Position numbers and translations under genes: made by a program | From: Xylophilus rhododendri | Lineage (GTDB): Bacteria; Pseudomonadota; Gammaproteobacteria; Burkholderiales; Burkholderiaceae_C | Assembly: GCF_009906855.1 (NCBI RefSeq) | Contig: NZ_CP047650.1 | Span: 4,092,001 to 4,156,000 of the forward strand | Direction of reading: 5' to 3' | Length of the DNA stretch: 64,000 nt | The notes under the pieces: model-generated | Database searches by the model: none | The model's input: only the letters and a program-made list of their open reading frames with translations | What the model was told of the DNA's origin: nothing | Shown: positions 1-64,000 of the stretch, in pieces | Position numbering within the stretch: the first letter of the stretch is position 1 | How the letters are laid out: every line of letters begins with the position of its first letter

Positions 1-1
1 C

Positions 2-973
2 ATGAAAAATTTCCTCCGGTCCCTGACCCTCGCCGCGGCGAGCATCGCCTGCCTCTGCGCTCCCGCCTTCGCCGACGACTATCCCAACAAGCCGATCAAG
101 CTGATCGTGCCCTTCCCGCCGGGCGGCAGCGTGGACATGGTCGGCCGCCTGGTCGGCCAGAAGCTCTCCGAAGCGCTCGGCCAGCCGGTGCTGGTGGACA
201 ACCGCTCCGGCGCCGGCGGCAACATCGGCATGGACTTCGTCGCCAAGGCGCCCAAGGACGGCTACACCCTGCTGGTCGCGCCCTCGGGTTATGCGGCCAA
301 CCAGCACCTGTTCGCCAAGCTGCCCTTCGATCCCAACAAGGACCTGACCCCGGTCATCCGCGTGGCCGACCAGCCGGCGGTGCTCATCGTCAATCCCAAG
401 CTGCCGGTGAAGAACGTCAAGGAACTGATCGCCTATGCCAAGGCCAACCCGGGCAAGGTCAACTTCGGCACCTCCGGCGTCGGCGGCGCGCAGGACGTGG
501 CGGCGCGGCTCTTCATGAGCATGACCGGCACCGAGATGGTCAACGTCGCCTACCGCGGCGGCGCCCCGGCCCTGGCCGACCTGCTGGCCGGCCAGATCGA
601 CCTGATGTTCGAGACCTCGCCCACGGCGGTGCCCTACGCCAAGAGCGGCAAGCTGATCCCGCTGGCCGTGACCACCGAGAAACGCATCGCCAGCCTGCCC
701 GACGTGCCCACCATCGCCGAAGCCGGCATCCCCGGCTACCACTCCATCACCTGGATCGGCATGGCCGCCCCGGGCGGCACGCCGCCGGCCATCGTGGCCA
801 AGCTCAATGCCGAGATGCAGAAGGTGCTGGCCGACCCGGCCGTCAAGAAGCAGATCGGCGAGATCGCGCTGGACATCGCCGGCGGCTCGGTGGAGGACTT
901 CTCGAAGTTCCTGAAGAAGGAATCGGCGGACTACGCCAAGTTCGTGAAGGACAACAACATCACGCCGCAGTAA
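2..973 (+). CDS. Bug/TctC-family periplasmic substrate-binding protein
   Basis: This 323-residue protein has a Sec signal peptide ending near the AFADD junction and the Bug-family entry motif YPNKPIKLIVPFPPGG just after it. Bug proteins bind carboxylates, amino acids or similar small acids in the periplasm and classically serve tripartite tricarboxylate transporters. The length is normal for the family (about 320). No TctA or TctB membrane partner is visible in the window, so this is an orphan binding protein and its ligand cannot be read from the sequence. The start codon is the second base of the window, so its promoter and any upstream operon partner are out of sight. A strong hairpin follows the stop. 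Confidence 0.93.
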   Translation: MKNFLRSLTLAAASIACLCAPAFADDYPNKPIKLIVPFPPGGSVDMVGRLVGQKLSEALGQPVLVDNRSGAGGNIGMDFVAKAPKDGYTLLVAPSGYAANQHLFAKLPFDPNKDLTPVIRVADQPAVLIVNPKLPVKNVKELIAYAKANPGKVNFGTSGVGGAQDVAARLFMSMTGTEMVNVAYRGGAPALADLLAGQIDLMFETSPTAVPYAKSGKLIPLAVTTEKRIASLPDVPTIAEAGIPGYHSITWIGMAAPGGTPPAIVAKLNAEMQKVLADPAVKKQIGEIALDIAGGSVEDFSKFLKKESADYAKFVKDNNITPQ

Positions 974-993
974 GCCCGGCTTTTTTCACAGAG

Positions 994-1036
994 GCGGGGT
1001 CGGCCGGTCCGGGGGGATTCGGCCGGCCCCGCTTTC
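994..1036 (+). terminator. Intrinsic terminator after the Bug gene
   Basis: A 13-bp GC stem (994-1006 pairing with 1020-1032, one G-T pair) with a 13-nt loop is followed by a short T-containing tail. It sits about 20 bases after the stop of the binding-protein gene and ends that transcription unit. Confidence 0.7.
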
Positions 1037-1087
1037 TGCTTCCGCCCGTAAGAATTCCTCGAAGTGGTTCGGGCTGGTCGGAGGTAA

Positions 1088-1103
1088 GTAGCTTATAAGC
1101 TAC
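1088..1103. promoter_or_regulatory. Perfect 16-bp palindrome, likely toxin-antitoxin operator/promoter
   Basis: GTAGCTTATAAGCTAC is its own reverse complement and lies 10 bases before the toxin start codon. Its centre (TTATAA) could overlap a -10 element. Type II toxin-antitoxin operons are normally autoregulated by the antitoxin or the complex binding a palindrome at exactly this place, so this is the best operator candidate. The palindrome is seen directly; the binding is inferred. Confidence 0.6.
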
Positions 1104-1113
1104 GATTTCTGGC

Positions 1114-1437
1114 ATGATCGAGCTTTTCCGCTACCGTCGCGACGACGGATACGAGCCCTTCAGCGACTGGCTCAACGCCCTGCGCGACAAGGCCGCCCAG
1201 GCGCGGATCCGCATCCGCCTGCGGCAGGTGCAGACCGGCAACTTCGGCGACTGCAAGTCGGTCGGCGAGGGCGTCAGCGAACTACGGGTGCACATCGGCC
1301 CCGGCTACCGCGTGTATTGCGGGCGCCATGGCAAGACGGTCGTGCTGCTGCTGTGCGGCGGCGACAAGGCCAGCCAGGCGAGCGACATCACACGGGCAAA
1401 GGAAATGTGGCTGCAATGGAAACGGAGTCAGACATGA
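1114..1437 (+). CDS. RelE/ParE-superfamily toxin (HI1419/HigB-like addiction module killer protein)
   Basis: This 107-residue basic protein begins with the pattern typical of the HI1419-type killer proteins: an aromatic/basic start, then a D-W-L helix, and RIRIRLRQVQTGNFGDCKSVG. The C-terminal half contains the conserved GPGYRVYCGR strand and the LLLCGGDK loop typical of RelE-fold ribosome-dependent mRNA interferases. It precedes its antitoxin, the toxin-first order usual for this subfamily, and the two reading frames overlap by ATGA. A palindrome in front suggests autoregulation. The length and all main strands look intact. The target cannot be proved from sequence. Confidence 0.9.
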   Translation: MIELFRYRRDDGYEPFSDWLNALRDKAAQARIRIRLRQVQTGNFGDCKSVGEGVSELRVHIGPGYRVYCGRHGKTVVLLLCGGDKASQASDITRAKEMWLQWKRSQT

Positions 1438-1763
1438 GCAAACTCAAGAACGCGGTGTCCCACCATGATGCGGAGTTGGCCGAGCTGCGCGCCGACCGGC
1501 AGGTCGCGGTCGAATACCTCAAGGCCGCCATGGAGTCGCTGGACGACCCCAACGACCGCGCCGCCGGCCTGCTGGCCCTGCGCACCGTGGCCGAGGCCTA
1601 CGGCGGCCTCGGCGCCGTCGCCCACGAGGCGGGGATCAGCCGGGAGGCGCTCTATCGCGCGCTGTCGCCCAAGGGCAATCCCACGCTCAAGACCTTGCTG
1701 GCGGTGCTCAAGACGGTTGGCCTGCGCCTTTCCGTCGAGTCGGAAAAACACGCGCACGCTTAA
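1434..1763 (+). CDS. HI1420-type antitoxin with C-terminal helix-turn-helix
   Basis: The 109-residue product starts at the ATG that overlaps the toxin stop (ATGA); a longer frame open upstream from 1317 lies inside the toxin gene and is not needed. Residues about 15-40 form the toxin-binding helix region, and residues about 50-100 match the HI1420 antidote family: a helix-turn-helix with AVAHEAGISREALYRALS, followed by GNPTLKTLLAVLKTVGLRL. It should neutralise the upstream toxin and repress the operon through the palindrome at 1088-1103. The overlap implies translational coupling of the pair. Confidence 0.9.
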   Translation: MSKLKNAVSHHDAELAELRADRQVAVEYLKAAMESLDDPNDRAAGLLALRTVAEAYGGLGAVAHEAGISREALYRALSPKGNPTLKTLLAVLKTVGLRLSVESEKHAHA

Positions 1764-1776
1764 GAAGCCTGGACGA

Positions 1777-2028
1777 TCACGCCTGTCGTCGATAACGCTG
1801 GCTCACCGATCCGACGAGTTCGGCAGGCGCGACCTGCAGGGCTGCCGCCAGCCGAAACAACGTTGAGAGCGAAGGGCTGGTCTGCGCCAGTTCGAGCTTC
1901 GCGACAAAGGTCCGGTTGAGTGAAGCCTTGAAGGCGAGGGCTTCCTGGCTGTCTCCGGTCGCGGTTCTGCGAGCCCGTATCTCGGCGGCGAAAGCCTGGA
2001 GAAGATCGCTGTCTTGTGCGGATTTCAT
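1777..2028 (-). CDS. Small Xre-family helix-turn-helix regulator
   Basis: This 83-residue protein starting MKSAQDSDLL is a single HTH_3 domain: DSQEALAFKASLNRTFVAKLE is the recognition region and SPSLSTLFRLAAALQVAP the closing helices. A longer open frame to 2187 exists, but that extension has cysteine-rich non-conserved sequence and no reason to be coding. Such small Xre proteins are often repressors of phage, restriction or mobile genes. The gene converges on the toxin-antitoxin pair (stop codons 13 bases apart) and diverges from a small unknown ORF with a dyad between them. The regulated target is unknown. Confidence 0.82.
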   Translation of the reverse strand: MKSAQDSDLLQAFAAEIRARRTATGDSQEALAFKASLNRTFVAKLELAQTSPSLSTLFRLAAALQVAPAELVGSVSQRYRRQA

Positions 2029-2032
2029 CCGC

Positions 2033-2052
2033 TGCAATGTTCTGTAATTGCA
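2033..2052. promoter_or_regulatory. Inverted repeat, candidate operator for the Xre-like regulator
   Basis: TGCAAT and ATTGCA arms separated by 8 bases lie 5 bases upstream of the regulator's start codon. The neighbourhood (2040-2095) is unusually AT-rich for this window, as expected of a promoter shared with the small plus-strand ORF. Autorepression is an inference from position. Confidence 0.45.
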
Positions 2053-2113
2053 GTGTTTATGCACCTGCTTATATGGTACAAAATGGCTTCTTCCCAAGGA
2101 GGAGGCATGAGCC

Positions 2114-2377
2114 ATGCAGGGACCCACCGACGCCGAGCTGCACCAAGCGCAAGAGCTTATCGAACAGATCGTATTGCTGGCGGCCACGGCCGACCGGCTC
2201 TGTCATCACTTCCCGGCCGATAGCGAAGATCTGGAGCGTCATCGCGATCACGCCGATGTCCTGCGCCAGATCATTCAGCGGCTCGGTTGGACGGCTGACG
2301 CCGCGGCGTGCGCGCTGGCGCCGGAACGCACCACCGGCGATGCCGCCTGCTGGCTGTTGCCCATGACGCCTCGCTGA
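2114..2377 (+). CDS. Small hypothetical protein
   Basis: The 87-residue product is preceded by an excellent ribosome site (AGGAGGAGG ending about 8 bases before the ATG). Another ATG seven bases earlier, in a different frame, opens a shorter reading frame with worse spacing. The protein is helical and acidic in its first half (ELHQAQELIEQIVLLAATAD) and shows no motif I recognise. It is divergent from the Xre-like gene and may be its regulated partner. It could be a degraded remnant of an accessory element; the strong Shine-Dalgarno argues that it is translated. Confidence 0.5.
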   Translation: MQGPTDAELHQAQELIEQIVLLAATADRLCHHFPADSEDLERHRDHADVLRQIIQRLGWTADAAACALAPERTTGDAACWLLPMTPR

Positions 2378-2388
2378 CATCCAAAAGA

Positions 2389-2418
2389 AAAGCCGCGGCA
2401 CTCGCATGCCGCGGCTTT
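2389..2418 (-). terminator. Strong intrinsic terminator, downstream of maeB
   Basis: A perfect 12-bp stem (AAAGCCGCGGCA and its complement) with a 6-nt loop. Read on the minus strand it is followed by TTTTCTTTT, so it ends the maeB transcript; on the plus strand the tail is weaker, but it may also stop the small ORF before it. Confidence 0.85.
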
Positions 2419-2448
2419 CGTTCGTGGACCGGGCCGCAGCCCGGCCGG

Positions 2449-4749
2449 TCAGGCCGCCTTGGCCGCCGCCGCTTCGGCCGCCGCCAGCGCCGTCATGTTC
2501 AGGATCCGGCGCACCGTGGAGGACGGCGTCAGGATGTGCACCGGCGCGGCCGCGCCCAGCAGGATGGGGCCAATGGTCATGCCCTGGCCGCTGGTGGTCT
2601 TCAGCACATTGAACAGGATGTTGGCCGCGTCCAGGTTGGGGCAGATCAGCACGTTGGCCGAGTCGGTCAGCAGGCTGTCGGCCACGCCCGAGCCGGCGCG
2701 CACGCTGGCCGACAGGGCGGCGTCGCCATGCAGCTCGCCTTCGGCCTCGATGTCGGGTGCCAGTTCGCGGAAACGCTCGAAGGCCGCGCGCATCTTCAGC
2801 GCCGAGGGGCGCGTGCTGGTGCCGTAGTTGCTGTGCGACAGGAAGGCCACCTTGGGCGGCAGGCCAAAGCGCTTGACGGCCTCGGCGGCGGCCAGGGCGA
2901 TCTCGGCCAGTTCTTCCGCGTCGGGCGTGTCGTTGATGTAGGTGTCGGCGATGAACAGGGTCTGCTGCGGCAGCATCAGCGCGTTGAGGGCGGCGAAGCC
3001 ATGGGCGCCGTCCTTCAGGCCGACGATGTGGCTCACATGCTCCAGGTGGTGGTCGTAGCGGCCGACCAGGCCGCAGAGCATGGCGTCGGCATCGCCGAGC
3101 TTGACCATCAGCGAGGCGATCAGCGTGTTGCTGCGGCGCACGGCGGCCTTGGCGGCCTCGGTGCTGATGCCGTTGCGCTGCATGGTGGCGTGGTAGGCCT
3201 CCCAGTAGGTGCGGAAACGCGGGTCGTCCTCGGGATTGACGTTCTCGAAGTCGCGGCCGAGCTTCAGGCGCAGGCCGGCCTTCTGGATGCGCGCCTCGAT
3301 GACGGCCGGGCGGCCGATCAGGATGGGCTTGCACAGGCTTTCGTCGATGGCGACCTGCACGGCGCGCAGCACACGTTCGTCCTCACCTTCGGCGAAGGCC
3401 ACGCGCTGCGGGCTCACCTTGGCGGCGGCGAACACCGGGCGCATGAACATGCCGGTCTTGTAGACGAAGCGGGTCAGCGTTTCGCGGTAGGCCTCGATGT
3501 CCTCGATCGGGCGGGTGGCCACGCCCGAGGCCACGGCGGCCTGGGCCACGGCCGGCGCGATGCGCAGGATCAGGCGGGGATCGAAGGGCGTGGGGATCAG
3601 GTAGTCGGGGCCGAACACCAGTTCCACGCCCGGATAGGCGGCGGCGACCTCGTCGCTGGTCTCGGCCTTGGCCAGCTCGGCGATCTCGCGCACGCAGGCC
3701 AGCTTCATCTCCTGGGTGATCTTGGTGGCGCCGCAATCGAGCGCGCCGCGGAAGATGTAGGGGAAGCACAGGACGTTGTTGACCTGGTTCGGATAGTCCG
3801 AGCGGCCGGTGGCGATGATGCAGTCCGGGCGGATGGCCTTGGCCAGCTCCGGGCGGATCTCCGGCTCGGGGTTGGCCAGGGCCAGGATGATGGGCTGGCG
3901 CGCCATGGTCTTGACCATGTCCGCCGTCATCACGCCGGGGGCCGAGCAGCCCAGGAACACGTCGGCGCCATTGACCACGTCGGCCAGGGTGCGGGCCTCG
4001 GTCTTCTGGGCGTAGCGGGCCTTGGATTCGTCGAGCTTGCCGGGGCGGCCTTCGTAGATCACGCCCTTGGAGTCGACCATGAAGATGTTCTCGCGCTTCA
4101 CGCCCAGGCCCACCATCACGTCCACGCAGGCGATGGCCGCGGCGCCGGCGCCGGAGACGGCGATCTTCACCTCGTCGATCTTCTTGCCGACCAGTTCCAG
4201 CCCGTTGAGCAGGGCGGCCGAGGAGATGATGGCGGTGCCGTGCTGGTCGTCATGGAACACCGGGATGTTCATGCGCTTGGAGAGCTGCTGCTCGATGTAG
4301 AAGCACTCGGGCGCCTTGATGTCCTCGAGGTTGATGCCGCCCAGCGTGGGTTCGAGCGAGGCGATGATCTCGATCAGCTTGTCCGGATCGCGTTCGGCCA
4401 GCTCGATGTCGAACACGTCGACGCCGGCGAACTTCTTGAACAGGCAGCCCTTGCCTTCCATCACCGGCTTGGCGGCCAGCGGGCCGATGTCGCCCAGGCC
4501 CAGCACCGCGGTGCCGTTGGTGATCACCGCCACCAGGTTGCCGCGCGAGGTGTAGTCGGCCGCCTTGGACGGGTCGGCCTGGATGTCCAGGCAGGGGTAG
4601 GCGACGCCCGGCGAATAGGCCAGGGACAGGTCGCGCTGGTTGTCCAGGCGCTTGGTCGGCTCCACCGAGATCTTGCCCCGGGTGGGCAGGCGGTGGTAGT
4701 CGCGGGCTGCGTCGCGCAGGGCCTCTTCGGCCGCGGAAAGCTGGGTCAT
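2449..4749 (-). CDS. maeB: NADP-dependent malic enzyme with C-terminal phosphotransacetylase-like domain
   Basis: The 766-residue protein converts malate to pyruvate and CO2 with reduction of NADP, feeding gluconeogenesis and NADPH supply. Residues about 15-160 are the malic domain ([24 protein letters not shown]), about 165-390 the nucleotide domain ([14 protein letters not shown]), and about 430-766 the phosphate-acetyltransferase-like region usual in large proteobacterial MaeB enzymes, where it is regarded as regulatory rather than catalytic. The start [13 protein letters not shown] is chosen because the open frame upstream of it, to 4950, is cysteine- and arginine-rich non-conserved sequence lying in the shared promoter region. 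The gene is divergent from the exopolysaccharide locus and ends at a strong terminator. Confidence 0.96.
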
Positions 4750-4906
4750 GGCGTGTGTCGCCCCGAGTGGGGAGGGGTACAACAAAAGGGGTCGGCAGCT
4801 TACCCCAGCGCGGCCTGCTTTGGCCGTGCGGGGAAATACATACGCATGCTGCACTGCGGCATGGCGCGGGAGTGCCCCGCAAAGACGGGGGCTCATGCAG
4901 CACTGC

Positions 4907-4935
4907 TTGGTACACTGCGAACCCGTTTGTATTCG
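4907..4935 (+). promoter_or_regulatory. Possible sigma70 promoter of the exopolysaccharide operon
   Basis: TTGGTA, 17 bases, then TATTCG lie about 20 bases before the first gene's ATG, in the locally AT-richer part of the 206-bp divergent gap. Spacing is ideal but both hexamers are imperfect, so this is tentative. Confidence 0.35.
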
Positions 4936-4955
4936 TAACAGATTTAGCAAAAAAG

Positions 4956-5948
4956 ATGTCGAACTGCTGGAGCGCCTTCCCCGCCCTGGGCCGCCGCCCG
5001 GTGCTCCGCATCCGCTGCCTGCTGGCTGCCGCTTTCGGCGCCCTGGCGCTGTGCGGCGCGTCGTGGGCCCAGGTACCTTCCGATGCGAGCCGCGGCGGCA
5101 TCCTGCCGGCAGCGCCCGGCGTGCTGCAGACGCAGGCCTTGCCGAGTTCCACGGTGAGCAACGCCCGCATCGGCAGCGGCGACGTGCTGCGCATCACGGT
5201 GCTGGGCCAGCCCGACCTGTCGGCCGAAGTCGGCGTGAACGACCGCGGCTCGGTGGCCGTGGCCCTGATCGGCGAGGTGCCGGTGGCGGGCCTGTCGACC
5301 AGCGACGCCGCCGCCCTGATCGCCGACCGCCTGCGCAAGGGCGGTTTCCTTCTGCAGCCCGAGGTGTCGGTGGATGCGGTGCAGATCCGCAGCCAGCTGG
5401 TCTCGGTGCTGGGCGAAGTGCGCCAGCCCGGCCGCTACACGATTCCCGGCCGGCTCACCGTGCTGGAGCTGCTGGCCACCGCCGGCGGCCTGACCGACAA
5501 CGCCGACCAGACCGTCACCCTGCTGCGCCTGGCCGACCCGGCCGCCGTGGCCGCCTCGGCCGCCGGCAACGTGCCGGCCAGTCCCGACGCGGTGCCGGCC
5601 GATGGCGGCCGGCGCATCCCGATCCGCCTGGGCGACGCCACGGCCTCCGGCGGCGCCAGCCGCGGCGGGCTCGACGCCGAGCTGCGCACCGGCGACGTGG
5701 TCTATGTGGAGCGCAAGAAACTCTTCTACATCCACGGCGAGGTCAACCGCCCCGGCGCCTATCCGATGGAGCCCGGCATGACGGTGATGCGTGCCCTGGC
5801 CCTTGGCGGCGGCGCCAACCTGCGTGCCTCGCTCAAGCGCATCGACATCCACCGCAGCGTCAACGGTGCCGACCAGCCCTTCCGCGCCGGCATCGCCGAG
5901 CCGGTGCTGCCGGGCGACACGGTGTACGTCAACGAAAGCCTGTTCTAG
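4956..5948 (+). CDS. Polysaccharide export outer-membrane protein (Wza/EpsE-like)
   Basis: The 330-residue protein has a signal peptide (LLAAAFGALALCGASWA) followed by a Poly_export domain (GSGDVLRITVLGQPDLSAEV, about residues 70-150) and two SLBB repeats (VSVLGEVRQPGRYTI and FYIHGEVNRPGAYPM, each followed by a leucine-rich strand). It would form the periplasmic or outer-membrane channel for a Wzx/Wzy-type exopolysaccharide. The ATG at 4956 gives a proper signal peptide, whereas the longer open frame upstream runs through the divergent promoter. The stop codon is followed directly by the ATG of the chain-length gene, so the two are one operon. Confidence 0.93.
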   Translation: MSNCWSAFPALGRRPVLRIRCLLAAAFGALALCGASWAQVPSDASRGGILPAAPGVLQTQALPSSTVSNARIGSGDVLRITVLGQPDLSAEVGVNDRGSVAVALIGEVPVAGLSTSDAAALIADRLRKGGFLLQPEVSVDAVQIRSQLVSVLGEVRQPGRYTIPGRLTVLELLATAGGLTDNADQTVTLLRLADPAAVAASAAGNVPASPDAVPADGGRRIPIRLGDATASGGASRGGLDAELRTGDVVYVERKKLFYIHGEVNRPGAYPMEPGMTVMRALALGGGANLRASLKRIDIHRSVNGADQPFRAGIAEPVLPGDTVYVNESLF

Positions 5949-7334
5949 ATGGCCACCGTCAACGCACCTCCCGCCGGCATGTCGTCGACGCAGCTGATCG
6001 CGATGATCCGCGCCCGCCGCCGGCTGGTGCTGGGCGTGGCGGCGCTGACCTTCCTGGCCACCGCCCTGGTGCTGATGGTGGTGCCGCGCAGCTGGACCGC
6101 GTCGTCCGACGTGTATGTCGACTACAAGGCCGCCGACCCGATCAGCGGCCGGCAGTTCTCCGCCGGCCAGGACGAGAGCTACCTCAGCACCCAGATCGAC
6201 ATCCTGAGCAGCCGCGCCGTCACCGAGCGGGTGGTCGACAGCCTGAACCTGCGCGATTCGCCGGACTACCGCGAACTGGTCGCCAAGGTCGGCTCGGACA
6301 AGGCCTACTCGCAGCTCGTCAAGACGATCGCCGACAGCACGCAGGCGGTCAGCCGCCGCACCAGCCGGGTGATCGAGGTCTCGTATTCCGCCGACTCGCC
6401 CGACAAGGCGCGCGACTATGCCAATGCGGTGGTGCGCTCCTACATCGCGCTGTCCGCCGAGATCGCCTCCAACGCGGCGCGCTCGCGCAGCGAGCAGTAC
6501 AACGCGCAGCTGGAGAAGCTGCGCGCCGAGGTCAACCGCATCCAGGACGAGCTGACCGCCTACCAGCAGAAGGTCGGCATCCTGAACGTGAACGAGCGCG
6601 ACGACGTGGCCAATGCCGAGATCGGCAACCTGACCACCTCCCTGGTCAACCTGCAGAACCAGCGCCAGGAAGCCCTGGGCCGCCAGCACACCATCGACTC
6701 GATGCTGCAGAGCGGCCGGCCGGAAGACCTGCCCGAGATCGGCAGCCAGCCCGCCGTCGCCGACCTCAAGGCGCGCCTGAGCGATGTGGACCGGCGCCTG
6801 ACCGAGGCCCGCTCGGTGCTCGGCCCCAACCATCCGCGCAGCCGCAGCCTGGTCGCCGAACGGGCCGAACTCAGCGCCCGCCTGGCCCGCGAGACGCGCT
6901 CGGCCGTCTCCGCGCGCCGGCTCGACCTGGACCGGCTGGCCGGCCAGCAGCGCGACGTGGAGCGGCTGATTTCCGTGCGCCAGAAGAAGCTGCTGGAGCA
7001 GAAGGCCCAGCGCGACACCCTGCTGGCCTACCAGCGCCAGCTCGATGGCGCCGAGCGTGTCTACACCGCGGCCACGCAGAAGTACGATGACATCCTGATG
7101 GCCGGCAACATCAGCGCGGTCAACCTGACCGTGCTGCGCCAGGCCGAGACGCCGAGCATCCCGTCCAAGCCGCGCGTCACCAGCAGCCTGGCCGCCAGCC
7201 TGGTCGCCGGCCTGCTGCTGGGCCTGTGCATCGCGCTGCTGCTGGAGCTGGGAACACGCCGTCTGCGCAGCCGCGAAGACCTGGTGCGCGGCCTGCGCCT
7301 GCCCGTCCTGGGTGAAATCGGCATGGTGGGCTGA
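5949..7334 (+). CDS. Exopolysaccharide chain-length determinant (Wzz/EpsF-like)
   Basis: The 461-residue inner-membrane protein has an N-terminal Wzz segment with one membrane helix (about residues 27-46, VLGVAALTFLATALVLMVV), a long periplasmic coiled-coil region (about 170-390) and a second membrane helix (about 417-440). The sequence ahead of it (PSIPSKPRVTSS) is the proline-rich motif usual in polysaccharide co-polymerases. There is no fused kinase domain; the kinase is encoded by the next gene, as in EpsF-EpsG pairs. It should set polymer length together with that partner and the export channel. It starts immediately after the previous stop. Confidence 0.94.
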   Translation: MATVNAPPAGMSSTQLIAMIRARRRLVLGVAALTFLATALVLMVVPRSWTASSDVYVDYKAADPISGRQFSAGQDESYLSTQIDILSSRAVTERVVDSLNLRDSPDYRELVAKVGSDKAYSQLVKTIADSTQAVSRRTSRVIEVSYSADSPDKARDYANAVVRSYIALSAEIASNAARSRSEQYNAQLEKLRAEVNRIQDELTAYQQKVGILNVNERDDVANAEIGNLTTSLVNLQNQRQEALGRQHTIDSMLQSGRPEDLPEIGSQPAVADLKARLSDVDRRLTEARSVLGPNHPRSRSLVAERAELSARLARETRSAVSARRLDLDRLAGQQRDVERLISVRQKKLLEQKAQRDTLLAYQRQLDGAERVYTAATQKYDDILMAGNISAVNLTVLRQAETPSIPSKPRVTSSLAASLVAGLLLGLCIALLLELGTRRLRSREDLVRGLRLPVLGEIGMVG

Positions 7335-7338
7335 AGCG

Positions 7339-8388
7339 ATGGATCCTTTCGAAAGCACCGAAATCCCCCAGGCCGACCGCGCCCATGCGCCGGTGCGGCA
7401 GCGCCCGGTTCCGCCGCCGGTGATGCCGGTGGCCGCCGAGGCCGCGGAAACGGCCCAGGCACCGGTGGGCGCCACGCCCGACAAGATCGGCGACCGCTTC
7501 GTGCACGCCGGCCTGCTCACCCATGCGCAGGTCGCCCAGGTGGTGGAGCGCCAGCACAGCTCCGGCACGCGTTTCGGCGAGGCGGCGGTGCAGCTTGGCC
7601 TGCTGTCGCAGGCCGATGTGCAGTCGGTGCTGTCGCAGCAGTTCCGCTACGCCACCGGCACCGGGCCGCGCACCGGGCTCGATCCTTCCCTGGCGATCGC
7701 GCTGGCGCCCTACAGCGCCGAGGCCGAAGCCGTGCGCCGGGTGCGCGCCGAACTCTCGATCCGGCTGTCGGCCCTGCCCAAGCTGGCCGTGGCCATCGTC
7801 AGCCCGGGCGACGGCGAGGGCAAGAGCTACCTGGCCGCCAGCCTGGCGATCGCCTATTCGCAGCTGGGCAAACGCACGCTGCTGGTGAATGCCAACCTGC
7901 GCAGCTCCGGCCAGCGCGACTGGTTCGGGCTCAACCGCAAGGACGGCCTGTCCACCATGCTGGCCGGCCGCGCGCCGATCAGCGCGGGCGAGCCGGCGCC
8001 AGGCTTTCCGCTGCTGCATGTGATCGGCTCCGGCCCGCAGCCGCCCAATCCGCTGGAGATCCTGCTGGAGCCGGCGCTCGAACGCCTGCTGACCTCCTTC
8101 GCCGAGGACTTCGACGTGTTCATCATCGACACGCCCGGCGCCGGCGAATCCTCCGACGCCCAGGTCATCGCCCGCCAGGTCGGCCAGTGCCTGCTGGTGG
8201 GACGCCAGCATGTCACCCGCCTGGAAGACCTGGAACGCACCCAGGCCCAGCTGGTCACCTCCGGCGCGCAGATGGTGGGCATCGTCTACAACACCTTCGA
8301 TGCCGGAGCCCGGGCCCCGGCGCTGCCGGCCGGCAAGCAGCGGGGCGGCTGGCTCAAAGCCTTGCGCCTATGGCCGCGCCGCAGCTGA
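7339..8388 (+). CDS. EpsG-like P-loop protein: MshEN-type N-terminus fused to a tyrosine-kinase-like domain
   Basis: The 349-residue protein is of the bacterial tyrosine autokinase (CpsD/EpsG) type that pairs with a separate Wzz protein. Residues about 48-105 resemble the N-terminal domain of GspE/MshE ATPases (IGDRFVHAGLLTHAQV, FGEAAVQLGLLSQADV), which in relatives can bind cyclic di-GMP. The P-loop is SPGDGEGKS (155-163) and the Walker B strand FIIDTPG (261-267). The Walker A-prime segment is LLVNANLR (181-188) where classical kinases have an aspartate-containing DxDLR-like motif, and the C-terminus has no tyrosine cluster. It may therefore be an ATPase switch rather than an autophosphorylating kinase. 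The start is 4 bases after the Wzz stop. Confidence 0.88.
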   Translation: MDPFESTEIPQADRAHAPVRQRPVPPPVMPVAAEAAETAQAPVGATPDKIGDRFVHAGLLTHAQVAQVVERQHSSGTRFGEAAVQLGLLSQADVQSVLSQQFRYATGTGPRTGLDPSLAIALAPYSAEAEAVRRVRAELSIRLSALPKLAVAIVSPGDGEGKSYLAASLAIAYSQLGKRTLLVNANLRSSGQRDWFGLNRKDGLSTMLAGRAPISAGEPAPGFPLLHVIGSGPQPPNPLEILLEPALERLLTSFAEDFDVFIIDTPGAGESSDAQVIARQVGQCLLVGRQHVTRLEDLERTQAQLVTSGAQMVGIVYNTFDAGARAPALPAGKQRGGWLKALRLWPRRS

Positions 8389-9680
8389 AGCCCCCCGGCC
8401 GCGCCGGCCGCCGCCTGCTGCTCGACTCCTTCGCCTCGCTGTTCGACCAGGGCCTGCTCTCGGCGCTGAACCTGGCGCTGGGGCTGCTGCTGATCCGGCT
8501 GACCGCCAAGGAGAGCTACGGCCTGTACGCCCAGCTCTACGTGGCGGGCATCTTCACGACCTCGCTGCTCGATGCGCTGGTGACCGGGCCGCTGACCACC
8601 CTGGCGCCCGGCATGGACGATGCGAAGCGCCAGGCCCTCATCGCCCATCTCGACCGCTACCAGCGGCGGCTGGCCGCGGGGCTGGCGGTGGTCTCGGGCG
8701 TCGCGGCGGCTGCCGTCGTGGCCTGGTTCGGCCTGGATGCGCATCCCGTGGCCCTGGGCCTGGCCTTCGCCGTCTACGTGTGGGCCGGCTCGTTGCGTGA
8801 ATACGGCCGCAGCGTGGGTTATGTCGAAGGCCGGGCGCGCGCCGTGCTGCGCATGGATGCCTGGTATGGCGTGGCGGTGGTCGTCTCCATCCTGGGGCTG
8901 GCCGCGCTGCAGTGGCTGAGCGTGCCGGCGGTGATGCTGGCGCTGGGCCTGTCCAACCTGGCGGCGCTGTCGCTGCGGCCGTTGAAGGCCGAGGGCGGCG
9001 CCGTCGGTTACGCCGAGGCGGTGGCCGCCGTCTGGCAGCGCAGCAAGTGGGCGCTGCCGGGCTCGCTGGTGGCCTGGCTGACCAACTACAGCTATCTCTA
9101 CCTGGCCGCGCTGTGGCTGGGCGTGGGCGCCTCGGCCGATCTGAACGCCTCGCGCCTGCTGCTGATGCCGCTGTCGCTCTGCGCCCTGGCCTGGGCGCGG
9201 GTGGCGCGGCCGCATGCGGTGCGCCTCTTGAAGTCGGGCGGGCACAAGGCGCTGGACCGGTACGCGCTGCTGTCGGTGGCCGGCCTCGAACTGCTCACCT
9301 TCTTCTACGCCGGGATCCTGTGGCTGCTGCTGCCCTGGCTGGAAACCCATGTGCTGGGCGACAAGTACAAGGGCCTGGAGCCCCTGCTGCTGGTCTGGAC
9401 GCTGTACTTCGCCGTCTACGGCGCCCGCTGGATCGGCACCTCGCTGCTGTCGAGCGGCGACCGCTACCGCATGCTGCTGATCAGCGGCGTGATGTGCCTG
9501 GTGGTGATGCTGGCCGCCACCGCCTACGCCGTGCCGCGCTGGGGCGTGCAGGGCGCGGTGGCGGCGCTGACGCTGGTGGAACTGCTCGACCTGCTGCTGA
9601 TCTGGCTGGTGCTGCTGCCCGCCGCCCGGCGCGATGCCATGCGCCCGCCCGCCGCACCCCCGACCGGAGCCGCGCCATGA
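8370..9680 (+). CDS. Wzx-like polysaccharide flippase
   Basis: This 436-residue polytopic membrane protein has about 10-12 hydrophobic segments with the first near residues 20-45 and a MATE/Wzx-like layout. It should translocate the undecaprenyl-linked repeat unit across the inner membrane. The ATG at 8370 overlaps the preceding gene by 19 bases; the larger open frame to 8187 lies within that gene. It overlaps the next gene by ATGA, so the genes are translationally coupled. Assignment rests on topology and context more than on a sharp motif. Confidence 0.85.
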   Translation: MAAPQLKPPGRAGRRLLLDSFASLFDQGLLSALNLALGLLLIRLTAKESYGLYAQLYVAGIFTTSLLDALVTGPLTTLAPGMDDAKRQALIAHLDRYQRRLAAGLAVVSGVAAAAVVAWFGLDAHPVALGLAFAVYVWAGSLREYGRSVGYVEGRARAVLRMDAWYGVAVVVSILGLAALQWLSVPAVMLALGLSNLAALSLRPLKAEGGAVGYAEAVAAVWQRSKWALPGSLVAWLTNYSYLYLAALWLGVGASADLNASRLLLMPLSLCALAWARVARPHAVRLLKSGGHKALDRYALLSVAGLELLTFFYAGILWLLLPWLETHVLGDKYKGLEPLLLVWTLYFAVYGARWIGTSLLSSGDRYRMLLISGVMCLVVMLAATAYAVPRWGVQGAVAALTLVELLDLLLIWLVLLPAARRDAMRPPAAPPTGAAP

Positions 9681-10606
9681 GCCTGGAGACGACACCGCAG
9701 GTCAGCGTCTGCATCTGCACCTTCAAGCGGCCGCAGCTGCTGGACGATCTGCTGCGCGCGCTGCACGGCCAGATCGGCCCGGATGCCGGCGTGGAGTTCG
9801 TCGTGGCCGACAACGACCCCGCGCATTCCGCCCGCGAGGTGCTGGCCGCCTGGAGCCAGCGCCTGCCGCTGCGGGTGCTGCATGTGCCGGTGCCCAACAT
9901 CGCCTCGGCGCGCAACGCGGTGGTGGGCGCCGCGCGTGCGCCCTGGCTGGCCTTCATCGACGACGACGAATCGCCCGACGCCGACTGGCTGGGCCAGCTG
10001 CGCCAAGCGCAGGCGCGGTACCAGGCCGACGTGGTCTTCGCCCCGGTGGTGCCGCGCTACGTGGCCGGCACGCCCGACTGGCTGCGCCTGGGCGGCTTCT
10101 TCGACCGGCCGCGCTTCGCCACCGGCACGCCCATCACCACCCGCGACGCGCGCACCGGCAACGTGCTGCTGCGTACCGAGCTGGTCCGCGCCCTGGGCGA
10201 CATGCCTTTCGACGTGGCCTTCGGCCGCACCGGCGCCGAAGACACGGTGCTCTTTCGCACCCTGCTGGCGCGCGGCGCGCGTTTCGTCTGGTGCGACGAA
10301 GCCACGGTGCAGGAAGAGGTGCCCCTGGCCCGCGCCAACACCGCCTGGCTGCTGCGCCGCTCCTACCGGCTGGGCCAGACCTGGCTGGTGTCCGAAACCT
10401 TCGAGCTGCGCGGCGGCGCCTGGCTGCTGCGCGTGGGCGCGCTGGGCCTGCGCGCCTTCGCCCAGCTGCTGATCGCGGGCGGGCTGGCGCTGCTGCTGTG
10501 GCCCTTCTCGCGCATCCGTTCCTTCCGCTGGCTGCGCGCGACCGTCGCGCAGCTCGGCAAACTCAGCGCCCTGGCGGGCCATCGCTACCATGAATACGGC
10601 GGCTGA
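9677..10606 (+). CDS. Family 2 glycosyltransferase
   Basis: The 309-residue protein has a GT-A fold start (VSVCICTFKRPQLLDDLLRA), a nucleotide-binding VVADNDP strand, and a DDDE-type metal motif (FIDDDESPDADWL) near residue 95. Near the C-terminus there is one hydrophobic stretch (about residues 255-280) that may attach it to the membrane. It would add a sugar to the lipid-linked repeat unit. It overlaps both neighbours (ATGA upstream, 17 bases downstream), placing it firmly inside the polymerisation operon. Donor and acceptor sugars cannot be read from the sequence. Confidence 0.92.
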   Translation: MSLETTPQVSVCICTFKRPQLLDDLLRALHGQIGPDAGVEFVVADNDPAHSAREVLAAWSQRLPLRVLHVPVPNIASARNAVVGAARAPWLAFIDDDESPDADWLGQLRQAQARYQADVVFAPVVPRYVAGTPDWLRLGGFFDRPRFATGTPITTRDARTGNVLLRTELVRALGDMPFDVAFGRTGAEDTVLFRTLLARGARFVWCDEATVQEEVPLARANTAWLLRRSYRLGQTWLVSETFELRGGAWLLRVGALGLRAFAQLLIAGGLALLLWPFSRIRSFRWLRATVAQLGKLSALAGHRYHEYGG

Positions 10607-11951
10607 CACTGCGCCATCGTCCGGCGGCGGCATCGCCGCGCCCCTGGAGCTGTGGCTGATCCGCGCCCTGGTCGCCTTCAGCTTCGTCTTCTGCTTCCTG
10701 CCGTCCAACTTCACCTGGACCTACGACGAGCAGGACTTCGACTTCACCCAGGGCTCGATCGCCACGCAGCTGGAGTTCGGCTCCATCTTCCTGGCCGGCG
10801 TCTGGCTGGCCTGGCGCCATGCCGACTGGACCCTGCTGCGCCTGCGCCAGGCCAATCTGTTCCTCTTCCTCTTCGTGGGTTTCGCCGTGCTGTCGGCCGC
10901 CTGGTCGGGCTATCCGATGGTGACGCTCAAGCGCTCGGCGCAGCTGGTGGGCTTTCTGATCGTGGGCATCGCCATCGCCCCGCCGGTGGGCGGCTCGCGC
11001 CAGGTGCTGCAGGTGCTGATGTGCACCCTCACCGTGCTGCTGGTGCTGTCGCTGTTCACCGTGGTGCTCAACCCGCGCGTGGGCATAGACACCATGCTGG
11101 GCAATGCCTGGCGCGGCCTGTTCCTGCAGAAGAACACCACCGGCCAGGCCGCCGCCATCTGCGCGCTGCTGTGGCTGCGCGAGGGTTTCGAGGCACGCTG
11201 GCTGCCGCGCCCGGCCTGCGTGCTGGCGCTGCTGTTCTCGCTCTTCATGCTGGTGATGGCCAAGAGCAGCACCTCGCTGCTGGTGTTCTGCATCGGCAGC
11301 CTGCTCTACGTGGTGATGCGCCGGCAGTACGTGGTGATGCGCCAGCCCTGGTGGCTGATCGGCCTGACCGGCTGCGTGCTGCTCGGCCTGGCGGTGCATC
11401 TGTTCTACGTGCTGACCGGCCACCTGCCCGGCTGGGACGACATCGCCGGCTCGATCGGCGCGCTCTTCGGCAAGGATTCCGACCTGACCGGCCGCACCGA
11501 CATCTGGGAGCTGGTGCTGCGCGAGGTGCGCCAGCACCCGGTGATGGGCACCGGCTACGGCGCCTTCTGGCTGGGGCTGGAAGGCCCGGCCGAGGCCATC
11601 GCGCGCGCCCTCTACTGGATTCCGCTGCAGTCGCACAACGGCTATCTGGACATCGTCAACGAGCTGGGTTTCGTCGGCCTGGGCCTGGCGCTCTGCGTCT
11701 TCGCGCGCCACGCGGTGCTGCTGGGCCGGCTGCTGCAGATCGACCGCGAGGAGGGCGCGATGCACTGCGTGATCTTCGTGCTGATCCTGATCAGCAACAT
11801 GACCGAGAGCGAGATCTTCCGCGGCTCGCTGTTCTACAACATCCTGTTCCTCTACTCGGCCTGCAGCGTTGCCTCGCAGGTCGCCCTGGCCGGACAGGCG
11901 TTGACCGACGATGAAGGCACGCCGGCGCGGCCGGTACAAGGACTCGCATGA
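10590..11951 (+). CDS. O-antigen ligase/polymerase (Wzy-C family) membrane protein
   Basis: The 453-residue protein has about 10-12 transmembrane helices and the large periplasmic loop of Wzy_C proteins, with GRTDIWELVLREVRQHPVMG and the conserved histidine region SHNGYLDIVNELGFVGL near residues 350-370. Such proteins polymerise repeat units or ligate them to an acceptor in the periplasm. Here, next to flippase, Wzz and Wza homologues, a polymerase role is more likely than lipopolysaccharide ligation. It overlaps the glycosyltransferase by 17 bases and the hydrolase gene after it by ATGA. Confidence 0.92.
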   Translation: MNTAADTAPSSGGGIAAPLELWLIRALVAFSFVFCFLPSNFTWTYDEQDFDFTQGSIATQLEFGSIFLAGVWLAWRHADWTLLRLRQANLFLFLFVGFAVLSAAWSGYPMVTLKRSAQLVGFLIVGIAIAPPVGGSRQVLQVLMCTLTVLLVLSLFTVVLNPRVGIDTMLGNAWRGLFLQKNTTGQAAAICALLWLREGFEARWLPRPACVLALLFSLFMLVMAKSSTSLLVFCIGSLLYVVMRRQYVVMRQPWWLIGLTGCVLLGLAVHLFYVLTGHLPGWDDIAGSIGALFGKDSDLTGRTDIWELVLREVRQHPVMGTGYGAFWLGLEGPAEAIARALYWIPLQSHNGYLDIVNELGFVGLGLALCVFARHAVLLGRLLQIDREEGAMHCVIFVLILISNMTESEIFRGSLFYNILFLYSACSVASQVALAGQALTDDEGTPARPVQGLA

Positions 11952-14347
11952 GGTGGACGGGTGTTTTCGCGGCGGCAGGCCTGGTGCTGCCGTTCTGGCT
12001 GGCGGCCTGCGCGCAGGCCCAGCCGGTGGTGCCGGCGCCGGCCTTCGTGCAGGACGGCGCGGGGGTGCCCTTCTTCCGTTTCGCGGTGGACGAGGATGGG
12101 CTGGGCGGCGCGCCCGACCGCTCGGCCATGAACCGGCCGCTGGATGCCGCCTCGCGCATCGTGGCGCACGACGGCCATTTCTTTTCCGTGGGTGCCGACG
12201 GCAAGGCCGGCGGCGGCGACGACCAGCGGGTGCGCCTCTTCGGGGTGAACCTGTCCTTCGCCGCCAACTTCCCGTCCGACATCGATGCGGTGAAGCTGGC
12301 CAAACGCCTGCGCAAGCTCGGCTTCAACGCGGTGCGGCTGCACCACATGGATTCGGCGCCCGACACCCGCGCCAACCCGCCGCGCAGCGTGCTGCTGCCG
12401 GGGCCGTTCCCCACCTTCAACCCCGAGGCGCTGATGCGCCTGCGCCGGCTGATCGAGGCGCTGTCGGCCGAAGGCCTCTACGTGGACCTGAACCTGCGGG
12501 TGGGCTACCGCTTCCGCCCCACGGTCGACCAGGTGCCGCCCATGGACGGCGGCGCGGCGGCCGCGCCCTACACCGCGCCGATCTACATCTACACCCCGCG
12601 CATGATCGAGCTGGAGGAGCGCTACGCCCGCGGCCTGATCCGCGGCCTGGGCCTGCGCAACCATCCGGCGCTGGCGCTGGTGGAGGTGAGCAACGAATCC
12701 TCGCTGCTGGCCGCCTGGCGCCGCCGCGAATGGCATGCGGCCGTGCCGCGCGCCTACGAACCCCTGCTGCGCGAGCAGTGGAACCGCTGGGCGGTGAAGC
12801 AGTACGGATCGGCCGCCGCCGCCTGCAAGGCCTGGGACGGCTGCCCCGACGCCAGCGCCCCGCTCGACCTGCCCATGCCCGGCGACGAGGCCATCGTGCC
12901 CGGCGCCCTGGGCCAGCTGCAGGAAAAAGTCAGCCGCCGAGCGCGTGAACTGGCCCAGCGCTGGTGGGGCGCCTCGGCCGCGGCCGGCGGCAGCGACGCC
13001 GCGCCCACCGGCCGGGTGCTGCGCACCCAGGACTTCCTGCGTTTCCTGGCCGACACCGACCGCGCCTACTACGAACGCATGCGCCGCGCGGTGCAGGAAG
13101 AGACCGATACCCGGGTGCCGGTCAGCGGCACCCAGATGGACTACGGCGGCGCGCTCAACCACGACGCCAGCACCGGCATGGACTGGCTGGACACCCACTT
13201 CTACGCCGACCATCCCGACTTCCCCGGCAACGACTTCAATCCGCTGAACTGGCGCATCCGCGATGCCTCGCCCGCCGCCCCGCCCTGGCTGGACCGCATG
13301 CTGGTCATGTCCTACTGGCGCGACGCCGGCAAGCCCTTCGTGGCCAGCGAGATCAGCGTGCCCTTTCCCAACCGGCAGGGCGGCATGGGCACGCCCCTGA
13401 TCGCGGCCTTCGCGGCGCAGCAGGACTGGGACGGGCTCTTCCTCTTCGACTACGCCGACGGCGACACCTGGGCCGACGTGCCCGCCGGCTTCACCCTGTC
13501 GGGCGACTGGGGCCGCTACGCCATGGTGGGCCAGTCGGCGCAGCTGTTCCGCTCGCCGCTGGTGGCCAGCCTGCCGCCCGCGCCGCCGCTGTCGCTGCCG
13601 CTGTCGGGCCGCCTGGCCATCAATGCCAGCGAGGACCGCTGGGCCATGGATTCGGTGCTCGACGCCCGCACCGGCGTGCGGCCGGAGATGGCGCTGCAGC
13701 GGCAGATCAGCGTCTCGCCCCGCGCCACGGCCTGGCAGCCGGTGGCGCCCGCGCCGGCCGCCACGCCGGCCTTCGAATCCGACCGCACACGCGGCACGCT
13801 GCTGCTGCGCTCGCCCCAGGCGCGCGGCTTCTTCGGCGCGGTGGGTGCCGGCCGGTCGCTGGGCGATGCCACGGCGCAGCTCACGCTGCGGGTGGCCGGC
13901 GCCGGGCCGAAGGAAGCGCGCGGCATGGCCAGCGTGCTGCTCACCAGCCTCGACGGCAAGCCGATCGCCGATGCGCGGCAGCTGCTGGTCTCGGTGTCCG
14001 GCGCGGTGCGCGGCACCCAGCCGGCCTCCATGCCCCGGCGGCCGGTGGACCTGGTGCCCTACAACGGCGACCGCGAGTTCTGGACCTTCGAGCGCGATCC
14101 CGCCTCGCCCGGCCAGCCCTCGGGCTCGCGCGAGGCCACCGGCCCGGTCTGGGTGGAGCGTGTGGCCGCCGAGCTGCGTTTCGCCACCACGGCGCGCAGC
14201 GCCACCGTCTATCCGCTCGACGGCAGCGGCCGGCGCATGGCGGCCCTGCGCGCCGACCAGGTGCGCATCGAAGCCGGCCAGCTGCGTGTGCCGCTGCAGG
14301 TCGAGGCCGCGCAGGCCAGCCTCTGGTACGAGGTCGTCGCCCAGTGA
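11948..14347 (+). CDS. GH5-like glycoside hydrolase, putative lipoprotein
   Basis: The 799-residue protein starts with a signal sequence ending in a lipobox-like LAAC (Cys21), so it may be lipid anchored. Residues about 95-470 look like a TIM-barrel of the cellulase clan: GVNLSFAANFP, a long helix-strand array, an acid/base candidate in VEVSNESS (Asn249-Glu250) and a nucleophile candidate in FVASEIS (Glu468). Residues 520-799 are beta-rich, with no recognised binding module. In an exopolysaccharide operon such an enzyme may trim, release or edit the polymer during export. It overlaps the polymerase and barrel genes, so it is an integral part of the operon. Confidence 0.82.
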   Translation: MRWTGVFAAAGLVLPFWLAACAQAQPVVPAPAFVQDGAGVPFFRFAVDEDGLGGAPDRSAMNRPLDAASRIVAHDGHFFSVGADGKAGGGDDQRVRLFGVNLSFAANFPSDIDAVKLAKRLRKLGFNAVRLHHMDSAPDTRANPPRSVLLPGPFPTFNPEALMRLRRLIEALSAEGLYVDLNLRVGYRFRPTVDQVPPMDGGAAAAPYTAPIYIYTPRMIELEERYARGLIRGLGLRNHPALALVEVSNESSLLAAWRRREWHAAVPRAYEPLLREQWNRWAVKQYGSAAAACKAWDGCPDASAPLDLPMPGDEAIVPGALGQLQEKVSRRARELAQRWWGASAAAGGSDAAPTGRVLRTQDFLRFLADTDRAYYERMRRAVQEETDTRVPVSGTQMDYGGALNHDASTGMDWLDTHFYADHPDFPGNDFNPLNWRIRDASPAAPPWLDRMLVMSYWRDAGKPFVASEISVPFPNRQGGMGTPLIAAFAAQQDWDGLFLFDYADGDTWADVPAGFTLSGDWGRYAMVGQSAQLFRSPLVASLPPAPPLSLPLSGRLAINASEDRWAMDSVLDARTGVRPEMALQRQISVSPRATAWQPVAPAPAATPAFESDRTRGTLLLRSPQARGFFGAVGAGRSLGDATAQLTLRVAGAGPKEARGMASVLLTSLDGKPIADARQLLVSVSGAVRGTQPASMPRRPVDLVPYNGDREFWTFERDPASPGQPSGSREATGPVWVERVAAELRFATTARSATVYPLDGSGRRMAALRADQVRIEAGQLRVPLQVEAAQASLWYEVVAQ

Positions 14348-15612
14348 GCCCGCGGCGCGCCGCCCTGGTCTGCCTGGCCGCGTTCTGCGTGCCGGTGGGC
14401 GGGCGCGCCACCACCGAGATCGCCGGGCAGGTCGGCACCAGCGTGCAGTCGGTGGACAACCCCTTTCTCTTTCCCGAGAGCAGCGCCGATCCCCTGAAAC
14501 GCCGCGACCGCGTGCAGACCACCGACCTGGGCGTCGCCATGCGCATGCCGCTGCCCAGCGACCGCAGCTTCCTGGCGGTGGGCGCCACCGCCTCGCGGGT
14601 GGTGTACGACGCGCTCAGCCAGCTCGACTACACCGCCAGCCAGTTCGACGGCCTCTATCAGTGGGAGTACGGCAGCGCCCTGCGCGGCCGGCTGCGCCAC
14701 CGCGAGGGCGATAGCCTCTACAACTACTACGGCGGCTTCTTCACCCAGCGCGAGGTGCCGCATGCGCGCCAGGACCTGGCCGAGGTGTCGCTGCGCATCA
14801 CGCCCGAACTCGAACTGCCGGTGACGGCGACCAGCGGCTCGCTGAAATACCAGGACGCGGGCCTGGCCGAGCGCTACAACCAGGAGGAAAAAGGCCTGCG
14901 CCTGGCGCTGAGCTACACCTCCGGCCGCCGCTCCACCTTCAGTGCCGGCGTGCGCCAGAACGAGGTGCGGTTTCCCCAGCGCAACGCCGCCGACGTCGCC
15001 AGCATCGACTCGGCCTACACCGACCGCGAAGTCTTCGTGGACACCGCCTGGCGCTACAGCGACAACACCATCGTCTTCGGCCGCATCGGCCGCCTGGACC
15101 GCAGTTTCGCCAGCCTGAGCAACCGCGACACGCAGCTGGTCTCGCTGAGCTCCGGCGTCGAATGGCGCTATTCGCCCAAGACCTATCTCTCGCTGCGCGG
15201 CTACCGCCAGCCGCAGACCAACGGTCAGGCCGACCTGCGGCTCTACGTCATCTCCACCGGCATCGAGGGCCGGGTGCTCTACGACATGACGGCCAAGACC
15301 CGCATCTCGCTGACCGGCGGCTACGAGCAGCAGAAGTACCAGAGCTTCAGCAACACGGCGGCTGCCGCGACCGGCGGCACCGACAAGGTGATGCGGGTAT
15401 CGGCCCGCGTCGAGTATTCGCCCACCCAGCACACGCTGGTGCGGCTGGAGGGCCTGCGCGAGCGCTATTCGCCGGACCCGGCGGTCAGCACCACCGGCGA
15501 CTTCACCCGCAGCAGCCTGCAGCTGGGGCTGTCCTACACCTTCGAGAACATGCAGGGTGCCAACCGCGCCCGCACCCAGCTCGATGCGATGCGCTACGAC
15601 CGGGTGCAGTGA
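14344..15612 (+). CDS. Outer-membrane beta-barrel protein, EpsL-like
   Basis: The 422-residue product begins at a GTG overlapping the hydrolase stop (GTGA). An N-terminal signal (ALVCLAAFCVPVGGRA) precedes a protein made of alternating polar/hydrophobic strands ending in an aromatic-rich segment (SSLQLGLSYTFENM), typical of outer-membrane barrels such as the EpsL family found in exopolysaccharide loci. It could form the outer-membrane exit or anchor for the polymer. A much longer open frame upstream in the same frame is only the hydrolase gene's shadow. The exact strand number cannot be judged by eye. Confidence 0.83.
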   Translation: MSPRRAALVCLAAFCVPVGGRATTEIAGQVGTSVQSVDNPFLFPESSADPLKRRDRVQTTDLGVAMRMPLPSDRSFLAVGATASRVVYDALSQLDYTASQFDGLYQWEYGSALRGRLRHREGDSLYNYYGGFFTQREVPHARQDLAEVSLRITPELELPVTATSGSLKYQDAGLAERYNQEEKGLRLALSYTSGRRSTFSAGVRQNEVRFPQRNAADVASIDSAYTDREVFVDTAWRYSDNTIVFGRIGRLDRSFASLSNRDTQLVSLSSGVEWRYSPKTYLSLRGYRQPQTNGQADLRLYVISTGIEGRVLYDMTAKTRISLTGGYEQQKYQSFSNTAAAATGGTDKVMRVSARVEYSPTQHTLVRLEGLRERYSPDPAVSTTGDFTRSSLQLGLSYTFENMQGANRARTQLDAMRYDRVQ

Positions 15613-15631
15613 TGCGCCCCAGGACTCCGCC

Positions 15632-16378
15632 ATGAACCTTGCCCAGCGCGCCAGCCGCTTCCTGTCCCGCCATACCGACCGGCGGCTGCTGCCCTTGCGG
15701 GGTGAGGTGGGGGTGGTGAGCTTCAGTTTCGACGATGCGCCGATGTCGGCCTGCATGGCGGGCGCGGCGGTGCTGGAGCGGCATGGTGTGCGGGGCACCT
15801 TCTATGTGGCCGGCGGCCTGACCGATGGGGTGGAGGAGGGGCTGGCCTGCCATTCCGAGGCTGTGCTGCGGCGGCTGGTGGCCGAGGGGCATCAGCTGGG
15901 CTGCCACAGTTTTTCGCATGTGCATGTGGATCGCATTCCTGCTGCTTCGCGGCGCGAGGAGTTCGACCGCAATGCGGCTTTTCTCGGTGGCCTGGGCGTG
16001 GATCTGCGGACGCTGGATTTCGCCTATCCCTTCGGTGGGGTCAATGTGGGGGCCAAGCACGACTGCGCGCTTCGGTTTCGCTCTTCCCGCGCCACCGGCG
16101 GCGGCACGCATGTGGGGACTGCCGACCTGAATGCCCTGCGGACCCACCGCTTCTACCGGAGCCAGCCGGATGGGGTTTCCTACGAGGAGCGGCTGGCGGT
16201 GGCCGCTGCGCAGCGGGGGTGGCTGGTGGTCAATACGCACGAGGTGCAGCCGGATGCCGGGGCGTTCGGGTGTACGGCTGAGGATCTGTCCCGGGCTGTG
16301 GGGCTGGCGCTGGAGGCTGGGTGTCTGGTGTTGACTGTGGGGGGGGCGCTGGACCATTGGATGGGGGCTGGGCGCTAG
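15632..16378 (+). CDS. Polysaccharide deacetylase (NodB/CE4 homology)
   Basis: The 248-residue protein carries the CE4 motifs: motif 1 SFDDAP (Asp34 base, Asp35 metal), motif 2 HSFSH (His92 and His96, metal), motif 3 AYPFGG (131-136) and a late NTHE motif. It would remove acetyl groups from N-acetylated sugars of the polymer or its precursors. No signal peptide is evident, so a cytoplasmic or membrane-associated site is possible. It is the last gene of the plus-strand block, 19 bases after the barrel gene. From about 15700 onward third codon positions contain noticeably more T and G and fewer C than upstream genes, hinting at a separate origin. The stop lies 2 bases before a large repeat element. 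Confidence 0.9.
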   Translation: MNLAQRASRFLSRHTDRRLLPLRGEVGVVSFSFDDAPMSACMAGAAVLERHGVRGTFYVAGGLTDGVEEGLACHSEAVLRRLVAEGHQLGCHSFSHVHVDRIPAASRREEFDRNAAFLGGLGVDLRTLDFAYPFGGVNVGAKHDCALRFRSSRATGGGTHVGTADLNALRTHRFYRSQPDGVSYEERLAVAAAQRGWLVVNTHEVQPDAGAFGCTAEDLSRAVGLALEAGCLVLTVGGALDHWMGAGR

Positions 16379-16380
16379 GG

Positions 16381-16456
16381 GGTGCTCCTTTGCGGAGGGC
16401 TTTGTCTCCTGCGGAGGGATGGTTCTCCTGCGGGGGCCTGGTTCTCCTGCGGAGGG
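16381..16456. repeat. Four tandem 19-bp units, left array
   Basis: Units at 16381-16399, 16400-16418, 16419-16437 and 16438-16456 share the form NTGGTTCTCCTGCGGAGGG with a few substitutions. Each contains the small dyad CTCC-TGC-GGAG. The last unit is also the outermost part of the perfect inverted repeat arm. Confidence 0.85.
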
Positions 16457-17063
16457 CGGAGCTGGGGCTGCGCGCCCCAGACCGCGCTCACTTTCTTTGC
16501 TTCGCCAAAGAAAGTAAGCAAAGAAAGGCGACCCGACACCCGAGGCCCTTCGGGCACCGCTGCGGTACTCGCAAAGGCGGGGTCCACGACAACTCGCCTT
16601 CGGCTCAAACAGGTCGTGGCCCTGATCCGCCTTTGCTCCGTTCCTCGCTCTCGGGCTCACGGGACCCGGATACGGGGACAGCGGCTGCTTCGCAGCGCAA
16701 CGGACCTTCGCTGCGCTCGGCCTCCACTGAAATGCGGCGCACAAGCTGGGGCGGGTATTCATCAGCCAGCGGCCGAGCGAAGCGACGGCCCGTTGCCCTG
16801 CGAAGCAGTGGCTGTCCCCGCTCCCGGGTCCCGTCTGCGGGTGAGCGAGGAGCGCAGCAAAAGCGGATCAGGGCCACGACCTGTTTGAGCGAAGCGAGTT
16901 GTCGTGGACCCCGCTTTTGCGAGCACCGCAGCGTGCCCCCTCCGAAGGAGGGGGACTCCCGCAGCCGGGTCGCCTTTCTTTGCTTACTTTCTTTGGCGAA
17001 GCAAAGAAAGTGAGCGCGGTCTGGGGCGCGCAGCCCCAGCTCCGCCCTCCGCAGGAGAACCAG
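16438..17063. repeat. Long inverted repeat with 98-bp perfect outer arms
   Basis: Bases 16438-16535 are the exact reverse complement of 16966-17063 (98 of 98). Inside, about 16560-16720 and 16780-16930 remain complementary at roughly 85-90 percent with small insertions, leaving a short unpaired centre near 16750. Each outer arm contains its own hairpin, ACTTTCTTTG-6-CAAAGAAAGT, at 16490-16515 and 16986-17011. A transcript from either side could fold into a very long hairpin, so it can act as a two-way terminator or as an RNase III-type substrate. Confidence 0.9.
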
Positions 17064-17120
17064 CCCTAAGCAAGGACATCAGCCCCAAGCAAGGAGATCA
17101 GCCCTCCGCAAGGAGACCAG
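17045..17120. repeat. Four tandem 19-bp units, right array (inverted)
   Basis: Units at 17045-17063, 17064-17082, 17083-17101 and 17102-17120 have the form CCCTCCGCAAGGAGANCAG and mirror the left array. Units two and three have diverged in the same way (AAGCAAGG in place of CCGCAAGG), suggesting local duplication after the arms formed. Confidence 0.85.
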
Positions 17121-17131
17121 ACCCAAGAGCT

Positions 17132-18304
17132 TCACCCCTTGCCACGCACCCGACGCACAAACGCCCGCAACGCCGGCACCTCCCGTGCCATCTCCCGCAC
17201 CCGCTGCAGGTTGTAAGCACCGCGCCCCAGCGTCGTGAACGCCTCCCGCAGCGAATACAGCGGCATATGCCGGTCCGCCCACTGGAACTTGTAGGCCTCG
17301 TCGCCCGCGGTGAAGTCGAAGACCTTCAACCCGTCGTCGATGCTGCGGCGGATCGCCGCCTCCATCAGCACCCGCCCCGGCGAGAGCTTGGCCCAGGCCT
17401 CGTCGTAGGTCGGCATCAGCCAGTACAGCGTGTCGCCCATGCGCAGCCCCCAGTGGGTGGCGATCGGCTTGCCGTCGAGCATCAGGGCCGACACCACGGC
17501 CTGCACGCCCTGCAGCGGCGTGCTGTTGAGGCGATCGAAGAAGCTGCGGAAGGCGGGCAGGGCGAAGGCGTCGAAGGCGCCGGTCTGCTGCCAGCGGCGG
17601 GACTTCTGCTCGGCGAGGGCGTCCATCACCAGCCGCAGATCGGCGGGGTCTTCCACCAGCGGCAGCATGCGCAGCTCACCGGCGTCGGACAGGCGGCGCA
17701 GCTGGCGCCGCGTGTCGGCCAGCAGGCCGGTGCTGCGTCCGGCCGCGTACTCGGCGAAGCTGGCGGGCAGCCGGGCGGCATGGGCGCTTTCGTCCTGACG
17801 CGCGCCGGGCAGGGCGGCGAAGGGATTGGGCAGCTCGCCGATCGTCGCCGGCAGGCGCCGCACCCGCACCTGGTCCACCGAGGGCAGGGCGGCGATGAAG
17901 CCGCGCCACAGCCGCGCCGCATGGTCGGGCGTGAGGGCGCGGGCGAAGTCGGGGTCGATCAGGGGCGCCTGGTAGTCGATCATCTCGCCGCCCAGGAAAC
18001 CCATCACCCGCAGCAGGCCCACGCGCCGGAAGCCCATGGGCAGGATCAGCACCGTGGGGCCGTCCGGGCTGTGCGCGCGCAGCTCGGCGATGCACACCTT
18101 CCAGCCCTGCGGCTTGCCCAGGGTCTCGAACCAGATGCGCACCCAGTCGAAGCTCTGGAAGGCCGTGGCGGCCATGCGCGGCCAGGCTTCGCGCCAGCGC
18201 GATTCGACCGACTCCAGGCTGGCATGCACCGCCACATGCAGCGAGGCGGGCAATGAAGGGAGGGGGGCGGTGGGGGCGAGCGGCGCGCTTGCCTCAGAAG
18301 GCAT
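17132..18304 (-). CDS. FemAB/CelD-like GNAT acyltransferase of polysaccharide biosynthesis
   Basis: The 390-residue protein has the two-lobed GNAT layout of the CelD/BcsL and FemAB-like family: an early AFQSFDWVRIWFETLG segment, a central QLRRLSDAG helix region, and the C-terminal acetyl-CoA lobe (GKPIATHWGLRMGDTLYWLMPTY, then FDFTAGDEAYKFQWA). Members modify polysaccharides with acyl groups in cellulose and exopolysaccharide loci. The ATG overlaps the upstream transferase gene by 11 bases, so both are in one minus-strand operon. The stop lies 11 bases beyond the symmetric repeat. The acyl donor and target sugar are unknown. Confidence 0.85.
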   Translation of the reverse strand: MPSEASAPLAPTAPLPSLPASLHVAVHASLESVESRWREAWPRMAATAFQSFDWVRIWFETLGKPQGWKVCIAELRAHSPDGPTVLILPMGFRRVGLLRVMGFLGGEMIDYQAPLIDPDFARALTPDHAARLWRGFIAALPSVDQVRVRRLPATIGELPNPFAALPGARQDESAHAARLPASFAEYAAGRSTGLLADTRRQLRRLSDAGELRMLPLVEDPADLRLVMDALAEQKSRRWQQTGAFDAFALPAFRSFFDRLNSTPLQGVQAVVSALMLDGKPIATHWGLRMGDTLYWLMPTYDEAWAKLSPGRVLMEAAIRRSIDDGLKVFDFTAGDEAYKFQWADRHMPLYSLREAFTTLGRGAYNLQRVREMAREVPALRAFVRRVRGKG

Positions 18305-19703
18305 GTCGGTCCCGCACGACGAGCAGGGCGGTCATCAGGATGATGCGCAGGTCCAGCATCAGCGACCAGTTGCGGATGTAGTGCAGATCGAGTTCCACCC
18401 GGCGCTCCATCTTGTCCAGCGTGGAGGTCTCGCCGCGCGCGCCGTTGACCTGCGCCCAGCCGGTGATGCCGGGCTTGACCTTGTGGCGCAGCATGTAGCC
18501 GCGCACCTGGCGCCGGTACAGCTCGTTGTGCTGCACCGCATGCGGCCGCGGGCCGACGATGCTCATCGAGCCGCCCAGCACGTTGAAGAACTGCGGCAGT
18601 TCGTCGAGCGAGGTGCGGCGCAGGAAGGCGCCCACCGGCGTCACCCGCGGGTCGTTGCGTTTGGCCTGCTGCACCACGCCGGCGGCGTCGGGCTGGGGGT
18701 CGTTGCGCATCGAGCGGAACTTGTAGACCGAGATCTCCACCCCGCCCGCGCCGTAGCGCTTCTGGTGGAACAGGATGGGGCCGGGCGAACTCATGCGCAC
18801 GGCGATCGCGCACAGCACCATCACCGGGCTGGCCAGCAGCAGCAGGAACATCGACATGACCATGTCCATCGCCCGCTTGCAGATGCGCGACAGGCCGAGG
18901 AAGGGCGTCTCGTAGGCCACCAGCACCGGCATGTCGGCCAGCTCGGCGTAGTGCACGTTACGCAGGCCGGCGGGGCGGTAGTCGGGCACGAAGTAGATCG
19001 AGACGACCGAGTCCAGCAGCGAATCCAGCAGCGCCTGGGCACGCGCGCCGTGGGCGCCGCGCAGGCCGATGAAGACCATGTCCACCCGGTGCGTCTGGAT
19101 CCACTCGTGGGCCTTGGACACCTCGCCGAGCTTCTCCAGCCCCGCGGTGTTGAGCCCGCGCGGCACGTCGCGGTCGTCGAAATAGCCCAGCGGCGTGATG
19201 CCGAGAATGGGCGAATCGCGGAAGGTGGCCGAGAGCTGCGCCGCCTCCTCGTCGAAGAACACGAACACCGCCTTGCGCCGCAGGCTGGGCGCGCTGTAGA
19301 GGCCGATGGCCATGCGCCGGCACAGCAGCAGCAGCGGCAGCAGCACGAAGGGCGTGGTCAGCAGCCAGCCCAGCATCACCAGGCGCGACATGCTCTCGCC
19401 CACCTTGGCCACGTAGAGCGAGAACAGCACCACCGAGAAGGTGATCGCCCAGCGCCGCAGCAGCGAGCGCGCCAGCAGCTTCCAGCGCACCCGCACGTCC
19501 AGCAGCTCCTGGCCGATGTCGCGGAAGGCCACCATGCCCATGGCGAAGCCCAGCAGGCTGACAACATTGAAGTTGCTGAATTCGGCCTGGCTGTAGGCGC
19601 CCACCCACAACAGCAGCGTGACACTCAACGCGCTTGCGCAGATGAGGGCCACGACACCGTTGAAGAAGGTCGCGTGATGGGTTGTCTTTTGCACTCCGGC
19701 CAT
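18294..19703 (-). CDS. Undecaprenyl-phosphate sugar-1-phosphate transferase (WcaJ/EpsB-like)
   Basis: The 469-residue protein starts each repeat unit by moving a hexose-1-phosphate to undecaprenyl phosphate. It has four N-terminal membrane helices (residues about 12-130), a CoA_binding_3-like Rossmann region (about 140-265), a fifth hydrophobic segment near 280 and the catalytic Bac_transf domain. In that domain [39 protein letters not shown] followed by PRPHA, and [13 protein letters not shown] are all present. It sits between the WecB-like gene (28-base gap) and the acyltransferase (overlap). The likely sugar is glucose by family analogy, but galactose cannot be excluded. Confidence 0.94.
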
Positions 19704-19731
19704 GTCGGGATTTCAGCGGTAAGCAGTGTTT

Positions 19732-20577
19732 TTATCGGACGTTGGCGCTGCGCTGCGCGGAGATGGTGCGCTCGTTCCACAACAGGCGTATGAAACGCAC
19801 GCTCTGTACCAGGTAACGGCGCCAGAGACGTCGGGGTTCGGTGGCCAGGCGCCACAGCCATTCCATGCCGTGGCGCTGCATCCACAGCGGCGCCCGGCGC
19901 TTGTGGCCCAGGGCGAACTCCAGGGCGGCGCCCACGCACATCACCACCGAGGTGGCGAGGCTGGAGCGGTGCAGCATGGCCCAGGTCTCCTGCTTGGGCA
20001 TGCCCAGGCAGACGAACACCATGGCCGGCTGGCTGCGGGCGATGCGGCGCACCGCCTCGTAGCCTTCGATGCCGTCGGCGGAAAACTGCATCGAAGGGGA
20101 ATACACCTCGACCTGCAGCCCCGGGAACCGGGCCGACAGCTCGGCGGTCAGCTGCGGCTCGTCGCCCGGCATGCCGCCGACCACGAAGATCGGCAGGCGC
20201 AGCGCGGCGGCGCGCTCGGCCAGGGTCACGAAGAGATCGGCGCCGGTCACACGCTCGGGCAGCGGCGTTTCGGCCAGGTAGTGGCTGGCCCAGACCAGCG
20301 GCATGCCGTCGGCGAAGATGGCATCGGCGTCCCGGTACAGCGCGACGAACTCGGCCGTGGCGCGGTCCAGCCGCACCAGATGGTCCACATTGGTGGTGAC
20401 CACGACCGTGGCCGGGCGCACGCCCAGCGTGGCGGTCTGCGTCAGGCGGTCCGCCGCTTCGGTGTAGCGCATGGCCAGGATGTCCAGGCCAAACAGATGG
20501 CAGACCGGCAACCGGTTCTCGCTACCGAACGGCCGCGTCTGGGCCGGCGGAAGAGGAATGGGATTCGACACTGTCAT
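19732..20577 (-). CDS. WecB/TagA/CpsF family glycosyltransferase
   Basis: The 281-residue protein matches the WecG/TagA (GT26) family: VVTTNVDHLVRLDRA, ADGMPLVWASHY, PERVTGADLFVTL, PIFVVGGMPGD, and VFVCLGMPKQETWA, with a basic C-terminus (MEWLWRLATEPRRLWRRYL) that contacts the membrane. These enzymes transfer a second sugar to lipid-linked precursors, fitting its place upstream of the initiating transferase. The start at 20577 (MTVSNPIPLP) is preferred because the longer open frame upstream enters the divergent glycosyltransferase's leader and coding region. Confidence 0.9.
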   Translation of the reverse strand: MTVSNPIPLPPAQTRPFGSENRLPVCHLFGLDILAMRYTEAADRLTQTATLGVRPATVVVTTNVDHLVRLDRATAEFVALYRDADAIFADGMPLVWASHYLAETPLPERVTGADLFVTLAERAAALRLPIFVVGGMPGDEPQLTAELSARFPGLQVEVYSPSMQFSADGIEGYEAVRRIARSQPAMVFVCLGMPKQETWAMLHRSSLATSVVMCVGAALEFALGHKRRAPLWMQRHGMEWLWRLATEPRRLWRRYLVQSVRFIRLLWNERTISAQRSANVR

Positions 20578-20677
20578 GGATGGGGGCGGGAACCGGGCAA
20601 GCGTAGCGTAACTTACTGTTAACGTCACTGTTAGGATGTGGCGATACTCTCTTTGTACTTCAGTTGTACCCAACTCC
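20578..20677. promoter_or_regulatory. Divergent promoter region between two transferase genes
   Basis: This 100-bp gap separates outward-facing genes and must hold both promoters. It is much more AT-rich than its surroundings and contains the repeated heptamer ACTGTTA (in TACTGTTAAC and CACTGTTAGG, 12 bases apart), a possible binding site. No clear -35/-10 pair could be chosen by eye. Confidence 0.4.
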
Positions 20678-21631
20678 ATGCCACGTTTGTCGCCATCCGA
20701 ACTCGTTCCGGTGGAGTCGCCGCCTGCAGTAGAGCCACGCATCATTGCGATGGTGATCATCTCGCCGGTGCGTGACGAAGCCGAGTATCTGCGGCTGACC
20801 CTGGATTCGGTGGTGGCCCAGACCTGGCGGCCGGTGGAATGGATCGTGGTGGACGACGGCTCCACCGACGAAACCCCGCAGATCGTGGCCGAGTACGCGG
20901 CCCGCTACCCCTTCATCCGCCTGATCACCCGCACCGACCGCGGTTTCCGCAAGCTCGGCGGCGGCGTGGTCGCCGCCTTCGAATTCGGCCGCGCGCGCAT
21001 CGAGCACCAGGACTGGCGCTACATCGTCAAGCTCGACGGCGACATGTCCTTCGGCCCTCGCTATATCGAACGCATGGTCGGCCGGCTGGAGGCCAACCCC
21101 CGGCTGGCGGCCGTCTCCGGCAAGGTGTTCCGCCGCGAGGGCGAGAGCTTCGTCGAGGAGGCGCACGGCCACGAACAGGTCGCCGGCCAGTTCAAGCTCT
21201 ACCGGCGCGAGGCATTCGAGGACATCGGCGGCTTCGTCGAACACCTGGCCTGGGACGGCATCGACGTGCACACCTGCGCCATGAAAGGCTGGGAGACCCT
21301 GGCCACCTACGACAAGGAAGCCTGGCTCTGGCACCACCGGGTGATGGGCTCCTCGGACCGCGACCTCTTCGTCGGCCGCATGCGCTGGGGCCGCGGCAAC
21401 TGGTACCTGGGCTACCACCCGCTGTATGCGGTGGTGGCGGGGCTCAACCGCATGCGCGAGAAGCCCTATGTGATCGGCGGCCTGCTGATGATCGTCGGCT
21501 ACTTCTGGGCCGCCATCCGCCGGCTGCCGCGCTACGACAACCCGGAATTCCAGCGCCACCTGCGCAAATGGCAGAACGGCCGCCTGAAGGACGCGCTGAC
21601 CGGCCGGCTGCGCGAGCGCGACAGCGCCTGA
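20678..21631 (+). CDS. Family 2 glycosyltransferase
   Basis: The 317-residue protein has a classical GT-A domain: MVIISPVRDEAEYLRLTLDS, EWIVVDDGSTDETPQIV, and the DxD-type metal site in VKLDGDMSFGP, followed by a YRREAFEDIGGF acceptor-loop motif and W-rich segment. One hydrophobic stretch near residue 275 (YVIGGLLMIVGYFWAAI) suggests membrane association. The ATG at 20678 is the better start; an upstream GTG-type frame to 20636 enters the promoter gap. It is monocistronic next to the minus-strand exopolysaccharide genes and probably works on the same polymer. Confidence 0.9.
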   Translation: MPRLSPSELVPVESPPAVEPRIIAMVIISPVRDEAEYLRLTLDSVVAQTWRPVEWIVVDDGSTDETPQIVAEYAARYPFIRLITRTDRGFRKLGGGVVAAFEFGRARIEHQDWRYIVKLDGDMSFGPRYIERMVGRLEANPRLAAVSGKVFRREGESFVEEAHGHEQVAGQFKLYRREAFEDIGGFVEHLAWDGIDVHTCAMKGWETLATYDKEAWLWHHRVMGSSDRDLFVGRMRWGRGNWYLGYHPLYAVVAGLNRMREKPYVIGGLLMIVGYFWAAIRRLPRYDNPEFQRHLRKWQNGRLKDALTGRLRERDSA

Positions 21632-21643
21632 GGGGCGGGGCAT

Positions 21644-21976
21644 TCAGCCGGCCAGCGCGGCCAGGGCCTGGCCCACATCGGCCGTGCTGCCCGGGCGCAC
21701 CACCCGGGCGATCTCCTGGCCGTCGCGCAGCACCACCAGCGTGGGCCAGAGCTTGACCCGGAAGGCCCGGCCCAACGGGCGCCCGCTGCCGTCCTCCACC
21801 TTCAGATGGCGCAGCCCCGGATGCGCCTGCAGCGCCTCGGCGATCAGCGGCTGGGCGGCGCGGCAGTAGCCGCACCAGCCGGTGCCGAATTCCAGCACCG
21901 TGTCGCCGGCCAGCGCCTGGACCTCGGCCTGGCTGGGACCGGGATGGGCGTAGGGAGAGCTTTCTGTACTGGACAT
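21644..21976 (-). CDS. Thioredoxin-family protein
   Basis: This 110-residue protein carries the redox motif WCGYC within TGWCGYCRAAQPLIAEAL and the thioredoxin cis-proline strand LWPTLVVLRDGQEIARVV. There is no signal peptide, so it should act in the cytoplasm as a disulfide reductase or as a targeted thiol donor. The central dipeptide is GY rather than the GP of classical thioredoxin, so its redox potential and partners may differ. It converges on the glycosyltransferase and diverges from the truncated haemoglobin gene, a pairing compatible with oxidative or nitrosative stress. ATG 21976 is preferred over a GTG two codons upstream. Confidence 0.9.
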   Translation of the reverse strand: MSSTESSPYAHPGPSQAEVQALAGDTVLEFGTGWCGYCRAAQPLIAEALQAHPGLRHLKVEDGSGRPLGRAFRVKLWPTLVVLRDGQEIARVVRPGSTADVGQALAALAG

Positions 21977-22086
21977 GGCCACTTCGTATTTGGTGATTTG
22001 CCGCCATTAAACCTGTCCGGCCACCGGCTGTCGCTACAGTGCGTTTCCTGGTCCGATTTCCGCCCGTTTTCCTCGCTCCGCCACCC

Positions 22087-22484
22087 ATGCAGATCCAAGA
22101 CAAGCCCCGTTCGACACCCCCTTCGAGTGGATGGGCGGCGAAACCCGGGTCCAGGCCCTGGTCGAGCGTTTCTACGACCTGATGGACCTGGAGCCGGCCT
22201 ACACCGCCCTGCGCGCCGCCCACGGCCCCGATCTGGCCAACGCCCGTCAGCGCCTGTTCTGGTTCCTCTGCGGCTGGCTCGGCGGACCGCAGCACTACAC
22301 CGACCGCTTCGGCCACCCGATGCTGCGGGCGCGCCACATGCCGTTCTCCATCGGCATCCGCGAGCGCGACGAATGGCTGGCCTGCATGGACCAGGCGATG
22401 GGCGAGACGGGGGTGCCGGAGGCTTTGCGCGAGCGCCTCAAAACCAGTTTCTTCCAAACCGGCGACTGGATGAGGAACAAGTGA
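22087..22484 (+). CDS. Group II truncated haemoglobin, apparent N-terminal frameshift
   Basis: From 22131 the frame reads MGGETRVQALVERFYDLMDLEP and continues with the haem-pocket features of group II (trHbO-like) globins: RQRLFWFLCGWLGGPQHYTDRFGHPMLRARHMPF, with the proximal histidine in the HMPF region, ending at 22484. The family normally has a short leader ending in TPFEWMGGE. Those residues are encoded just upstream (22116-22130) but the only good ATG, at 22087 (MQIQDKPRS), is in another frame. One extra base between about 22110 and 22122 would join them. The intact part is therefore 22131-22484; the start may be a sequencing error or a real mutation. Group II globins bind oxygen and detoxify NO-related species. 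Confidence 0.82.
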
Positions 22485-22610
22485 TCACCCCAGCCTGCGC
22501 ACTTCGTGTCTCCGGCAACCCCTCAAGGGGCGGGCCGGCCGCTTGGGGCGGCCCGGCGCGGCGGCCCCTGGAATGGACGGCTCGCTGCGCATCGCTGTTT
22601 GAGGCGCGGT

Positions 22611-23315
22611 TCAGCCCGCAGGCAGCCGCCGCTTCATCGGCCGCAGCAGCACCACCAGCGCCCCCGCGCCGCCGTCGATCGGCCGGGCCTGCACGAAGGC
22701 CAGCACCTCCTGCTTCTGCACCAGCCAGCCCTGCACCCGGCCCTTGAGCACCGGCGTCTTGCCGACCGAGCCCAGGCCCTTGCCGTGCACCACCCGCAGG
22801 CAGCGCAGGCCGTGTTTGGCGGATTCGCGCACGAAGCCGCCCAGCGCCTCGCGGGCTTCGTCGGTGCGCAGGCCGTGCAGGTCGATCTGGCGCTGGATCG
22901 CCCATTCGCCGCGGCGCAGCCGGCGGGTCACGTCCACGCCCACGCCTTCGCGGCGAAAGCTCAGCGCGTCGTCGGTGTCGAGCAGGGTGCTGGCATCGAA
23001 ATCGTCGCTGATCGATTCCTGCATCACCCGGGCCTCGTCCAGCTGGTGCTGCACCGGGATCGGCGGCGGCAGATCGGGTTCGAACACCGCGCGGTCGCGG
23101 TCGGGCAGGGGATGCACCGGGCCGACGGCGCGGGCGAAGACATGGCGGGCGGCCTCGCGCCGGGCGATGGCCGCGGCGCGCGCAGCCTGTTCGGCCTGGG
23201 CGCGGGCCTCGCGCGCGGCCAGCTCGGCACGGATCGCCTTCAGCTCATGCAGGCCGCGGGCGGTGACGCTGGCCGGTGCCGGGGCCGCGGGGCTTCGGTG
23301 TTGAGGAATCGCCAT
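22611..23315 (-). CDS. Smr-domain protein
   Basis: The 234-residue protein ends in a Smr domain (about residues 140-225) with the signatures QIDLHGLRTDEAREAL and VVHGKGLGS, then the last strand GALVVLLRPM. The N-terminal half is an alanine/arginine-rich helix (about 20-65) and a linker. Smr proteins are DNA/RNA endonucleases, including those that cut mRNA at collided ribosomes in Escherichia coli (SmrB); this lone form with an N-terminal extension is similar in layout. It is 4 bases downstream of radC, so the two are one operon. Confidence 0.9.
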   Translation of the reverse strand: MAIPQHRSPAAPAPASVTARGLHELKAIRAELAAREARAQAEQAARAAAIARREAARHVFARAVGPVHPLPDRDRAVFEPDLPPPIPVQHQLDEARVMQESISDDFDASTLLDTDDALSFRREGVGVDVTRRLRRGEWAIQRQIDLHGLRTDEAREALGGFVRESAKHGLRCLRVVHGKGLGSVGKTPVLKGRVQGWLVQKQEVLAFVQARPIDGGAGALVVLLRPMKRRLPAG

Positions 23316-23319
23316 GCCG

Positions 23320-23997
23320 TCAGACCAGCCCCATCTCCGCCATCGACACCGTCTGCCCCGGCGCCACGATCACATGGTCGTGCACCCGCACGTCGATCAG
23401 CGCCAGCGCGGCCTTCAAGGTCTGGGTGAGTGTCTGGTCGGAGCGCGAAGGCTCGGCATTTCCGCTGGGATGGTTATGTGCCAGCACCACACCGTGGGCG
23501 TTGTGGTGCAGCGCACGCAGCACCACCTCGCGCGGGTAGACGCTGGTCTGGGTGAGCGTGCCCTGGAACATCTCCTCCATCGCCAGCAGCCGGTAGCGCA
23601 CATCCAGGAACAGCACCGCGAACACCTCGTGCCGCCGCTGCGCCAGCTGCAGCTGCAGGTAATGGCGCACTTCACGCGGATCGGCGAATACTTCCGTCTC
23701 GCGCAGCTTCTGCGCCAGGGCGCGGCGCGCCAGCTCCAGCACCGCGATCAGCTCGGCGCGTTTGGCCGGGCCGCCCAGGCCCTTGAATTGCCTGAGTTCA
23801 TCGGCCGTGGTGTGCAGCAGGCCGGCGATGCCGCCGAAGCGGTCGAGCAGGTCCTGCGCCATCTGCAGCACACCGCGCCCGGGCAGGCCGGTGCGCAGCA
23901 GCAGCGCCAGCAGTTCGACGTCGCACAGGGCGGAGGCGCCGCGCGCCAGCAGTTTTTCGCGGGGGCGGGCATCGAGCGGAAGCGACTGGACGGTCAT
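23320..23997 (-). CDS. radC: RadC-family JAMM/MPN+ protein
   Basis: This 225-residue protein has the helix-hairpin-helix-like N-terminus ([21 protein letters not shown], then [19 protein letters not shown]) and the JAMM metalloprotease-like site [14 protein letters not shown] near residue 173. RadC was named for DNA repair, but its biochemical role remains unclear. ATG 23997 is preferred to a TTG two codons upstream. The gene diverges from the slpA-ispH operon with a 113-base gap and is coupled to the Smr gene downstream. Confidence 0.94.
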
Positions 23998-24110
23998 GCG
24001 CAAATCCCTGGAACCGCCCCGTGGCCGACCGGCAAGCCACCGGCCACGGCCTGGAAAAACAAGGGAGAAGGGCGGTTTTCTACAATACGGGCCAGTTTAT
24101 AGGGTCACGC

Positions 24111-24572
24111 ATGTCCTCCCCCACCGCCTCTCCCGCCGTCGTCGAAGCCGGCTCCTTCCTCACCCTGCACTACCGCCTGAGCGGCAAGGCCGGCGTGATC
24201 ATCGATACCTTCAGCGGCAAGCCGGCCACCCTGTCGCTCGGCTCCGGCGAACTGGCGCCCGCCATGGAAGAGGTGCTGATCGGCCTGCCCGAAGGCACCC
24301 ACACCACCTTCGAGCTGCCCGCCGGCGCCGCCTTCGGCGAGCGCAACCCCGACATGCAGCAATGGGTGGCCCGCAAGCTGCTGGCCGAACTGGGCGACCC
24401 GGACGAGCAATACGCCTTCGGCGACGTGGTCCAGTTCCCCACGCCCGACGGCCAGGGCCGCTACGCCGGCACGGTGCGCGAGCTGGGCGCCGACGCGGTG
24501 CTCTTCGACTTCAACCACCCGCTGGCCGGCCAGCCGGTGAGCTTCGAAGTCCAGCTGATCGGCGTGCTGTGA
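24111..24572 (+). CDS. slpA: FKBP-type peptidyl-prolyl isomerase, SlpA/FkpB type
   Basis: The 153-residue protein has the FKBP core interrupted by an IF (chaperone) insert: [46 protein letters not shown], and after the insert [31 protein letters not shown]. It is expected to be a cytoplasmic prolyl isomerase and chaperone. It lies directly before ispH, an order that is conserved in gammaproteobacteria and betaproteobacteria. The ATG at 24111 gives the normal N-terminus; the in-frame extension to 24021 is not conserved. Confidence 0.95.
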
Positions 24573-24586
24573 GCGGAGCCGCCGCC

Positions 24587-25539
24587 GTGACCTCCGTCAA
24601 CGAAATCCTGCTGGCCGAGCCGCGCGGCTTCTGCGCCGGCGTCGACCGGGCGATCGAGATCGTCGAGCGGGCGCTGGCCAAGTTCGGCGCCCCCATCTAT
24701 GTGCGCCACGAGATCGTGCACAACACCTTCGTGGTCAACGACCTCAAGGAAAAGGGCGCCATCTTCATCGAGGACCTGGCCGACGTGCCGCCCGGCGCCA
24801 CCCTGGTCTTCTCGGCCCACGGCGTCAGCCGCGCGGTGCAGGACGAGGCCCGCGCCCGCGGCTTCTCGATCTTCGACGCCACCTGCCCCCTGGTCACCAA
24901 GGTGCATGTCGAGGTCGCCAAGCTCGCCAGGGAAGGCTTCGAATTCATCATGATCGGCCACAAGGGCCATCCGGAAGTCGAAGGCACCATGGGCCAGCTC
25001 GACAGCGGCATCCACCTGGTCGAAGACATCGCCGACGTGGCCCGTGTGCAGCCTGTGCAGACCGAAAAGCTCGCCGTCGTCACCCAGACCACGCTGAGCG
25101 TGGACGACGCCGCCGGCATCACCGCCGCCGTGCGCGCGCGTTTTCCCAGCATCCGCGAGCCCAAGCAGCAGGACATCTGCTACGCCACCCAGAACCGGCA
25201 GGACGCCGTCAAGGTGATGAGCCCGCAGGTCGACGTGATGATCGTCGTCGGCAGCCCGACGAGTTCCAACAGCAACCGCCTGCGCGAGCTGGCCGAGCGC
25301 CTGGGCACGCCCGCCTACATGATCGACAACGCCGGCGAGCTGCAGGAAGCCTGGTTCGAAGGCAAGCAGCGGGTGGGCCTGACGGCCGGCGCCTCCGCCC
25401 CGAAGTGCTGGTGCGCGAGGTGATAGACCGCCTCAAGTCCCTGGGCGCCGTCGCCGTGCGCCGCATGGACGGCATCGAGGAGACCGTGAAATTCCCCCTG
25501 CCCAAGGGCCTGCGCATGGACGGCGCGCCGGGCGCCTGA
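24587..25539 (+). CDS. ispH: 4-hydroxy-3-methylbut-2-enyl diphosphate reductase with apparent C-terminal frameshift
   Basis: IspH makes IPP and DMAPP in the last step of the MEP isoprenoid pathway. All three iron-sulfur cysteines are present ([30 protein letters not shown]), as is the SSNSNRL motif. The frame then breaks: after GLTAGASAP it reads KCWCAR and stops at 25423. The expected [17 protein letters not shown] and the rest of the C-terminus are encoded intact in another frame from 25402 to the TGA at 25537. One missing C in the CCCC run at 25398-25401 explains this. Because the MEP pathway is essential, a sequence error is more likely than a null allele. Start: GTG 24587, with GGAG 8 bases before it. 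Confidence 0.93.
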
Positions 25540-27580
<2,041 letters not shown>

Positions 27581-27629
27581 TCGGCGAAACGCCCGGATTG
27601 CCTGCTAGAATCCGAGGCTCGACACACCA

Positions 27630-27719
<90 letters not shown>

Positions 27720-27726
27720 AAAAGAT

Positions 27727-27760
27727 AAAGCCCAAGTGACCGGTTCACTTGGGCTTTTTT
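27727..27760 (+). terminator. Intrinsic terminator after tRNA-Ser
   Basis: A perfect 12-bp stem (AAGCCCAAGTGA with its complement, loop of 5) is followed by six T residues. It lies 8 bases after the tRNA's CCA end. Confidence 0.92.
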
Positions 27761-27761
27761 C

Positions 27762-28050
27762 GTTTTGAACGTCCTGTCCGCCATACCTTGACAGAGGAAG
27801 AGACTCTCCCTATCTTGGCGCCCGGTGCTTCAAAACACCTTGGTTACAGCGGTGCAGCCTCCCCGTCAGCGAGGCTTTGTCACGTCTGATTTCGGCGATC
27901 GCCTTTTGGCGTTCGTCTTCGGTTTCGGACGGGATGGCCAGAGCGGCAACGCCTGGCGCATGGCTGTATCCATGTTTTGAACATCCCGTCCACCCCTCTG
28001 TGCTTCAAAACGCGGCGTGGTGGTTTTGATCTCATACAGGAGTACAAGCC
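27762..28050. other. Intergenic stretch with two imperfect GTTTTGAA...TTCAAAAC modules
   Basis: No convincing gene lies here. GTTTTGAAC-GTCCTGTCC at 27762-27779 recurs as GTTTTGAAC-ATCCCGTCC at 27974-27991. Each is followed on the same strand by GTGCTTCAAAAC (ending 27836 and 28011), so each module is bounded by 8-base inverted ends. The GC content is lower than in neighbouring genes. It looks like degraded accessory DNA downstream of a tRNA, a common integration site, but no integrase or tRNA-end duplication is visible. Confidence 0.5.
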
Positions 28051-28104
28051 ATGTCCGAATTGCTGTCCTACTCAGGCCTAAGCGAGCTGCACGCACGGGG
28101 GTGA
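28051..28104 (+). CDS. Possible 17-residue leader peptide
   Basis: ATG at 28051 follows AGGAG with 8 bases' spacing and encodes MSELLSYSGLSELHARG before a TGA at 28102. The next ORF starts 3 bases after that stop, so translation could be coupled. It may equally be the intact start of a decayed longer gene. There is no run of one amino acid that would mark a classical attenuator. Confidence 0.3.
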   Translation: MSELLSYSGLSELHARG

Positions 28105-28107
28105 GGC

Positions 28108-28413
28108 ATGAAAACCTCAGGTTCAACACTCTCCAGCGCATCACCCCTCGTCGTCTCCCGCCTCTTCCAGAACTGGGACGCCGACACCCCACCCCCCTTG
28201 CAGATCAACCCCGACGCTCCGCTGCACAGCCTGCTGGCCTGGTGCTGGGGCGAGGCGCTCGGTCTGGAGGGTCTTGCCAGCGCACTCATCGAAACCACCG
28301 GCGGCCGGGCCGAAGTCGTGAACCTGTTCTACGCCCGGCTCACGCCGCTGGTCGCGATGCTGGAGCATGTGAGCGCGGCCACCTGGAACCGGACGCAGGG
28401 CGGTGCGGGGTAA
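28108..28413 (+). CDS. Hypothetical protein
   Basis: The 101-residue product (MKTSGSTLSSASPLVVSRLF...) has a GGTGAGG ribosome site 4 bases before the ATG. It is mostly helical in its second half (LHSLLAWCWGEALGLEGLASAL, NLFYARLTPLVAMLEHV) with no motif I recognise, no signal peptide and no membrane helix. Codon use fits the genome. It stands alone between degraded DNA and a membrane protein gene, with an inverted repeat directly after its stop. I cannot assign a function. Confidence 0.5.
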   Translation: MKTSGSTLSSASPLVVSRLFQNWDADTPPPLQINPDAPLHSLLAWCWGEALGLEGLASALIETTGGRAEVVNLFYARLTPLVAMLEHVSAATWNRTQGGAG

Positions 28414-28422
28414 GTTGGCTGA

Positions 28423-28487
28423 CTTGCTTGTGCCGTGGCGCTGGCGTCGCGCTTGCACGACCAGCGGATCGAGCCGGCACAGGCAAG
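28423..28487. repeat. Inverted repeat downstream of the hypothetical gene
   Basis: CTTGCTTGTGCCG (28423-28435) pairs with CGGCACAGGCAAG (28475-28487) at 12 of 13 positions around a 39-base loop. There is no T tract, so it is not a classical terminator; it begins 10 bases after the stop codon and may protect or process the transcript's end. Confidence 0.5.
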
Positions 28488-28546
28488 CGCACGTTTAAGC
28501 TCGCACCAGCGCACCCGCGCATAGCCCCAACCCAAAGGTCCCCCAC

Positions 28547-29155
28547 GTGAAAATCCTCATGCGCCTGTTCTCCGTCATGCATGGCCTGATGGCGCTGCTC
28601 TTCGCCTGTGCCTCCCTCATGCTGGTCGCCATCGCGGCGCATGTGGGCTGGGGCGCGGTATCCGGCGGCTGGAACGAAGCCGCGGCGCAGACCATCATCG
28701 AAGCCTTCGGCCTGCTCGCGGCGGCGGTGGTGGCGCTGCAGGTAGCCGAGACCATCGTGGAGGAGGAAGTCATCCGCGAGGCCGACATCAGCGCGCCGAC
28801 GCGGGTGCGGCGCTACCTGTCGCGCTTCTTCGTGGTGCTGCTGGTGGCGCTGGCGGTCGAGGGCCTGGTGGCCACCTTCAAGGCGCTGCATGAAGACGCT
28901 TCGGAGCTGATCTACGCGGCGGCCCTGCTGGGCGCCACCGCCTTGCTGCTGGCCGCCTGGGGCGCCTTCGTCTACCTCAACCGCTCGGCCGAGGAGTTGG
29001 AGCCCGAAGCCATGGCCGATGCCAAGGAAGAGGACGACGAACTCGGCCACGACGACGCGGCCGATGAAACCGGCACCGCACCGGCCGAGGGCGGGCGCGG
29101 CGCATCTTCTGCTTCGCCGTCAGATCAGGGAAGCACCCGCGCCGGCAGCCGATGA
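28547..29155 (+). CDS. Inner-membrane protein of unknown function with acidic C-terminal tail
   Basis: The 202-residue protein has four hydrophobic helices (about residues 10-30, 48-68, 90-110 and 123-143) separated by short loops, including [29 protein letters not shown], followed by an acidic tail ([15 protein letters not shown]). The topology recalls small PsiE-like membrane proteins, but I see no diagnostic motif. The start is GTG 28547; an ATG four codons in is an alternative. The last 36 bases overlap the 3' end of the convergent alcohol dehydrogenase gene, so one of the two C-termini may be shorter in vivo only if read-through is disturbed. Confidence 0.75.
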
Positions 29156-30322
29156 GCGGCCGGGCGTGAGGATCACCTTGCGGCAGTCCTCTTCCTTCTT
29201 CGCGAAGATCTCGTAGCCCCGGGCCGCGTCCTCCAGCGCCAGGGTGTGGGTGACGATCACCTCCGGCCGCAGTTCCCCGTTCTGGATGTGCTCGAGCAGC
29301 TTGGGCATGTGTTTCTGCGCATGGGTCTGGCCCATGCGGAAAGTCAGGCCCTTGTCGAAGGCATCGCCGAACAGGAAGGCGTTGACCCAGCCGGCGTACA
29401 CGCCCGGGGTGCTGATGATGCCGCCGCGCCGGGTGGCGGCAATCGCCTGGCGGATCACGGTGCCGGCGGAGCTTTCGAGCTTGATGGCGGTCATCACCGT
29501 CTCGACGGTGCTGCCCTTGGCCTCGAAGCCGACCGCGTCGATGCTGCAGTCCACGCCGCGGTGCTCGGTGCGCTCCAGCATGTATTCGGCGGGGTCGTCG
29601 ATCTCGTCGAAGTTGATCGGCTCCACGCCGTAGGTCTGCTGCGCGAAGGCCAGGCGGTAGGCATGGTGGTCGATCATGAAGATGCGTTCGGCGCCCAGCA
29701 GGCGGGCGCTGGCGGCGGCCATCAGGCCGACCGGGCCGGCGCCGAAGATGGCCACGGTGGAGCCCGGGCCGATCTCGCCGTTGACCGCCGCCTGGTAGCC
29801 GGTGGGCAGGATGTCGGAGAGGAACAGCACCTGCTCGTCGGCCAAGCCCGCGGGAATCACCAGCGGGCCGACGTTGGCCTTGGGCACCCGCACGTATTCG
29901 GCCTGGCCGCCGGCATAGCCGCCGTAGAGGTGCGAATAGCCGAAGAGGCCGGCGGCGGGGCGCACGCTCTTCTTGTTGAGGATGGCGCCGCGGCCCGGGT
30001 TGGTGGTCTCGCAGGCGGCGAAGAGCTGGCGGCCGCAGAAGAAGCAGCCGCCGCAGGCGATGGTGAAGGGGATCACCACCCGGTCGCCGCGCTTGACGGC
30101 GGTGACCTCGGGGCCGGTCTCTTCCACGATGCCCATGAATTCGTGGCCCAGGATGTCGCCGGTCTTCATCTCGGGGATCTTGCCGCGGTAGATGTGCAGG
30201 TCCGAGCCGCAGATGGCGGTGGCGGTCACCCGCAGGACGATGTCGTCGGCGGCTTCGAGTTTCGAATCGGGAACGGTCTCGACGCGGACGTCCTTGGAAC
30301 CGTGGTAGGTCAGGGCTTTCAT
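29120..30322 (-). CDS. Zinc-dependent alcohol dehydrogenase, formaldehyde-dehydrogenase-like
   Basis: The 400-residue protein belongs to the medium-chain dehydrogenases near glutathione-independent formaldehyde dehydrogenase. It has the catalytic-zinc entry [38 protein letters not shown], the structural-zinc cysteines in [15 protein letters not shown], and the NAD fold [20 protein letters not shown]. The long insertions relative to simple alcohol dehydrogenases, and the 400-residue length, fit the FdhA type. It oxidises an alcohol or hydrated aldehyde with NAD. It stands alone; the 3' end overlaps the convergent membrane-protein gene. Confidence 0.92.
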
Positions 30323-30434
30323 GGCGCTTCCTTGGTTGGGATGCCCGCACGATTGCCGCCGCGCCCTGCGCGCCATGTAGGAAAAGTCGAGAGGCCGGTG
30401 TCGTCGATCCGGCCCCGCCGGCCGTCGCTCGCCC

Positions 30435-31337
30435 TCAGGCCTCGGTGGCCGCTTGGGCGGGCACATCGGCCGCCGGTTTCTCGCCCAGCACCGCGTTGAC
30501 CTCGGCGCCGTAGATCAGCGTCGAGGCGCTCGCATACAGAAAGACCAGCGTGGCCACCACCCCCGCGAAGCTGCCGTACACCATGGCCAGCTTGCCGGCC
30601 GAGCGCAGGGTGTACGACAGGGTCGCGGCCGCCACCACCCAGAGCGCGGCGCCGATCAGGGCGCCGGGGATCACGGTGCGCAGGCGCTGGTGCACGTCCG
30701 GCAGCCAGGCATACATCAGGGCGTAGAGCGCCGACAGGGTGAGGAAGGCGCCGCCGTAGCGCACCGTGTCGCGCAGCCAGGGGGTTTCTTCGCCCACGCC
30801 CATATTGGCTTCGAGCAGGCGCCAGACATAGGGCGCCACGATCACCGAGCTGAAGGTGGCGATCACGCCCAGCCCGACGACGGTGGTGAACAGCGTGACC
30901 TTGAGGCGAGCCTTCCAGAAGGGCAGGCCGCGTTTCACGCCGTAGGAGCGGTTCAGCGCCGAGCGCACCGCCTGCATGCCGGAGGAGGCGGTCCACAGGG
31001 TGACCAGCAGGCCGATGGTGAGCAGCGCCTGGTTGCGCTGCTCCAGCACCTGGCGGATGACGGGTTTGAGGGCCTCGCGCACCAGCGGCGGCGCGTAGTC
31101 GAGCACCCGGTAGGCCAGCGACGCGGCCTCGCCCGGATCGCCGATGTAGCCCGCGGCGGCCGACACCAGGATCAGCAGCGGGAACATGGCCAGCACCGAG
31201 GAGAAGGCCAGGCTGCCGGCCTGGTTGGCGCTCTGGTGCCGCACATAGTTCTGCAGGGCGCGCAGCAGCACGCCCAGGGCGGGCGCGGCCATCAGGGTTT
31301 GCCGCAGTCTGCGCAGTCGAAGGAGGTATCTGTTCAT
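30435..31337 (-). CDS. YihY/BrkB-family membrane protein
   Basis: The 300-residue protein has about six transmembrane segments and the family's landmarks: [21 protein letters not shown] near residue 45, [22 protein letters not shown], and the late [20 protein letters not shown] and [32 protein letters not shown] segments. The family was once called ribonuclease BN in error; the actual role is unknown, possibly transport or cell-envelope related. The start at 31337 excludes a longer frame that overlaps the divergent sensor gene. The gap to the next gene is 112 bases. Confidence 0.92.
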
Positions 31338-31449
31338 GCGGCTCTGGGGGAGGGGGGCGGCGACGCAGCGACACAATACACTCGCGCGTCCAAGCCCGCC
31401 GGCCGCCCAGGATGCTGAGCCGCCCCGGCACAACCAGCCCGCAAGCCTC

Positions 31450-34400
31450 ATGGCCCACCTCGACCCCGATCCCGAAGAAATTCCCGTCGCCAAGAGCACG
31501 CTGCCGTTTCCGGTGGTGGGCATCGGCGCCTCGGCCGGCGGCCTGATCGCGCTGCAGAAACTCCTGGGCAGGCTGCCGGCGGAACCCGGCATGGCCTTCG
31601 TCATCGTGATGCACCTGAGCCCCGAGCATGACAGCTCGCTCGGGCCCATCCTGCAGCGCACCAGCAGCCTGCCGGTGTTGACCGTCGCCGGCGATACGCA
31701 TATCGAGGTGAACCGGGTGTATGTCATCTCGCCGGCTCTCAAGCTGATGATGACGGACGGCATGCTGCGTGTGGCGCCCTTCGCCTCGATCGAGGGGCGG
31801 CGCAGTTCCATCGACCTGTTCTTCCGCACCCTGGCGCATGCCCACGGCGAGCGCTCCATCTGCGTGGTGCTGTCGGGCAGCGGCTGCGACGGCGCGCAGG
31901 GCCTGCGCCGGGTGAAGGAGCTGGGCGGCATCGCGCTGGCGCAAAGCCCGGACGACGCCGAGTTCGACGGCATGCCGCGCGCCGCCATGCAGACCGGCAT
32001 GATCGATTTTGTGCTGCCGGTGGAGGAGCTGGCGACCAAACTCGTGCTGCTGTGGGAGAACGCCCGGCGCATGGAGCTGCCCGCGCCGCCCTCGGACCTG
32101 GTGGTGGCCCGCTCCACCGGCGAGGCCGAGCTGCAGGCCGAGGAGGCGCTGCTGTCCATCAAGGCCATCCTGCGCGAGCGCACCGGCCACGAATTCGCCC
32201 ATTACAAGCGCGGCACCATCCTGCGCCGCCTGGAGCGGCGCATGCAGGTCAATGCGGTGCCCGACCTGCCCAGCTACCGCCGGCTGCTGGATTCGGAGCC
32301 GCGCGAAACCGCCGCATTGCTGCAGGACATGTTGATCAGCGTGACCAATTTCTTTCGCGACCCGGACGCTTTCAGCGCCCTCGAACAAACCCTCAGGAGC
32401 TACCTGGCCGAGCGCGGGCCGGACGAGCCCTTCCGTGCCTGGGTGGCCGGCTGCGCGACCGGGGAGGAGGCCTACTCCCTGGCCATCGTGCTGCGCGAGG
32501 TGCTGGGCCACAAGGTGGCGATCCAGGTGTTCGCCTCGGACATCGACGAGCGTGCCATCGCCAGCGCCCGCACCGGCCTGTTTCCGGTGTCCATCACGGC
32601 CGACGTCAGCCCGGAGCGCCTGCGCGACTTCTTCGTGGCCGAGAGCAATGGCGTGCGCATCAACAAGGCGACGCGCGACATGGTGGTGTTCTCGGCGCAC
32701 AACCTGCTGAGCGATCCGCCCTTCACCCGCATGGACCTGATCTGCTGCCGCAACGTGCTGATCTACCTGGACCGCTTCGCGCAGACGCAGGCCCTGCGCA
32801 GCTTCCATTTCGCGCTCAAGCCGCGCGGGCTGCTGTTCCTGGGCAGCTCCGAGACGGCCGACGCGGCCGACTCCCTGTTCGACGGTATCGACAAGGGCCA
32901 CCGGCTCTACCGCGCCAACATCAAGGCGCAGCGCGCGCGGGCGCTGCCGCCCATCCCGAGCCGGCTGCCGGAGCTGCCGGTGCACCCCTACCGCGGCCCG
33001 AGCACCGAGCTTTCCAAGGCGCCGCTGGAACTGCTGCACGAGCGCATCCTGCGCAACTACGCGCCGCCCACGGTGCTGGTGGATTCCGACGACACGGTGC
33101 TGCATGTCAGCCAGCGCGCCGCGCACCTGCTGCGCCTGCCCGAGGGCGCGCCCACCAACAAGCTGCTGGCCCTGGCCCGGCCCGAGCTGCGCGCCGAACT
33201 GCGCGCCGCCCTGGCCCGGGCCGCCGAGACCGGCATGACGGTGGAGGCGCCGCGGGTGCAGCTGATGGTCAACGGCCAGCCGCACATCGTCATCATGACG
33301 GTGCGGCCGGCCACCGAGGAGGTGCCCAAGGGCCTGATGCTGGTGGTCTTCGACGAGGCCCAGGAGAGCATGGCCCTGCCGCCCGAGGGCATCCCCGAGC
33401 GCGATCCGCTGATCGCCTCGCTGGAGGACGAACTGCTGCGCACCCAGGAGCGGCTGAAGAACATGGTGGGCGAATCCAGCGCCTCCACCGAGGAGCTGCG
33501 CGCCTCCAACGAGGAGCTGCAGACCATCAACGAGGAACTGCGCTCCACCACCGAGGAGCTGGAGACCAGCCGCGAGGAGCTGCAGGCCGTCAACGAGGAG
33601 CTGACCACCGTCAACACCGAGCTGACCCTGCGCATGGAAGACACCACCAAGCTCAACGACGACCTGCAGAACCTGATGAACTCGGCCGAGATCGGCACCG
33701 TGTTCGTGGACCGGGACATGCGGCTCAAGCGCTTCACGCCGCAGGCCGCCACCCTGTTCAACCTGCTGCCCTCCGATGCCGGCCGGCCGCTGCTGGACAT
33801 CACCCACCGGCTGCACTATCCGGAGCTGTCGGCCGACGTCAACGAGGTGCTGCGCGACCTCAAGCGCATCGAGCGCGAGGTGCGCAGCCAGGACGAGCGC
33901 TGGTTCCTGGCGCGCGCCGTGCCCTACCGCACCAGCGAGGACCGGATCGAGGGCGCGGTGCTGGCCTTCTTCGACATCAGCTCGCGCCGCGCCATCGAGG
34001 AGCAGCTGCGCCAGACCGAGCAGCGCATGCGCCTGGTGGCCGAGAGCATGCGCGACTACGCCATCATCACCCTGGACCGCGCCGGCATCATCGCCAGCTG
34101 GAGCCCGGGGGCGGAGAAGATCTTCGGCTACGCGCCGGAGGAGGCCATCGGCCAGTCCTTCGCGCTGATCTTCCTGCCGGAGGACCGCGAGGCCGGCAAG
34201 GCGGTCGAGGAACTGCGCCGGGCCGGCGAATCCGGCCGTGCCGACGACAACCGCTGGCATGTGCGCAAGGACGGCGAGAAGGTCTTCTGCAGCGGCATCA
34301 CCACGCCGCTGGACGACGGGCAGGGGGTGGTGGGCTTCGCCAAGATCGCCCGCAATTTCACCGCCGAGGAAATGCGCGACCAGCAGCGCGAGGCCGCCCT

Positions 34401-35550
34401 GCTGGCCGAGCGGGCCACCAGCAACCGGCTGCAGGAAGCCGGCGCCATGAAGGACGAGTTCCTGGCCGTGGTGTCGCACGAGCTGAAGAACCCGCTGTCG
34501 GTCATCCAGATGAACGCCCAGCTGCTGGGCCGGCTGCCGTCCTTCCAGAACGACGGCCGTGCGCTGCGCGCCACCGGCGCCATCCAGAACGCGGTCTCCA
34601 GCCAGCTGCAGATCATCAACGACCTGCTCGAACTGTCGCGGGTGAACATGGGCAAGCTGGCGCTCACGACGGCGCTGCTGGACATGGCCGAGCTGGTGCG
34701 CAACATCGTCGATGCCGTGGGCCCGGACGTCGCGGCCAAGGCGCAGCGCCTGAGCATGGATCTGGCCCAGGCCCGCATCCACGCCGACGCGGTGCGGGTG
34801 GAGCAGATCGTCTGGAACCTGCTCACCAACGCCATCAAGTTCACGCCCCAGGGCGGCTCCATCGAGGTGAGCCTGCACAGCGCCGACGGCATGGCCGTGG
34901 TGACGGTGACGGACGACGGCATCGGCATGGAGCCTGGCCACCTGGCCGAGGTCTTCGAGATGTTCCGCCAGGTGGATGTGGGCCCCAGCCGGCGCGCGGG
35001 CGGCTTGGGCATCGGCCTGGCGCTGGTCAAGCAGCTGGCGGAGCTGCACGGCGGCAAGGTGCGGGCCCAATCCCGCGGCATGGGGCTGGGAGCCAGCTTC
35101 CAGGTCTGGCTGCCGCTGGCGGCGGACGGCCAGGCCGCGCGCCTGGCCACGACGGCCGGCCGCCTGCAAGGCCTGCGGCTGCTGCTGGTGGACGACGATG
35201 CGGAACTGCTGAGCGCCTTCGGCGCCATCCTCGAAGGCAGCGGCGCCCGGGTGCTGACCGCCGGCAGTTCGCAGCAGGCGCTGGAGATCGTGCAGGGCAC
35301 GCCGGTGGATGCGCTGATCTCCGACATCGGCATGCCCGACCGCGACGGCTACTGGCTGGCCGAGCAGCTGCGCGGCGCACAGGACAGCCGCGATCTGCCG
35401 CTGATCGCCGTCTCGGGCATGGCGCGGGATGTGGACCGCGCCCGCGCTTTCGCCGCCGGCTTCGATGCCCACCTGGGCAAGCCGGTGGACCTGGAGATGC
35501 TGGAAGAAGCCGTCATCGCCGCGCTGGAGCGGCGCAGGCGCGGCGGCTGA
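31450..35550 (+). CDS. CheB-CheR-PAS hybrid histidine kinase/response regulator
   Basis: The 1366-residue protein fuses, in order: a CheB methylesterase domain (Ser28 in GASAGG, His55, Asp147 in GSGCDG); a CheR methyltransferase (about 225-490, SAM site VAGCATGEEAYS 332-343, RNVLIYLDRF 434-443); a coiled coil of repeated EEL units (about 655-740); two PAS domains (about 740-850 and 860-980); a histidine kinase (His1010 in SHELKNP, ATPase 1115-1225); and a receiver (Asp1292). Both catalytic sets look complete. Such fusions sense signals outside the main chemotaxis array. No chemoreceptor or other che gene is nearby, so its substrate may be internal methylation sites. It diverges from yihY. Confidence 0.95.
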   Translation: MAHLDPDPEEIPVAKSTLPFPVVGIGASAGGLIALQKLLGRLPAEPGMAFVIVMHLSPEHDSSLGPILQRTSSLPVLTVAGDTHIEVNRVYVISPALKLMMTDGMLRVAPFASIEGRRSSIDLFFRTLAHAHGERSICVVLSGSGCDGAQGLRRVKELGGIALAQSPDDAEFDGMPRAAMQTGMIDFVLPVEELATKLVLLWENARRMELPAPPSDLVVARSTGEAELQAEEALLSIKAILRERTGHEFAHYKRGTILRRLERRMQVNAVPDLPSYRRLLDSEPRETAALLQDMLISVTNFFRDPDAFSALEQTLRSYLAERGPDEPFRAWVAGCATGEEAYSLAIVLREVLGHKVAIQVFASDIDERAIASARTGLFPVSITADVSPERLRDFFVAESNGVRINKATRDMVVFSAHNLLSDPPFTRMDLICCRNVLIYLDRFAQTQALRSFHFALKPRGLLFLGSSETADAADSLFDGIDKGHRLYRANIKAQRARALPPIPSRLPELPVHPYRGPSTELSKAPLELLHERILRNYAPPTVLVDSDDTVLHVSQRAAHLLRLPEGAPTNKLLALARPELRAELRAALARAAETGMTVEAPRVQLMVNGQPHIVIMTVRPATEEVPKGLMLVVFDEAQESMALPPEGIPERDPLIASLEDELLRTQERLKNMVGESSASTEELRASNEELQTINEELRSTTEELETSREELQAVNEELTTVNTELTLRMEDTTKLNDDLQNLMNSAEIGTVFVDRDMRLKRFTPQAATLFNLLPSDAGRPLLDITHRLHYPELSADVNEVLRDLKRIEREVRSQDERWFLARAVPYRTSEDRIEGAVLAFFDISSRRAIEEQLRQTEQRMRLVAESMRDYAIITLDRAGIIASWSPGAEKIFGYAPEEAIGQSFALIFLPEDREAGKAVEELRRAGESGRADDNRWHVRKDGEKVFCSGITTPLDDGQGVVGFAKIARNFTAEEMRDQQREAALLAERATSNRLQEAGAMKDEFLAVVSHELKNPLSVIQMNAQLLGRLPSFQNDGRALRATGAIQNAVSSQLQIINDLLELSRVNMGKLALTTALLDMAELVRNIVDAVGPDVAAKAQRLSMDLAQARIHADAVRVEQIVWNLLTNAIKFTPQGGSIEVSLHSADGMAVVTVTDDGIGMEPGHLAEVFEMFRQVDVGPSRRAGGLGIGLALVKQLAELHGGKVRAQSRGMGLGASFQVWLPLAADGQAARLATTAGRLQGLRLLLVDDDAELLSAFGAILEGSGARVLTAGSSQQALEIVQGTPVDALISDIGMPDRDGYWLAEQLRGAQDSRDLPLIAVSGMARDVDRARAFAAGFDAHLGKPVDLEMLEEAVIAALERRRRGG

Positions 35551-35585
35551 AGCGGCGGCTGAAGCCCCGGGCCAGGCGCCGCGGC

Positions 35586-36554
35586 TCAGCCGCCGTGGCG
35601 TGCCGCGGCCAGGGCCATGAGCCTTTCGTCGCGCCAGGCGCGGCGCGCTTCCAGTTCGGCTTCGGACAGCAGCAGGCGCCGCTGCGATTCCACCTCGCCG
35701 ATCAGCGCCGCGTCCCAGGGCGCTTCATGCTCGCGCGAGGCGGCCACCCGCTGGTAGAGCGGCCCCAGGCGCACGGCATAGTCGGCCACACCGCCCGGCG
35801 CGTTCAGGTCGATGGTCTCGAAGGGCCCCATGAAGGACCAGCGCCAGCCCAGGCCGTCGCGCACCGTCTTGTCGATGTCCTCGCAGCTGGCCACGCCCTC
35901 CTGCACCAGCGCCCAGGCCTCGCGCAGCAGCACGGCCTGCAGGCGGTTGAGCACGAAGCCCTCGACCTCCTTTTTCACATGCACCACCGTCTGGCCGACG
36001 GCCTGCATCAGGGCATCGGCGAAGGCGACCGTGGCGGGCGCGGTCTCGGGCGAGGGCACCAGCTCCACCACCGGCACCAGGTAGGGCGGGTTGACCGGAT
36101 GCACGATCAGCACCCGCGGCGAGATCGACAGGCCCAGCGCGAAGGCCGAGCCGGGGATGCCGGAGGTGGAACTGCCCACCACCACATCGGGGCCGAGCAG
36201 GGCATCGAGTTCCAGCATCAGCGGGCGCTTCACGTCGATGCGTTCCAGCACCGACTCCTGCACATAGGCGACGCCCTGCACGGCCTCGGCCAGGGTCCCC
36301 ACCGTGCGGATGCGGGCCAGCACATCGGCCGGCGCCTCCCGCAGCAGGCCGTGGCGCTGCAGGCCTTCGAGCTGGCCCTGGATCAGCGGGAGGACCCGGG
36401 CCGTGATCTCCGGATTGGCGTCGAACACCTGCACCTGCAAGCCGGCGCGGGCGTACACCACCGCCCAGCCGGCGCCCACCAGCCCCGCGCCCACGATGGC
36501 GACCGGTCGGCCGCGGGTGAGTGCCTGGATGTCTTCTTGCTGTCCGTCGTTCAT
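35586..36554 (-). CDS. 3-hydroxyacyl-CoA-dehydrogenase-family enzyme, lambda-crystallin/L-gulonate dehydrogenase type
   Basis: The 322-residue NAD enzyme has the Rossmann start VAIVGAGLVGAGWAVVYARAG with Asp at the end of the second strand (VFDAN), indicating NAD. It also has SSTSGIPGSA, the catalytic-histidine segment VLIVHPVNPP, and the FVLNRLQAVLLREAW helix. The C-terminal GWRWSFMGPFETIDLNAPGG is the form seen in lambda-crystallin and L-gulonate 3-dehydrogenases rather than FadB. It probably oxidises a free beta-hydroxy acid. It is the last gene of the minus-strand catabolic operon, 8 bases after the lyase gene. Confidence 0.9.
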   Translation of the reverse strand: MNDGQQEDIQALTRGRPVAIVGAGLVGAGWAVVYARAGLQVQVFDANPEITARVLPLIQGQLEGLQRHGLLREAPADVLARIRTVGTLAEAVQGVAYVQESVLERIDVKRPLMLELDALLGPDVVVGSSTSGIPGSAFALGLSISPRVLIVHPVNPPYLVPVVELVPSPETAPATVAFADALMQAVGQTVVHVKKEVEGFVLNRLQAVLLREAWALVQEGVASCEDIDKTVRDGLGWRWSFMGPFETIDLNAPGGVADYAVRLGPLYQRVAASREHEAPWDAALIGEVESQRRLLLSEAELEARRAWRDERLMALAAARHGG

Positions 36555-36562
36555 GTCGTCCT

Positions 36563-37432
36563 TCAGGTGGTCCGCGCCCAGCGCTTCTCGAAATCCCACA
36601 CCTCCTCGAAACCGATCAGCCGGCAGAACTCGCCGAAGTCGGCCATGGGAATGTCGGGCGTCTGGCTCAGGCCCTGGTCCTTCAGCACCCGCAGCGCCCG
36701 CTCCATCGCGGCGGCCGCCACCAGGCTGGTCATGGAGGGATAGATGGCCAGGGCGTAGCCGATCTCTTCGAGCACCTTGGCCGGCAGGATGGGGGTCTTG
36801 CCGCCATCGGCCATATTGGCCAGCATGGGTTTGTCGAAACCCGCGCAGGCGATGCGCATCTCCTCCTCGGACTGCGGCGCCTCGAAGAAGAGGATGTCCG
36901 CGCCCGCCTTGTCGTAGGCCTCCAGCCGGCGCATGGCCTCGTCCACGCCCAGGCTGGCGCGGGCATCGGTGCGGGCGATGATGAGGAAGTTCTCCTTGTC
37001 CTCGCGGGCCGCCGCGGCCACCTTGATCTTCTCCACCATGTCCTCCATCGGCACGCAGCGCTTGTTGGGCGTGTGGCCGCATTTTTTGGGGAATTCCTGG
37101 TCTTCGAGCTGGATGGCGGTGACACCCGCCGCCTCGTAGCCGCGCACCGTGTGGTGCACGTTCAGCAGGCCGCCATAGCCGGTGTCGCCGTCGGCGATCA
37201 GGGCGGCGTCGGTGGTGGCGCAGATGGTGCGCATGCGGTCCACCATCTGGGTATAGGTGGCGATGCCGGCGTCGGGCAGGCCGAGGCTCGATGCGGTGAG
37301 CCAGTAGCCGGTGCCGTAGACGATGTCGAAGCCGACCTTCTTCGTCATCACCGTGGCGATCATGTCCTGCACACCGGGGATGACGAGGAATTCGCCGGAC
37401 TGCAGCCTTTGTTTGAGGATGGGGTTTGCCAT
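36563..37432 (-). CDS. PEP mutase/isocitrate lyase-superfamily carbon-carbon lyase
   Basis: The 289-residue protein carries the superfamily's catalytic loop KKCGH (116-120, Cys118), the metal site DGDTGYGG (81-88) and FLIIARTDAR. The cysteine loop marks true lyases of the methylisocitrate, dimethylmalate and oxaloacetate-related branch, not phosphonate mutases. It should cleave a substituted malate or isocitrate into pyruvate, succinate or similar fragments. Its partners, the aconitase-type LeuC/LeuD-like isomerase and two acid-binding proteins, suggest a branched C5-C7 di- or tricarboxylate as substrate. The gene lies 38 bases downstream of the small isomerase subunit. Confidence 0.9.
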   Translation of the reverse strand: MANPILKQRLQSGEFLVIPGVQDMIATVMTKKVGFDIVYGTGYWLTASSLGLPDAGIATYTQMVDRMRTICATTDAALIADGDTGYGGLLNVHHTVRGYEAAGVTAIQLEDQEFPKKCGHTPNKRCVPMEDMVEKIKVAAAAREDKENFLIIARTDARASLGVDEAMRRLEAYDKAGADILFFEAPQSEEEMRIACAGFDKPMLANMADGGKTPILPAKVLEEIGYALAIYPSMTSLVAAAAMERALRVLKDQGLSQTPDIPMADFGEFCRLIGFEEVWDFEKRWARTT

Positions 37433-37470
37433 TCGGAGGGGTCTCTCTGTGTCGGGGTGGAAAACGGGGT

Positions 37471-38079
37471 TCAGTCGATGGAGGCGAGCCAGGGCTGGCC
37501 GCTCCGCACACGCGCTTCGTAGGCCCGCAGCGCGTCGCTGAAATGCAGGGTGCGGGCGATGGGGTCCTCGGCCGAGAGCAACTCCTCGGCATGGCCTTCG
37601 GCCAGGGCGATCGGCAGGTCGAGGTCGCCCGGCAGGCTCAGGGTGCGGGTGGGCACGTCGAGCCGCAGCTCGGCTTGCGGCGATGCGGCCAGGGCGGCGA
37701 GCAGGGCGGCATGGTCGTCCGGCGCCAGGGTGGCGGCCACGATGTCGTTCCTCACGCAGTTGTTGCGGAAGATGTCGCCGAAGGACAGGGCCAGCACCGC
37801 CTGCACGCCGTAGTCCGCCAGCGCCCAGACGGCTTGCTCGCGCGAGGAGCCGCAGCCGAAATTGCGGGCGCCGAGCAGCAAACGCGGCGGCTCGGCCCGC
37901 TGCATGAAACCGGCCTCCGCCCGGCCCTCCGCACGCCAGTCGGCCAACAGGTGGCGGCCCATGCCGCTGCGTTCGGTCAGGCGCAGGAAGCGGCCGGGGA
38001 AGAGGGCATCGGTGTCGATGTCGTCGCGGTTCAGCACGGCCGCCTGGCCCTGCACGCTGGAGACGCTGCGTTTTCTCAT
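37471..38079 (-). CDS. Aconitase-superfamily small subunit (LeuD-like isomerase/hydratase)
   Basis: The 202-residue protein is the swivelling domain of isopropylmalate-isomerase-type enzymes: RDDIDTDALFPGRFLR, NFGCGSSREQAVWALADYGV, and FGDIFRNNCVRNDIV. In standard LeuD the segment after SSRE is HAPWAL; here it is QAVWAL, a sign of divergence from leucine biosynthesis. The ATG overlaps the large subunit's stop (ATGA), giving strict co-translation. No leuB or other leucine gene is next to it. It acts with the large subunit in the cytoplasm. Confidence 0.9.
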   Translation of the reverse strand: MRKRSVSSVQGQAAVLNRDDIDTDALFPGRFLRLTERSGMGRHLLADWRAEGRAEAGFMQRAEPPRLLLGARNFGCGSSREQAVWALADYGVQAVLALSFGDIFRNNCVRNDIVAATLAPDDHAALLAALAASPQAELRLDVPTRTLSLPGDLDLPIALAEGHAEELLSAEDPIARTLHFSDALRAYEARVRSGQPWLASID

Positions 38080-39479
38080 GCCATCAGCTCCCGCGGATCG
38101 GTCAGCCGCCCGCGCAGCGCCGAGGCGGCCACCGAGGCCGGGCTCAGCAGGTGGGTGCGCCCGCCCGGCCCCTGCCGGTTCTCGAAATTGCGGTTGGAGG
38201 TGGAGGCGCAGCGCAGGCCGGGGGCCACGCTGTCGCCGTTCATGCCGATGCACATGGAGCAGCCGGACTCGCGCCATTCGAAGCCCGCATCCACGAAGAC
38301 CTGCGCCAGCCCCTCGGCCTCGGCCGCCTGCTTGACCTGGGTGGAGCCGGGCACCACCAGGCCGCGCACGCCGCTGGCGATGTGCCGGCCGCGGAGCACG
38401 CCTGCGGCGGCGCGCAGATCCTCGATGCGGGCATTGGTGCAGGAGCCGATGAAGGCGATGTCGATAGGCACCGAGGCCATGGCCTGGCCGGGCTCCAGGC
38501 CCATGTAGGCCATGGCGGCGGCGATGCGCTTGCGCTCGGTTTCGTCATCGGTCCGCATGCCGTCGGCGACCCGGCCGGTGAGGGCGGCGCTGTCGGCCGG
38601 GCTGGTGCCCCAGGTGGCGCTGGGCACGACGGTGGAGGCGTCCATCTGTTCGCGGCGGTCGTAGTCGCCGGGCCGGTCGGTGAACAGGTCCTTCCAGGCC
38701 CGCACCGCGGCCTCGAAATGCTCGTGCGCGGCGCCCTTCACCCTGTCGCGCAGATAGGCCACGGTGGTGGCGTCCGGCGCCACCAGGCCGAAGCGCGAAC
38801 CGGCCTCGATGGTCATGTTGCACAGCGTGAGACGCGCCTCGATGGACAGCGCCCGCACCGCCGCGCCGTGGTATTCGATCGCCTGGCCCACGCCGCCGCC
38901 GGTGCCGATGCGGTGGATGACGGCCAGCGCCAGGTCCTTGGCGTACACACCCGGCCCCAGCGCGCCCTCGATGGCGATGCCCAGGGTGCGCGGCTTCTGC
39001 ATCCACAGGCTCTGGGTGCTCATCAGGTGTTCGACTTCGGAGGTGCCGACGCCGCACGCCAGGGCACCGAGTGCACCCAGCGTGGCGGTGTGCGAATCGC
39101 CGCACGCCACGGTGGAGCCGGGCAGGATCCATCCCTGTTCCGGCGCCACCACATGCACGATGCCCTGGCGCGGGTCGTCCAGGTCCAGCAGGCGCATGCC
39201 GGTGGCGCGGGTGTTGCGGCGCAGGGCCTCGATCTGCGCGGCGCTCTCGGGGCTGGCGATGTGCACCAGGCGGTCGGCGGTGGTCGGCACATTGTGGTCC
39301 TGCACCGCCACATGGCGGGCCAGCGATCGCAGCCCGCGCCCGGCCTCGGCCATGGCGGTGAAGGCCTGCGGGCTGGAGACCTCGTGCACCAGGTGGCGGT
39401 CGATATAGATCAGCTCGTCGCCGGCCGCGTTGCGGGCCAGGCGGTGGGCCTCCCAGATCTTGTCGAAGAGCGTGGCCAT
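38076..39479 (-). CDS. Aconitase-superfamily large subunit (LeuC-like isomerase/hydratase)
   Basis: The 467-residue protein has the [4Fe-4S] cluster ligands of the family: one cysteine in the SCTNARIEDLRAA loop and two in CSMCIGMNGD, plus VACGDSHTATLGALGAL and RHLVHEVSSPQAF. Together with the small subunit it should dehydrate and rehydrate a hydroxy acid, moving the hydroxyl. It is annotated easily as LeuC, but the sigma54-controlled catabolic context argues for a degradative paralogue such as a dimethylmaleate or methylaconitate hydratase. It follows the Bug gene by 2 bases. Confidence 0.9.
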   Translation of the reverse strand: MATLFDKIWEAHRLARNAAGDELIYIDRHLVHEVSSPQAFTAMAEAGRGLRSLARHVAVQDHNVPTTADRLVHIASPESAAQIEALRRNTRATGMRLLDLDDPRQGIVHVVAPEQGWILPGSTVACGDSHTATLGALGALACGVGTSEVEHLMSTQSLWMQKPRTLGIAIEGALGPGVYAKDLALAVIHRIGTGGGVGQAIEYHGAAVRALSIEARLTLCNMTIEAGSRFGLVAPDATTVAYLRDRVKGAAHEHFEAAVRAWKDLFTDRPGDYDRREQMDASTVVPSATWGTSPADSAALTGRVADGMRTDDETERKRIAAAMAYMGLEPGQAMASVPIDIAFIGSCTNARIEDLRAAAGVLRGRHIASGVRGLVVPGSTQVKQAAEAEGLAQVFVDAGFEWRESGCSMCIGMNGDSVAPGLRCASTSNRNFENRQGPGGRTHLLSPASVAASALRGRLTDPRELMA

Positions 39480-39481
39480 CG

Positions 39482-40465
39482 TCAGTCGAGCTTGATTTCC
39501 GCGGCCTTGACCACCGCCTTGTTCTTGGCGAGGTCGCGCACGATCTCGGCGCCGAAGGCCTCCGGCGGGCCGGGCATGGCGACGATGCCCAGCGAGTTCA
39601 GGCGCTCCAGCATGTCGGGCGCGGCCAGCACCTTGTTCAGCGCCTGGTTGAGCTTGTCGATCACCGGGCGCGGGGTCTTCACCGGGGCGAGCAGGCCGAC
39701 CCAGGAGTTGATCTCGAAATCCTTCAGGCCCTGCTCGATGAAGGTGGGCGTGTCCGGCAGCGAGGGCGCCCGCTGGCGCGAGGTGACGCCGATCGGCCCG
39801 ACCTGCCCGGCCTTGATGAAGGGCATGGCGCCGGCCACGGCGGTGAAGGTCATCGGCAGGGTGCCGCCCACCACGTCGGCCAGGGCCGGGCCGCCGCCCT
39901 TGTAGGGGATGTGCACCAGGTTCGCGCCGGTGCGCTGGCGCAGCATCTCGCCGGCCAGATGGGTGGTGCCGCCGGTGCCGGAGCTGCCGTAGGAGATGCC
40001 GCCCGGGGTGTTGCGCGCCAGGGTCTGCAGCTCGGCGAGATTGGTGGCCTGGACCTTGGGATTGACCACGGCCAGCAGCAGGGCGTCGCCGATCTTGCCG
40101 ATGGGCGCGAAGTCCTTCACCGTGTCGAAGGGCACCTTGGCATAGACATGGGGGTTGATGACCATGGTGCCGTCGTAGCCCAGCAGCAGGGTGTAGCCGT
40201 CGGGCTCGGCCTGGGCCACCAGCTGGGTGCCGATGTTGCCGGCGGCGCCGGGGCGGTTGTCCACCACCACAGGCTGGCCCAGCTGCTGGCCGAGTTTCTC
40301 GGCCACGATGCGGGCGCTGGTGTCGGTGACGCCGCCGGTGGCGAAGGGCACGATCAGGCGGATCGGCTTGTTCGGATAGTCGTGCTGGGCCTGGGCGGCC
40401 GGCAGGGCGGCGGCGAGGGCCAATCCCAGCAGGCAGCGTCGGGAAGTCGTGCGGATGAAGGCCAT
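39482..40465 (-). CDS. Bug/TctC-family periplasmic substrate-binding protein
   Basis: The 327-residue protein has a signal peptide (LLGLALAAALPAAQA) and the Bug start HDYPNKPIRLIVPFATGGVTD. The ligand-pocket loops (GYDGTMVINPH, GSSGTGGTTHLAGEM) are typical. It is the second of two adjacent binding proteins at the promoter-proximal end of the operon, with stop and start only a few bases from its neighbours. It probably delivers the acid degraded by the LeuCD-like isomerase and the lyase, but no membrane permease is encoded here, so it must borrow one or act as a sensor component. Confidence 0.93.
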   Translation of the reverse strand: MAFIRTTSRRCLLGLALAAALPAAQAQHDYPNKPIRLIVPFATGGVTDTSARIVAEKLGQQLGQPVVVDNRPGAAGNIGTQLVAQAEPDGYTLLLGYDGTMVINPHVYAKVPFDTVKDFAPIGKIGDALLLAVVNPKVQATNLAELQTLARNTPGGISYGSSGTGGTTHLAGEMLRQRTGANLVHIPYKGGGPALADVVGGTLPMTFTAVAGAMPFIKAGQVGPIGVTSRQRAPSLPDTPTFIEQGLKDFEINSWVGLLAPVKTPRPVIDKLNQALNKVLAAPDMLERLNSLGIVAMPGPPEAFGAEIVRDLAKNKAVVKAAEIKLD

Positions 40466-40470
40466 GGCGT

Positions 40471-41457
40471 TCACTCCGGCTTGATGTTGCCGCGCTGCGC
40501 GACGGTGGCCCACTTGGCCGCCTCGCTGCGCACGAAACGGTCGAGTTCGGCCGGGCTGCTGAGCACCAGCTGCGCGCCCTGGTCGCGCAGCTGGCCGGCC
40601 ACCGCCGGCTCGTTGCAGACGGCGCGCAGGTCGGCGTTGATCTGCTCGACCAGCGCGGCCGGCAGGCCGGCGGGGCCGAACATGCCGTACCAGCTGAGCG
40701 ACTCCACGCCGGGCACGCCGGCCTCGGCGAAGGTCATGGCATCGGGGAACACCGCCAGGCGCTCGCGTGCCGCCACGCCCAGCACCCGCATGTTGCCGGC
40801 CTGCACATGGGGCAGGGCGGTGAGCACGCTGGTGTAGCCCATGGGCAGGTGGCCGCCGATGATGTCCACCATCATCGGCGCGCCGCCCTTGTAGGCCACC
40901 TCCACGGTCTTCAGGCCCGCGGCCTGGCGCACCAGCTCGCCGGTCAGGCGGGTCTGGCCTTCGGAGTTGCCCACGCCCAGCTCCTCCTTGCGGGCGGCCG
41001 TCAGCAGGTCGGGCAGGGTCTTGTACGAACCCTTGGACGCCACCACCAGCACCATCGGCGAGACGGCCACGTTGGTGATGGGCGTGAAGGCGCTCAGCGT
41101 GTCGTAGGGCAGGGTCTTCATCAGCACCGGGTTGAGTGCGTGCGAGCCCACCACCAGCAGCAGGGTGTAGCCGTCCGGCGGCGACTTGGCGACATGGGCG
41201 GTGCCGATCACGCCGTTGGCGCCGGTGCGGTTGTCCACCAGCACCGACTGGCCCCAGCGGTCGCCGAGCTTCTGCGCCAGCAGGCGGCCGACGATGTCGG
41301 TGCCGCCGCCGGCCGCATAGGGCACGACCAGGGTCACGGGTTTTTGCGGAAAGCGGGCGGCGGGCGTGGCGGCGCGGGCGGCCCAGGGCGCGGCGGCGGC
41401 CAGCAGCAGGGCGCGGCGCGACGGCCGGCCGGCGCCTGGCAGGAAGGCACTGTCCAT
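40471..41457 (-). CDS. Bug/TctC-family periplasmic substrate-binding protein, first gene of the operon
   Basis: The 328-residue protein has a signal with an arginine pair (PSRRALLLAAAAPWAARA) and the Bug core RFPQKPVTLVVPYAAGGGTD, NRTGANGVIGTAHVAKS, VGNSEGQTRLTGELV. The ATG at 41457 is chosen because the longer frame to 41646 would run through the sigma54 promoter at 41496-41511. It shares only a typical family resemblance with the next Bug protein, so the pair may have different ligands. Divergent from the activator gene by 181 bases. Confidence 0.92.
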   Translation of the reverse strand: MDSAFLPGAGRPSRRALLLAAAAPWAARAATPAARFPQKPVTLVVPYAAGGGTDIVGRLLAQKLGDRWGQSVLVDNRTGANGVIGTAHVAKSPPDGYTLLLVVGSHALNPVLMKTLPYDTLSAFTPITNVAVSPMVLVVASKGSYKTLPDLLTAARKEELGVGNSEGQTRLTGELVRQAAGLKTVEVAYKGGAPMMVDIIGGHLPMGYTSVLTALPHVQAGNMRVLGVAARERLAVFPDAMTFAEAGVPGVESLSWYGMFGPAGLPAALVEQINADLRAVCNEPAVAGQLRDQGAQLVLSSPAELDRFVRSEAAKWATVAQRGNIKPE

Positions 41458-41495
41458 CGGTGTTGTCTCTTTCGTTCTTGTGGTGCCTCCTGCAG

Positions 41496-41511
41496 TGCAT
41501 CGGCCGTGCCA
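41496..41511 (-). promoter_or_regulatory. Sigma54 (-24/-12) promoter of the catabolic operon
   Basis: Read on the minus strand this is TGGCAC-GGCCG-ATGCA, against the consensus TGGCAC-N5-TTGCA: the GG at -24 and GC at -12 and their spacing are exact, with one mismatch. Transcription would start near 41485, giving a leader of about 28 bases for the first Bug gene. The gene next door encodes a sigma54-dependent activator, which strongly supports the call. Confidence 0.75.
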
Positions 41512-41575
41512 AACGCGGGCGCCGCCGCAAGTGCTTGATCCGCATGGACGGCCTAGGGTGAGCCCCGAGAGACGG

Positions 41576-41615
41576 ATGTCGCACCGCGCAACCAGAATGT
41601 TGCAGCGCACGACAT
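41576..41615. promoter_or_regulatory. Imperfect 17-bp dyad, candidate upstream activator site
   Basis: ATGTCGCACCGCGCAAC and GTTGCAGCGCACGACAT form an inverted repeat (12 of 17 positions, outer six and inner five exact) around 6 bases. The centre is about 90 bases upstream of the -24/-12 element, the usual distance for an enhancer-type site of a sigma54 activator, and 45 bases before the activator's own start codon, so autoregulation is also possible. Confidence 0.55.
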
Positions 41616-41638
41616 GTGCTTTTCGCCCGAGGCCCGCC

Positions 41639-43231
41639 ATGCACACCGCTTTCGCGGCCGACGCCGCATCCCTGCCGCGGCTCTGTTTCCTGGGCTACCG
41701 CCATCTGCGCGAGTTCTCCGCGCCGGTGCTCGACGAATACCGCGACCGGGCCGACATCGAGCTGCTCGACGCCACGGTGGACGGCGCCGTCGCCCTGGCG
41801 CGCGAGCGCATCCAGCGCGGCGGGGTGGAGGCCTTCGTCAGCGGCGGCGCCAACGGCGGCATGCTGCGCCAGCAGCTGCGTGCGCCGGTGGCCACGGTGC
41901 AGCTCGACGGCATCGACGTGCTGCAGGCGCTGATCGCCGCGCGCCAGCATTCCACCCGGGTGGGGGTGATCGTCTACGGCCAGACCCTGCCCGAACTCGA
42001 TGCGATCAAGGGCCTGCTGAAGATCGAGCTGCAGCAGCATGCCTACCGCACGCCGGCCGAGGCGCAACGGGGGGTGGACGTGCTGCATGCGGGCGGTTTC
42101 CAGGTGGTGGTCGGCACCAGCCTGGCGGTGGAGATGGCCGAGGCGGCCGGCCTGACCGGGGTGATGGCCTATTCGCTCGACAGCATCCGCCGCGGCTTCG
42201 ACGAGGCGATCGAACTGGTGCGTGCCGCGCGCCAGCAGGCCGGCCGGCCGCTGCACCGCCGCCAGCCGGCCCCGGCCTGCGCCCGCCACCACTTCGAGGA
42301 CCTGGAAGGCCAGAGCCCCGACTTCCTGCGTGCGGTGGACACGGCCCGGCGCTTCGCCCGCACCGACCTCACCATCCTGGTCACCGGCGAGAGCGGCACC
42401 GGCAAGGAACTCTTCGCCCAGGCCATCCACAACGCCAGTCCGCGCTCGGCCAAGCCCTTCGTGGCGATCAACTGCGCGGCCTTTCCCGAGAGCCTGCTGG
42501 AGAGCGAACTCTTCGGCTACGAGGAGGGCGCCTTCACCGGCGCGCGGCGCGGCGGCAAGCGCGGCCTGTTCGAGGCGGCGCACGGCGGCACCGTCTTTCT
42601 CGACGAGATCGGCGACATGCCGCTGTCCCTGCAGACCCGCCTGCTGCGGGTGCTGCAGGAGCGCGAGGTGCAGCGCATCGGCAGCGCCAGCCCCACGCCG
42701 GTGGACCTGCGGGTGATCGCCGCCACCCACCAGCCGCTGGCCGAGATGGTGGCGCAGGGGCGCTTCCGCCAGGACCTGTTCTTCCGCATCAACACCTTGC
42801 GCCTGGGCCTGCCCAGCCTGCGTGCCCGCGCGGCCGACGTGATCCCGATGGCCGAACGCCGGGTGCGCCAGTGCCTGGCCCGGCTGCAGGTGCGCGCCGC
42901 GCCGGGCGAGCTGCTGGCGGCCATCCATCCCCTGCTGCAGGGCCATGGCTGGCCCGGCAATGTGCGGGAGCTGGAGAACATCTGCGAGCGGCTGGCGGTG
43001 TTCATGGCGCAGTTCAGCAAGCCCTCGGCGATCGATTGGAGCGGGCTGCCGCATGAATGCCCGGAGCTGTTCGAGGTCGCCCCCGCCACGGCCGGACCCG
43101 CCATGGTCGCGGATCGTGCCGAGCGGGCCCGCCGCACCCTGGAGCAGCACTTCGGCAACCACCAGGCCGCCGCCCTGGCGCTGGGCGTGAGCCGGTCCAC
43201 GCTGTGGCGCTGGCTGCGTTCGACGGCCTGA
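41639..43231 (+). CDS. PrpR-like sigma54-dependent transcriptional activator
   Basis: The 530-residue regulator has a PrpR_N-type sensory domain (residues about 12-200, with [12 protein letters not shown] and [17 protein letters not shown]), a AAA+ sigma54-interaction domain with Walker A GESGTGKE (250-257), the GAFTGA loop (297-302) and [21 protein letters not shown], and a Fis-type helix-turn-helix at the end ([20 protein letters not shown]). PrpR in enterobacteria senses 2-methylcitrate and drives a methylisocitrate-lyase operon; here the divergent operon also contains an isocitrate-lyase-family enzyme, so a similar branched acid may be the inducer. The chosen ATG is at 41639; the upstream frame crosses the promoter. 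Confidence 0.93.
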
Positions 43232-43232
43232 T

Positions 43233-43874
43233 TCAGTCGGGCCAGGCCGAGCCGCGGATCACGTCGCAGAAGTTGCCCGGCCGAAAGCCCGCTTGCTTGT
43301 CGGCGATCACATCCGCCTTCACATTGCCGAAGGTGGTCTGGGGCTTGTGGCGGATGCCGTCGTGGAAGGCCTGGATGATGTTCTCCTTGAAGCGCTCGCC
43401 GCGTGGATGCGCCCGCACCACCGCCTCGCGTTGCGCCGGGCTGAAGTCGCCGTGGCCGAGGCCCAGCACATCCATCTCCACCCCGGCCGTGACCAGTGCG
43501 ACCACCGGATGCATGTGCCGTGGTATGCCGGGCGTGGTGTGCAGGGCGATGGCGGTCCAGACGGTGTCGATGTCGGCCTGCGCGATGCCGCGGCCGGCCA
43601 GGAAATCGCGGGCGGCATGGGCGCCGTCCACCTCGAAGCGTTCGCAGGCGCTGCTGTGGCGGTGAGTCAGGCCCATGTCGTGGAACATGCAGCCGCAGTA
43701 GAGCAGTTCGGGGTCGTAGCGCAGGCCTCGCTGTTTTCCGGCCAGGGCGGCGAAGTAGAAGACGCGGCTGGAGTGGTGGAACAGCAGCGGCGAGGCGGTG
43801 TCGCGGACCATGTCGGTGATCTCGCGGGCGAGCTGGCTGTCGGGGATGCGGATGCCGTCGATATCGGTGCTCAT
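43233..43874 (-). CDS. HD-domain phosphohydrolase-like protein
   Basis: This 213-residue protein has an HD-type metal site: LLFHHSSRVFYFAAL, CGCMFHDMGLT (the HD pair), then IALHTTPGIPRHMHP and the late VTAGVEMDVLGLG. The arrangement resembles the small HD hydrolases often annotated as cyanamide-hydratase-like or phosphohydrolases, rather than cyclic nucleotide HD-GYP enzymes. The substrate is not predictable. It converges on the sigma54 activator with a 1-base gap and diverges from the GlxA-type regulator, whose target it may be. Confidence 0.88.
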   Translation of the reverse strand: MSTDIDGIRIPDSQLAREITDMVRDTASPLLFHHSSRVFYFAALAGKQRGLRYDPELLYCGCMFHDMGLTHRHSSACERFEVDGAHAARDFLAGRGIAQADIDTVWTAIALHTTPGIPRHMHPVVALVTAGVEMDVLGLGHGDFSPAQREAVVRAHPRGERFKENIIQAFHDGIRHKPQTTFGNVKADVIADKQAGFRPGNFCDVIRGSAWPD

Positions 43875-43970
43875 GGGGCAATGGCCGGTGGTGGGGATGG
43901 CATCGATTCTGGTGAGCGGTCGGCGTGGCGCGTATCGGCGTAGCACGCCATATACTGCCATTTCACGTCC

Positions 43971-44960
43971 ATGCCTGCCGCCGCCGCCCGAATGCCCAAG
44001 ACCGTCGCCATCCTCGCCCTGCCGGGTGTCCAGCTGCTGGATGTCAGCGGACCGCTGGACGTATTCGCCCAGGCCAATGCCGAGGCTGGCCGCGTGGCCT
44101 ACACACTGGCGGTGGTGGGATGCGAGCCCGGGCCGATCCGCAGTTCCTCGGGAGTGCGGCTGCTGCCCGATCTGGTGCTGGGGCAGGCCCATGCACGCAT
44201 CGACACCCTGCTGGTCGCCGGTGCGCCGCAGGCTCCGCGAACGCTGTTTTCCTCGACGCTGCTGGACTGGGTGCGGGCCAGCGCCGGCAAGGCGCGGCGC
44301 TACGGCTCGGTATGCACCGGCGCCTTCGTGCTGGCGGCGGGCGGGCTGCTGGACGGACGTCGGGTCACCACGCATTGGGCGGAGGCCGGCCGCCTCGCGG
44401 CGGACTATCCGCGGGTGACGGTGGAACAGGATGCGCTGTATTTGCGCGACGGCCGGCTGCGCACGGCCGCGGGTGTCACCGCCGGGCTGGACCTGGCCCT
44501 GGCGCTGGTGGAGGAAGACCTGGGGCGCGATCTGGCCCTGCGGGTGGCGGCACAGCTGGTGATGTTCTTCAAGCGCCCCGGCGGGCAGATGCAGTTCAGC
44601 CGCAAGGGACATGCGGGCCTTGCCGGGCGCTCGGGCCTGCAGGAGGTGCAGCGGTGGGTGGCGGCGCATCCGGCATTGCCGCATTCGGTCGCGGCCCTGG
44701 CCGGGCATGCGGGGCTCAGCCCGCGGCATTTCGCGCGGCTGTTCCTGGCCGAGACCGGCGTGACGCCGGCCGCCTGGGTGGAGGCGGCGCGTGTCGCCGC
44801 CGCCCGCACGCTGCTGGAGGCGGGCGTCTGGGCGCCCAAGCAGGTGGCGGTGCAATGCGGCTTCGCCAATGCCGATGTGTTGCGCCGCGCCTTCGCCCGC
44901 CATGTGGGGGTGACGCCGGCCGACTACCGCAAGCGCTTCGGGGTCCAGGCGATGGCCTGA
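43971..44960 (+). CDS. GlxA-type transcriptional regulator (DJ-1/PfpI domain plus AraC helix-turn-helix)
   Basis: The 329-residue protein has an amidotransferase-like DJ-1/PfpI domain (residues about 10-190) beginning VAILALPGVQLLDVSGPLDVF, with a cysteine at the elbow (GSVCTGAFVLAAGGLLDGR). A two-helix-turn-helix AraC domain follows (about 220-325: SVAALAGHAGLSPRHFARLF and VAVQCGFANADVLRRAFARH). Such regulators respond to small metabolites and often control neighbouring genes. A TATACT box at 43951-43956 is a likely -10. With that promoter either ATG 43971 or ATG 43992 (MPKTVAILAL) could be used; the second resembles relatives more. Confidence 0.92.
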   Translation: MPAAAARMPKTVAILALPGVQLLDVSGPLDVFAQANAEAGRVAYTLAVVGCEPGPIRSSSGVRLLPDLVLGQAHARIDTLLVAGAPQAPRTLFSSTLLDWVRASAGKARRYGSVCTGAFVLAAGGLLDGRRVTTHWAEAGRLAADYPRVTVEQDALYLRDGRLRTAAGVTAGLDLALALVEEDLGRDLALRVAAQLVMFFKRPGGQMQFSRKGHAGLAGRSGLQEVQRWVAAHPALPHSVAALAGHAGLSPRHFARLFLAETGVTPAAWVEAARVAAARTLLEAGVWAPKQVAVQCGFANADVLRRAFARHVGVTPADYRKRFGVQAMA

Positions 44961-44975
44961 GGCTGCGTCGGTGGG

Positions 44976-46538
44976 TCAGGCAAAGAAACGAAAGCGCACG
45001 GCCGGGTCCTGCAGGATGCGGGCCGCCACGCCGCGCTCCCAGCGCAGGTAGTCGCGCCAGGCGGCATCGCGGCCCGGGCCGGCGATACGCATGACCGAGC
45101 CGTAGTCGTCGTCGAAGGGGGTGAGCAGCTGCGCGGGCTGCCAGCTGGTTTCGAGGGCGTGGCCGGCTTGCTTCCATGCGGTGGTGCCGCCCTGCAGCCA
45201 GGCCACGGACGCGGCCGGCGCGCGGGCCTGGGCATCGCGCGCGGCCAGTCGGGCGGCGCGGCCGTCGCTGGAGGTGAAGACCACGGTGGCCGGGCTGCTC
45301 AACAGCCGGTCGGCGGGCTGGAGCGAGCTGGGCAGCAGGAAGAAGGCGCCGGGCAGATGGCCCTGCTCGTATTCGGCGCTGGGGGCTATGTCGACCAGCG
45401 TGGCGCGGCCGGCCTCGATCAGGCGGGTGAGCGCGGGGATGTCCAGCGCCCGGCGGTCCGATGGGTTTGAGGGCGCCGATGCCGACGCTTCGGGCGGCGT
45501 GCCGTCCAGCACCAAGGGCTCGGCCTGGTTGAACTGCGCCAGCCAGAAGGCGGTGATGGCGGCGCGCAGGCCGTGCGGTTCGTCGATCAGCACCACCCGG
45601 GCGCCGCGGGTGCCGACGAGGTTCTCGAAATGCATCAGCAGCTGGCCGGCCGCCACCCGGCGGGCGCCGGCGGCCACCGGGCCGTCCAGCCGCAGGTCGA
45701 AGAGATAGGTGCTGCGGGCGGGGTCGGCCTGGAAGCGTTCCAGTGCAGCGCCGTCCACCCGCGCCAGGCCGTATTTCTGCACCAGTGCATCGGCGCGCTG
45801 GCGCAGGGCGGCGGGTGTGTCCTGCGGGATGTCGTCGGTCGCCCGGGCGTTCTGCACCACCGGCGATCCGCGCAGGCCCCAGGCCATCACGCCGTCCTCG
45901 ACGAAGGCGACCGAGGGCGCGCCCAGCAGGCGCAGCGTGGTCGCGCCGATGATGCCGCGGGTGCGGCTGAAGCAGTTGACGGCCCAGAGCCGGTCCGGCT
46001 CTGCAGCGGCCAGGCGGCGCAGCGCGGCTTCGGTGCCGGGATAGTTGCGTGCGCCCGCGATGCTGAGAAAGGCGTATTCGCTGCCGGGGCGTATGTCGAT
46101 GAGGGTGGTGGGCCGGCCCTCGCGCAGCCGGGCTTCCAGGCCGTCCGGCGACAGGGTCGGCGTGCGGTAGTGCTGGCGTGCCAGGTCGCCGAAGGACTTG
46201 ATGAGGGCGCCATAGCCGTCGATGGTGGCCCGGCCCTGCGCCACCCAGGCGGCGAGGCCGCCCCGCAGCCGGCGCACATCGGTCCAGCCCAGGCGCAGCA
46301 GCAGGGCCTGGGCCCGCGCGGCGGCGCCGCCCTCGCGGTCGTCCTCGTCGTAGAGCACGACCGGCGTGTCGCGGCGCGGCACGAAGTCGGGCAGCTGCAG
46401 CTCCAGGCCGCTCAGCGCCGCATGGCGGGCCAGCGCCAGGTGCGGTCCCAGGGCCTGGCGGGCCTCGCGCACGTCGAGCAGCGCCAGTTCCTGCGGGTCT
46501 TGCAGCAGGGCCTGCAATGCGTCGGGCGAGAGGGGCAT
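44976..46538 (-). CDS. Four-domain rhodanese-like sulfurtransferase
   Basis: The 520-residue protein consists of four rhodanese-like modules (about 3-105, 128-235, 255-360 and 400-510), each with an LxDxR-type strand (ALLDVREARQA, TLIDIRPGSEYAF, YLFDLRLDG, TLVDIAPSAEYEQGH). Only the second keeps a catalytic cysteine (Cys189 in VNCFSRTRGIIGA); the equivalent loops in the others read DEDDREG, DEPHGLR and SSDGRAA. So one module can carry persulfide, and the rest are structural or regulatory. No signal peptide. It lies near a SoxC-type gene, fitting a role in sulfur handling. ATG 46538 is preferred to a GTG six codons upstream. Confidence 0.88.
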   Translation of the reverse strand: MPLSPDALQALLQDPQELALLDVREARQALGPHLALARHAALSGLELQLPDFVPRRDTPVVLYDEDDREGGAAARAQALLLRLGWTDVRRLRGGLAAWVAQGRATIDGYGALIKSFGDLARQHYRTPTLSPDGLEARLREGRPTTLIDIRPGSEYAFLSIAGARNYPGTEAALRRLAAAEPDRLWAVNCFSRTRGIIGATTLRLLGAPSVAFVEDGVMAWGLRGSPVVQNARATDDIPQDTPAALRQRADALVQKYGLARVDGAALERFQADPARSTYLFDLRLDGPVAAGARRVAAGQLLMHFENLVGTRGARVVLIDEPHGLRAAITAFWLAQFNQAEPLVLDGTPPEASASAPSNPSDRRALDIPALTRLIEAGRATLVDIAPSAEYEQGHLPGAFFLLPSSLQPADRLLSSPATVVFTSSDGRAARLAARDAQARAPAASVAWLQGGTTAWKQAGHALETSWQPAQLLTPFDDDYGSVMRIAGPGRDAAWRDYLRWERGVAARILQDPAVRFRFFA

Positions 46539-46699
46539 GGTGGGTCCTGGAAACACGGCGGCTGCGGTGAACAGCCGGCCAATCTAGGCGCCGCCCGTGT
46601 GGCGGCGAAGGATGTTTTGGTCATATCCGCATGCGGATTGATCGCAAGGTGGAAGGGAGTCGGGCGCCTAGCATGGGCTCGTCTCCTTCGAGTTGGGTG

Positions 46700-46732
46700 G
46701 CCGGTCTCCTTCGGGAGCCGGCTCTTTTTTTC
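46700..46732 (+). terminator. Terminator-like hairpin in the desaturase leader
   Basis: GCCGG-T-CTCC pairs with GGAG-CCGGC around a TTCG tetraloop (one bulged T) and is followed by TCTTTTTTTCT. This is a full intrinsic terminator, yet it ends only about 18 bases before the desaturase ATG in the same orientation. It may stop transcripts from upstream or act as an attenuator in the desaturase's own leader. A second small hairpin (CTCG-7-CGAG, 46678-46692) precedes it. Confidence 0.75.
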
Positions 46733-46749
46733 TAAGAGACACCCACGCC

Positions 46750-47697
46750 ATGCATCCAGCCCTCTCCCACGCCGCATCGCCCCTGCCCCGGTCGCGCTCC
46801 GCATCCGCCGCCTGGTGGCGCCGCTGCGAGGCGCCCACGGTGGCGCTGTGCCTGGTGCTCTATCCGGCCTGGGGCGCCCTGGTCTGGTGGCATTCGCTGC
46901 TGCCGGCCTGGCTGCTGGCGGTCTGCGGCGGCTACCTGGCGCATCTGCACTTCTCGCTGCAGCACGAGAGCATCCATGCCATGCGCGGCCTGCCGCGCTG
47001 GCTGCGGCTGGCGCTGGTGTGGCCACCGCTCAACCTGTGGCTGCCCTATCCGCTCTATCACAGCGGTCACAGCCAGCACCATGTGAACTTCCACCTCACC
47101 CATCCTCAAAAGGACAGCGAAAGCGCCTACCACTCGGCCGAGGCCTGGCAGGCCTATGGGCGGGCGCGGCGCCTGCTCTTCGTGGCCAACCAGACCCTGG
47201 CCTTCCGGCTGCTGCCCGGTCCCTTGCTGCGCCTGTACCGGTTGGGCTTCGACGAGGCGCGGCGCATCGCGCGGCGAGATTTCTCGCATGTGCCGGCCTG
47301 GCTGGGCCATGCGGCCAGCGTGGCGCCGCTGCTGTATTTCGTGGTGGGCGTCTGCGGCATGGCCTTCTGGCAGTACCTGCTGTGCTTCGTCTATCCCTCG
47401 ATGATGCTGGGCGCCCTGCGCAGCTTCACCGAACACCGCTGGAGCGAGTCGCCGCATGCGCGGGTGGCCATCGTGGAATCCAACGCGGTGATGGGCCTGG
47501 TCTTTCTCTTCAACAACCTGCACCACGTGCACCACCGGGCGCCCACCATGCCCTGGTACGAGATCCCCGCTTATTTCCGCCGCCACCGGGCGGAGGTGCT
47601 GGCGGCCAACGGGAATTTCTACTGGCGCGGCTATTGGCCCATCGCCCGCCGGCATCTCTTGCGGCCGGTGTTCCTGCCGGTGCATCCGGTGTGGTGA
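46750..47697 (+). CDS. Membrane fatty acid desaturase family protein
   Basis: The 315-residue protein has the three histidine boxes of di-iron membrane desaturases: HESIH (72-76), HSGHSQHH (104-111) and HHVHH near residue 262, with hydrophobic helices at about 31-66, 85-102 and 200-232. It should introduce a double bond or hydroxyl into a lipid acyl chain. The third box in NNLHHVHHRAP is typical of FA_desaturase proteins. The terminator-like hairpin before it suggests control by leader RNA, which would suit a temperature- or fatty-acid-responsive gene. Confidence 0.9.
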   Translation: MHPALSHAASPLPRSRSASAAWWRRCEAPTVALCLVLYPAWGALVWWHSLLPAWLLAVCGGYLAHLHFSLQHESIHAMRGLPRWLRLALVWPPLNLWLPYPLYHSGHSQHHVNFHLTHPQKDSESAYHSAEAWQAYGRARRLLFVANQTLAFRLLPGPLLRLYRLGFDEARRIARRDFSHVPAWLGHAASVAPLLYFVVGVCGMAFWQYLLCFVYPSMMLGALRSFTEHRWSESPHARVAIVESNAVMGLVFLFNNLHHVHHRAPTMPWYEIPAYFRRHRAEVLAANGNFYWRGYWPIARRHLLRPVFLPVHPVW

Positions 47698-47733
47698 GCC
47701 CGGTTTCCTGACTCTGCGTCCTGCCCATCCTCC

Positions 47734-48984
47734 ATGTCCGATCCTGTATCTCCTGCCGCCGCCGCATCGCGCCGGCGTTTCCTGCGCAGCGGTGCCGGCA
47801 GCGCCGCGGTGCTGGCCTCGGCCGCCTCGGCCCAGGTGGCGCCGCTGGAGGTCGCGCCCTGGTCGCGCGAGCCCGGCGAGCCGGTGGGCTGGCATCCCTA
47901 CGGCCAGCCCTCGCCCTTCGAAAAAGAGGTGATGCGCCGCAGCCGCCGCAGCGTGCCGCTGCCCGGCGCCAACTCCTCGATGACACCGCTGCATGCGCTC
48001 TTCGGCGCCATCACGCCGACCGGCCTGGTGTTCGAGCGCCACCATGCCGGCATTCCGCAGATCGACCCGGCCCGGCACCGGCTGGCGGTGCATGGCCTGG
48101 TGCAGCGGCCGCTGCTGTTCTCGATGGACGATCTGCTCCGTTTCCCCTCGGTCAGCCGGGTGCATTTCCTCGAATGCTCGGGCAATACCGGCAGCGAATG
48201 GCGCGGGCCGGGCACGCAGTCGGTGCAGATAAGCCATGGCCTCTTGTCCTGCTGCGAATGGACCGGCGTGCCCTTGTCGGTGGTGCTGCAGGAAGTTGGC
48301 CTGAAACCGGGCGCGGCCTGGGTGCTGGCCGAGGGCGCCGACGCCGCCGGCATGAGCCGCAGCGTGCCCCTGGCCAAGGCGCTGGACGACGCCCTGCTGG
48401 TCTATGCCCAGAACGGCGAACGCCTGCGGCCGGAGAACGGCTATCCGCTGCGCCTCTTCCTGCCCGGCTACGAGGGCAATATGAGCGTGAAATGGCTGCG
48501 CCGGCTGAAGGTGGGCGATGCGCCCTTCATGTCGCGCGAGGAGACCTCCAAGTACACCGACCTGCTGCCCGACGGCAGCGCGCGCCAGTTCAGCTTCGGC
48601 ATGGATGCCAAGTCGGTCATCACCTTTCCGGCGCCGGAACACCTGCTGCGGGGCGCGGGCTTCTACGAGATCTCGGGCCTGGCCTGGACCGGCAAGGGCC
48701 GTGTGCGGCGGGTGGAGGTCTCCACCGACAGCGGCGCGAGCTGGCGCGATGCCGTCTTGCAGGAGCCGGTGCTGGACCGGGCGCTCACCCGTTTCCGCCT
48801 GCCCTGGCACTGGGACGGCGGGCCGGCCGTGCTGCAGAGCCGCGTCTGGGACGAGACCGGCTACCGCCAGCCGACGCCGCAGGAGCTGATCGCCGTGCGC
48901 GGGCTGGAGTCGGGCTACCACTACAACGCGATCCAGAGCTGGGGTGTGACGCCCGACGGGAAGGTGCGTAATGTCCGCGTCTAG
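47734..48984 (+). CDS. soxC: Sulfite dehydrogenase, SoxC-type molybdoprotein
   Basis: The 416-residue protein has a twin-arginine signal (ASRRRFLRSGAGSAAVLASA), fitting export of a folded molybdenum enzyme. The oxidoreductase molybdopterin domain has the metal-binding cysteine in HFLECSGNTGSEW (Cys148), and a Mo-co dimerisation domain follows (about 300-416, with VRRVEVSTDSGASW and GYHYNAIQSWGV). It belongs with SoxC/sulfite oxidase-type proteins that oxidise sulfite or sulfur bound to a carrier in the periplasm. The next gene, overlapping by 14 bases, encodes its electron-accepting cytochrome. No soxXYZAB genes are in the window. Confidence 0.92.
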   Translation: MSDPVSPAAAASRRRFLRSGAGSAAVLASAASAQVAPLEVAPWSREPGEPVGWHPYGQPSPFEKEVMRRSRRSVPLPGANSSMTPLHALFGAITPTGLVFERHHAGIPQIDPARHRLAVHGLVQRPLLFSMDDLLRFPSVSRVHFLECSGNTGSEWRGPGTQSVQISHGLLSCCEWTGVPLSVVLQEVGLKPGAAWVLAEGADAAGMSRSVPLAKALDDALLVYAQNGERLRPENGYPLRLFLPGYEGNMSVKWLRRLKVGDAPFMSREETSKYTDLLPDGSARQFSFGMDAKSVITFPAPEHLLRGAGFYEISGLAWTGKGRVRRVEVSTDSGASWRDAVLQEPVLDRALTRFRLPWHWDGGPAVLQSRVWDETGYRQPTPQELIAVRGLESGYHYNAIQSWGVTPDGKVRNVRV

Positions 48985-49522
48985 GCTGTTTTGGCTGCCG
49001 GCGCTGGCCGGACTGTGTGCGCTGGCCAGCGCCCAGGCGCAGACCTATGGGCTGGGCCAGGCCTTGACCGCCCAGGCCATCGCGCCCTGGGACATCGATG
49101 TGGCCGCCGACGGCGCCGGCCTGCCGCGAGGCCGCGGCAGCGTGGCTGCCGGCAAGCTCGTCTACGACGCCCAGTGCGCCGCCTGCCACGGCGCCAAGGG
49201 GGAGGGCGGCATCGCCGACCGGCTGGCCGGCGGCAAGGGCAGCCTGGCCACAACCAAGCCGGTCCGCACGGTCGGCAGCTACTGGCCCTACGCCACCACG
49301 CTCTACGACTTCATCAACCGCGCCATGCCCTACACGGCGCCCAAGACCCTCAAGCCGGAGGAGGTCTATGCGGTGACCGCCTATGTGCTGCACCTCAACG
49401 ACATCGTGGCGGCCGATGCGGTGCTGGATGCCAAGGGCCTGGCGGCGGTGCGCATGCCCAACCGCGACGGCTTCGTGGCCGATGCCAGGCCCGACACCGG
49501 GCCGACCGCCCGCCGGCCCTGA
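48971..49522 (+). CDS. Monohaem c-type cytochrome, SoxD/SorB-like
   Basis: The 183-residue protein has a signal peptide (LPALAGLCALASAQAQ), one CAACH haem site (69-73) and a methionine ligand candidate in NRAMPYTAPKTL (about 119). It is much shorter than the two-domain SoxD of Paracoccus (about 380 residues). It overlaps the SoxC-like gene, so it is very likely the electron acceptor of that enzyme, similar to SorB in sulfite dehydrogenases. The short ending after the haem domain (VRMPNRDGFVADARPDTGP) is common in Sox-associated cytochromes. Confidence 0.9.
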   Translation: MSASRLFWLPALAGLCALASAQAQTYGLGQALTAQAIAPWDIDVAADGAGLPRGRGSVAAGKLVYDAQCAACHGAKGEGGIADRLAGGKGSLATTKPVRTVGSYWPYATTLYDFINRAMPYTAPKTLKPEEVYAVTAYVLHLNDIVAADAVLDAKGLAAVRMPNRDGFVADARPDTGPTARRP

Positions 49523-49529
49523 GCCGCGC

Positions 49530-50375
49530 TCAGCGCGCCGGCTTGACGAACCGCAGCGTCATGCGGTCCGACTCGCCGATGGCCAAATACTTCGCCCGGT
49601 CCACCTCGCCGCCGCGCAGCGTGGGCGGCAGCGACCACACGCCCCGGGCATGGTCGTGGGTGTCGCGCGGATTGGCGTTGATCTCGCTGATCGCCGCCAG
49701 CCGGAAGCCCGCCGCGCGGGCGCGGTCGACCACGAAATCCTGCGGCACGTAGCCGCTGGCGATCACCTGCGACAGGCTGGTGCCGGGCAGGGCGCGGTGC
49801 TCCTCCACGCCCAGCACGCCGCCGGGCTTGAGCACCGCGAAGAAGGCGCGCAGGGTCTCGTCGAAATGGCCGTCGGAGATCCAGTTGTGGATGTTGCGGA
49901 AGGTCAGCACCGCATCGGCGCCGCCGGGCGGGTGGATGTCGGTGAAGCGCTCCACCGGCAGGGTGCCGAGCACCACCCGGCCGTAGGTGGCCGGGTCGGC
50001 GACGAGCTTGTCGGCGAAGGCCTTGCGGGCGCGTTGCTGGCCGGGCGAGCCCTCGGCCGGCTCGTGCGCTGCATAGAGCCTTCCCTTGGGCGAGAGGTAG
50101 GCCGCCAGGATCTCGGTGTACCAGCCGCCGCCCGGCGCGATCTCGATGACCTGCGCATCGGGCCGCAGGCCGAAGAAGGCCAGGGTTTCGTAAGGGTGGC
50201 GCGCCCCGTCCCGGGCGCGGTTGGCGGCGCTGCGCTGCGGGCCGTCCACGGCGGCGCGGAGTTTGTCTTCGGGCGTAGGCGCGGCGAAGGCTGTTGCGCC
50301 CAGTGCCAGGGGCGACAGCGCCAGGGCGCTGAGCAGGCGGCGGCGCGTGCCGTGGGAGGGGGTGCGTGGGTTCAT
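49530..50375 (-). CDS. Exported SAM-dependent methyltransferase-like protein
   Basis: The 281-residue protein has a Tat-like or Sec signal (GTRRRLLSALALSPLALGATAFA) followed by a class I methyltransferase fold: IEIAPGGGWYTEILAAYLSP (motif I), and DAVLTFRNIHNWISDG and FFAVLKPGGVLGVEEHRA (motifs II-III). Exported proteins of this type are known in proteobacteria, where the cofactor source is unclear because SAM is cytoplasmic. Its stop lies 7 bases from the convergent cytochrome's stop. The function cannot be given beyond the fold. Confidence 0.85.
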   Translation of the reverse strand: MNPRTPSHGTRRRLLSALALSPLALGATAFAAPTPEDKLRAAVDGPQRSAANRARDGARHPYETLAFFGLRPDAQVIEIAPGGGWYTEILAAYLSPKGRLYAAHEPAEGSPGQQRARKAFADKLVADPATYGRVVLGTLPVERFTDIHPPGGADAVLTFRNIHNWISDGHFDETLRAFFAVLKPGGVLGVEEHRALPGTSLSQVIASGYVPQDFVVDRARAAGFRLAAISEINANPRDTHDHARGVWSLPPTLRGGEVDRAKYLAIGESDRMTLRFVKPAR

Positions 50376-50462
50376 GCATGGCAGCATGCCCCAAGCCCGT
50401 GGGGCGTGCACGGCCAGGCCTTTGGATGGACTTTCGCAGATGGCCGGCTTCGACAAATATCG

Positions 50463-50507
50463 GCTTTTATCCGTGTCTGGATAAATTATCGGATCACGGA
50501 TAAAAGC
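50463..50507. repeat. Perfect 13-bp inverted repeat with internal GGATAA sites
   Basis: GCTTTTATCCGTG and CACGGATAAAAGC flank 19 bases that contain another GGATAA. The region is strikingly AT-rich for this genome. It lies downstream of the hydrolase stop and upstream of the methyltransferase start (both minus strand). No T tract follows, so an operator for the methyltransferase-like gene is as likely as a terminator. Confidence 0.65.
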
Positions 50508-50539
50508 AGTTATTTGCCACGCCCGGCCGCCGCGCCGCC

Positions 50540-52177
50540 TCAGCGCCGTGGCGCGGAAGAAGGCTCCCACGAATCCGGCGTGCTGCCCACCAGCGACTTC
50601 AGGTCCGTCCACGGCCGGGCGCCGGGCACCTCCTTGCCGCCGACGATGGCCACCTTGGCGAAGGCCACCATGCGTTCGCGCAGGTATTGCTTGTCGCTCT
50701 CCGGCCAGGTCTCGATGGAGTGCGGGCCGCGCGCCACCACGATCTCGCGTGCGCCGGGAATCCGGTCGTAGGCGGCGATGGTGCCTTCGAGTGTCTCGGC
50801 GCGGTCCCACAGGCCCTTGCCGAAGAAGGCGGCGGGCCAGCGCTGCATGCCGGCCAGGGGCGTGGAGTTGGGATAGAAGAGGATGTGGTGGTCCGCCGCC
50901 ATGCCGCCCAGGAACAGGTTGCGGTCGGCCAGGTCGGGCGAGCCGGGCAGGTAGCCGGCGCCGCTGGCGAAGGACGACAGCAGGATGGCGCCCTTGATGT
51001 TCTGCAGCCCCCTGGCCGGCTCGCACACCGGCTGCGGCATGTCGTAGCTGCAGGCGCGGTCGAAGTTGCGGCTCATGGCCCAGGCGGTGGACATGGAGCC
51101 GCGCGAGTAGCCCGCCAGCAGCAGCGGAATCTGGCGCGAGGTCTGCCCGCCCAGCAGCTGGCCGGCCGCGGCGGCGCCTTCGAGCACCCGGCCGTCGGGC
51201 AGGCGCAGGCGCATGCCCTGGCCGCTGTCGAGCTGGGCCAGCACGCGGAACACGTCCTCGCCCTGCTCCAGGGTGTTGGTGTCGCTGAAGCCGCCGGAGA
51301 TGCCTTCGCCGCGCCGGTCGTAGGCCAGCACGTCGAAGCCGGCGGCGTTGAGCGCCTGGAGGTTCTCGCGGTACCAGCGCTGGCCCATGGTCTCGGTGGT
51401 GGTGTTGGGGAAACGGATGTCCACCGTCCTGCCGGTGGTCGGGTCGATGCGGTAGGCCTTCTCGTCGGGATGCTGGATGGCGGTGAGCTGGCCGCCGCCG
51501 CCGGGCGCGAACAGCACCAGGGCCCGCATGCGGCCGCCGTGGCCGTCGTCCACGCCGCTGCCGGCGATGTACCAGCCGCGCAGCTTGATCGGGTCGGCCA
51601 TCTTCAGGTCGATGCGTTCGAAGGTGTCGCGCGGCACGGTGAATTCGACGACCGAGGTGCGCGCCTCGGCGGCGGCGATGGACTCGGCATAGGGCGGCTT
51701 GGCGAAGAAGCCCGGGCGGCGGATCTGGCCCAGGTCCACGCTGCCTTCGGAATCGATCCGGCCGACCGGATCGACCGTGCCGGTGGTGCGTGTGGAGCGC
51801 GCCTTGTTGGGCGGCAGCCAGCGCTGCATCTGGGCATCGACCCGGGCGAAGCAGGCGGCATCGGCCTTGCAGGCGCTCCAGCGTTCCTTGAGTTTGGCGT
51901 CGGTGAATTCCGCCACGTGGTAGTCACCCTGGTAGCCGGCGGGCGCGGTGCTGGCATTGACGCCCAGCGGCACGCAGACGCTGCCGCCGCCCTGACGGGG
52001 CAGCAGGTAGCCGGACATCTCCTGGTTGCGGTCGGTGCCGACCCAGGCGCGGCAGTCGGGGGCGGGCGGTGTGGCGCGGGCGATGGGTGCCGGACTGCCC
52101 GCCGGCGCGGCGCAGCCGGCGAGCGAGAGGGCGGCGGCGGGCACCAGGGCGGCCAGGCCTTGCGATGCTGGTTTCAT
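50540..52177 (-). CDS. Alpha/beta-hydrolase-like lipoprotein
   Basis: The 545-residue protein has a lipoprotein signal ending in LAGC (Cys22). Residues about 215-510 form an alpha/beta-hydrolase fold: LVLFAPGGGGQ (oxyanion region), FDVLAYDRRGEGISGGF, the nucleophile elbow GYSRGS and a late histidine in RGPHSIETW. Residues 40-190 are a family-specific region with cysteine pairs. It may hydrolyse esters in the periplasm or on the membrane. No substrate can be inferred. It is separated from the GntR-type gene, in the same orientation, by 84 bases. Confidence 0.85.
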   Translation of the reverse strand: MKPASQGLAALVPAAALSLAGCAAPAGSPAPIARATPPAPDCRAWVGTDRNQEMSGYLLPRQGGGSVCVPLGVNASTAPAGYQGDYHVAEFTDAKLKERWSACKADAACFARVDAQMQRWLPPNKARSTRTTGTVDPVGRIDSEGSVDLGQIRRPGFFAKPPYAESIAAAEARTSVVEFTVPRDTFERIDLKMADPIKLRGWYIAGSGVDDGHGGRMRALVLFAPGGGGQLTAIQHPDEKAYRIDPTTGRTVDIRFPNTTTETMGQRWYRENLQALNAAGFDVLAYDRRGEGISGGFSDTNTLEQGEDVFRVLAQLDSGQGMRLRLPDGRVLEGAAAAGQLLGGQTSRQIPLLLAGYSRGSMSTAWAMSRNFDRACSYDMPQPVCEPARGLQNIKGAILLSSFASGAGYLPGSPDLADRNLFLGGMAADHHILFYPNSTPLAGMQRWPAAFFGKGLWDRAETLEGTIAAYDRIPGAREIVVARGPHSIETWPESDKQYLRERMVAFAKVAIVGGKEVPGARPWTDLKSLVGSTPDSWEPSSAPRR

Positions 52178-52261
52178 GTCGTCTCCTGTTGTTCTGGCCG
52201 GCAGTATTGCGGCGCCAGCTGTCAGGCCGCTGTCACGGGTCTCCCGGAAAACCCTGGCGGC

Positions 52262-52957
52262 TTACAACCCGAACAGCCGGTCGATGCCCGCCTGCAGATG
52301 TGCCTGCGCAGCCGCGCGCGCCCCGGCCGCGTCCTGCCGTTCGATGGCTTCTTCCACCGCCAGGTGCTCGCGCCGCACATCGGCCAGCCGCTCGCCCTGC
52401 GGCCGCCCGGACAGCCCGCGCGCCAGGCCGATCGAGAAGCGCGTTTGCGGCGCCAGCGCGGCCATGGTCATCGCGAAGAAGCGGTTGCCGCAGGCCTCGG
52501 AGATGGCGTGGTGGAAGGCGATGTCTTCCTCCACCGCATCCTGGCCGGCCGCCAGCGCGGCCTCGTAGCGTTCGCGGCAGCGGCGGATCTCCTGCAGGTC
52601 GGCCGGGCGGCGCACCAGCGCGGCACGGGCGGCGGCCTCGCCCTCCATGCAGCAGCGGAAGTCGAGGAAGGCGCGGATGTCCGGCACGTTCTTCAGCGTG
52701 CTCAGCGACAGCGGCTGGGCCTGCGGCATCACGTCGGTGACATAGCTGCCCGAACCCTTGCGCACCGAGACCCGGCCTTCCTCGCGCAGCCGGGCCAGGG
52801 CCTGCCGCAGCACCGGGCGGGAGACACCGAGCCGCTGCGACAGGGCCGTCTCGCCCGGCAGCCGTGCCCGGGATTCGAAGCCGGGCGTGCCGAGCAGCTT
52901 CAGCAACTCTTCGTAGACCTTGTCGCCCAGCAGGCCGGGGGAGGGGATGGGTTTCAT
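52262..52957 (-). CDS. FadR-subfamily GntR transcriptional regulator (FCD domain)
   Basis: The 231-residue regulator has an N-terminal winged helix (LPGETALSQRLGVSRPVLRQALARLREEGRVSVRKGSGSYV, residues about 33-74) and an FCD ligand domain with the metal-site pattern D-x3-H (EEDIAFHHAISEACGNRFF) and a later RREHLAVEEAIERQD helix. FCD regulators respond to small organic acids and usually repress an adjacent operon. It is divergent from the enolase-superfamily gene with a 102-base gap that holds a palindrome and repeated TTGACA-like boxes. Confidence 0.93.
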   Translation of the reverse strand: MKPIPSPGLLGDKVYEELLKLLGTPGFESRARLPGETALSQRLGVSRPVLRQALARLREEGRVSVRKGSGSYVTDVMPQAQPLSLSTLKNVPDIRAFLDFRCCMEGEAAARAALVRRPADLQEIRRCRERYEAALAAGQDAVEEDIAFHHAISEACGNRFFAMTMAALAPQTRFSIGLARGLSGRPQGERLADVRREHLAVEEAIERQDAAGARAAAQAHLQAGIDRLFGL

Positions 52958-52968
52958 GACAGCTATTG

Positions 52969-52983
52969 ACAGGGAAAACCTGT
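52969..52983. promoter_or_regulatory. Candidate GntR operator
   Basis: ACAGG-GAAAA-CCTGT is a perfect 5-bp-arm palindrome 11 bases before the regulator's start codon. TTGACA or its complement occurs three times in the divergent gap and the first bases beyond it (52966, 53052, 53061), and TATAAA at 53042 may be the -10 for the catabolic operon. The pairing of regulator and site is inferred from position. Confidence 0.4.
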
Positions 52984-53059
52984 TGGTGAGGGTGGCGAGG
53001 GAAAGCCAAACTCTCCAAACACCGCCAGTTCCGGGCGAAGTTATAAAAAGCTGTCAAAG

Positions 53060-54265
53060 ATGTCAATCATCCAATCCCTGCGTACCTGGCGCCTGCCAGA
53101 CCGCCCCAGCCTGATCTGGCTGGAGATCGAAACCAGCGACGGCCTCACCGGCCTGGGCGAGACCTTCCGCGGCGGCCTGACGGTGGAGACCTGCCTGCAC
53201 GAGGAGCTGGCGCCCTGGCTGATCGGACGCGACGCGCGCCACATCGAGGGCATCTCGCGCCACCTGCTCACGCCCTATGTGGGCTACAACAGCTCGGGCG
53301 CCGAGGTGCGTTCGGCCAGCGCGGTGGACATCGCCCTGTGGGACCTGGCCGGCCAGCGCCAGGGTGTGCCCATCTACGAAGCCATGGGCGGCGCGGCGCG
53401 CACCGGCGTGCCGGTCTACAACACCTGCGCCGGCTATTCCTACAACACCACCGGGCAGCGCCGCGACATCGGCGCGGCCGACCAGGCCGCCGGCCCCTAC
53501 GACGACCAGGTCGCCTTCATGCGCGATGCCGGCACGCTGGCGCAGAGCCTGCTGTCCGAGGGCTACAAGGCCATGAAGATCTGGCCCTTCGACATCTACG
53601 TGCCGGCCAGCAACGGCCAGTTGATCACCCTGACCGACCTGGACAAAGGCCTGGAGCCTTTTCGCAAGATCCGCGAGGCGGTGGGCAACCGGATCGAGGT
53701 GATGTGCGAGCTGCACAGCCTCTTCGGCACCCATTCGGCCCAGCGCATCTGCCAGGCGCTGGAGGACTACGACGTGTTCTGGGTGGAGGATCCGCTGTGC
53801 AAGATGGACGACGCCGCCGGCCTGGCCGACCTGCGCCGCCGCACCCGGGTGCCCATCTGTGGCAGCGAGACGCTGGGCGGCCTGCGCCCTTTTCGCGACC
53901 TGCTGGCGGCAGACGCGCTGGACGTGGTCATGCTCGACCTGGCCTGGTGCGGCGGCTTCACCGAGGGCCGCAAGATCGCCGCCCTGGCCCAGGCGTACAA
54001 CAAGCCGCTGGCGCCGCACGACTGCACCGGTCCGATCACGCTGATGGCCGGCCTGCACATGGCCCTGCATGCGCCCACGGCGATCTACCAGGAGGTGGTG
54101 CGGGCCACGCTGGCGACCTGGTACCGGGACATCGTCACCGGCCTGCCGGTGATCGTGGACGGCATGGCCCAGCCGCCGGTGGGCGCGGGGCTGGGCAGCC
54201 GCTTGAAGGACAGCTTCAAGCAGTCGCCCGAGGTGATCACCCGCCTGAGCGGCAAGGGGCGCTGA
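53060..54265 (+). CDS. Enolase-superfamily (mandelate racemase/muconate lactonizing type) dehydratase or racemase
   Basis: The 401-residue protein has the capping domain (LIWLEIETSDGLTGLGETF, residues 17-35) and the barrel with metal-ligand strands ending in EVMCELHSLFG, FWVEDPLC and ICGSETLGG. An AMKIWPFDIY lysine strand and APHDCTGPITL supply the likely acid/base groups. These enzymes abstract the alpha proton of a carboxylate; sugar-acid dehydration is the commonest activity in this branch. It is the first gene of the operon controlled by the divergent GntR regulator; the dehydrogenase and the binding protein follow. Confidence 0.9.
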   Translation: MSIIQSLRTWRLPDRPSLIWLEIETSDGLTGLGETFRGGLTVETCLHEELAPWLIGRDARHIEGISRHLLTPYVGYNSSGAEVRSASAVDIALWDLAGQRQGVPIYEAMGGAARTGVPVYNTCAGYSYNTTGQRRDIGAADQAAGPYDDQVAFMRDAGTLAQSLLSEGYKAMKIWPFDIYVPASNGQLITLTDLDKGLEPFRKIREAVGNRIEVMCELHSLFGTHSAQRICQALEDYDVFWVEDPLCKMDDAAGLADLRRRTRVPICGSETLGGLRPFRDLLAADALDVVMLDLAWCGGFTEGRKIAALAQAYNKPLAPHDCTGPITLMAGLHMALHAPTAIYQEVVRATLATWYRDIVTGLPVIVDGMAQPPVGAGLGSRLKDSFKQSPEVITRLSGKGR

Positions 54266-54277
54266 ATGGAGGCCGCC

Positions 54278-55237
54278 ATGAAGATCCAGATCGTCGGCCT
54301 GCATGCGCCCCATGCGCCGCGCCTGCGCAAGCTGCTGGGCGAGGGTTACGAGGTGGAGGCACTCGATGCCTTCCCCGCGGAGGGCGCCATCGAGGCCGAT
54401 GCCGTCATCGCCAACGCCATCACCGCCGAACAGGCCGCCCGCCTGCGCTGCCGCCTGGTGCAGGTGCCCGGCGCCGGCTGCGAGCAGGTGGCGATGCAGG
54501 CCCTGCCGGCTGGCACCACGGTCTGCAATGTGCATGGCCACGAGGTGCCGATCGCCGAGTTCACGCTGCACGCCATCCTGGAGCACTGGCTGCAGCCCTG
54601 GCTCTACCCCGCACGGCTGGACGCGCCCGCCTGGGCCGAGTCCTATGCCAAACGCCCGCAGCACGACGAGGCCTGCGGCAAGACACTCGCCATCGTGGGT
54701 TTTGGCCATATCGGGCAGGAGATCGCACGCCGGGCGCGGGCCTTCGGCATGCATGTGATCGCCGTCACCCGCAGCGGCAAGCCGGCGGCTGCCGAGCTGG
54801 TGCATGAGACCGTCCCGGTATCGGCCCTGCACGATGTGCTGCCCCGGGCGCATTCCCTGGTGCTGTGTTGCCCGCTGGACGACAGCACCCGCGGCCTGAT
54901 CGGCGCGGCCGAACTGCGCCTGCTGCCGCCGGGCGCGCTGCTGGTGAACGTGGCGCGCGCCGAGGTGGTGGACGAAGAGGCGCTCTACCTCGCCCTGAAG
55001 GAGCACCGCCTGGGCCGCGCCGCGCTGGACGTCTGGTACCGGTACCCGAAGAAGGGCCAGCCGCCGGTCGACCCCTCGCGCTTCCCATTGCACGAACTGC
55101 CCAATGTGCGCGCCACGCCGCACATCTCGGCCATCACACCCGCGCTGCTGGAGCGGCGCTACAGCTTCATGGCCGCCAACATCGCGCGGCTGCACAACGG
55201 GCAGGCGCTGCAGAACCTGGTCCACCGCGCGGCCTAG
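54278..55237 (+). CDS. D-2-hydroxyacid dehydrogenase family protein
   Basis: The 319-residue NAD(P) enzyme has GFGHIG (141-146), an active-site arginine in VNVARAEVVDEEAL (Arg227) and the histidine in PHISAITP (His282). The glutamate normally found in the LDVFxxEP segment is missing: here it reads LDVWYRYPKKG, as also happens in formate-dehydrogenase-like branches. The start ATG 54278 has GGAGG 5 bases before it; an ATG four codons earlier lacks one. It likely reduces or oxidises the keto acid made by the enolase-superfamily enzyme, or an analogue. Confidence 0.87.
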   Translation: MKIQIVGLHAPHAPRLRKLLGEGYEVEALDAFPAEGAIEADAVIANAITAEQAARLRCRLVQVPGAGCEQVAMQALPAGTTVCNVHGHEVPIAEFTLHAILEHWLQPWLYPARLDAPAWAESYAKRPQHDEACGKTLAIVGFGHIGQEIARRARAFGMHVIAVTRSGKPAAAELVHETVPVSALHDVLPRAHSLVLCCPLDDSTRGLIGAAELRLLPPGALLVNVARAEVVDEEALYLALKEHRLGRAALDVWYRYPKKGQPPVDPSRFPLHELPNVRATPHISAITPALLERRYSFMAANIARLHNGQALQNLVHRAA

Positions 55238-55267
55238 CCAGACACCCGCATTCCAAGGAGACAAGAC

Positions 55268-56248
55268 ATGAAAAATATCTTCACCCGCCGCGCCCTGCTG
55301 GCCGCCGCCGCGCTGGCCGCCGTGCTGCCGGCCCATGCCCAGGAGCCCGCCGCCGCCTATCCCAGCCATGTGGTGCGCATCATCGTGCCCAACCCGGCCG
55401 GCGGCACCTCCGACGTGCTGGCGCGCCTGCTCGCCAAGGAGCTGGGCGAGAGCTTCAAGCAGTCCTTCATCGTCGAGAACAAGGCCGGCGGCAACGGCCA
55501 CATCGGCGCCTCCTTCGTGGCCAAGTCGCCGCCGGACGGCTACAACCTGCTGCTGCTCGACATGAGCAACCTCACCATCGGCCCGGCCGTCATGCCGGCG
55601 CTCAACTACAGCCCGCTGAAGGACCTGGCGCCGATCGCGATTCCCGCCTTCTCGCCGCACCTGCTGGTGGTGCGCAACGACCTGCCGGTGAAGAACATCG
55701 ACGAACTCGCCGCCTATGCCAAAAAGAGCGGCAAGCCGCCGAGCTTCGGCACGCCGCTGGCCTCGATCAGCCAACTCGCAGGCATCCTGCTGGCGCAGGA
55801 CCGGGGCTTCGAATTCAACGTGATCGGCTACAAGGGCGGCGCCCAGGCCCTGGCCGACCTGGCCGGCAGCCAGATCGACACCGCCATGGCCAGCGTGGTG
55901 GCGACCAACGCCCTGGTGCAGGGCGGCAAGATGCGGGCCATCGCGGTGACCAGCGCCAAGCCCTTCGCCTCGGTGCCGGGCGTGCCGACGGTGGCATCGC
56001 AGATCCCGGATTTCGTCACCGGCTCCTGGCAGGGCCTGCTGGCGCCGGCCGGCACGCCGCCGGCGGTGCTCGACAAGCTGCAGGCCGCGGTGCAGCGCAT
56101 CGTCGCCAAGCCCGAGGTGGCCAAACGCCTGGCGGAACTGGGCTCGGAGCCCTCCGACATGGACCGCCAGCAGATCGCCGCCTGGATGCAGGCCGAGACG
56201 GCCCGCTGGGGCAAGGTCGTGAAGGACCACAACATCAAGGCCGAGTAG
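55268..56248 (+). CDS. Bug/TctC-family periplasmic substrate-binding protein
   Basis: The 326-residue protein has a signal peptide (RRALLAAAALAAVLPAHAQ) and the Bug core YPSHVVRIIVPNPAGGTSD, KAGGNGHIGASFVAKSPPDGY, GTPLASISQLAGIL. An AAGGAG ribosome site 7 bases before the ATG and the 30-base gap after the dehydrogenase gene place it as the last gene of the GntR-controlled operon. It should capture the acid metabolised by the operon. As with the other Bug genes here, no permease is adjacent. Confidence 0.94.
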   Translation: MKNIFTRRALLAAAALAAVLPAHAQEPAAAYPSHVVRIIVPNPAGGTSDVLARLLAKELGESFKQSFIVENKAGGNGHIGASFVAKSPPDGYNLLLLDMSNLTIGPAVMPALNYSPLKDLAPIAIPAFSPHLLVVRNDLPVKNIDELAAYAKKSGKPPSFGTPLASISQLAGILLAQDRGFEFNVIGYKGGAQALADLAGSQIDTAMASVVATNALVQGGKMRAIAVTSAKPFASVPGVPTVASQIPDFVTGSWQGLLAPAGTPPAVLDKLQAAVQRIVAKPEVAKRLAELGSEPSDMDRQQIAAWMQAETARWGKVVKDHNIKAE

Positions 56249-56439
56249 CGGGCAGCCAGCGTTTTTTGGGGGGAGCGCTGTCGGACGGCGCCTCGATATC
56301 CTGGAAGCGCCATCGTTTTTGGGCCCGTCGGCATCGCGCTTGCGCGGCCGCCACCTAGAATCCCCCGCGCGCCATCCCCCGGCGCCGCCCATCTTTCGGG
56401 CGGCCGGCAATCCGGATGGGCGAAACGACGGGAACTCCG

Positions 56440-57282
56440 ATGAAAAGCGAAAACCAGGCCATCCACGCCCTGCTCACTTCCGACGAAGACAAGATTCTCG
56501 ACGGCTGGCTCACCGAAGCCGCCGCCGGCGACCCCGGCGCACGCCGCGGCATGCAGGCCGACGCGGCCGAACTGCTGCGCCAGCTGCGCACGGCCATCGG
56601 CGCGGACGCCGACCTGGCCCATCCCGAATCGCCCGCCTGGAACGGCGTGCGCCAGAACCTGGAAGAACTCTCGCGTTCGCGCGCGGCCCGCGGCCAGTCC
56701 GCTGGCGAAACCAGCGCCTTCGTGCTGGCGCTGAAGAAACCCCTGTTCGAACTGCTGCAGGCTCGCCACGGCGACACGGCCCTGGGCGGCCTGCTCTGGA
56801 GCGTGACCGCGCTGGCCGACAAGCTGGCCCAGCACACCGTGGCCACCTTCCAGCATGCGCGCGAGGACATCATCCGCCGCCAGCAGGAAGAGCTGCTCGA
56901 ACTCTCCACCCCGGTGATCAAGCTGTGGGATGGCGTGCTGGCCGTGCCCATGATCGGCATCCTGGACAGCAACCGCACCCAGCTGGTCATGGAGACGCTG
57001 CTGCAGAAGATCGTCGAGACCGAATCGGGCCTGGCCATCATCGACATCACCGGCGTGCCCACGGTGGACACCCTGGTCGCCCAGCACCTGCTGAAAACCG
57101 TCACCGCCATCCGCCTGATGGGCGCGGACTGCATCATCAGCGGCATCCGTCCGCAGATCGCGCAGACCATCGTGCACCTGGGCATCGACCTGCAGGGCAT
57201 CAACACCAAGGCGAGCCTGGCAGATGCACTGCAGCTGGCGCTGCAGAAGACCGGCTGGCGCATCACGCGCACGCCGGCCTGA
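56440..57282 (+). CDS. RsbR-like stressosome sensor with C-terminal STAS domain
   Basis: The 280-residue protein has an N-terminal helical globin-like or RsbRD-type sensor (residues 1-150) and a STAS domain (about 160-275) starting STPVIKLWDGVLAVPMIGILD, with the phosphorylation-site region IIDITGVPTVDT. The conserved threonines (Thr157 in the linker, Thr204 and Thr211 in STAS) match the RsbR pattern in Bacillus. It would assemble with the next protein into a stressosome. ATG 56440 is preferred; an ATG eight codons upstream has no better ribosome site. It is the first gene of a six-gene run. Confidence 0.9.
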   Translation: MKSENQAIHALLTSDEDKILDGWLTEAAAGDPGARRGMQADAAELLRQLRTAIGADADLAHPESPAWNGVRQNLEELSRSRAARGQSAGETSAFVLALKKPLFELLQARHGDTALGGLLWSVTALADKLAQHTVATFQHAREDIIRRQQEELLELSTPVIKLWDGVLAVPMIGILDSNRTQLVMETLLQKIVETESGLAIIDITGVPTVDTLVAQHLLKTVTAIRLMGADCIISGIRPQIAQTIVHLGIDLQGINTKASLADALQLALQKTGWRITRTPA

Positions 57283-57296
57283 GGAGGCGCGAGCAC

Positions 57297-57671
57297 ATGG
57301 ACCGCATCCCCATCCTCCGCATGGGCGAAACCCTGCTGGTGACGATCCAGATCGACATGCAGGACCAGACCGCCATCGCGCTGCAGGACGACCTGGCCAA
57401 CAAGATCGCCGCCACCGGCGCCTCCGGCGTGATGATCGACATCTCGGCGCTGGAGATCGTCGATTCCTTCGTCGGCCGCATGCTCTCCAGCATCTCGGGC
57501 ATCGCCCGCATCCTCTCGGCCACCACGGTGGTGGTGGGCATGCAGCCGGCGGTGGCCATCACCCTGGTGGAACTCGGCCTCTCGCTCGAAGGCGTGAAGA
57601 CCGCGCTGAACGTGGAGCGCGGCATGGAACTGCTGCGCCGCACACGCGAGGAGCAGGCGCTTGGCCGTTGA
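57297..57671 (+). CDS. RsbS-like STAS antagonist protein
   Basis: The 124-residue protein is a lone STAS domain: ILRMGETLLVTIQIDMQD and VMIDISALEIVDSFVGRML, where Ser57 is the residue phosphorylated in Bacillus RsbS. GAGGAG at 57281-57286 serves as ribosome site 10 bases before the ATG. It should form the stressosome core with the RsbR-like protein and trap the RsbT-like kinase until phosphorylated. Its 3' end overlaps the kinase gene by 11 bases. Confidence 0.92.
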   Translation: MDRIPILRMGETLLVTIQIDMQDQTAIALQDDLANKIAATGASGVMIDISALEIVDSFVGRMLSSISGIARILSATTVVVGMQPAVAITLVELGLSLEGVKTALNVERGMELLRRTREEQALGR

Positions 57672-58065
57672 TCCCAGCGGCAGCATGCCGGTCGCCTCCG
57701 AGCAGCATATCGTCGCCAGCCGCCAGATGGTGCGTGCGCTTTGCCAGGAGCTGAAGTTCTCCCTGGTCGACCAGACCAAGGTGATCACCGCCGCCAGCGA
57801 GCTCTCGCGCAACACCCTGATCCATGGCGGCGGCGGCCGCATGCGCTGGGAGATCGTCGAGGCCCATGGCCGGCGCGGCCTGGTCCTGCACTTCGAGGAC
57901 GAAGGCCCCGGCATCCCCGACACCAAACTCGCGCTGACCGACGGCTGGACCAGCGGCAGCGGCATGGGCCTGGGACTGCCGGGCAGCAAACGCCTGGTCA
58001 ATGAGTTCGAGCTCGACACGGCGCCCGGCAAGGGCACGCGTGTGAGCATCACCAAGTGGAAGTGA
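57661..58065 (+). CDS. RsbT-like serine/threonine kinase (GHKL ATPase)
   Basis: The 134-residue protein has the small anti-sigma-type ATPase motifs: N box ASELSRNTLIHGGGG, G1 DEGPGIPD and G2 GSGMGLGLPGSKRL. In Bacillus RsbT phosphorylates RsbR/RsbS and, when released, activates the phosphatase RsbU; here the downstream target must be another protein. The start is probably TTG 57661, which has GAGGAG with 7 bases' spacing; ATG 57685 would remove the first strand. It overlaps both neighbours. Confidence 0.92.
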   Translation: MAVDPSGSMPVASEQHIVASRQMVRALCQELKFSLVDQTKVITAASELSRNTLIHGGGGRMRWEIVEAHGRRGLVLHFEDEGPGIPDTKLALTDGWTSGSGMGLGLPGSKRLVNEFELDTAPGKGTRVSITKWK

Positions 58066-59084
58066 TTCCGGGCTGGGCCCATACCGTCTTCCCGATCGAT
58101 GACGCCAGCCGTGTCGGCGAAGCCCGGCGTTTCGCCGCGCTGGCCAGCGCCGAGTTGGGCTTTTCGGAGCTCGACGCGGGGCGGCTGGCGCTGGTGGTCA
58201 CCGAACTCGGCACCAACCTCCAGCGTCATGCCCGGGGCGGCCGGCTGCTGATCGCCGCCCGGCCCACGCTGGGCGACGTGGAGGTGATCGCGATCGACGA
58301 CGGCCCCGGCATCGCCGACATGGCCCGCTGCATGCGGGACGGCTATTCCACCGGCAGCGGCAGCCCCGGCACCGGCCTGGGCGCGCTCAAGCGCCTGGCC
58401 AGCGATTTCGACATCCACTCCAGCCTGCCGACCGACACCACGCCCGGCGGAACGCTCTGCGTCGCGCGGGTGCGGCCCGAAGGGGCCCGGGCAGCGCCCC
58501 GCCGGGGCAGCATGCTGGTGGGCGCGGTCAATGTCTGCGCGCCGGGCGAGACGGTCAACGGCGACGGCTGGGCCGTCGCGCTGGACACCGACGACGCCGC
58601 CCTGATCGTGGCCGACGGCCTGGGCCATGGCCCGGAAGCGGCCAAGGCCTCGTCGGCCGCCACGGCGCTGTTCCGCGCCCAGCCCTTCGCCGACATGGCC
58701 GCGCAGCTGCAGGAACTGCACGTGGCGCTGCAGACCACCCGCGGCTCGGCCGTCTTCTGCATGCGCCTGGCGCCGCAGGAGGTGCGCTCCGCCGGTGCCG
58801 GCAACGTGGTCGGGCGCATCGTCTCGGGCGTGACCGACCGCAGCATCGTCACCCAGCACGGAACCGTCGGACTGCAGATACGCCGCGCCCAGGAGGCCAG
58901 CCTGCCGCTGCCGCCCTACGCGCTGGCCATCGTGCACAGCGACGGCATCGAAACCCGCTGGGACCCGGCGCGCATCCGCCCGCTGATGGACCGCGATCCC
59001 ACCCTCATCGCCGCGCTGTTGCTGCGCGAACACAGCCGCGGGCGCGACGACGCCACCGTCGTCGTGCTGCGCCGGGCACACTAG
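58056..59084 (+). CDS. Fusion of anti-sigma-type ATPase and RsbX-like PP2C phosphatase
   Basis: The 342-residue protein joins a second GHKL ATPase (residues 1-145: VVTELGTNLQRHA, DDGPGIAD, GSPGTGLGALKRL) to a SpoIIE/PP2C-type phosphatase (about 150-342), with metal aspartates in ALIVADGLGHG, IVHSDGIETRWD and RDDATVVVL. Bacillus RsbX, only the phosphatase part, resets the stressosome; the ATPase half is typical of Gram-negative RsbX-like proteins. The start is GTG 58056, overlapping RsbT by 10 bases. It probably terminates the signal by dephosphorylating RsbR/RsbS. Confidence 0.9.
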   Translation: MEVIPGWAHTVFPIDDASRVGEARRFAALASAELGFSELDAGRLALVVTELGTNLQRHARGGRLLIAARPTLGDVEVIAIDDGPGIADMARCMRDGYSTGSGSPGTGLGALKRLASDFDIHSSLPTDTTPGGTLCVARVRPEGARAAPRRGSMLVGAVNVCAPGETVNGDGWAVALDTDDAALIVADGLGHGPEAAKASSAATALFRAQPFADMAAQLQELHVALQTTRGSAVFCMRLAPQEVRSAGAGNVVGRIVSGVTDRSIVTQHGTVGLQIRRAQEASLPLPPYALAIVHSDGIETRWDPARIRPLMDRDPTLIAALLLREHSRGRDDATVVVLRRAH

Positions 59085-59090
59085 GGCACC

Positions 59091-59966
59091 ATGGCAGACC
59101 AAGCATCCTCGTCCACCGACAGCGCCAGGCTCGCGGCGCTGCGGCAGGAACTCGAACTCGCCCGCACCGAATCCGCCGAACTGCGCGCCGAGCTGGAGGA
59201 AACCAACCGCGGCGTGGTCGCGCTCTACGGCGAACTCGATGCCCAGGCCGAGCAGCTCAAGCGCGCCACCGAATTGAAGAGCCGCTTCCTGGCCTACATG
59301 AGCCACGAGTTCCGCACGCCGATCAATTCCATCCGCAGCATCGCCCGGCTGCTGCGCGAGCACACCGACGGCCCGCTCACCGCCGAGCAGGAAAAGCAGG
59401 TCGGCTTCATCCACAACTCGGCCAGCGAGTTCGGCGAGATGGTCGATGACCTGCTCGACCTGGCCAAGATCGAGGCCGGCCGGGTGGACATCTCCCCGGC
59501 CTGGTTCGACATGGTCGACCTGTTCCAGGCCCTGCGCGGCATGTTCAAGCCGATGCTCGTCAATCCCGAGGTGGTGCTGGTCTTCGAGGAGCCCGACGGG
59601 CTGCCGCGGCTCTACGCCGACAACCAGAAGCTCTCGCAGATCCTGCGCAACTTCATCTCCAACGCGCTCAAGTTCACCGCGCGCGGGGAGGTGCGGGTGT
59701 CGGCGCGGGCGGAGGACGGCGTGGTGCGCTTCTCGGTAGCCGATACCGGCATCGGCATCGCGCCGGAGTTCCACGCGGCCGTCTTCGACGACTATTCCCA
59801 GGTCAACTCGCCGGTGCAGAAACGCCTGCGCGGCACCGGCCTCGGGCTGGCGCTGAGCCGCCAGCTCGCCGGGCTGCTCGGCGGCGCGGTGAGCCTGGAG
59901 AGTGCGTTGGGCGAGGGCTCGATATTCTCCGTGACCGTGCCCCTGCATTTCCCGTCCGAAAACTGA
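59091..59966 (+). CDS. Soluble histidine kinase at the stressosome output
   Basis: The 291-residue protein has an N-terminal coiled coil (about 12-62), HisKA with His72 (FLAYMSHEFRTPINSI) and HATPase_c (about 175-288: N box NFISNALKF, ADTGIGIAP, GTGLGLALSRQL). There is no sensor or membrane segment, so its signal must come through a partner. Its place 6 bases after the RsbX-like gene and 8 bases before a hybrid kinase argues that the partner-switching module controls it, replacing the RsbU-sigmaB branch known from Bacillus. Confidence 0.92.
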   Translation: MADQASSSTDSARLAALRQELELARTESAELRAELEETNRGVVALYGELDAQAEQLKRATELKSRFLAYMSHEFRTPINSIRSIARLLREHTDGPLTAEQEKQVGFIHNSASEFGEMVDDLLDLAKIEAGRVDISPAWFDMVDLFQALRGMFKPMLVNPEVVLVFEEPDGLPRLYADNQKLSQILRNFISNALKFTARGEVRVSARAEDGVVRFSVADTGIGIAPEFHAAVFDDYSQVNSPVQKRLRGTGLGLALSRQLAGLLGGAVSLESALGEGSIFSVTVPLHFPSEN

Positions 59967-59974
59967 AGAACAAC

Positions 59975-61984
59975 GTGCCCGCCGACAGCGAATTCATCAG
60001 CACCACCATCGACCGCAGCCGCCATACCGTGCTGGTGGTGGAGGACGATCCGGCGATGCGCTACGCCAATGCCCGCACCCTGCGCGCCGGCGGCTTCCAG
60101 ACTCTGGAAGTGGCCACCGGCATGGAAGCGCTGCAGGCCGCGCAGCGGCACCAGATCTCGGCCGTGGTGCTCGATGTGCACCTGCCCGACATCAACGGCT
60201 ACGAGGTCTGCCGGCGCCTGCGCTCGGACAGCCACACCATGCTGCTGCCGATCATCCATCTGTCGGCCGCCTACACCCAGGACGAGGACAAGGTGCAGGG
60301 CCTGAACGCCGGCGCCGATGCCTACCTGGTGCATCCGGCCGAACCGGCGGTGCTGCTGGCCACGCTGCAGGCCCTGATCCGCGCCCGCATGGCCGAGGAG
60401 AAGGTGCGGCGCGCCGACACCCGCTTCAGCGCCGTCTACAGCCAGGCGCTGAGCGGCATCGCGCTGCTGCGCTCGGATGGCGTGGTGGACGACGCCAATC
60501 CCGCCCTGGTCGGCCTGCTCGGCCGGCCGCTGGAAGAACTCGCCGGCCGCGCGCTCGCCGACTTCGCGCCGCCCGACTGGGCCGACTTCGTGCGCGAGAA
60601 GACCGTCACCGGCTCCGAGGAAGGCCCGCCCTGGCAGGGCGAATTCCCGCTGACCCGTCCGGACGGCCGGCTGGTGCACCTCGAATGGAGCATCTCCTCG
60701 CATGTGGAGCCGGGCCTGCGGGTGGCGATCGCGCTGGACATCTCCGAGCGGGTGGAACTCGACCGGCGCCGTCAGGAGGTGCTGGAGCGCGAACAGGCCG
60801 CCCGCGCCGTGGCCGAGCGCCACAGCCGCACCAAGGACGACTTCGTGGCCGTGCTCTCGCACGAGCTGCGCACGCCGCTCAACTCGATCGCCGGCTGGGT
60901 GCACATCCTCACCCGCCGCAGCGGCACGCCCGAGCTTCAGAAGGGGCTCGACGCGATCGACCGCAACGTCAAGGCGCAGGCCCGCATCATCGCGGACATC
61001 CTCGACGTCTCGCGCATCAACAGCGGCAAGCTGCGGCTGGACCGCGAGCAGGTCGATCCGGCCGAGGTGGTGGCCACCTCGATCGAGGCGCTGCACGACG
61101 CCGTCGCCGCCCGCTCGCTGACGGTGGAGCAGCAGATGGACGCCGCCGCGCACGCCCCGGCCTGGCTGGATCCGACCCGCTTCCAGCAGATCGTCTGGAA
61201 CCTGCTGACCAACGCCATCAAGTTCTCCGACGACGGCGGCCGCATCCGGGTGGCGCTGGCGCGCAGCGGCGACAGGCTGGAGCTGCAGGTGCAGGACTTC
61301 GGCCGCGGCATCGAGCCGGCCTTCCTTACGCATCTCTTCGACCGTTTCAGCCAGAGCGATTCGCCCGACAACCGGCTGCACGGCGGCCTGGGCCTGGGGC
61401 TGTCCATCGTCAAGCACCTGGCCGAGCTGCACGGCGGCGATGCGGTGGCCCACAGCCCCGGGCTGGGCCAGGGCAGCACCTTCAGCATTACGCTGGACGT
61501 GGCGCCCTCCGCGGCCGATGCGGGCGCGGAGCGGCGCAAGGCTTCGTCCGAAGGCGCGGGGCGCAGGTCGCCCGGCGATGACCGCCTGCTGCACGGCCTG
61601 CGGGTGCTGGTGGTGGAAGACAACGCCGACGCCAGCGAGATGCTGACCGTGGTGCTGGCCGATGCGGGCGCCCAGGTGGCCCTGGCGCCGCATTACGACG
61701 GCGCCATGGAACAGCTGGCGCAGCGCTGGCCCGATGTGCTGATCAGCGACATCGGCCTGCCGGGCCGCGACGGCTACGAACTCATACGCGCGGCGCGCGT
61801 CACCGAGCAGGCCCAGGCCCGCCCGCGCCTGCTGGCCATGGCCTTCACCGCCTTCTCGCGGCCGGAAGACAAGGCCCGCGCCCTGGAAGCCGGCTTCGAC
61901 GCCCACCTGGGCAAGCCGCTGCAGCCGCATCTGCTGATGAAGATGATCGGCGAGCTGCGGGCCGGCGGGGCGGCCGGCACCTGA
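59975..61984 (+). CDS. Hybrid sensor kinase (receiver-PAS-kinase-receiver)
   Basis: The 669-residue protein has an N-terminal receiver (Asp67 in LDVHLPD), a PAS domain (about 150-260), HisKA (His296 in SHELRTP), HATPase_c (about 395-510) and a second receiver (about 545-660, Asp in ISDIGLPGRDG, Lys in HLGKP). In the first receiver the usual lysine of the KP motif is replaced (YLVHPAEP), so its phosphorylation may work differently. The start is GTG 59975. It should receive phosphate from the preceding kinase. It ends the plus-strand stressosome operon, converging on the next kinase. Confidence 0.92.
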   Translation: MPADSEFISTTIDRSRHTVLVVEDDPAMRYANARTLRAGGFQTLEVATGMEALQAAQRHQISAVVLDVHLPDINGYEVCRRLRSDSHTMLLPIIHLSAAYTQDEDKVQGLNAGADAYLVHPAEPAVLLATLQALIRARMAEEKVRRADTRFSAVYSQALSGIALLRSDGVVDDANPALVGLLGRPLEELAGRALADFAPPDWADFVREKTVTGSEEGPPWQGEFPLTRPDGRLVHLEWSISSHVEPGLRVAIALDISERVELDRRRQEVLEREQAARAVAERHSRTKDDFVAVLSHELRTPLNSIAGWVHILTRRSGTPELQKGLDAIDRNVKAQARIIADILDVSRINSGKLRLDREQVDPAEVVATSIEALHDAVAARSLTVEQQMDAAAHAPAWLDPTRFQQIVWNLLTNAIKFSDDGGRIRVALARSGDRLELQVQDFGRGIEPAFLTHLFDRFSQSDSPDNRLHGGLGLGLSIVKHLAELHGGDAVAHSPGLGQGSTFSITLDVAPSAADAGAERRKASSEGAGRRSPGDDRLLHGLRVLVVEDNADASEMLTVVLADAGAQVALAPHYDGAMEQLAQRWPDVLISDIGLPGRDGYELIRAARVTEQAQARPRLLAMAFTAFSRPEDKARALEAGFDAHLGKPLQPHLLMKMIGELRAGGAAGT

Positions 61985-61996
61985 CGGCGGGGCCGC

Positions 61997-63562
61997 TCAG
62001 GCCGCCTGCTGCAGCCGCCCACGCAGCGCCTGGCCCAGCACTTCGTGGATCACGCCCGGGTCGGCCGGCTTGACCAGGTGGGCGGCGAAGCCGGCGGCGG
62101 TGGTGTCGTTGCGGTCGCCGGCGGCGCCGTAGCCGGTCAGGGCCACGACCGGCAGGCGCGGGCTCAGCGCCCGGCCGATCTCCACGCCGCTGCCGTCGGG
62201 CAGGCCCAGGTCGGTCAGCACGATGTCGAAGGCCATGCTGTCGGCCGCGCGCAGGGCATCGGCGCAGGTCTCCACATGCACCGGCAGCCAGCCCAGGTCT
62301 TCCAGGCAGAGGCTCAGGGTTTCGGCGGCGGCGCGGTTGTCCTCCACCAGCAGCACCCGGCGGCCGGCCTGTTGCGGAATGGTCGCGGCCGGCTTGCCGG
62401 TGACGGCGGCGCCGTCGTTGGCGACCAGCGGCAGGCGCAGGATGAAGGTGGCGCCCAGGTCCGGCCCGTCGCTGTGGGCGGTGAGCGTGCCCTCGTGCTG
62501 GGCCACCAGGTGGCGCGCGATGGCCAGGCCCAGTCCCAGGCCGCCGAAACGCCGGGCCACGTCGCCGTCGGCCTGTTCGAAGGCTTCGAAGATGCGGCCC
62601 AGGGCCTCGGGCTTCATGCCCACGCCCTGGTCGCGGCAGGTGATCACCACGCAGCGCTGGTCGTCGGTGGCGCTGTCCAGGAAGACCTGCGAGCCCGCCG
62701 GGCTGAACTTGATCGCGTTGCGCACCAGGTTCGACACCACCTGCTGCAGCCGCGCGTCGTCGCCCACCACCCAGAAGGGCTCGGCGGCACGCTGGTAGAC
62801 CAGCTGCACGCCCTTTTGTCGGCTCTGCTCCTGGCTGGTCTCGACCACCTGGCCCAGCACATCGCGCATGTCCACCACGTCGGGCTTGACGCTGAGCTTG
62901 CCGGTGGTGATGGCGGAGATGTCCAGCAGGTCGTCGATCAGCCGCGCCTCCAGCGCCACGTTGCGCCGGATGGTGGGCAGCAGCTCGCCGTACTTGGGCG
63001 GCACGGTGGCCACCTTCTCCAGCAGGTGCGAGGCGAAGGACATCGAGGACAGGGGCGTGCGCAGCTCGTGCGAAAGGATGGCGAGGAACCGGTCCTTGGC
63101 CCGGTTGGCCCGCTCGGCCTCTTCCTTGGCGGTGCGCAGGCGGGTCTCGGCATTGCTGCGGGCGGCGCGTTCGGCCACCTCGCGCATGGCGCGTTCCAGC
63201 ACCACCGGCAGGCGCGACAGGCGGCCCTTGCTGACGTAATCGGTGGCGCCGCGCTTGAGCAGCTCCACCGCGTTGTCCTCACCGATCACGCCCGAGACGA
63301 AGATGAAGGGCACGAAGGGCGCCAGCTCGCGCGCCAGGTCCAGCGCCTCGCCGCCGGTGAAGCCGCCGAGTTCGTAGTCCGACAGGATCACGTCGAAGCC
63401 GCCCTGGCGCAGGGCCTCGCCGAAACCCTCGGCCTCGTCCACCACCCGCACGCTGGCGCGCGGATAGGCGGCGTGCAGCTCCTCGGTCAGCAGCTCGGCG
63501 TCGAAGGCCGAATCCTCCAGCAGCAATACCTTCAGGGGCAGTGGCGAGCTCATCGGGCTCAT
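61997..63562 (-). CDS. Receiver-histidine kinase-receiver protein
   Basis: The 521-residue protein has an N-terminal receiver (Asp62 in LSDYELGG), a coiled-coil helix (about 125-155), HisKA with His165 (FLAILSHELRTP), HATPase_c (about 265-380) and a C-terminal receiver (LTDLGLPDGSG). It has no membrane segment. The ATG overlaps the stop of the upstream receiver gene (ATGA), so the two are co-translated on the minus strand. It faces the hybrid kinase tail to tail (12-base gap) and probably belongs to the same phosphorelay network, though this is inferred from position only. Confidence 0.92.
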   Translation of the reverse strand: MSPMSSPLPLKVLLLEDSAFDAELLTEELHAAYPRASVRVVDEAEGFGEALRQGGFDVILSDYELGGFTGGEALDLARELAPFVPFIFVSGVIGEDNAVELLKRGATDYVSKGRLSRLPVVLERAMREVAERAARSNAETRLRTAKEEAERANRAKDRFLAILSHELRTPLSSMSFASHLLEKVATVPPKYGELLPTIRRNVALEARLIDDLLDISAITTGKLSVKPDVVDMRDVLGQVVETSQEQSRQKGVQLVYQRAAEPFWVVGDDARLQQVVSNLVRNAIKFSPAGSQVFLDSATDDQRCVVITCRDQGVGMKPEALGRIFEAFEQADGDVARRFGGLGLGLAIARHLVAQHEGTLTAHSDGPDLGATFILRLPLVANDGAAVTGKPAATIPQQAGRRVLLVEDNRAAAETLSLCLEDLGWLPVHVETCADALRAADSMAFDIVLTDLGLPDGSGVEIGRALSPRLPVVALTGYGAAGDRNDTTAAGFAAHLVKPADPGVIHEVLGQALRGRLQQAA

Positions 63563-64000
63563 CCCTGCTCGTAGCTGCGGTTGGCGCGCGAGGAGCCCGG
63601 CGGCGGCTCGTTCAGCACCGCCCAGAAGATGCCCAGGTCGGCGATGGCCGAGACGAACTGCTTGAACTCCACCGGCTTAACCACATAGGCGTTCACGCCG
63701 AGTTCGTAGCTGCGCATCAGGTCGCTCTCCTCCTGCGAGGAGGTCAGCATCACCACCGGGATGCTGCGCAGGGTGGGATGGGCGCGCACGGCTTCCAGCA
63801 CTTCCAGGCCGTTGACCTTGGGCAGCTTCAGGTCGAGCAGGATGACGGCCGGGTTGCCTTCGTCGCGCTCGGCGTAGTCGTTCTCGCGCCGCAGGTAGTC
63901 GAGCGCCTGGGCGCCGTCGCGCAGCACGATGACCTCGTTGGCGAGCTGGCTGCGTTCGAGTGCCAGCAGGGTGAGTTCGAGGTCGCGCGGGTCGTCCTCG
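63559..64000 (-). CDS. Single-domain response regulator, Rcp1-like (partial, 5' end outside)
   Basis: The visible 146 residues begin inside the first acidic loop (EDDPRDLELTLLAL) and contain the phosphorylation strand VILLDLKLPKVNGLEV, LTSSQEESDL and VVKPVEFKQFVSAI. This is a stand-alone receiver of the phytochrome-associated (Rcp1) type with the usual longer loop between strands two and three. The true start lies beyond the window's end, probably by about 10 residues. It overlaps the following kinase gene by ATGA and is likely a phosphate shuttle for it. Confidence 0.92.
   Translation of the reverse strand, partial: EDDPRDLELTLLALERSQLANEVIVLRDGAQALDYLRRENDYAERDEGNPAVILLDLKLPKVNGLEVLEAVRAHPTLRSIPVVMLTSSQEESDLMRSYELGVNAYVVKPVEFKQFVSAIADLGIFWAVLNEPPPGSSRANRSYEQG

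Follow-up and report, generated by a model that had tools for sequence, protein, structure and literature searches.

A family of long palindromes behind genes of Xylophilus rhododendri carries a compositional halo that suggests repeated opening and repair of the chromosome

The palindrome, its copies and their position behind genes

The stretch of DNA analysed here (the window) comprises 64,000 nucleotides of the Xylophilus rhododendri contig NZ_CP047650.1 (positions 4,092,001 to 4,156,000) and contains a 740-bp palindrome at positions 16381-17120. It is flanked by a polysaccharide deacetylase gene on the forward strand (PF01522; 15557-16378) and by a convergent gene on the reverse strand that encodes a GNAT-type acetyltransferase (PF13480; 17132-18304). 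As an earlier note on this sequence had described, the element occupies the interval between two convergent stop codons: that of the deacetylase gene ends at 16378, 2 bases before the element, and that of the acetyltransferase gene begins at 17132, 11 bases after it. Both genes carry the compositional halo described below, the deacetylase gene on the left and the acetyltransferase gene on the right.

The outer arms at 16438-16535 and 16966-17063 are complementary at 98 of 98 positions, in agreement with the earlier note, and when taken more broadly (16390-16535 and 16966-17111) the outer arms reach 86% complementarity over 146 nt. Both contain a conserved hairpin core, ACTTTCTTT-loop-AAAGAAAGTnAnCAAAGAAA, the left copy of which lies at 16490-16526 on the forward strand (loop CTTCGC at 16500-16505) and the right copy, inverted, at 16975-17011 on the reverse strand. 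In the outer part of the left arm, a small GC-rich hairpin (CTGGGG..CCCCAG) was read from the sequence at 16462-16480, and a counterpart with altered sequence is present in the other subfamilies read. The left inner arms (16558-16722) and the right inner arms (16771-16933) pair imperfectly, being 86% complementary between 16603-16722 and 16771-16890 and 95% complementary between 16558-16597 and 16894-16933, with a central spacer of 48 nt (16723-16770) between them that corresponds to the hairpin tip. The mirror symmetry to the base that had been claimed for the element holds for the outer arms but not for the inner ones, whose centres are displaced by 4-5 bp from the outer-arm centre and whose 37-base blocks have only 7-19 matching positions when the outer register is held fixed. 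Folded as single-stranded DNA, the 740 bases are predicted to form one long hairpin (-390 kcal/mol, z = -41), and none of 20 shuffled sequences was as stable. No Pfam match was found for the four largest of the seven open reading frames of at least 60 codons that touch the element.

Arrays of 19-bp units lie at both ends of the palindrome, with four units at 16381-16456 on the left and a diverged array at 17045-17120 on the right. The four units per side noted earlier are peculiar to the window's copy, most copies having one: in a strict count over 50 ends of its subfamily, one unit was present at 31 ends, two at nine, none at seven, three at two and four at one, under a rule that scores only two of the four diverged right-hand units in the window's copy. 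Matched unit numbers on both sides are therefore not a property of the family. Elsewhere in the window, at 33479-33603, there is a tandem repeat of about 21 bp, which would be of an ATNEEL type if coding.

The genome of X. rhododendri (5.87 Mb) contains about 43 related sites, at least 28 of which belong to the window element's own subfamily (A), all copy numbers being lower bounds since no more than 40 candidates per genome were scored at first look. The 28 places comprise 25 full or split copies, two halves (L033 and L034, the only ones counted as such) and one mixed copy (L038), which combines a subfamily B left arm with a subfamily A right arm about 1.15 kb apart (with G000:C1:3643606-3643688). 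Both half copies end at the left edge of the central spacer, that is, at the hairpin tip. The sister subfamily B is represented by ten full copies, to which two B-like and three further related copies are to be added, and a generic hairpin pattern matched 74 arms (35 forward, 39 reverse). Element length is mostly 500-750 bp, with outer arms of 98-146 bp each. All members read carry the core or a near variant of it twice, inverted, and the loop-closing pair is G-C, T-A or C-G depending on the genome (read by eye from the list of pattern matches), which argues for a conserved hairpin. The earlier note had reckoned with the absence of any second copy and with an assembly artefact; the former is contradicted by the dispersed copies, and the latter is very unlikely because the family recurs in many separate assemblies.

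Beyond this genome, an exact 44-mer of the arm was found in 104 stretches across the collection of genome contigs, and the 80 of these stretches with titles listed come mostly from Betaproteobacteria (for example Variovorax, Polaromonas, Curvibacter, Noviherbaspirillum, Herbaspirillum, Deefgea). Of 299 genomes sampled from the host's family, 48 contain a 23-mer with up to two mismatches, X. rhododendri having the most, and the generic pattern is present in 15 of 398 genomes sampled across the phylum. The hairpin core recurs across Burkholderiales and sparsely in other Gammaproteobacteria, and cores are near-exact even in distant genera. Searches with the element gave no match among phage records and eight among plasmid records, seven covering 7-8% of the query and one covering 65%.

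Several copies contain inserts. IS481-like elements with TGT..ACA ends occupy the CTTCGC loop of the conserved hairpin in L031, L032, L035, L036, L039, L040 and L041, the protein having been scanned for L035 only, and in the six copies with junctions read the loop is the target duplication. A second type of insert, which we take to be IS3-like, lies elsewhere in three copies with overlaps of about 3 bases, and its protein in L031 has rve and HTH_21 domains. In the relative G006, the centres of two elements (L215, L220) hold an extra C-rich inverted repeat, CCCTCCCCC..GGGGGAGGG, which is absent from the copies of X. rhododendri, and the interior of the element therefore seems modular. Near the start of contig C1 of X. 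rhododendri, four adjacent genes (L224:936-5374) encode proteins with a stretch of the type LPNELL.DVFDYL, presumably F-box-like, which would be unusual in bacteria.

The copies lie preferentially behind genes, as the earlier note had anticipated. At 38 of the 50 subfamily ends the nearest called gene faces the element with its tail, and for 27 of these 38 genes the stop is no more than 31 bp away from the first unit. Six of the 28 places, with a single end recognised, were excluded; at the remaining 22, where both neighbours were called, these are arranged tail-to-tail at 12, tail-to-head at 10 and head-to-head at none. The background pairs, taken from 20 sampled stretches and the window, comprise 64 convergent, 272 tandem and 62 divergent ones (n = 398), which gives p = 4e-5 for the tail-to-tail excess and p = 0.04 for the lack of head-to-head pairs. 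This tally was taken from an amino-acid-based gene caller, because a codon-based caller overlooks genes with the halo, such as the deacetylase gene; its own tally is 10 convergent, 18 tandem and 1 divergent of 29.

A strand-specific halo around the elements

On the strand that runs 3′ towards the element, the nearest 100 bp contain C at 0.201, T at 0.300, A at 0.097 and G at 0.402 (50 ends of the 28 places), in comparison to C and G at about 0.35 and T and A at about 0.15 on the same strand more than 1 kb away. This halo is two-sided, decays with distance and reaches up to about 1 kb on each side, the baseline being regained near 900 bp. The strand leaving the element appears A/C-rich by eye. 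At fourfold degenerate sites of genes pointing to the element, C falls from 0.53 to 0.13 and T rises from 0.03 to 0.34 with nearness, while G peaks at 0.59 at 400-600 bp. Genes pointing away give the mirror image (A from 0.026 to 0.27, G from 0.41 to 0.13), and the halo therefore follows the element and not coding constraint or the direction of transcription.

A T/(T+C) of at least 0.45 over 300 bp was reached in 49 of 64 element flanks, from the 32 places with both ends recognised (22 of subfamily A, 10 of B), versus 5 of 291 control gene ends that have no recognised element within 2.5 kb (p = 4e-34). Flanks of subfamily B (n = 20) show the halo as in subfamily A. At the window's copy it is moderate, with values of 0.40 on the left (deacetylase end) and 0.39-0.40 on the right (acetyltransferase). 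Element-free gene ends are flat in composition, both for the 54 in the window (nearest bin) and for 390 sampled ones, a few of which lie beside elements. Likewise, no comparable halo was seen at 15 REP clusters in 250 kb of Escherichia coli (T/(T+C) 0.54 within 60 bp, 0.46-0.52 beyond).

The halo is present in the relative G003 (n = 12 flanks; G006 contributed one flank to the collection, which was left out of the profile) and is clear in 12 flanks from other genera of the host's family. The 104 loci of the 44-mer gave 120 flanks, not independent of each other, with a halo over about 400 bp, in which the bins below 120 bp partly cover the element; for 72 of the 85 flanks with 2 kb available, T/(T+C) is higher at 120-300 bp than at 1200-2000 bp. 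Outside the host's family (f1) the halo is short, and the gradient is not clear in six f27 and two f33 flanks. With regard to replication, the sides are nearly symmetric (origin-proximal 0.523, distal 0.483; n = 31, p = 0.05), the origin position being taken from sampled GC skew. The half copies L033 and L034 have the halo on the arm side only. Reading the mixed copy L038 as a solo arm with a one-sided halo was ruled out, as its B-type left arm lies 1.15 kb leftward and the skew is present (0.60) at 1.1-1.4 kb on that side of the A-type arm too.

In a nearly blind scan of gene ends of at least 300 bp in 20 spaced stretches and the window, 7 of 368 ends combined a T/(T+C) of at least 0.45 with a GC skew of 0.1 or more. 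Of these ends, four adjoin three previously unrecognised elements of other subfamilies (L224, L230 on both sides, L239), and one adjoins the element of L225, earlier a weak match. The remaining two do not fit: L230:13969 is near an element in the opposite orientation and the end in L233 has no element. The scan missed some elements, namely a second one in L239 and the window's own.

Other causes of such a skew were considered and set aside. Transcription-linked mutation is ruled out by the mirror pattern in genes pointing away and by the flat control gene ends. A strongly context-specific deaminase was rejected, as fourfold T/(T+C) varies with the neighbouring bases and no single context is dominant. 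Chi-type selection was considered as well; GCTGGTGG is more frequent on the towards strand (24 versus 5), in a comparison that is not composition-matched. Among the matches listed in a search of the open-access literature, with subscription journals mostly outside it, no title or abstract dealt with such a family or with a bacterial halo, and the portions covered of a stem-loop survey (PMC2267715) contain nothing on the palindrome family.

Comparison with related genomes

Sites that hold an element in one species and none in another allow the halo to be compared directly. The window's site (L001) is empty in G003, where 4 bp separate the same two stops, and in G005, where the two genes overlap; T/(T+C) is 0.40/0.39 with the element versus 0.31-0.33 without it. 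At three further sites (L018, L012, L016), X. rhododendri and G003 have the element, G006 has a gap of matching size (with the element read in sequence for L018 and L012), and in G005 the same genes lie close together with the core absent. Within 300 bp at these sites, T/(T+C) is 0.40-0.55 in X. rhododendri, 0.39-0.57 in G003, 0.33-0.48 in G006 and 0.24-0.35 in the element-free G005, with the right flanks of G006 overlapping the G005 values and with the left flank of L016 taken about 230-300 bp from the element in X. rhododendri, G005 and G006 and absent for G003. Where G005 has the core as well (L013), its values are 0.42 and 0.38. The left flank of L009 is at 0.54 in X. rhododendri, and at 0.32 in G003 and 0.28 in G005, with no core found in either relative. 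G003 is haloed at L003, where it holds an element of another subfamily. An exception among the compared sites is L005, at which G005 and G006 are without the core, yet have T-rich left ends (0.42, 0.44); the gene there looks permease-like by eye, and a membrane protein may confound T-richness. Element-free orthologous sites being otherwise unskewed, the halo depends on the element.

Substitutions on the towards strand were assigned to lineages with G005 as the outgroup in five flanks of L018, L012 and L016, where misalignment near flank ends may add error to the counts. Within 300 bp of the element, the X. rhododendri lineage has 28 C>T versus 2 G>A and 36 G>T versus 0 C>A changes, in comparison to 11 versus 13 and 6 versus 2 at 1000-1450 bp (Fisher near-far p = 1.5e-4 for C>T/G>A and 0.03 for G>T/C>A). 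C>G, which contributes much of the change at fourfold sites, is balanced there by G>C (16 versus 15); these sites have reached saturation between X. rhododendri and G003, so that counts of G>T and C>G may conceal two-step changes. These changes indicate that the process continued after the split of X. rhododendri from G003. For the G003 lineage, continued accrual is suggested by a weaker sign, and the case rests on G>T, which falls off relative to C>A (16 to 2 near, 7 to 6 far), whereas C>T relative to G>A does not (20 to 8 near, 18 to 10 far). The window's site taken by itself is too small a sample to decide: within 200 bp of the stop, the acetyltransferase side has C>G 9 versus G>C 0 with C>T 2, and the deacetylase side C>G 5 versus G>C 3 with C>T 2.

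The sequences of the elements, in turn, are alike within species. Several element sites are common to two to four species, and at four sites shared by X. rhododendri and G003 the orthologous arms are 0.69 identical versus 0.687 for any pair of arms from the two genomes, while the flanking DNA at these sites is 81.5-90% identical. Copies are 0.969 alike within G003 and 0.91 within X. rhododendri, and a tree of 44 arms from 28 loci (16 loci of X. rhododendri and 12 of G003, the latter with one arm per locus and represented by the arms most similar to the X. rhododendri element) splits the arms by species. Since arms at shared sites group by species, the copies evolve in concert. Independent insertion at the same four gene ends could mimic this pattern, but four such coincidences among thousands of gene ends seem unlikely. 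Gene conversion between the two arms of one copy, as proposed earlier, is not borne out, because arms inside one copy are 0.886 identical versus 0.914 for left and right arms of different copies (16 of the 28 places); the likeness is genome-wide.

Breakage, repair and alternative explanations

The halo is suggestive of recurrent opening or breakage of the chromosome at the elements, followed by repair. The explanation that we prefer, and that we hold to have about an even chance of being correct, is that the palindrome is prone to breaks or gaps, that resection then leaves 3′ single strands, and that other copies serve as the template for part of the repair. The palindrome would fold into a cruciform or a hairpin, at which the chromosome would break or acquire a gap, and resection of the ends would expose, on either side, up to about 1 kb of the strand that runs 3′ towards the element. 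Damage on this exposed strand, with C lost and T increased, would leave the halo. Repair would draw on the sister chromosome and sometimes on another copy, and the use of other copies would account for the likeness of the copies in one genome and for their concerted evolution. The towards strand is the one that would be left single by 5′ resection from a break, or that would be the lagging template of incoming forks, and the loss of C and the G to T changes on it fit damage to single-stranded DNA. Break or gap, resection, repair route and any nuclease involved are inferred from such patterns. The two half copies, which end at the tip and have the halo on the arm side, suggest deletion after opening at the tip, although two cases prove nothing; their one-sided halo fits a fossil halo and also a one-sided process at each arm.

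As to the nuclease, SbcD is a subunit of a known palindrome nuclease. The SbcD profile (TIGR00619) gave a best, partial match of 46.4 bits in X. rhododendri, below the family cut-off of 77.65, and nothing above the cut-off in G002, G003 and G004 either; in this search, which covered SbcD, the cut-off was reached in 8 of 14 control genomes and missed in 6. SbcD is thus likely to be absent from X. rhododendri, and SbcCD is therefore probably not the agent here and is unsupported as the nuclease in this genome. Within the same genus, SbcD is present in G001, G005 and G006, which offers a natural comparison for the tolerance of palindromes. Halos may be weaker in the SbcD-carrying G006, a hint from few sites.

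The proposed process has experimental precedents. In yeast, inverted repeats are reported to raise mutation in both flanks via breaks and resection (PMC3681665), and the halo is likewise a two-sided trace with the polarity of a resected strand; the yeast sites are reporter-based, whereas the present family is bacterial and natural, and is read from evolutionary composition and substitutions, not from mutation rates. In E. coli, a 246-bp interrupted palindrome cleaved by SbcCD is reported to be broken at replication and restored by recombination, while mutation to rifampicin resistance, which arises at a locus not linked to the palindrome, did not increase (PMC4213011). The elements are similarly long interrupted palindromes that may be repeatedly broken and restored, but they are natural, number about forty and reside in a genome without a clear SbcD. 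By analogy, the palindrome would work like a chronic-break palindrome.

Stalling of replication forks without breakage is a somewhat unlikely alternative, in which folding of the palindrome on the single-stranded lagging template makes the fork pause, the exposed template, up to the length of an Okazaki fragment, is damaged, and ordinary recombination keeps the copies alike. The halo length of about 1 kb and the slightly stronger origin-proximal side would be expected from it, whereas the near equality of both sides would not, given that most loci meet forks from one side only (the origin again being taken from sampled GC skew). That the elements target sequence that is already skewed, the halo being older than the element, is compatible with the association alone and with the T-rich element-free relatives at L005, but is extremely improbable in view of the unskewed element-free orthologues at L001, L018, L012, L016 and L009 and of the accrual in the X. 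rhododendri lineage after the split. MITE-, ERIC- and NEMIS-type elements are short non-coding elements with inverted ends and with empty sites in relatives, and the family shares these inverted ends and, at L001 in G003 and G005 and at three more G005 sites with short gaps and no core, the empty sites. A MITE-like non-autonomous element, as the earlier note had considered, would be acted upon at its two inverted cores by a candidate transposase that favours gene 3′ ends, the halo being damage from excision or nicking and the shared sites repeated insertion; dispersed copies, near-exact cores in distant genera and the tail-to-tail bias also speak for it. We regard it as unlikely, since no target-site duplication was seen (same-copy repeats of 4.36 bases versus 4.26 between copies for 22 copies, where old mutated flanks could hide one), the four largest reading frames lack a Pfam match, and sites are common to two to four species while the sequences go by species. 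No matching autonomous element was seen among the inserts examined inside copies, which are IS481-like and IS3-like guests.

REP, BIME and REPIN sequences are dispersed extragenic palindromes, often in inverted pairs behind genes, that are mobilised by RAYT (Y1) transposases, and the family resembles them in its dispersed, extragenic and often inverted-paired palindromes behind genes. The palindromes of the REP/RAYT system measure 20-40 bp (PMC3733652) and are tagged; the element is far larger, with outer arms of 98-146 nt and 740 nt as a whole, and a GTAG tag was not noticed in its family by eye. Mobilisation by a RAYT is unsupported, since Y1_Tnp (PF01797) had no match in the element carriers G001, G002, G005 and G006, which counts against the MITE-like explanation as well; X. 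rhododendri itself has one match of 34 bits (cut-off 23). Intergenic placement and a tail-to-tail bias are shared with the Pseudomonas fluorescens repeat families R0, R1, R2, R6, R178 and R200, which are intergenic, in several cases with inverted repeats, and biased towards Tail-repeat-Tail positions (PMC2718517); those of the families for which inverted repeats are listed measure 80-177 bp, and the part of that source available mentions neither a halo nor concerted evolution. A function at gene ends under selection, as a two-way terminator or mRNA stabiliser, with the halo of separate cause, would account for the stops within 31 bp of the first unit, the lack of head-to-head pairs, the strong hairpins and the position bias shared with P. 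fluorescens. It is nevertheless very unlikely to be the whole explanation, since it leaves unexplained a halo extending about 900 bp into genes of either direction, which a terminator or a source of double-stranded RNA would not produce and which is missing from the E. coli REP clusters. The palindrome is set apart from REP/RAYT elements by its size and the missing transposase and from MITEs in that neither a target-site duplication nor, among the inserts examined, a parent was found.

The preferred explanation of breakage and repair can be taken further. As a tentative possibility, the palindrome family might be a self-maintaining recombination hotspot, at which a trans-acting enzyme recognises the 37-base hairpin core and opens the chromosome, repair from other copies spreads and homogenises the family, and single-strand damage writes the halo onto neighbouring genes. 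If so, the family would parallel, in bacteria, the selfish DNA that is driven by gene conversion, and the halo would preserve a natural and lasting trace of how far resection runs and of its strand polarity. If breakage and repair are indeed the cause, the repeats would be natural, replicated break-like sites in bacterial chromosomes that are legible from sequence alone, and resection length, strand polarity and damage spectrum could be compared between species and between repair genotypes, such as those with SbcCD and those lacking it. The repeats also exemplify a non-coding element that skews codon usage in genes as far as about 1 kb from it, an effect that bears on gene finding and on analyses of codon bias and horizontal transfer.
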